Source: Actinomycetes bacterium
GTDB lineage: Bacteria > Actinomycetota > Actinomycetes > Mycobacteriales > Mycobacteriaceae
Direction of reading: 5' to 3'
DNA: 13,838 nucleotides
Assembly: GCA_023388385.1 (NCBI GenBank)
Contig: JAEWGK010000087.1
Coordinates: 1-13,838, forward strand
The notes below the pieces were generated by a model, which saw only the letters and a program-made list of their open reading frames with translations, searched no databases and was not told where the DNA came from. Of this stretch, positions 1-13,838 are shown piece by piece. Both the position numbers and the translations under genes were made by a program. Every line of letters begins with the position of its first letter. Positions within the stretch are counted from its first letter, which is position 1.

Positions 1-251
1 GCCGACAGCGCCAGCTCCTGCGCGTTCTCGTCGACCTCCGGCAGCTCGCGGCCGTGCGCCGACAGCGCCTCCGGGTCGTCGACGCCGGCGACCCACGTGC
101 CGTCGCGGGTGATGCCGACCGGCACGACGTCGTACCGTGCACGATCCAGGTGCGCCATGACGGCGCCCGCGGAGATGCAGGAGACGCTGTGCTCGGGGCT
201 GGCGCCGCCGTAGACGACGGCGACGGTGATGCGGGTGTCCGGCGAAGTCAT
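1..251 (-). CDS. ddl: D-alanine--D-alanine ligase, N-terminal part (cut by window edge)
   Basis: This ATP-dependent cytoplasmic enzyme joins two D-alanines for the peptidoglycan stem peptide. Only the first 83 codons are in the window; the rest lies beyond position 1. The visible N-terminus reads ITVAVVYGGASPEHSVSCIS, the first-domain GG-x-SxEHxVS motif of Ddl, followed by VPVGITRDGTW, also usual for the family. The ATG at 251-249 has no Shine-Dalgarno upstream. A TACGAT hexamer ends six bases before it, so a leaderless mRNA is possible. The gene follows gpsA on the same strand after a 123-bp gap, as in mycobacteria, where ddlA lies next to gpsA. Identity is seen directly in the motif; the catalytic C-terminal half cannot be checked. 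Confidence 0.93.
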   Translation of the reverse strand, partial: MTSPDTRITVAVVYGGASPEHSVSCISAGAVMAHLDRARYDVVPVGITRDGTWVAGVDDPEALSAHGRELPEVDENAQELALS

Positions 252-257
252 GGGTGC

Positions 258-263
258 ATCGTA
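258..263 (-). promoter_or_regulatory. candidate -10 box of a leaderless ddl promoter
   Basis: Read on the minus strand the hexamer is TACGAT, which fits the TANNNT -10 pattern of actinobacteria. It is followed by six bases and then the ddl ATG, so transcription would start at or next to the start codon. The absence of any Shine-Dalgarno in front of ddl supports this. No clear -35 is visible. This is inference from spacing only. Confidence 0.4.
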
Positions 264-331
264 CAAGCACGCCCGACGCGGGCGGGGCGCCGCGTGACGG
301 GAGTGACGCCCGTCATAGCCGCAGCACCCGT

Positions 332-367
332 CGTCGCGCAGAACCCGGGCGTCGCGCAGGACCCGGG
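332..367. repeat. 18-bp tandem duplication downstream of gpsA
   Basis: Two adjacent 18-bp units (332-349 and 350-367) differ at one base. Each begins CGTCGCGCA and ends ACCCGGG. The pair lies between the gpsA stop codon and ddl. Just to its left, TGACGGG (295-301) and CCCGTCA (309-315) can form a 7-bp stem with a 7-nt loop; no T-tract follows, so a terminator role is uncertain. Confidence 0.85.
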
Positions 368-374
368 TATCGTG

Positions 375-1373
375 CTACTCCGCCTTGCGGGAGCGGCCCA
401 TGAGCATGCGGATGGCCTCGTCGACCGACAGCCCCTCGTGGCACACGGCGCGCACGGCGGCGGTGATGGGCATCTCCACGCCACGGGCCTCCGCCAGATC
501 CGACACCGACGTCGAGGAGATGACCCCCTCCGCCACCTGGCCGCGCGTCGCATGCTGCGCCTGCTCGACCGTGTCGCCCTTGCCCAGGCGCAGGCCGAAC
601 GTGCGGTTGCGCGACAGCGGCGAGGAGCAGGTGGCCACCAGGTCGCCAAGGCCCGCCAGGCCCGCGAACGTCTTCTCCTGCGCGCCGGCGGCCGTGCCCA
701 GGCGGGTGATCTCCGCCAGCCCGCGCGTGATGATGGTCGCCAGCGTGTTCTCCCCCAGCCCCTGGCCCGTCGCCATGCCGCACGCCAGCGCGATGACGTT
801 CTTGCATGCCCCGCCGATCTCGCAGCCGACCACGTCGACGTTCGTGTACGGCCGGAAGTAGGGCGTTGCGACGGCCGCCTGGACCGTCTTCGCCCGGTTC
901 TCGTCCTCGCAGGCGATGACCGTCGCGGCGGGCTGCTCGGCGGCGACCTCTCGGGCCAGGTTCGGCCCCGACAGCACCGCGACGCGATCCGTGGCGACGC
1001 CCGCGACCCCCGTGATGACCTGGCTCATGCGCCGGCCCGTCGACCGCTCGATGCCCTTCGCCAGGCTGACCAGCGTGGCCTCCGGCTCGACCAGCTCCCG
1101 CCACGTCTCGAGGTTCGCGGAGAGCGTCTGCGACGGGACGCCGAGGACCACGATCTCAGCGCCGTCGAGGGCCGCCTCCGCGTCGGCCGTGGCCGTGATG
1201 CCCGATGGCAGCGCAAGGCCCGGCAGGTAGTCCGAGTTCTCACGCATGATCTGGATGCGGCGGGCCTGCTCCTCCCGCCGGGACCACAGGCTCACGGAGT
1301 TGCCTGCGTCGGCGAACACCTTCGCCAGGGTCGTTCCCCACGAGCCCGCGCCCATCACAGCCACTTGCACCAT
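375..1373 (-). CDS. gpsA: NAD(P)-dependent glycerol-3-phosphate dehydrogenase
   Basis: GpsA reduces dihydroxyacetone phosphate to sn-glycerol 3-phosphate in the cytoplasm, feeding phospholipid synthesis. The 332-residue protein has the usual length. The Rossmann motif [10 protein letters not shown] is at residues 8-17, SLAKGIE near 103-109, [10 protein letters not shown] at 135-144, the family signature [14 protein letters not shown] at 187-200 with the presumed catalytic Lys191, and [19 protein letters not shown] at 237-255. The frame stays open for about 112 more codons upstream, but that stretch is low-complexity repeat sequence. I chose the ATG at 1373-1371 because the conserved N-terminus [13 protein letters not shown] starts there and GGAAGGAG lies six bases in front. 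ddl follows on the same strand. The promoter is not clear; the leader holds several tandem repeats. Confidence 0.97.
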
Positions 1374-1399
1374 CGTCGGCTCCTTCCGCCGTTTCCGCT

Positions 1400-1435
1400 C
1401 GTATCCGTCGTGTCGGCCGTATCCATCGTGTCGGT
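1400..1435. repeat. 18-bp tandem duplication in the gpsA leader
   Basis: Units 1400-1417 and 1418-1435 read CGTATCCGTCGTGTCGGC and CGTATCCATCGTGTCGGT, with two differences. They lie 27 bp upstream of the gpsA start and run directly into the next tandem array. Confidence 0.85.
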
Positions 1436-1518
1436 CGCGGCCAGGGGTGCCGGTCGCGGCCAGGGGTGTCGGTCGCGGCCAGGGGTGTCTGGGCGCGGCC
1501 AGGGGTGTCTGGGCGCAT
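1433..1518. repeat. 19-20-bp tandem repeat array (four units plus a partial)
   Basis: Four head-to-tail units lie at 1433-1451, 1452-1470, 1471-1489 and 1490-1509, with a truncated fifth at 1510-1518. All share the core CGCGGCCAGGGGTG; the first three begin GGT, the fourth begins TGGG and is one base longer. There are no spacers between units, so this is not a CRISPR array. It sits in the region upstream of gpsA that would be its mRNA leader if transcription starts farther out. Confidence 0.92.
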
Positions 1519-1576
1519 CGGAGGGCCGAGCCGACCGTCCGGTCGCCTGGCTTCCCGATAGCGCAGCCTCCCAGCC

Positions 1577-1624
1577 GGTCGCCGGGGTTCCGGCCACGCC
1601 GGTCGCCGGGGTTCCGGCCACGCG
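1577..1624. repeat. 24-bp tandem duplication
   Basis: Two 24-bp units (1577-1600 and 1601-1624) begin GGTCGCCGGGGTTCCGG and differ only at the last base. A more diverged relative begins at 1541 (GGTCGCCTGGCTTCCCG). The region is non-coding. Confidence 0.88.
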
Positions 1625-1745
1625 GCGAGGCGGATGCCCGTGACGCCGACCGCCGTTTCCCACAGCATACGGTCCACCGGGGTTTCCGGCGGGCCGACGC
1701 AACTCGCACCAGCCGCCAGAACCCACCCGACCGCGCCGCATCAGG

Positions 1746-1842
1746 GGGGGTTAATGCTCTTTAGCGGGAGGAACAGGTCACGGAGGGGCCCGATCCCGGG
1801 CTAATCCTGACCCGTTCCTCCCGCTAAAGGCCGTTAACCCCC
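1746..1842. repeat. Palindromic intergenic element, copy 1
   Basis: The left arm (1746-1780) and right arm (1808-1842) are 35-bp inverted repeats that match at 31 positions. Outermost is GGGGGTTAA, then a variable five-base block, then TTTAGCGGGAGGAAC, and an inner GGTCA. The 27-nt centre (1781-1807) can form its own hairpin: GCCCG (1788-1792) with CGGGC (1797-1801). The element lies between the divergent gpsA and mutT1 genes. A second copy is at 6737-6831; the right arms of the two copies differ at one of 34 positions. I see no target-site duplication and no open reading frame inside. It may be a REP/MITE-like dispersed repeat or a structured RNA or protein site; the identity is unknown. Confidence 0.93.
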
Positions 1843-1967
1843 ACCGATGGCACCCCGGAAGACCATGGCGCCCCTGGACTGGCCCCGTCATCCGGAACCA
1901 GCCCCGTCGCTTCCGCCGCCACCGACCCCGCCACCGCCGTCGCCGCCTGCGGCGCCGCTGCCCGCCA

Positions 1968-1973
1968 TATACT
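1968..1973 (+). promoter_or_regulatory. candidate -10 box for mutT1
   Basis: TATACT stands out in a GC-rich stretch and matches five of six bases of TATAAT. It would give a transcript with a leader of roughly 45 nt before the mutT1 start. No -35 is recognisable about 17 bp upstream, so support is limited to this hexamer and its position. Confidence 0.35.
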
Positions 1974-2024
1974 TCGGACGAGAGCCGCACCCCAGCCCGC
2001 GACCGAGGAGATGACCCCTTCCGC

Positions 2025-3008
2025 ATGGCCATGCACGAGAACGACAAGGACACGGTCAACGACACGTCCCTAACCGGCCGCCATCGCACCATTGGGTCGA
2101 AGCCCGGCCGAGACTTCACCAAGCCGACCTTCGCCGCGGGCGCCGTCCTGTGGCGGGGCGGCGCGGACGACCGGGAGGTCGCCGTCATCCACCGCCCGTC
2201 CTACGACGACTGGTCCCTGGCCAAGGGCAAACTTGACCCGGGCGAGAACCTGCCCGCCACCGCCGCACGCGAGATCGAGGAGGAGACGGGCTACTCCGTC
2301 CGCCTGGGCAAGCTGCTCGGCCACGTCGACTACCCGGTCACGGGCCGCACGAAGGTGGTCTGGTACTGGACGGCTGAGGTCCTCGACGGCGAGTTCACGC
2401 CGAACGACGAGGTCGATGAGCTGCGCTGGGTCTCCATCGACGAGGCAGCGGAGCTGCTGTCCTACGACCTCGACGTCGAGGTCCTGGAGAAGGCCCGCAA
2501 GCGCCTGTCGGCGGAACCGGACACCCGCATCATCTACGTCCGCCATGCCCGCGCGCATTCCCGCAAGAACTGGAGCGGCGACGACGATCTGCGACCGCTG
2601 GACAAGAAGGGCCGCCGACAGGCGGAGCTGTTGGTCTCCCAGATCGCCCCGTTTCGCCCGGACCGCATCTACGCCGCGGAGCCGGACCGCTGCTCGCAGA
2701 CCGTCGCCCCGCTTGCCGCGGACCTCGGCTTGGAGACCATCGTCGACGATCTCTTCGGCGACCGCGCGTGGCTCGGCGCGATGGTCGAGGCCCAGGATCG
2801 CTTCATGGACGTCGTCGCGGAGCGCGGCGTCAGCGTCATCTGCTCGCAGGGCCTCATCATTCCGGACATGATCGCGTGGCTGTCGGCGCGCGGCACGCTG
2901 CCGCTGGAGGAGATCGACAGCAAGAAGGGCTCCATGTGGGTCCTCGGCTTCGAGGACGGCGTCCTCACCACCGCCGACTACTACGCCAGCGCCCTGCCCG
3001 TGAAGTAG
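2025..3008 (+). CDS. mutT1: MutT1-type Nudix hydrolase with C-terminal histidine-phosphatase domain
   Basis: Mycobacterial MutT1 sanitises oxidised nucleotides such as 8-oxo-dGTP and also cleaves diadenosine polyphosphates. The 327-residue protein has the same two-domain plan. The Nudix domain (about 35-160) carries a complete Nudix box from Gly68 to Tyr90, with the pattern GX5EX7REUXEEXGU. The histidine-phosphatase domain (about 167-325) has IIYVRHARAHS, with nucleophile His174, and an AEPDRCSQT arginine motif around Arg222. Where active members usually have a second histidine (CSHG), this protein reads CSQG (Gln275). The ATG at 2025 is used; an in-frame ATG at 2031 is possible. GAGGAG at 2005-2010 is rather far upstream. 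Its place beside hupB and leuDC matches Rv2985. Confidence 0.93.
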   Translation: MAMHENDKDTVNDTSLTGRHRTIGSKPGRDFTKPTFAAGAVLWRGGADDREVAVIHRPSYDDWSLAKGKLDPGENLPATAAREIEEETGYSVRLGKLLGHVDYPVTGRTKVVWYWTAEVLDGEFTPNDEVDELRWVSIDEAAELLSYDLDVEVLEKARKRLSAEPDTRIIYVRHARAHSRKNWSGDDDLRPLDKKGRRQAELLVSQIAPFRPDRIYAAEPDRCSQTVAPLAADLGLETIVDDLFGDRAWLGAMVEAQDRFMDVVAERGVSVICSQGLIIPDMIAWLSARGTLPLEEIDSKKGSMWVLGFEDGVLTTADYYASALPVK

Positions 3009-3021
3009 CCGCGGCATCGCC

Positions 3022-3087
3022 TGACGACGAACGGGGCCGGGCCCGCGATCCTCGAGCGGATCGCGGGCCCGGCCCCGTTCGTCGTCA
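3022..3087. terminator. Perfect 30-bp inverted repeat, likely bidirectional terminator
   Basis: Arms 3022-3051 and 3058-3087 are exact reverse complements around a 6-nt loop, TCGAGC. The repeat lies between the convergent mutT1 and hupB and includes the hupB stop codon (3085-3087). The stem is extremely GC-rich. No T-run follows on either side, as is common for actinobacterial terminators. The inverted repeat is seen directly; termination is inferred from its convergent position. Confidence 0.8.
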
Positions 3088-3426
3088 CGCGTCGAAGCCG
3101 CTGTGCGAGGAGCTGCGCCGGACGCAGATGGAGCCCGCGTCGCGCGGGCGCCCTTCCTTCACGACGGAGCGGAAGTATCCTCCCGGCCGAAACGCCGGGG
3201 TGCGGGTCGCGGGCACGGGCACGGTATGGCCGGTGTGGGGGTTGCGGGCGGTGCGGGGCGCCCGATCGCGGGCCTCGAACGTTCCGAACCCCATGATGGT
3301 CACGGACTCGCCCGCGGCGACGGCACCGACGATGATGTCGAGGGTGTTCTCGACCGCGTGGGCGGCCGCGGTCCGGGGGATGGAGAGGCGCTGCGAGAGC
3401 TCCTCCACGAGGTGTGCCTTGTTCAT
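3085..3426 (-). CDS. hupB: HU-family histone-like DNA-binding protein
   Basis: HU is a small dimeric nucleoid protein that bends and compacts DNA. The first 90 residues form a complete HU fold, MNKAHLVEELSQRLSI through YFRSVVKEG. The family signature is at residues 46-65 (GFGTFEARDRAPRTARNPHT), including the DNA-intercalating proline at 63. The C-terminal extension of about 20 residues (RDAGSICVRRSSSHSGFDA) is short, serine-rich and has one cysteine. It lacks the long lysine/alanine-rich tail of mycobacterial HupB. The start ATG at 3426 has only a distant GGAAGG (spacing about 12). The gene lies downstream of leuD on the same strand, 169 bp away, so it probably has its own promoter. The stop codon lies inside the terminator-like palindrome. 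Confidence 0.94.
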   Translation of the reverse strand: MNKAHLVEELSQRLSIPRTAAAHAVENTLDIIVGAVAAGESVTIMGFGTFEARDRAPRTARNPHTGHTVPVPATRTPAFRPGGYFRSVVKEGRPRDAGSICVRRSSSHSGFDA

Positions 3427-3595
3427 TGGGGACGAGCCTTCCGCGTCGGGGGTGGGGGCGTCGGGACGCCGTCCTCGGGACGGGGCCGTCGGCCCGCCCC
3501 GCGGCGTCCGTCACCCGAACATAATGTGCCGGAGGCGATTAGGCCATACTCGCCGGAAGCTCTCAGGCTCCGCGCCATCTGCCCTTATGCACGTT

Positions 3596-4189
3596 TCATG
3601 AAAGCGTCCGGGGCTTGAACGACGGGCGGGAATCCTCAAAAGCACGGATATCCGACTCATTTCGCAGCGTCAGCGAAATGTCGTCCAGGCCCTCCATGAG
3701 CCGCCAGCGCGTGTAGTCGTCGACGTCGAACCGCAGCACCACGTCACCGGCGGCGACGGTGCGCGCCTCCAGGTCGACGGTGACCTCCATGCCCGGGTCC
3801 TCCTCCAGCAGCTTCCACAGCAGTTCGATGTCGCCCTGCTCCATCCGGCCCGCGAGCAGGCCCGCCTTGCCGGAGTTGCCGCGGAAGATGTCGGCGAAGC
3901 GGGAGGACAGGACGACGCGGAAGCCGTAGTCCATGAGCGCCCAGACCGCGTGCTCGCGGGAGGAGCCGGTGCCGAAGTCGGGGCCGGCGACCAGGACGGA
4001 GCCGGTGCGGTAGGCATCCTGGTTCAGCACGAAATCGGGGTCGTTCGTGCGCCAGTTGTTGAACAAGCCGTCCTCGAAGCCCGAGCGGGTGACGCGCTTC
4101 AGGTACACGGCCGGGATGATCTGGTCCGTGTCGACGTTCGAGCGCCGCAACGGCACCCCGACGCCGGTGTAGGTGGTGAACTTCTCCAT
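3596..4189 (-). CDS. leuD: 3-isopropylmalate dehydratase small subunit
   Basis: LeuD pairs with LeuC to isomerise 2-isopropylmalate to 3-isopropylmalate, the second step specific to leucine synthesis. The 197-residue length is normal. Visible family motifs are [13 protein letters not shown] (18-30), [17 protein letters not shown] (69-85), which shapes the swivel-domain active site, and [18 protein letters not shown] (95-112). AAAGGA lies eight bases before the ATG at 4189. leuC ends 27 bp upstream on the same strand, so the two are co-transcribed. The stop codon overlaps a small palindrome, TTTCATGAAA (3594-3603). Nothing in the gene looks damaged. Confidence 0.97.
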
Positions 4190-4216
4190 GATCGATGTCC
4201 TTTCCGGGGTGCGGGC

Positions 4217-5677
4217 CTAGACGCCGACCGGCTCAGTGGCCGGATCCAGGTCGGCGGGGGACGCGAGGTGGCCGGCGACGGCCGTGGCCGCGGCGACGGC
4301 GGGGCTGACCAGGTGAGTGCGGCCGCCCTTGCCCTGGCGGCCCTCGAAGTTGCGGTTCGAGGTGGACGCGCAGCGCTGGCCCGGGGTCAGCTGATCCGGA
4401 TTCATGCCCAGGCACATGGAGCAGCCGGGCATGCGGAACTCGGCGCCGGCGGCGGAGATGACGTCCGCCAGGCCCTCCTCCTCCGCGAGCTGCCGGACAC
4501 GAGCAGAGCCGGGGACGACGAGCATGCGCACGCCGTCGGCGATGCGGCGGCCGCGCAGGACCTCGGCGACGGAGCGCAGGTCCTCGATGCGGCCGTTAGT
4601 GCAGGAGCCGACGAAGACGACGTCGACGCCGATCTCGCGCATCGGGGTGCCGGGCTCGAGGTCCATGTACTCCAGGGCGCGCTCGGCGGCGATGCGGTCG
4701 GCCTCGTCGGTGAAGTACTCCGGGAACGGGACCTCGTCACCCAGGGCGACGCCCTGGCCGGGGTTGGTGCCCCAGGTGACGAACGGGGTCAGCGCGGAGC
4801 CGTCGATGTCGACGACGGTGTCGAACTCGGCGTCGTCGTCGGTGCGCAGGGAGTCCCAGTACTCGACGGCGCGGTCCCACTCCTCGCCCTGCGGGGCGTG
4901 GGGGCGGCCCCTGAGGTAGTCGTACGTCGTCTGGTCCGGGGCGATCATGCCCGCGCGGGCACCGGCCTCGATGGACATGTTGCAGATGGTCATCCGCGCC
5001 TCCATCGACAGCTTCTCGATGGCCTCGCCGCGGTACTCGATGACGTGGCCCTGGCCGCCGCCGGTGCCGATCTTGGCGATGATGGCCAGGATCAGGTCCT
5101 TCGACGTCACGCCGGGCTGCAGCTCGCCGGAGACGTTGACCGCCATGGTCTTGAACGGCTTGAGGGGCAGCGTCTGCGTGGCCAGCACGTGTTCGACCTC
5201 GGAGGTGCCGATGCCGAACGCCATCGCGCCGAACGCGCCATGGGTGGCGGTGTGGGAGTCGCCGCAGACGACGGTCGTGCCCGGCTGGGTCAGGCCCAGC
5301 TGCGGGCCGACGACGTGGACGATGCCCTGCTCGATGTCGCCCATCGGGTGCAGGCGGATGCCGAACTCCTCGGCGTTCTGCCGCAGCGTTGCGATCTGGG
5401 TGCGCGACGTCGGCTCGGCGATGAGGTTGATGGCACCGCCGGCGATGCCGGTGTCGGTCGGGACGTTGTGGTCCTCCGTGGCGATGGTCAGGTCCGGGCG
5501 GCGGACCTGGCGGCCGGCGAGGCGGAGGCCGTCGAACGCCTGCGGGGACGTCACCTCGTGCAGCAGGTGGAGGTCGATGTAGATGAGATCGGGCTCGCCG
5601 TTCTCACCCTGCGTGACGACGTGATCGCGCCACACCTTCTCGGCGAGCGTCTTGGGGGCCGCGTCAGCGGAGCTCAT
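4217..5677 (-). CDS. leuC: 3-isopropylmalate dehydratase large subunit
   Basis: LeuC carries the 4Fe-4S cluster of isopropylmalate isomerase and acts with LeuD in the cytoplasm. The 486-residue protein has the three cluster cysteines of the aconitase family: Cys359 in VGSCTNGR, then Cys419 and Cys422 in [11 protein letters not shown]. The 60- and 3-residue spacing is that expected of LeuC. Other conserved stretches are [27 protein letters not shown] (138-164) and [17 protein letters not shown] near 444-460. The ATG at 5677 follows GAGGTG five bases away. It is the first gene of leuCD and lies opposite the divergent iclR gene. A CATAAT hexamer about 165 bp upstream overlaps the operator-like repeat in that spacer, so repression by the neighbouring regulator is likely. 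Confidence 0.98.
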
Positions 5678-5835
5678 GGGTCACCTCGTGGTTGGTCGGA
5701 CTGGGCTGGGCCATGCCGGGGCCGGGTCGGCCGGCACGGCGGGCATCGCCGTCATCGGGGCCATCGGGAGCGGGGCGGCGGCCGCGCCGGGCTCCGCGCG
5801 GGGGCCGGGCGGGTGACGTCGCAACGCAACCCCAT

Positions 5836-5852
5836 ATCCCAGATTATGGGAT
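5836..5852. promoter_or_regulatory. candidate IclR/LtbR operator between leuCD and iclR
   Basis: ATCCCA (5836-5841) and TGGGAT (5847-5852) are perfect inverted repeats around GATTA. Read on the minus strand the site contains CATAATCTGGGA, which is close to the LtbR consensus I recall from C. glutamicum (about CAYATAGTGGGA); this recollection should be verified. The site lies between the presumed -35 region and the -10 box of iclR and covers the candidate leuC -10. A regulator bound here could block both promoters. Confidence 0.6.
5843..5848 (-). promoter_or_regulatory. candidate -10 box for leuCD
   Basis: On the minus strand the bases read CATAAT, a five-of-six match to TATAAT, in the AT-richest part of the spacer. 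Use of it would give leuC a leader of about 160 nt. The -35 position (around 5866-5871) is not a good match. It overlaps the inverted repeat proposed as operator. Confidence 0.4.
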
Positions 5853-5854
5853 GC

Positions 5855-5860
5855 TAGTAT
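5855..5860 (+). promoter_or_regulatory. candidate -10 box of a leaderless iclR promoter
   Basis: TAGTAT matches the TANNNT pattern and is followed by six bases and then the iclR ATG at 5867. No Shine-Dalgarno precedes that start. The arrangement matches the one in front of ddl and suggests a leaderless message. It is inferred from spacing and hexamer only. Confidence 0.5.
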
Positions 5861-5866
5861 CATGGC

Positions 5867-6622
5867 ATGAGACAGACTAGCACACGGGGCGACGCCCCCG
5901 AATCGGCCCCCGCCGGCGCCGGAGCCCCCGCCAGCGGCATCAAGGTGCTCGACCGATCGGTGCTGATCCTCACCACCGTCGCCGACGGCCCGTGCACACT
6001 CACGGAGCTGTGCGACCGCACCGGCCTGCCCCGCGCCACCGCCCACCGACTGGCGACGGCGCTCGAGGTCCACCGCCTGCTCGCGCGCACGCCCGACGGC
6101 CAGTGGACCGCCGGCCCGGGGCTCGCGGATCTCACGCCGGTCGCCTCGGATCTGCTTGCCGACGCCGCCGCCCATGTCCTGCCCAAGCTCATGGAGACGT
6201 CGGGCGAGTCGGTCCAGATCTACCGCCTCACCGGCGACACCCGCACGTGCATCGCGTCGCTCGAGCCGGCCTCGGGCCTGCGCAACACCGTGCCCGTCGG
6301 CTCGCGGATGCCGCTGACCGCCGGCTCCGCCGCCCACGTGTTCCTGGCCTACGGGCCCGAGTCCCTGGCCGCGCACATCCTGCCCGGCGCCGACTTCGAC
6401 GAGGCCGAGCTCGCCCGTGTCCGCGAGCAGGGCTGGGCCGAGTCCGTCGGCGAGCGCGACGCGGCGCTGGCGTCCATCTCCGCGCCCGTCTTCGACCCGT
6501 CCGGCGAGATGACCGCGGTGCTCAGCATCTCCGGGCCCGTCGAGCACCTCACGCCGTCGCCGTACCGGGCGTGGGGCGCCGAGGTCCTCGCCGCCGCGCG
6601 CGACATGGGGGCCCGGCTGTAG
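5867..6622 (+). CDS. IclR-family transcriptional regulator, probable leucine-biosynthesis repressor
   Basis: The 251-residue protein has an N-terminal disordered stretch (1-23). A winged helix-turn-helix follows at about 26-85, with TLTELCDRTGLPRATAHRLATAL as recognition region. The IclR ligand-binding domain runs from about 95 to the end, with typical motifs GSRMPLTAGSAAHVFLA and ASISAPVFDPSGEMTAVLSISGP. It is divergent from leuCD, as Rv2989 is in M. tuberculosis and ltbR is in C. glutamicum, where LtbR represses leuB, leuCD and the trp genes. That role is therefore likely here, but it is inferred from position and family. An operator-like repeat overlaps its own promoter, so autoregulation is plausible. 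The ATG at 5867 lacks a Shine-Dalgarno and may be translated from a leaderless mRNA. Confidence 0.92.
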   Translation: MRQTSTRGDAPESAPAGAGAPASGIKVLDRSVLILTTVADGPCTLTELCDRTGLPRATAHRLATALEVHRLLARTPDGQWTAGPGLADLTPVASDLLADAAAHVLPKLMETSGESVQIYRLTGDTRTCIASLEPASGLRNTVPVGSRMPLTAGSAAHVFLAYGPESLAAHILPGADFDEAELARVREQGWAESVGERDAALASISAPVFDPSGEMTAVLSISGPVEHLTPSPYRAWGAEVLAAARDMGARL

Positions 6623-6642
6623 CTCCGGGGCTGTAGCTCCGG
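6615..6642. repeat. 14-bp tandem duplication spanning the iclR stop codon
   Basis: GGCTGTAGCTCCGG occurs twice without a gap (6615-6628 and 6629-6642). The iclR stop codon TAG is inside the first unit, so the duplication repeated the 3' end of the gene without changing the protein. Confidence 0.85.
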
Positions 6643-6926
6643 GGCGTGGGGCGCGCGGGGCGCGGGGCGGGCACGCGTTCCCGCTTACCCCGCGCACCGG
6701 CTACACCGCGGACGGCGGAATGAGGCCTCCGAATGAGGGGTTAACGTGCTTTAGCGGGAGGAACGGGTCAACGACGGCCGGGAAAACGGCCGATTGGTGA
6801 CCCGTTCCTCCCGCTAAAGGGCGTTAACCCCCCCCGCGGTGCGCCGGGCCGCCCCCGGGCAGGCCGGGGGTGCGACCGGCACGGGCCTGGCCCGGACACG
6901 GATGGGGGCGGGCGCGCCCCACCCCT
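6623..6926. other. 304-bp non-coding spacer between convergent iclR and the permease gene
   Basis: It holds the second 14-bp duplication unit, a very G-rich run (6640-6672), copy 2 of the palindromic element (6737-6831), and a GC-rich tail with CCGGGCC (6844-6850) facing GGCCCGG (6889-6895). No gene is supported. The convergent position suggests that transcripts from both sides end here, with the palindrome as the strongest possible stem. Confidence 0.75.
6737..6831. repeat. Palindromic intergenic element, copy 2
   Basis: Arms 6737-6770 and 6798-6831 are 34-bp inverted repeats with 32 matches. Outermost is GGGGTTAACG, then a short mismatched block, then CTTTAGCGGGAGGAAC and GGGTCA. The centre (6771-6797) is 27 nt, the same length as in copy 1 but unrelated in sequence. 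It forms an inner hairpin from CGGCCG (6775-6780) and CGGCCG (6787-6792) around GGAAAA. The element lies between convergent iclR and the permease gene. See copy 1 at 1746-1842; the function is unknown. Confidence 0.93.
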
Positions 6927-8660
6927 TCACGCCCGGGCGGACGCGCGGCGGTCCGTCAGCACGGCGGCCAGGACGCCAAGGGCGACCAGGCAGATGGTCG
7001 GGCCGAGCGCCATCCAGGGGGCGCGGGTGAGGTAGCCGGTGGCCTCGTTGAGCACGACGCCCCACTCCGGGCTGTCGTGAACGGCGCCGACGCCCAGGAA
7101 CCCGAGCGCCGCAAGCGCCAGCGCGTTGTGGGCGATGCGGCCGACGGCGTGCCGCACGGTCGCGGGCACCGTGACGGGCAGGACGTGGTGGCGCAGCAGG
7201 TGCCACCTCGACGCACCCATGACCTCGGCGTAGCGGTGGTGGCCGGTGCTGCGGGCCTCCTCCGCGACGGCGGCGCAGTGGGCGGCCAGCGGAATCCAGC
7301 CGCCGAGGACGACGGCGATGGCCGCGGTCCATGTCGACGCCCCGAAGACGCCGGCGAGGATGAGGCCGATGAGGATGGACGGCATGGCGTTGAGGGCCTC
7401 GCCGACCTGCTGCACCCACCGCCCCATGTGGCCGAGGACAACCCCCAGCACGGCGCACACGGCCGTCACGAGGACGGCGACGCCGATGGAGTACAGGGCG
7501 CCGTCGGCAAGCCGCGCCCACAGATCGCGACCGAGCTGATCCGTGCCCAGGGGGTGCCCGGCGGACGCGCCGGCGAGCCTGTCTGCCGGGTCGATCGACG
7601 CGTCGCGGAACAGCCCGGCGAACACCAGGACCAGCGGCATGAGCGCGATCCACGCCCAGGCCGCCGACGGCCCCCGCGACGGCGCCCGAGCGCCCGCGAC
7701 GCCCGCGACGTCGCCGTCCAGCGGCGCGAGCAGCCACCGGCGCAGGAAATGCGTGAGCAGCCCGACGATGGCGCCGAGGACCAGCACGATGGTCACGGCG
7801 GCCTGGATGACCGGGATGTCCTGGTCCCGGGCGGCGGCGACGACGGTGCGTCCGAAGCCCGGGATGTTGTAGGTGACCTCGACCGCCGCCGTCGCGGTGA
7901 CGGTGCCGGCGAAGTACAGCGCCAGCAGCGGGATGGTCGGGATGAACGCGCGGCCGAGCAGGTGCCGGGCGATGGTGCGCGGCGCGACGCCGTTGATGCG
8001 CCAGGACTCGACCCACGCTTCACCGCACGCCGCGTCGGCGGAGATGAGCAGCACGCGGCCGTACATGCCGCCGGCGGCGACGGCCAGCGCGATGACCGGC
8101 AGCACCATGTGCATCGGCCCGGCAAACCCGGAGACGGGGAACCACCCGAGTTGCAGGGCGAACACCCACATGAGCACGACGGCCAGCACGAAGTCGGGCA
8201 GCGCGGACAGCCCGGCGAGGATGGTCGCCGCCGCTCCCCCGGGCCGGCGCCCGTGGGCCGCCGCGGTGAGGCGGGGCGCGACGACGGCCGCGGCGATGAG
8301 GGTCGACACGATGAGCGAGACGACGGTGAGCGACACCGAGATGCCCAGACCCCCGACGGCGGCGCCCATCGCGGACTGGCCCTGGTCGACCCAGGACGGG
8401 CCGAAGTCGCCGCGCAGGGGGCCGGTGAACCACCCGGCGAGGGACTCCCACGGGGTTGCGGGCAGGTCGAAGCCCTCACGGATGCGGGCCAGCAGCTCGG
8501 GGGTCGCCTCGCGCTCGGCCTGGCGGGCGCGCAGGACCGACAGGGCGGGTTCGCGGCCGGTGAACCACGGGAGCATCGTCGTCAGCAGGGAGCCGACGAG
8601 GACGGCGCCGACGGCGACGGCGACGGGCCCGGCGCCGGCCCGGATCCGCGTGCCCGTCAT
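6927..8660 (-). CDS. ABC transporter permease, natural fusion of DppB-like and DppC-like subunits
   Basis: This membrane protein would form the whole translocation channel of an Opp/Dpp/Nik-type importer. Its 577 residues contain two permease units in tandem. The N-terminal unit (about 10-310) is DppB/NikB-like, with an EAA loop around 214-236 (EAWVESWRINGVAPRTIARH) and the following ALYFAGTVTATAAVEVTYNIPGFG. A linker of about 25 residues (314-335) rich in Ala/Gly/Arg follows. The C-terminal unit (about 336-570) is DppC/NikC-like, with HPLGTDQLGRDLWARLADGA at 369-388, a second EAA loop near 478-495 (AEVMGASRWHLLRHHVLP) and LGFLGVGAVHDSPEWG. Most relatives encode these as separate ~300-residue proteins. 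The start overlaps the upstream stop as ATGA (8657-8660), indicating translational coupling to the binding protein. It is the last gene of the operon. Confidence 0.94.
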   Translation of the reverse strand: MTGTRIRAGAGPVAVAVGAVLVGSLLTTMLPWFTGREPALSVLRARQAEREATPELLARIREGFDLPATPWESLAGWFTGPLRGDFGPSWVDQGQSAMGAAVGGLGISVSLTVVSLIVSTLIAAAVVAPRLTAAAHGRRPGGAAATILAGLSALPDFVLAVVLMWVFALQLGWFPVSGFAGPMHMVLPVIALAVAAGGMYGRVLLISADAACGEAWVESWRINGVAPRTIARHLLGRAFIPTIPLLALYFAGTVTATAAVEVTYNIPGFGRTVVAAARDQDIPVIQAAVTIVLVLGAIVGLLTHFLRRWLLAPLDGDVAGVAGARAPSRGPSAAWAWIALMPLVLVFAGLFRDASIDPADRLAGASAGHPLGTDQLGRDLWARLADGALYSIGVAVLVTAVCAVLGVVLGHMGRWVQQVGEALNAMPSILIGLILAGVFGASTWTAAIAVVLGGWIPLAAHCAAVAEEARSTGHHRYAEVMGASRWHLLRHHVLPVTVPATVRHAVGRIAHNALALAALGFLGVGAVHDSPEWGVVLNEATGYLTRAPWMALGPTICLVALGVLAAVLTDRRASARA

Positions 8661-10150
8661 GACCGCGCGGTCTCCACGGTCACGAAGTAGCGCTCCATCG
8701 GGTCGAGGTGGACGTCCTTCACGTCGCGCGTGCCGACGTGGGAATGCTCGAAGCTGATGGGCACGACGACGCCGGAGGCGACGAGCTCTCCGGCGATCTC
8801 GGCGGCGCGGCGCAGGCGGCCCTCGTCGTCGCCGAGCCCCGCGGCCTCCTTGATGCGGGCGTCGACGGCAGGGTCGCAGTGGCGGGACAGGTTGTAGCCG
8901 CCGTCGCAGGAGTAGTCGGACTCCAGGTAGGCGACGGGGTCGGAGGCGCCGATCATGTAGTTGCGGGAGCCGATGACGGCGTCGAATTCGCCGTTCATGA
9001 GCTGCGGCTCGAGAGCCTCGAACTCACCGGTGACGACCTCGACGTCGAAGCCGGCGGCGCGCAGCTGCTCGGCGACGACGGAGGCGACCTCGGGCAGCTC
9101 GGGGCGGTCGGTCCAGGTGGCCAGGCGGACGGTGCCGCGGCCCTCGCCGTGTGCGGCGAGCGGCTTCGGGTCGATGTCGGCCCACTTCTGCTCGGGGTTG
9201 AAGACGTGGCCGTCGGCGGCGGTGGCGTGGCCCTCGTAGATGGTGTCGACGATGAGGCCCTCGTCGATGGCGTCGGCGGCGACGGTGCGCATGGCCTCGT
9301 CGGCGAAGATGCCCTTCGAGGTGTTGAGGTTGAGCAGGACACCGCGGGTCAAGGTGTCCTCATTGACATCGGCGTCGCCAAGGTCGGCGAGCTGGGCGAC
9401 GGGCAGGGCCTGGGCGATGTTGACGTCGCCGGCGCGCAGGGCGTTGGCGCGGGTGCCGGCCTCGGGCATGAAGGTGACGTCGAGGCCCGCGGCACCGGGC
9501 TCGCCGCCCCAGTAGTCGGTGTTGGCGTCGGCGGTGAAGCCGTTCGCGCCGTCGACCGCGACGATCTTGTAAGGGCCCGTGCCGTGGCCGACGGGGTCGG
9601 GGTTCTCCCCGCCGTAGGCGGCCTCGGAGAGGATGACGGTGCCGGGGTCGGTGAAGCGGCGCACCAGGATCGGATCGTCGACGTCGGTGGTGACGGTGAG
9701 CTCGCGGTCACCCGTGGCCTCGAAGGTGAACTCGGCGTCGCCGAGGCCCTCGGGGCGGGTGGCGGACTCCGCGGCGTTGCGCAGCGCGGTGGCGGCGGCC
9801 TCGGCGGTGAGCTCGGTGCCGTCGTGGAAGGTGACGCCCTCGCGGAGGGTGAACACGGCGGTGCGCTCGTCGGGGGTCTCCCAGCTCTCGGCGAGGGCGG
9901 GGACGACCTTCGCGTCCTCGTCGACGTTGACCAGGGTCTCCGCGACGCCGGTGCGCGTGTTGATGAGCGCGTCGTCCGAGTACGGCGACAACGAGGCGAC
10001 GGGCTGGAACGCCATGGCGAAGCCGATGCGCTCGGAGGCGTCGCCGGAGCCCTCCGCGCCCTGCGTGAAGCAGCCGCCGAGGGTGAGGGCGGTGCCGGCC
10101 GCGACCGCGATGGCGGCGGCCCGGCGGACCCGGGTGCTGGTGGGGATCAT
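8657..10150 (-). CDS. Lipoprotein solute-binding protein of an Opp/Nik/opine-type ABC importer (SBP_bac_5)
   Basis: The 497-residue protein captures the substrate outside the membrane for the adjacent permease. Residues 1-26 are a lipoprotein signal with RVRR, a hydrophobic stretch and the lipobox TLGGC; Cys27 would be lipidated. Family 5 binding-protein hallmarks are VVPALAESWE (82-91), VTFHDGTELTAEA (106-118), GTGPYKIV (190-197) and DPVAYLESDY (404-413). Cys415 and Cys425 could form a disulfide. The same frame stays open far upstream, but that part is a shadow of the MFS and ATPase genes. The ATG at 10150 is preceded by AGGAGA and overlaps the MFS stop (ATGA). The ligand could be a peptide, nickel complex or opine-type metallophore; sequence alone does not decide. 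Confidence 0.94.
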   Translation of the reverse strand: MIPTSTRVRRAAAIAVAAGTALTLGGCFTQGAEGSGDASERIGFAMAFQPVASLSPYSDDALINTRTGVAETLVNVDEDAKVVPALAESWETPDERTAVFTLREGVTFHDGTELTAEAAATALRNAAESATRPEGLGDAEFTFEATGDRELTVTTDVDDPILVRRFTDPGTVILSEAAYGGENPDPVGHGTGPYKIVAVDGANGFTADANTDYWGGEPGAAGLDVTFMPEAGTRANALRAGDVNIAQALPVAQLADLGDADVNEDTLTRGVLLNLNTSKGIFADEAMRTVAADAIDEGLIVDTIYEGHATAADGHVFNPEQKWADIDPKPLAAHGEGRGTVRLATWTDRPELPEVASVVAEQLRAAGFDVEVVTGEFEALEPQLMNGEFDAVIGSRNYMIGASDPVAYLESDYSCDGGYNLSRHCDPAVDARIKEAAGLGDDEGRLRRAAEIAGELVASGVVVPISFEHSHVGTRDVKDVHLDPMERYFVTVETARS

Positions 10151-11553
10151 TCGGTGTCTCCTGTCGGTCGGGTTGAGGGGGAGGAAGCTCGTGCGGCGGT
10201 CGTGCCCGCGGCGGGCGCGGAGTGGCGGCCGTCGTGCGCGGCGCGGGGGTCGCCGCGTGCCGCGTCGCGTGACGACGTCCCGGGCGCTGTCCCGGCGTGG
10301 CGCAGCGCAATGCGGCGCAGGCCGGCGGCGGAGGCGCACAGGAGCACGGCCATGACGGTCCACGGCAGCGCGGCGGCGGGGCCGGGAGTCGCGGCGGCGT
10401 CGAGCAGGTCGCCGAGGATGGTGGAGACGACGAGCACGGCCAGGCCGCCGGCGGTGTTGAGGAAGCCGTAGTAGCTGCCCAGGTCCCGGTTGCCGCCGAT
10501 GTCCCCGACAAGATCGCGGGCGACGGGCACGGCGATCATGTCGCCGAGGTTGAGCAGCAGGACGAACAGCAGGGCGGGCAGCAGCGCGACGGCGCCGGAC
10601 AGGTCGAAGGGCGCGGCAACGGCGACGACGGCGAAGGACAGCGCCATCGCGCCGAATCCGGCGGTGAGCGCCGCGGGGGCGCCGGCGGCGGCCGCCCGCC
10701 GGTGGACGGGGCCCTGCAGCGCGATGCCCCAGATGGAGGCGACGGCGAAGAACCAGCCGAGCAGGGCGTCGGAGCCGGTGGCGCGGCGCAGCTCCACGGG
10801 CAGCGCAAGGTAGAGCTGGTTGTGGGCGACCAGGTACGTCGAGTACAGGGCGGCGAAGCCCAGGAAGGTGCGGTTGCGCAGGACGGCGCCCCACGACGCG
10901 AGCACGGAGGCGGGGCGGACGGGGCCCGCGCCACCCTCCGGCACGCCCGGGTCGGCGCCGGCGCCGCGCCCGATGCGGCTGCGCGACAGCATGACGGCGT
11001 GGGTGGCGAAGATGACGGCGAAGACGGCGGCGCCGGCCAGGCACACGGCCGTGAATCCGACGGGGATGAGCGCGGCGCCGAGGACCGGGCCGACGAGCAC
11101 GCCGATGCGCGACCACGCCGCGTCGAGGGCGAAGATGCGCGAGCGGGTGTCGCGTCCGGCGCGCTCCAGGTGCAGCCCCTCCATCGCCAGGGTCGACTCG
11201 ACCGCGGGCGAGAACAGGGCCGCGGCGAAGCCGATGAGCACGACGCCGACGACCATCGTCGTCACGCCCTGCGCCATGCCGGCGACGAGGAAGCCCGCGA
11301 TGCGCAGGGCGACGCCGACGAGGAGGATCGGCCGGGGGCCGAAGCGGTCCGACAGGCCGCCGCCAAGGAAGAACAGGCCCTGCTGGCTGAACGTGCGCAG
11401 GCCGAGCACCAGGCCGATGGCCGCGCCGGACGCGCCGAGCGTGCCGGCCATTTGGACGGCGATGAACGGCACGACCAGGTAGAAGCCGATGTTGAACAGC
11501 ATCTGCGTCAACAGCAGCACCTGGACCGGGGCGGGCAGCCCCCTCATGCTCAC
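10147..11553 (-). CDS. MFS transporter (12-TM, DHA1/MdtH-like) inside the ABC importer operon
   Basis: This is a proton-driven membrane transporter, most likely an exporter. The 468-residue protein is hydrophobic throughout. MFS motif A is at residues 64-75 (GGGLSDRFGPRP) after GLRTFSQQGLFF, a combination that resembles E. coli MdtH and similar efflux proteins. The last 40 or so residues are a hydrophilic Ala/Arg-rich tail. I use the GTG at 11553, which overlaps the ATPase stop as GTGA; an ATG two codons later is an alternative. GGGAG lies eight bases in front of the GTG. Its stop overlaps the binding-protein start. Its position among importer genes suggests that it exports what the ABC system re-imports, or a related compound, as CntE does for staphylopine; this is inference. 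Confidence 0.92.
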   Translation of the reverse strand: MSMRGLPAPVQVLLLTQMLFNIGFYLVVPFIAVQMAGTLGASGAAIGLVLGLRTFSQQGLFFLGGGLSDRFGPRPILLVGVALRIAGFLVAGMAQGVTTMVVGVVLIGFAAALFSPAVESTLAMEGLHLERAGRDTRSRIFALDAAWSRIGVLVGPVLGAALIPVGFTAVCLAGAAVFAVIFATHAVMLSRSRIGRGAGADPGVPEGGAGPVRPASVLASWGAVLRNRTFLGFAALYSTYLVAHNQLYLALPVELRRATGSDALLGWFFAVASIWGIALQGPVHRRAAAAGAPAALTAGFGAMALSFAVVAVAAPFDLSGAVALLPALLFVLLLNLGDMIAVPVARDLVGDIGGNRDLGSYYGFLNTAGGLAVLVVSTILGDLLDAAATPGPAAALPWTVMAVLLCASAAGLRRIALRHAGTAPGTSSRDAARGDPRAAHDGRHSAPAAGTTAARASSPSTRPTGDTE

Positions 11554-12230
11554 GGGGCGAGCTCCCGGGCCGCGTCGGCGAGCAGGCGGGTGGCCCCGTG
11601 CGCCGGGTCGTCGAGAAGCTCCACCGGGCCGGACTCCACGCAGCGGCCGGCGTCGAGGACGGCGACGTGGTCGCAGAAGGACCGGACCGTCGGCAGATCG
11701 TGGGTGACCAGGACGACGGTGGCCTCGGCGGCGGCGAGCGTGCGCTCCAGCAGCTCGCGGGTGGCGCGGTCCAGGGCGGAGAACGCCTCGTCCGCGATGA
11801 TGAGGCCCGGCCGGGCGACGAGGGCCCGGGCGACGGCGACGCGCTGGCGCTGGCCGCCGGACAGCTCGCCCGGGCGACGGTCCAGCAGCGACGCGTCGAG
11901 GCCGAGCGAGGCGAACAGCTCCGGCAGGCGTCCGGCGGCGGCCGAGGCGGCGGCCCCTCCCCCGGCGATGAGCACGGGCTCCAGGACACAGTCACGCACC
12001 GGCATGGACGGCATGAGCGAGCTGCCCGGGTCCTGCGGGATATAGCCGATGGCGCCGGCGGGGCGCTCGATCGACCCGCGGTCGGGGGTGAGCATCCCGG
12101 TCATGACGGAGATGAGCGTCGTCTTGCCGGCGCCGGAGCGGCCGACGACGCCGAGGCGCGCGCCGTCCGGGACCGTGAACGTCACACCCTCGAGGCGGCC
12201 GTCGACGGTGATGTCATCGCAGGTCAGCAT
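11550..12230 (-). CDS. ABC transporter ATPase, short NikE/CntF/DppF-like
   Basis: This cytoplasmic ATPase would power the fused permease together with its partner encoded just upstream. The 226 residues include Walker A GRSGAGKTT (30-38), Q-loop Gln66 in YIPQDPGSSLMPSMPV, signature LSGGQRQ (123-129), Walker B LIIADEA (143-149, with EAF in place of the usual EPT) and switch His177. It ends soon after the nucleotide-binding domain, without the C-terminal extension of about 80 residues in OppF/DppF. The open frame runs farther upstream through the other ATPase gene in another frame. I chose ATG 12230 because GGAGGTG lies five bases before it and the ABC fold starts there. It overlaps the preceding gene by 17 bp and the MFS gene by 4 bp. 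Confidence 0.94.
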   Translation of the reverse strand: MLTCDDITVDGRLEGVTFTVPDGARLGVVGRSGAGKTTLISVMTGMLTPDRGSIERPAGAIGYIPQDPGSSLMPSMPVRDCVLEPVLIAGGGAAASAAAGRLPELFASLGLDASLLDRRPGELSGGQRQRVAVARALVARPGLIIADEAFSALDRATRELLERTLAAAEATVVLVTHDLPTVRSFCDHVAVLDAGRCVESGPVELLDDPAHGATRLLADAARELAP

Positions 12231-12855
12231 GATCCACCTCCGTGATGGTCCCGGCCTCGACGCGCAGGTGCCGGTCGGCGACGCGGCGGGCGACGCCCGG
12301 GTTGTGCGTGGAGACGACGACGGCGGCGCCCGTGCGTTCCGACGCTGCGACGAGAGCGTCGGCGACGGCGAGCGTCGCGATGGGGTCGAGCGACGATGTC
12401 GGCTCGTCGGCGAGGATGACGTCGGGGTCACGGGACAGCGCGCACGCGATGGCGACACGCTGGCGCTGGCCGCCCGACAGGCGCAGCGGATGGCGGCGGG
12501 CCTGCTCGTCGGTGATGCCGCAGGCGCGCAGGGCCTCATCGGCGCGCTCAGCGGAACCGGCGGCCAGCTGGACCTGGCGGCGGCAGCGCACCAGCGGGTT
12601 GAGCGAGCCCAGGGAGTCCTGGGCGACGAAGCCGACGGTGCCGTCGCGGCGCACCGTGCCCTCGACGACCAGCGGCTCGCAGACGAGGCCGGCGAGCAGG
12701 CGCAGCAGCGTCGTCTTGCCGGAGCCCGACAGGCCCGTGATGGAGATGCGCTCCCCGCGGCGGACGACGAGCTCAGGGATGGCGAGGAGGGTCGTCTCCC
12801 CTGCCGTCACCGCGGCATCCGTGACGTGGATGCACTCGGGTCCGGTGTCTGTCAT
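12214..12855 (-). CDS. ABC transporter ATPase, short NikD/CntD/DppD-like; first gene of the operon
   Basis: This is the second nucleotide-binding subunit of the importer. The 213 residues show Walker A GLSGSGKTT (41-49), Q-loop Gln79 in FVAQDSLGSLNPL, signature LSGGQRQ (126-132), Walker B VILADEP (146-152) and switch His184. Like its partner it lacks the C-terminal oligopeptide-type extension, a feature of nickel- and opine-type ATPases. The frame allows an upstream start at 12903, but GAGGAGGTG lies a few bases before the ATG at 12855 and the upstream residues are only arginine-rich. It is the promoter-proximal gene of five overlapping genes transcribed leftwards. An AT-rich inverted repeat lies about 100 bp upstream. 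Confidence 0.94.
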   Translation of the reverse strand: MTDTGPECIHVTDAAVTAGETTLLAIPELVVRRGERISITGLSGSGKTTLLRLLAGLVCEPLVVEGTVRRDGTVGFVAQDSLGSLNPLVRCRRQVQLAAGSAERADEALRACGITDEQARRHPLRLSGGQRQRVAIACALSRDPDVILADEPTSSLDPIATLAVADALVAASERTGAAVVVSTHNPGVARRVADRHLRVEAGTITEVDHADLR

Positions 12856-12955
12856 CGGCACCTCCTCAGGAGCGGTCGGCCGCCGGCGGCGGTTCCGGCG
12901 CACAACGGGCCCCGTCCGTGACGCCCGGCGGGACTATCTCGCCTGAAGACCGTAA

Positions 12956-12971
12956 TGGAAACACGTTTTCA
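12956..12971. promoter_or_regulatory. candidate operator/promoter region of the transporter operon
   Basis: TGGAAACACGTTTTCA is an imperfect palindrome (six-base arms with one mismatch around CACG) in an AT-rich patch. Read toward the operon it gives TTGAAAACGTGTTTCC; its TTGAAA resembles a -35 box, but no good -10 follows at the right distance. The half-site TGAAAA is that of actinobacterial Zur boxes, although the centre here is one base longer than the usual form. Function is inference. Confidence 0.35.
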
Positions 12972-13069
12972 ACACCACATCGGGCCGGTGCGGCACCATG
13001 CCGGGACGCATCCCACCCCACCTGCGCATTTGCGCAATTCCGCGATGATGGGTGGCGTGCCCGGCCAAG

Positions 13070-13101
13070 CCGCGCGTCCGGTCAGCCGCGCGTCCGGTCA
13101 G
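13070..13101. repeat. 16-bp tandem duplication
   Basis: CCGCGCGTCCGGTCAG occurs twice without a gap (13070-13085 and 13086-13101), exactly identical. It lies just downstream of the CPBP protease gene, in non-coding DNA. Confidence 0.9.
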
Positions 13102-13121
13102 CAGCGGGGTGCCGCGGAGGT

Positions 13122-13838
13122 TCACCCGCGGTCGGGCCGGGCGCGGCGCCCCATGTTCACCAGGCAGCCGAGGAGCAGGATGACGGCAGCGGCGTCGATG
13201 ACGAATCCGATGATGGCGCCGGCGGCCAGCACCTCGCCCGTCGCGTCGCCGACGTGGGTGGCGAACAGCTGGAAGTCGACGTTGGCGTGCCACAGCGCCA
13301 AGGCGGCGAGGCTGCGGGTCTCCAGATAGACGATGCCGGCGAACAGGCCGACGGGGATGGCGAGCAGCGACTGGTTCAGCGCATCGGCGGGCGCCATGCC
13401 AGCGGACACGTTGGTCATGTGCATGAACCCGAACAGCAGCGCCGAGGCCAGGAGGAATGCCAGCTTCGAGCGACGCGACTCCCCGGCGCGGTCGAGGATG
13501 AACTTGCGGTACAGGCCCTCCTCGCCGAACCCGATGAGCAGGGAGAGGACGAGCGCGCCGACAAGCATCGGATGGAATATGCCGCGCGCGCCGGTCTCGA
13601 TGAACACCGAGGCCATCGCCGCGATGACCGCGATGACGAGGATGCGCTGCGTCCACGCGACGACGGGTCCGAGCGGCCGCGCCGGCGTCTCCCGCTCGCG
13701 GAACCCGGAGGGCCACGGGCGGTGGCCGGCGAAGTGGCGCCGCTGGATGAACCAGACCCAGACGGCAGTGACGACCATGTGCGGGATGCCCCACCAGAGG
13801 ATGCGCGGGTCGGTGTAGCCGATGCCGTTGCGGTGAAG
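13122..13838 (-). CDS. CPBP-family intramembrane metalloprotease (probably 5'-partial)
   Basis: The family comprises multi-pass membrane proteins with a glutamate/histidine metalloprotease site; bacterial members are linked to bacteriocin self-immunity, abortive-infection-like roles and protein maturation. The three motifs are present: EEGLYRKF (EExxxR), FGFMHM (FxxxH) and HANVDF (HxxxD/N type). Several hydrophobic segments surround them. An ATG at 13778 would give 218 residues, but the frame stays open to the window edge and reads YTDPRILWWGIPHMVVTAVWVWF. That is a convincing continuation of the first membrane helix, so I take the true start to lie outside. The partner or substrate is unknown. 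The gene is on the same strand as the transporter operon, 266 bp upstream of it. Confidence 0.87.
   Translation of the reverse strand, partial: LHRNGIGYTDPRILWWGIPHMVVTAVWVWFIQRRHFAGHRPWPSGFRERETPARPLGPVVAWTQRILVIAVIAAMASVFIETGARGIFHPMLVGALVLSLLIGFGEEGLYRKFILDRAGESRRSKLAFLLASALLFGFMHMTNVSAGMAPADALNQSLLAIPVGLFAGIVYLETRSLAALALWHANVDFQLFATHVGDATGEVLAAGAIIGFVIDAAAVILLLGCLVNMGRRARPDRG

Follow-up and report, generated by a model that had tools for sequence, protein, structure and literature searches.

A candidate interspersed hairpin repeat at two intergenic sites of a Corynebacterium genome

The stretch of DNA analysed here (13,838 bp, referred to throughout as the window) carries the same palindromic element of 95 bp twice, at unrelated loci separated by 5 kb. 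With moderate confidence we favour its interpretation as a repeat of the REPIN/MITE kind: a small interspersed hairpin that is non-autonomous, restricted to this Corynebacterium lineage and mobilised in trans. The host was placed in the genus Corynebacterium through its NUDIX/histidine-phosphatase protein, the nearest relative of which is a protein of "Corynebacterium sp." with 99% identity. The initial annotation had described the element as unrecognised. This holds for its sequence, with no Rfam family reaching the gathering score anywhere in the window and lax Rfam searches of both copies returning mostly miRNA-hairpin models, all under the gathering score; it does not hold for its kind, as REPINs, ERIC, NEMIS and MITEs are well known. 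Thus, the kind of repeat is already known, while the sequence family is apparently undescribed: in the accessible parts of the open-licence literature on palindromic and miniature repeats in Corynebacterium we found no such family described. Were the host genome to hold many copies, the element would represent a new interspersed hairpin family in Corynebacterium.

Anatomy and folding of the element

The inverted-repeat arms, the alignment of the copies and their folding define copy 1 at 1747–1841 and copy 2 at 6737–6831, neither with an assigned strand, and thereby uphold the initial report of two palindromic copies at these places. In copy 1, the left arm (1747–1780, + strand, 34 bp) starts with GGGGTTAA, contains the core TTTAGCGGGAGGAAC and carries GGTCA at its inner end; it is followed by a spacer of 27 nt (1781–1807, +) that forms an apical stem of its own upon folding, and by the inverted right arm (1808–1841, − strand), which was delimited by arm comparison. 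Copy 2 was divided in the same manner into a 34-bp left arm (6737–6770, +), a 27-nt spacer (6771–6797, +) with an apical stem whose sequence is unlike that of copy 1, and an inverted right arm (6798–6831, −). The arm consensus is GGGGTTAAYGNNCTTTAGCGGGAGGAACRGGTCA, and both copies display the same layout: a 10-bp outer helix (GGGGTTAAYG), a poorly paired joint of two positions, a long core helix and the apical stem. The arms of copy 2 are 94% complementary, and in copy 1 additional pairing unique to this copy extends to 1739–1849, affording 42-nt arms with 86% complementarity.

Comparison of the copies reveals that 30 of 34 positions are identical between the left arms and 33 of 34 between the right arms, which matches the four differences and one difference originally counted, and that the spacers are equal in length (27 nt) and identical at 13 of 27 positions. 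The arms are nearly invariant, and the two-position joint and the spacer vary freely. Since the arms correspond side by side between the copies, left with left and right with right, the copies share one ancestor and did not arise by two separate local inverted duplications. Near-invariant arms around a free joint and spacer, as found between two half-sites, could also be those of a DNA–protein binding site (for a regulator, a nucleoid protein or a replication protein), double-stranded or as a cruciform, with the arms serving as the recognition sequence. However, paired 34-bp arms together with a structure-conserving spacer exceed the need of a dimeric regulator, and BLAST of 242 Corynebacterium genomes did not turn up the element, which argues against a genus-wide conserved regulon: we regard a binding site as very improbable.

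When hairpins were scored with +1 for each match and −2 for each mismatch, the copies reached 24 and 28, and when the window was dinucleotide-shuffled 60 times the top score was 14. The predicted single-strand fold is one long hairpin per copy (a few flanking bases included), with predicted energies of −83.7 and −86.4 kcal/mol as RNA and −44.5 and −52.1 kcal/mol as DNA, again including flanking bases. Each spacer folds better than its own mononucleotide shuffles placed between the same arms (2000 shuffles each; p = 0.0165 and 0.0015): the sequence of the spacer is free, and its pairing and its length of 27 nt are kept. In the two-sequence consensus fold, changes on both sides were seen in 2 of 35 pairs, which says little on its own.

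Genomic context of the two copies

Pfam supports the assignment of gpsA, NUDIX, HU-like, leuD, leuC and IclR genes in the window, as well as of a peptide-type ABC operon with an MFS gene. Copy 1 lies in the divergent gap between gpsA (−) and the NUDIX gene (+) and copy 2 in the convergent gap between iclR (+) and the peptide-type permease gene (−), so that both are intergenic with one divergent and one convergent site, as initially annotated. For comparison we used a set of 242 genomes, taken as Corynebacterium from protein identity, in which the NUDIX/histidine-phosphatase protein has matches at E ≤ 1e-140 in 18 genomes, the nearest one showing 76% identity. Among the 11 relatives' loci compared for synteny, gpsA adjoins the NUDIX gene in 10, with a gap of 112–236 bp versus 651 bp in the window; in the remaining locus (L040), gpsA is located ~3.7 kb from the NUDIX gene. 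On the 3' side of iclR, a reading frame of 378–435 aa starts within ~110 bases in all nine loci compared on that side, identified by Pfam as MFS_1 in both of the two that were tested, and the window instead has copy 2 and the convergent ABC operon in this position. From these comparisons, both copies sit in lineage-specific DNA that is missing from the syntenic relatives. The relatives' loci afford no clean empty site: each copy is embedded in a longer lineage-specific stretch, and the comparison does not single out the element as the inserted unit. The idea that copy 1 had landed in the promoter of the NUDIX gene was rejected, as the apparent promoter, judged by eye against the relatives' loci, lies downstream of the copy, near 1970 and at a distance of ~120 bp.

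The position of copy 2, midway in its gap at 115 and 95 bp from the two stop codons, would suit elements that are not mobile at all: strong hairpins, copied by local recombination, that would be retained where they stand because they stop transcription from both directions or serve as sites of RNase III or 3'-end processing. The stability of the predicted RNA folds is consistent with such a role, as is the fact that the convergent NUDIX/hup gap is filled by another strong palindrome. Against this, copy 1 occupies a divergent gap upstream of the apparent NUDIX-gene promoter, a site with a run of T residues is present at neither copy (the sole such site in 1300–7100 is found at 2612–2625), and local function leaves near-identical arms at unrelated sites unexplained. 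We therefore consider non-mobile hairpins an unlikely explanation, one that still deserves some weight. The missing T-run and the divergent site of copy 1 likewise bear out the original view that a simple terminator role is inadequate.

Searches for further copies

That the element belongs to a dispersed family had been proposed on the basis of two copies in under 14 kb. This proposal stands as a conjecture: beyond the two copies in 13.8 kb, no further copy emerged, either from BLAST of the 242 genus genomes or elsewhere. BLAST of the 242 genomes returned six weak partial matches, none of which has arms around a spacer and two of which (L018 and L019) are confined to one arm. Three weak matches and no copy were obtained by BLAST from 301 genomes drawn from the family. 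Both genome sets apparently exclude the host species, and the DNA searches of genomes scored at most three candidates per genome. A covariance model gave no match in the 242 genus genomes, which is weak evidence given strict filters and the lack of a positive control.

Phages searched with copy 2 gave no match, and plasmids searched with copy 1 only two weak matches from Shinella. In viral contigs, the two-arm pattern was not found, and the one-arm patterns identified 1 and 21 stretches, the single one being contained in the 21. A complementary core was present near none of the 19 of these matches in which this could be tested (best 11/16), two further stretches (L122 and L033) ending too near the match; by eye, the one-arm viral matches look mostly like chance matches in coding DNA. 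A single scan of genome contigs with the two-arm core pattern identified six loci, none from Corynebacterium: four from Steroidobacter/Peristeroidobacter, one from Kribbella and one from Halorubrum. All six were folded, and all were judged to be unrelated or chance matches, with five sharing 12–13 identical bases with the arms by BLAST, little above the 11-mer sought, and the Halorubrum locus having no BLAST match to the arms.

Comparison with known repeats and possible mobilisation

REPINs combine conserved arms with a spacer that is kept for its length and hairpin capacity through compensatory changes, as described in the accessible part of PMC3116915. The present element resembles them, within the limits of that description, in its two conserved inverted arms, its intergenic location and a spacer that is constant in length and pairing and not in its letters, and both copies exhibit the inverted doublet with a spacer constant in length and folding. 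It differs in having arms of 34 bp instead of REP units. A REP unit has a 5' GTAG head, and inspection of the two 95-bp copies for GTAG/CTAC, the motif as commonly given, revealed it in neither. The Y1 REP-type transposase (PF01797) was absent from all eight relatives of the host that were searched, with the control found in 5 of 14 genomes. Owing to the missing REP head and the lack of the Y1 family in these eight relatives, we do not claim that the element is a REPIN.

By common usage and the available portion of PMC10969869, MITEs are short, non-coding sequences with terminal inverted repeats and without a transposase. The element shares these properties, and its intergenic location, with MITEs including the ERIC and NEMIS types; it differs in that it shows no clear target duplication save for an ambiguous TTAA, no parent insertion sequence was found, and two copies are present in the window. 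With symmetric boundaries placed anywhere between 6 bp outside and 12 bp inside the element, no direct repeat of at least 3 bp was detected, except for the self-complementary TTAA of both copies and GTTAAC of copy 2. TTAA occurs four times in the window, always at the element ends and on both sides of each copy; with 33–49 occurrences per 400 kb in relatives, about 1.1–1.7 would be expected. These four sites are what would be left by a classical MITE of a DDE cut-and-paste transposon that duplicates TTAA, in which case the element proper would span ~79 bp between the TTAA sites and GGGG/CCCC would form part of a preferred target. A self-complementary TTAA is, however, explained equally well as part of the arm, and the GGGG/CCCC outside TTAA is common to both copies, so that the rare target GGGGTTAACCCC would be needed twice. 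Furthermore, an autonomous insertion sequence with the ends of the element was not found in plasmids (copy 1), in phages (copy 2) or in the 242 genus genomes (copy 2). Taken together, a DDE-type MITE is in our estimation rather improbable.

Two further classes were rejected. Integron attC sites have the consensus boxes RYYYAAC and GTTRRRY and occur in a cassette array; on inspection, the ends of copy 2 (GGTTAAC and GTTAACC) do not fit this consensus. Ends of the Tn3 type were dismissed by eye, as the resembling GTG is not common to both copies.

Returning to the interspersed hairpin repeat that we favour, we infer that the element is mobile. Its arms would be recognised in trans by a transposase or another enzyme that processes DNA, the substrate probably being the folded single strand, given that no target duplication is evident, and copies would persist between genes, where they are harmless. 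Transcribed copies would form a very stable hairpin that could block read-through or protect or process the 3' end; effects of the hairpin on passing transcripts are likely. Should the host genome turn out to be rich in copies, such repeats would offer strain-typing marks and candidate transcript-end elements, and the question would arise as to what mobilises them where REP-type transposases seem absent.

Repeated palindromes in related genomes

Surveys of bacterial stem-loops, so far as their available parts extend, describe species-specific repeated intergenic stem-loops and include C. diphtheriae among the genomes surveyed, with a row on initial clusters reading 54,254, 9, 282 and 120 (PMC1590033, PMC2267715). 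The likeness of the element to these families is one of description. A C. glutamicum insertion sequence paper names palindromic or miniature repeats only in general in the part available.

A de novo hairpin search of a sister species (G377) revealed a palindrome of 64 bp that is repeated many times. Matches at E ≤ 0.01 occur in 7 of the 242 genomes: the full-length ones come from relatives of the window, with first-look candidates numbering 59 in G376, 56 in G377, 20 in G542, 12 in G473 and 6 in G362, and the remaining two genomes have short matches only. It was not found in G474, a genome in fragments that has the best NUDIX match. Samples of 400 kb from G377 and from G376 yielded 11 copies apiece, one of the 22 being cut by the locus end and one pair being orthologous. 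All 22 are intergenic according to a rough gene caller that called 75% of the sequence coding, and a separate check found a coding-like frame through none of them. The 21 copies with both neighbours were divided into 13 convergent, 7 tandem and 1 divergent, approximate numbers since the caller missed 2 of about 13 genes in the window and made the gpsA start too long; convergent gaps constitute 25% of the intergenic length in the sister-species sample, and this preference speaks for the non-mobile hairpins weighed above. Covariation across 21 copies was pronounced, with 8 of 29 pairs changed on both sides versus a shuffled mean of 2.7 (none of 500 shuffles reached 8).

The 64-bp palindrome, a dispersed and intergenic long hairpin with covarying arms, resembles the window element; it differs in sitting in mosaics of tandem half-units, and its comparison with the window gave chance-level matches only, with no similarity to the element. 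Being unrelated in sequence and arranged in tandem mosaics, it shows only that the clade carries dispersed, structure-conserving palindromes, and its support for dispersal of the window element is by analogy only. A broader and speculative proposal, to which we assign a low probability, is that species-specific hairpin repeats, among them the window element and the unrelated 64-bp palindrome, are replaced rapidly in this clade of high-GC corynebacteria, and that they spread via a novel mobilising enzyme acting on folded DNA instead of a Y1 transposase of the REP type.

Palindromes scoring at least 22 number three in the 13.8-kb window (217 per Mb, a value biased by the choice of the window because of two of them), and samples from six relatives (400 kb each of G362, G377, G376 and G542; 200 kb each of G511 and G478) contain 2.5–22.5 per Mb. 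The third strong palindrome of the window, at 3018–3091 in the convergent NUDIX/hup gap, is unrelated in sequence to the element and had been absent from the initial annotation.

Other palindromic repeats

A hairpin search of the window returned a third strong palindrome (3018–3091; 34-bp arms, 6-nt loop), which is unrelated in sequence to copies 1 and 2 and occupies the intergenic gap of the convergent NUDIX–hup pair; in relatives, this gap spans ~14–88 bp (6 loci, measured from alignment ends). Within 800 kb of the sister species G377 and G376 (L065–L084, L087–L106), we found 22 dispersed copies of a 64-bp palindrome (AACCCACCCCGAATGCGCAGACCCACCCG...), all of them intergenic and most in convergent gaps. 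The arms of this repeat covary, and it is embedded in tandem mosaics. In a further genome, G478, another long palindrome occurs at L161:10465–10551 and L161:18859–18916, with the motif AATTGCGCA(G/A)A(T/C)CC common to at least two sites; judged by eye, the G478 palindrome is possibly a distant relative of the 64-bp repeat of G377.

Scanning genome contigs with the two-arm core pattern of the studied element gave, among its six loci, four from Steroidobacter/Peristeroidobacter (L001, L004, L005, L006) containing a hairpin with arms GCGGGAGGAAC/GTTCCTCCCGC, close to which lies a GC-rich, terminator-like hairpin; the GCGGGAGGAAC/GTTCCTCCCGC hairpin looks like a repeat belonging to this group.

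Permease operon and tandem repeats

The 577-aa reading frame at 6927–8660 carries two BPD_transp_1 stretches (Pfam) and thus looks like two permease subunits fused into one. Its operon also includes genes for an MFS protein and for ABC ATPases, a make-up reminiscent of metallophore import/export operons.

Beside copy 1 (1747–1841), the enlarged gpsA–NUDIX gap holds two short tandem repeats: one of 19-bp units (1428–1487; three copies listed) and one of a longer unit, seen by eye, at about 1578–1625.
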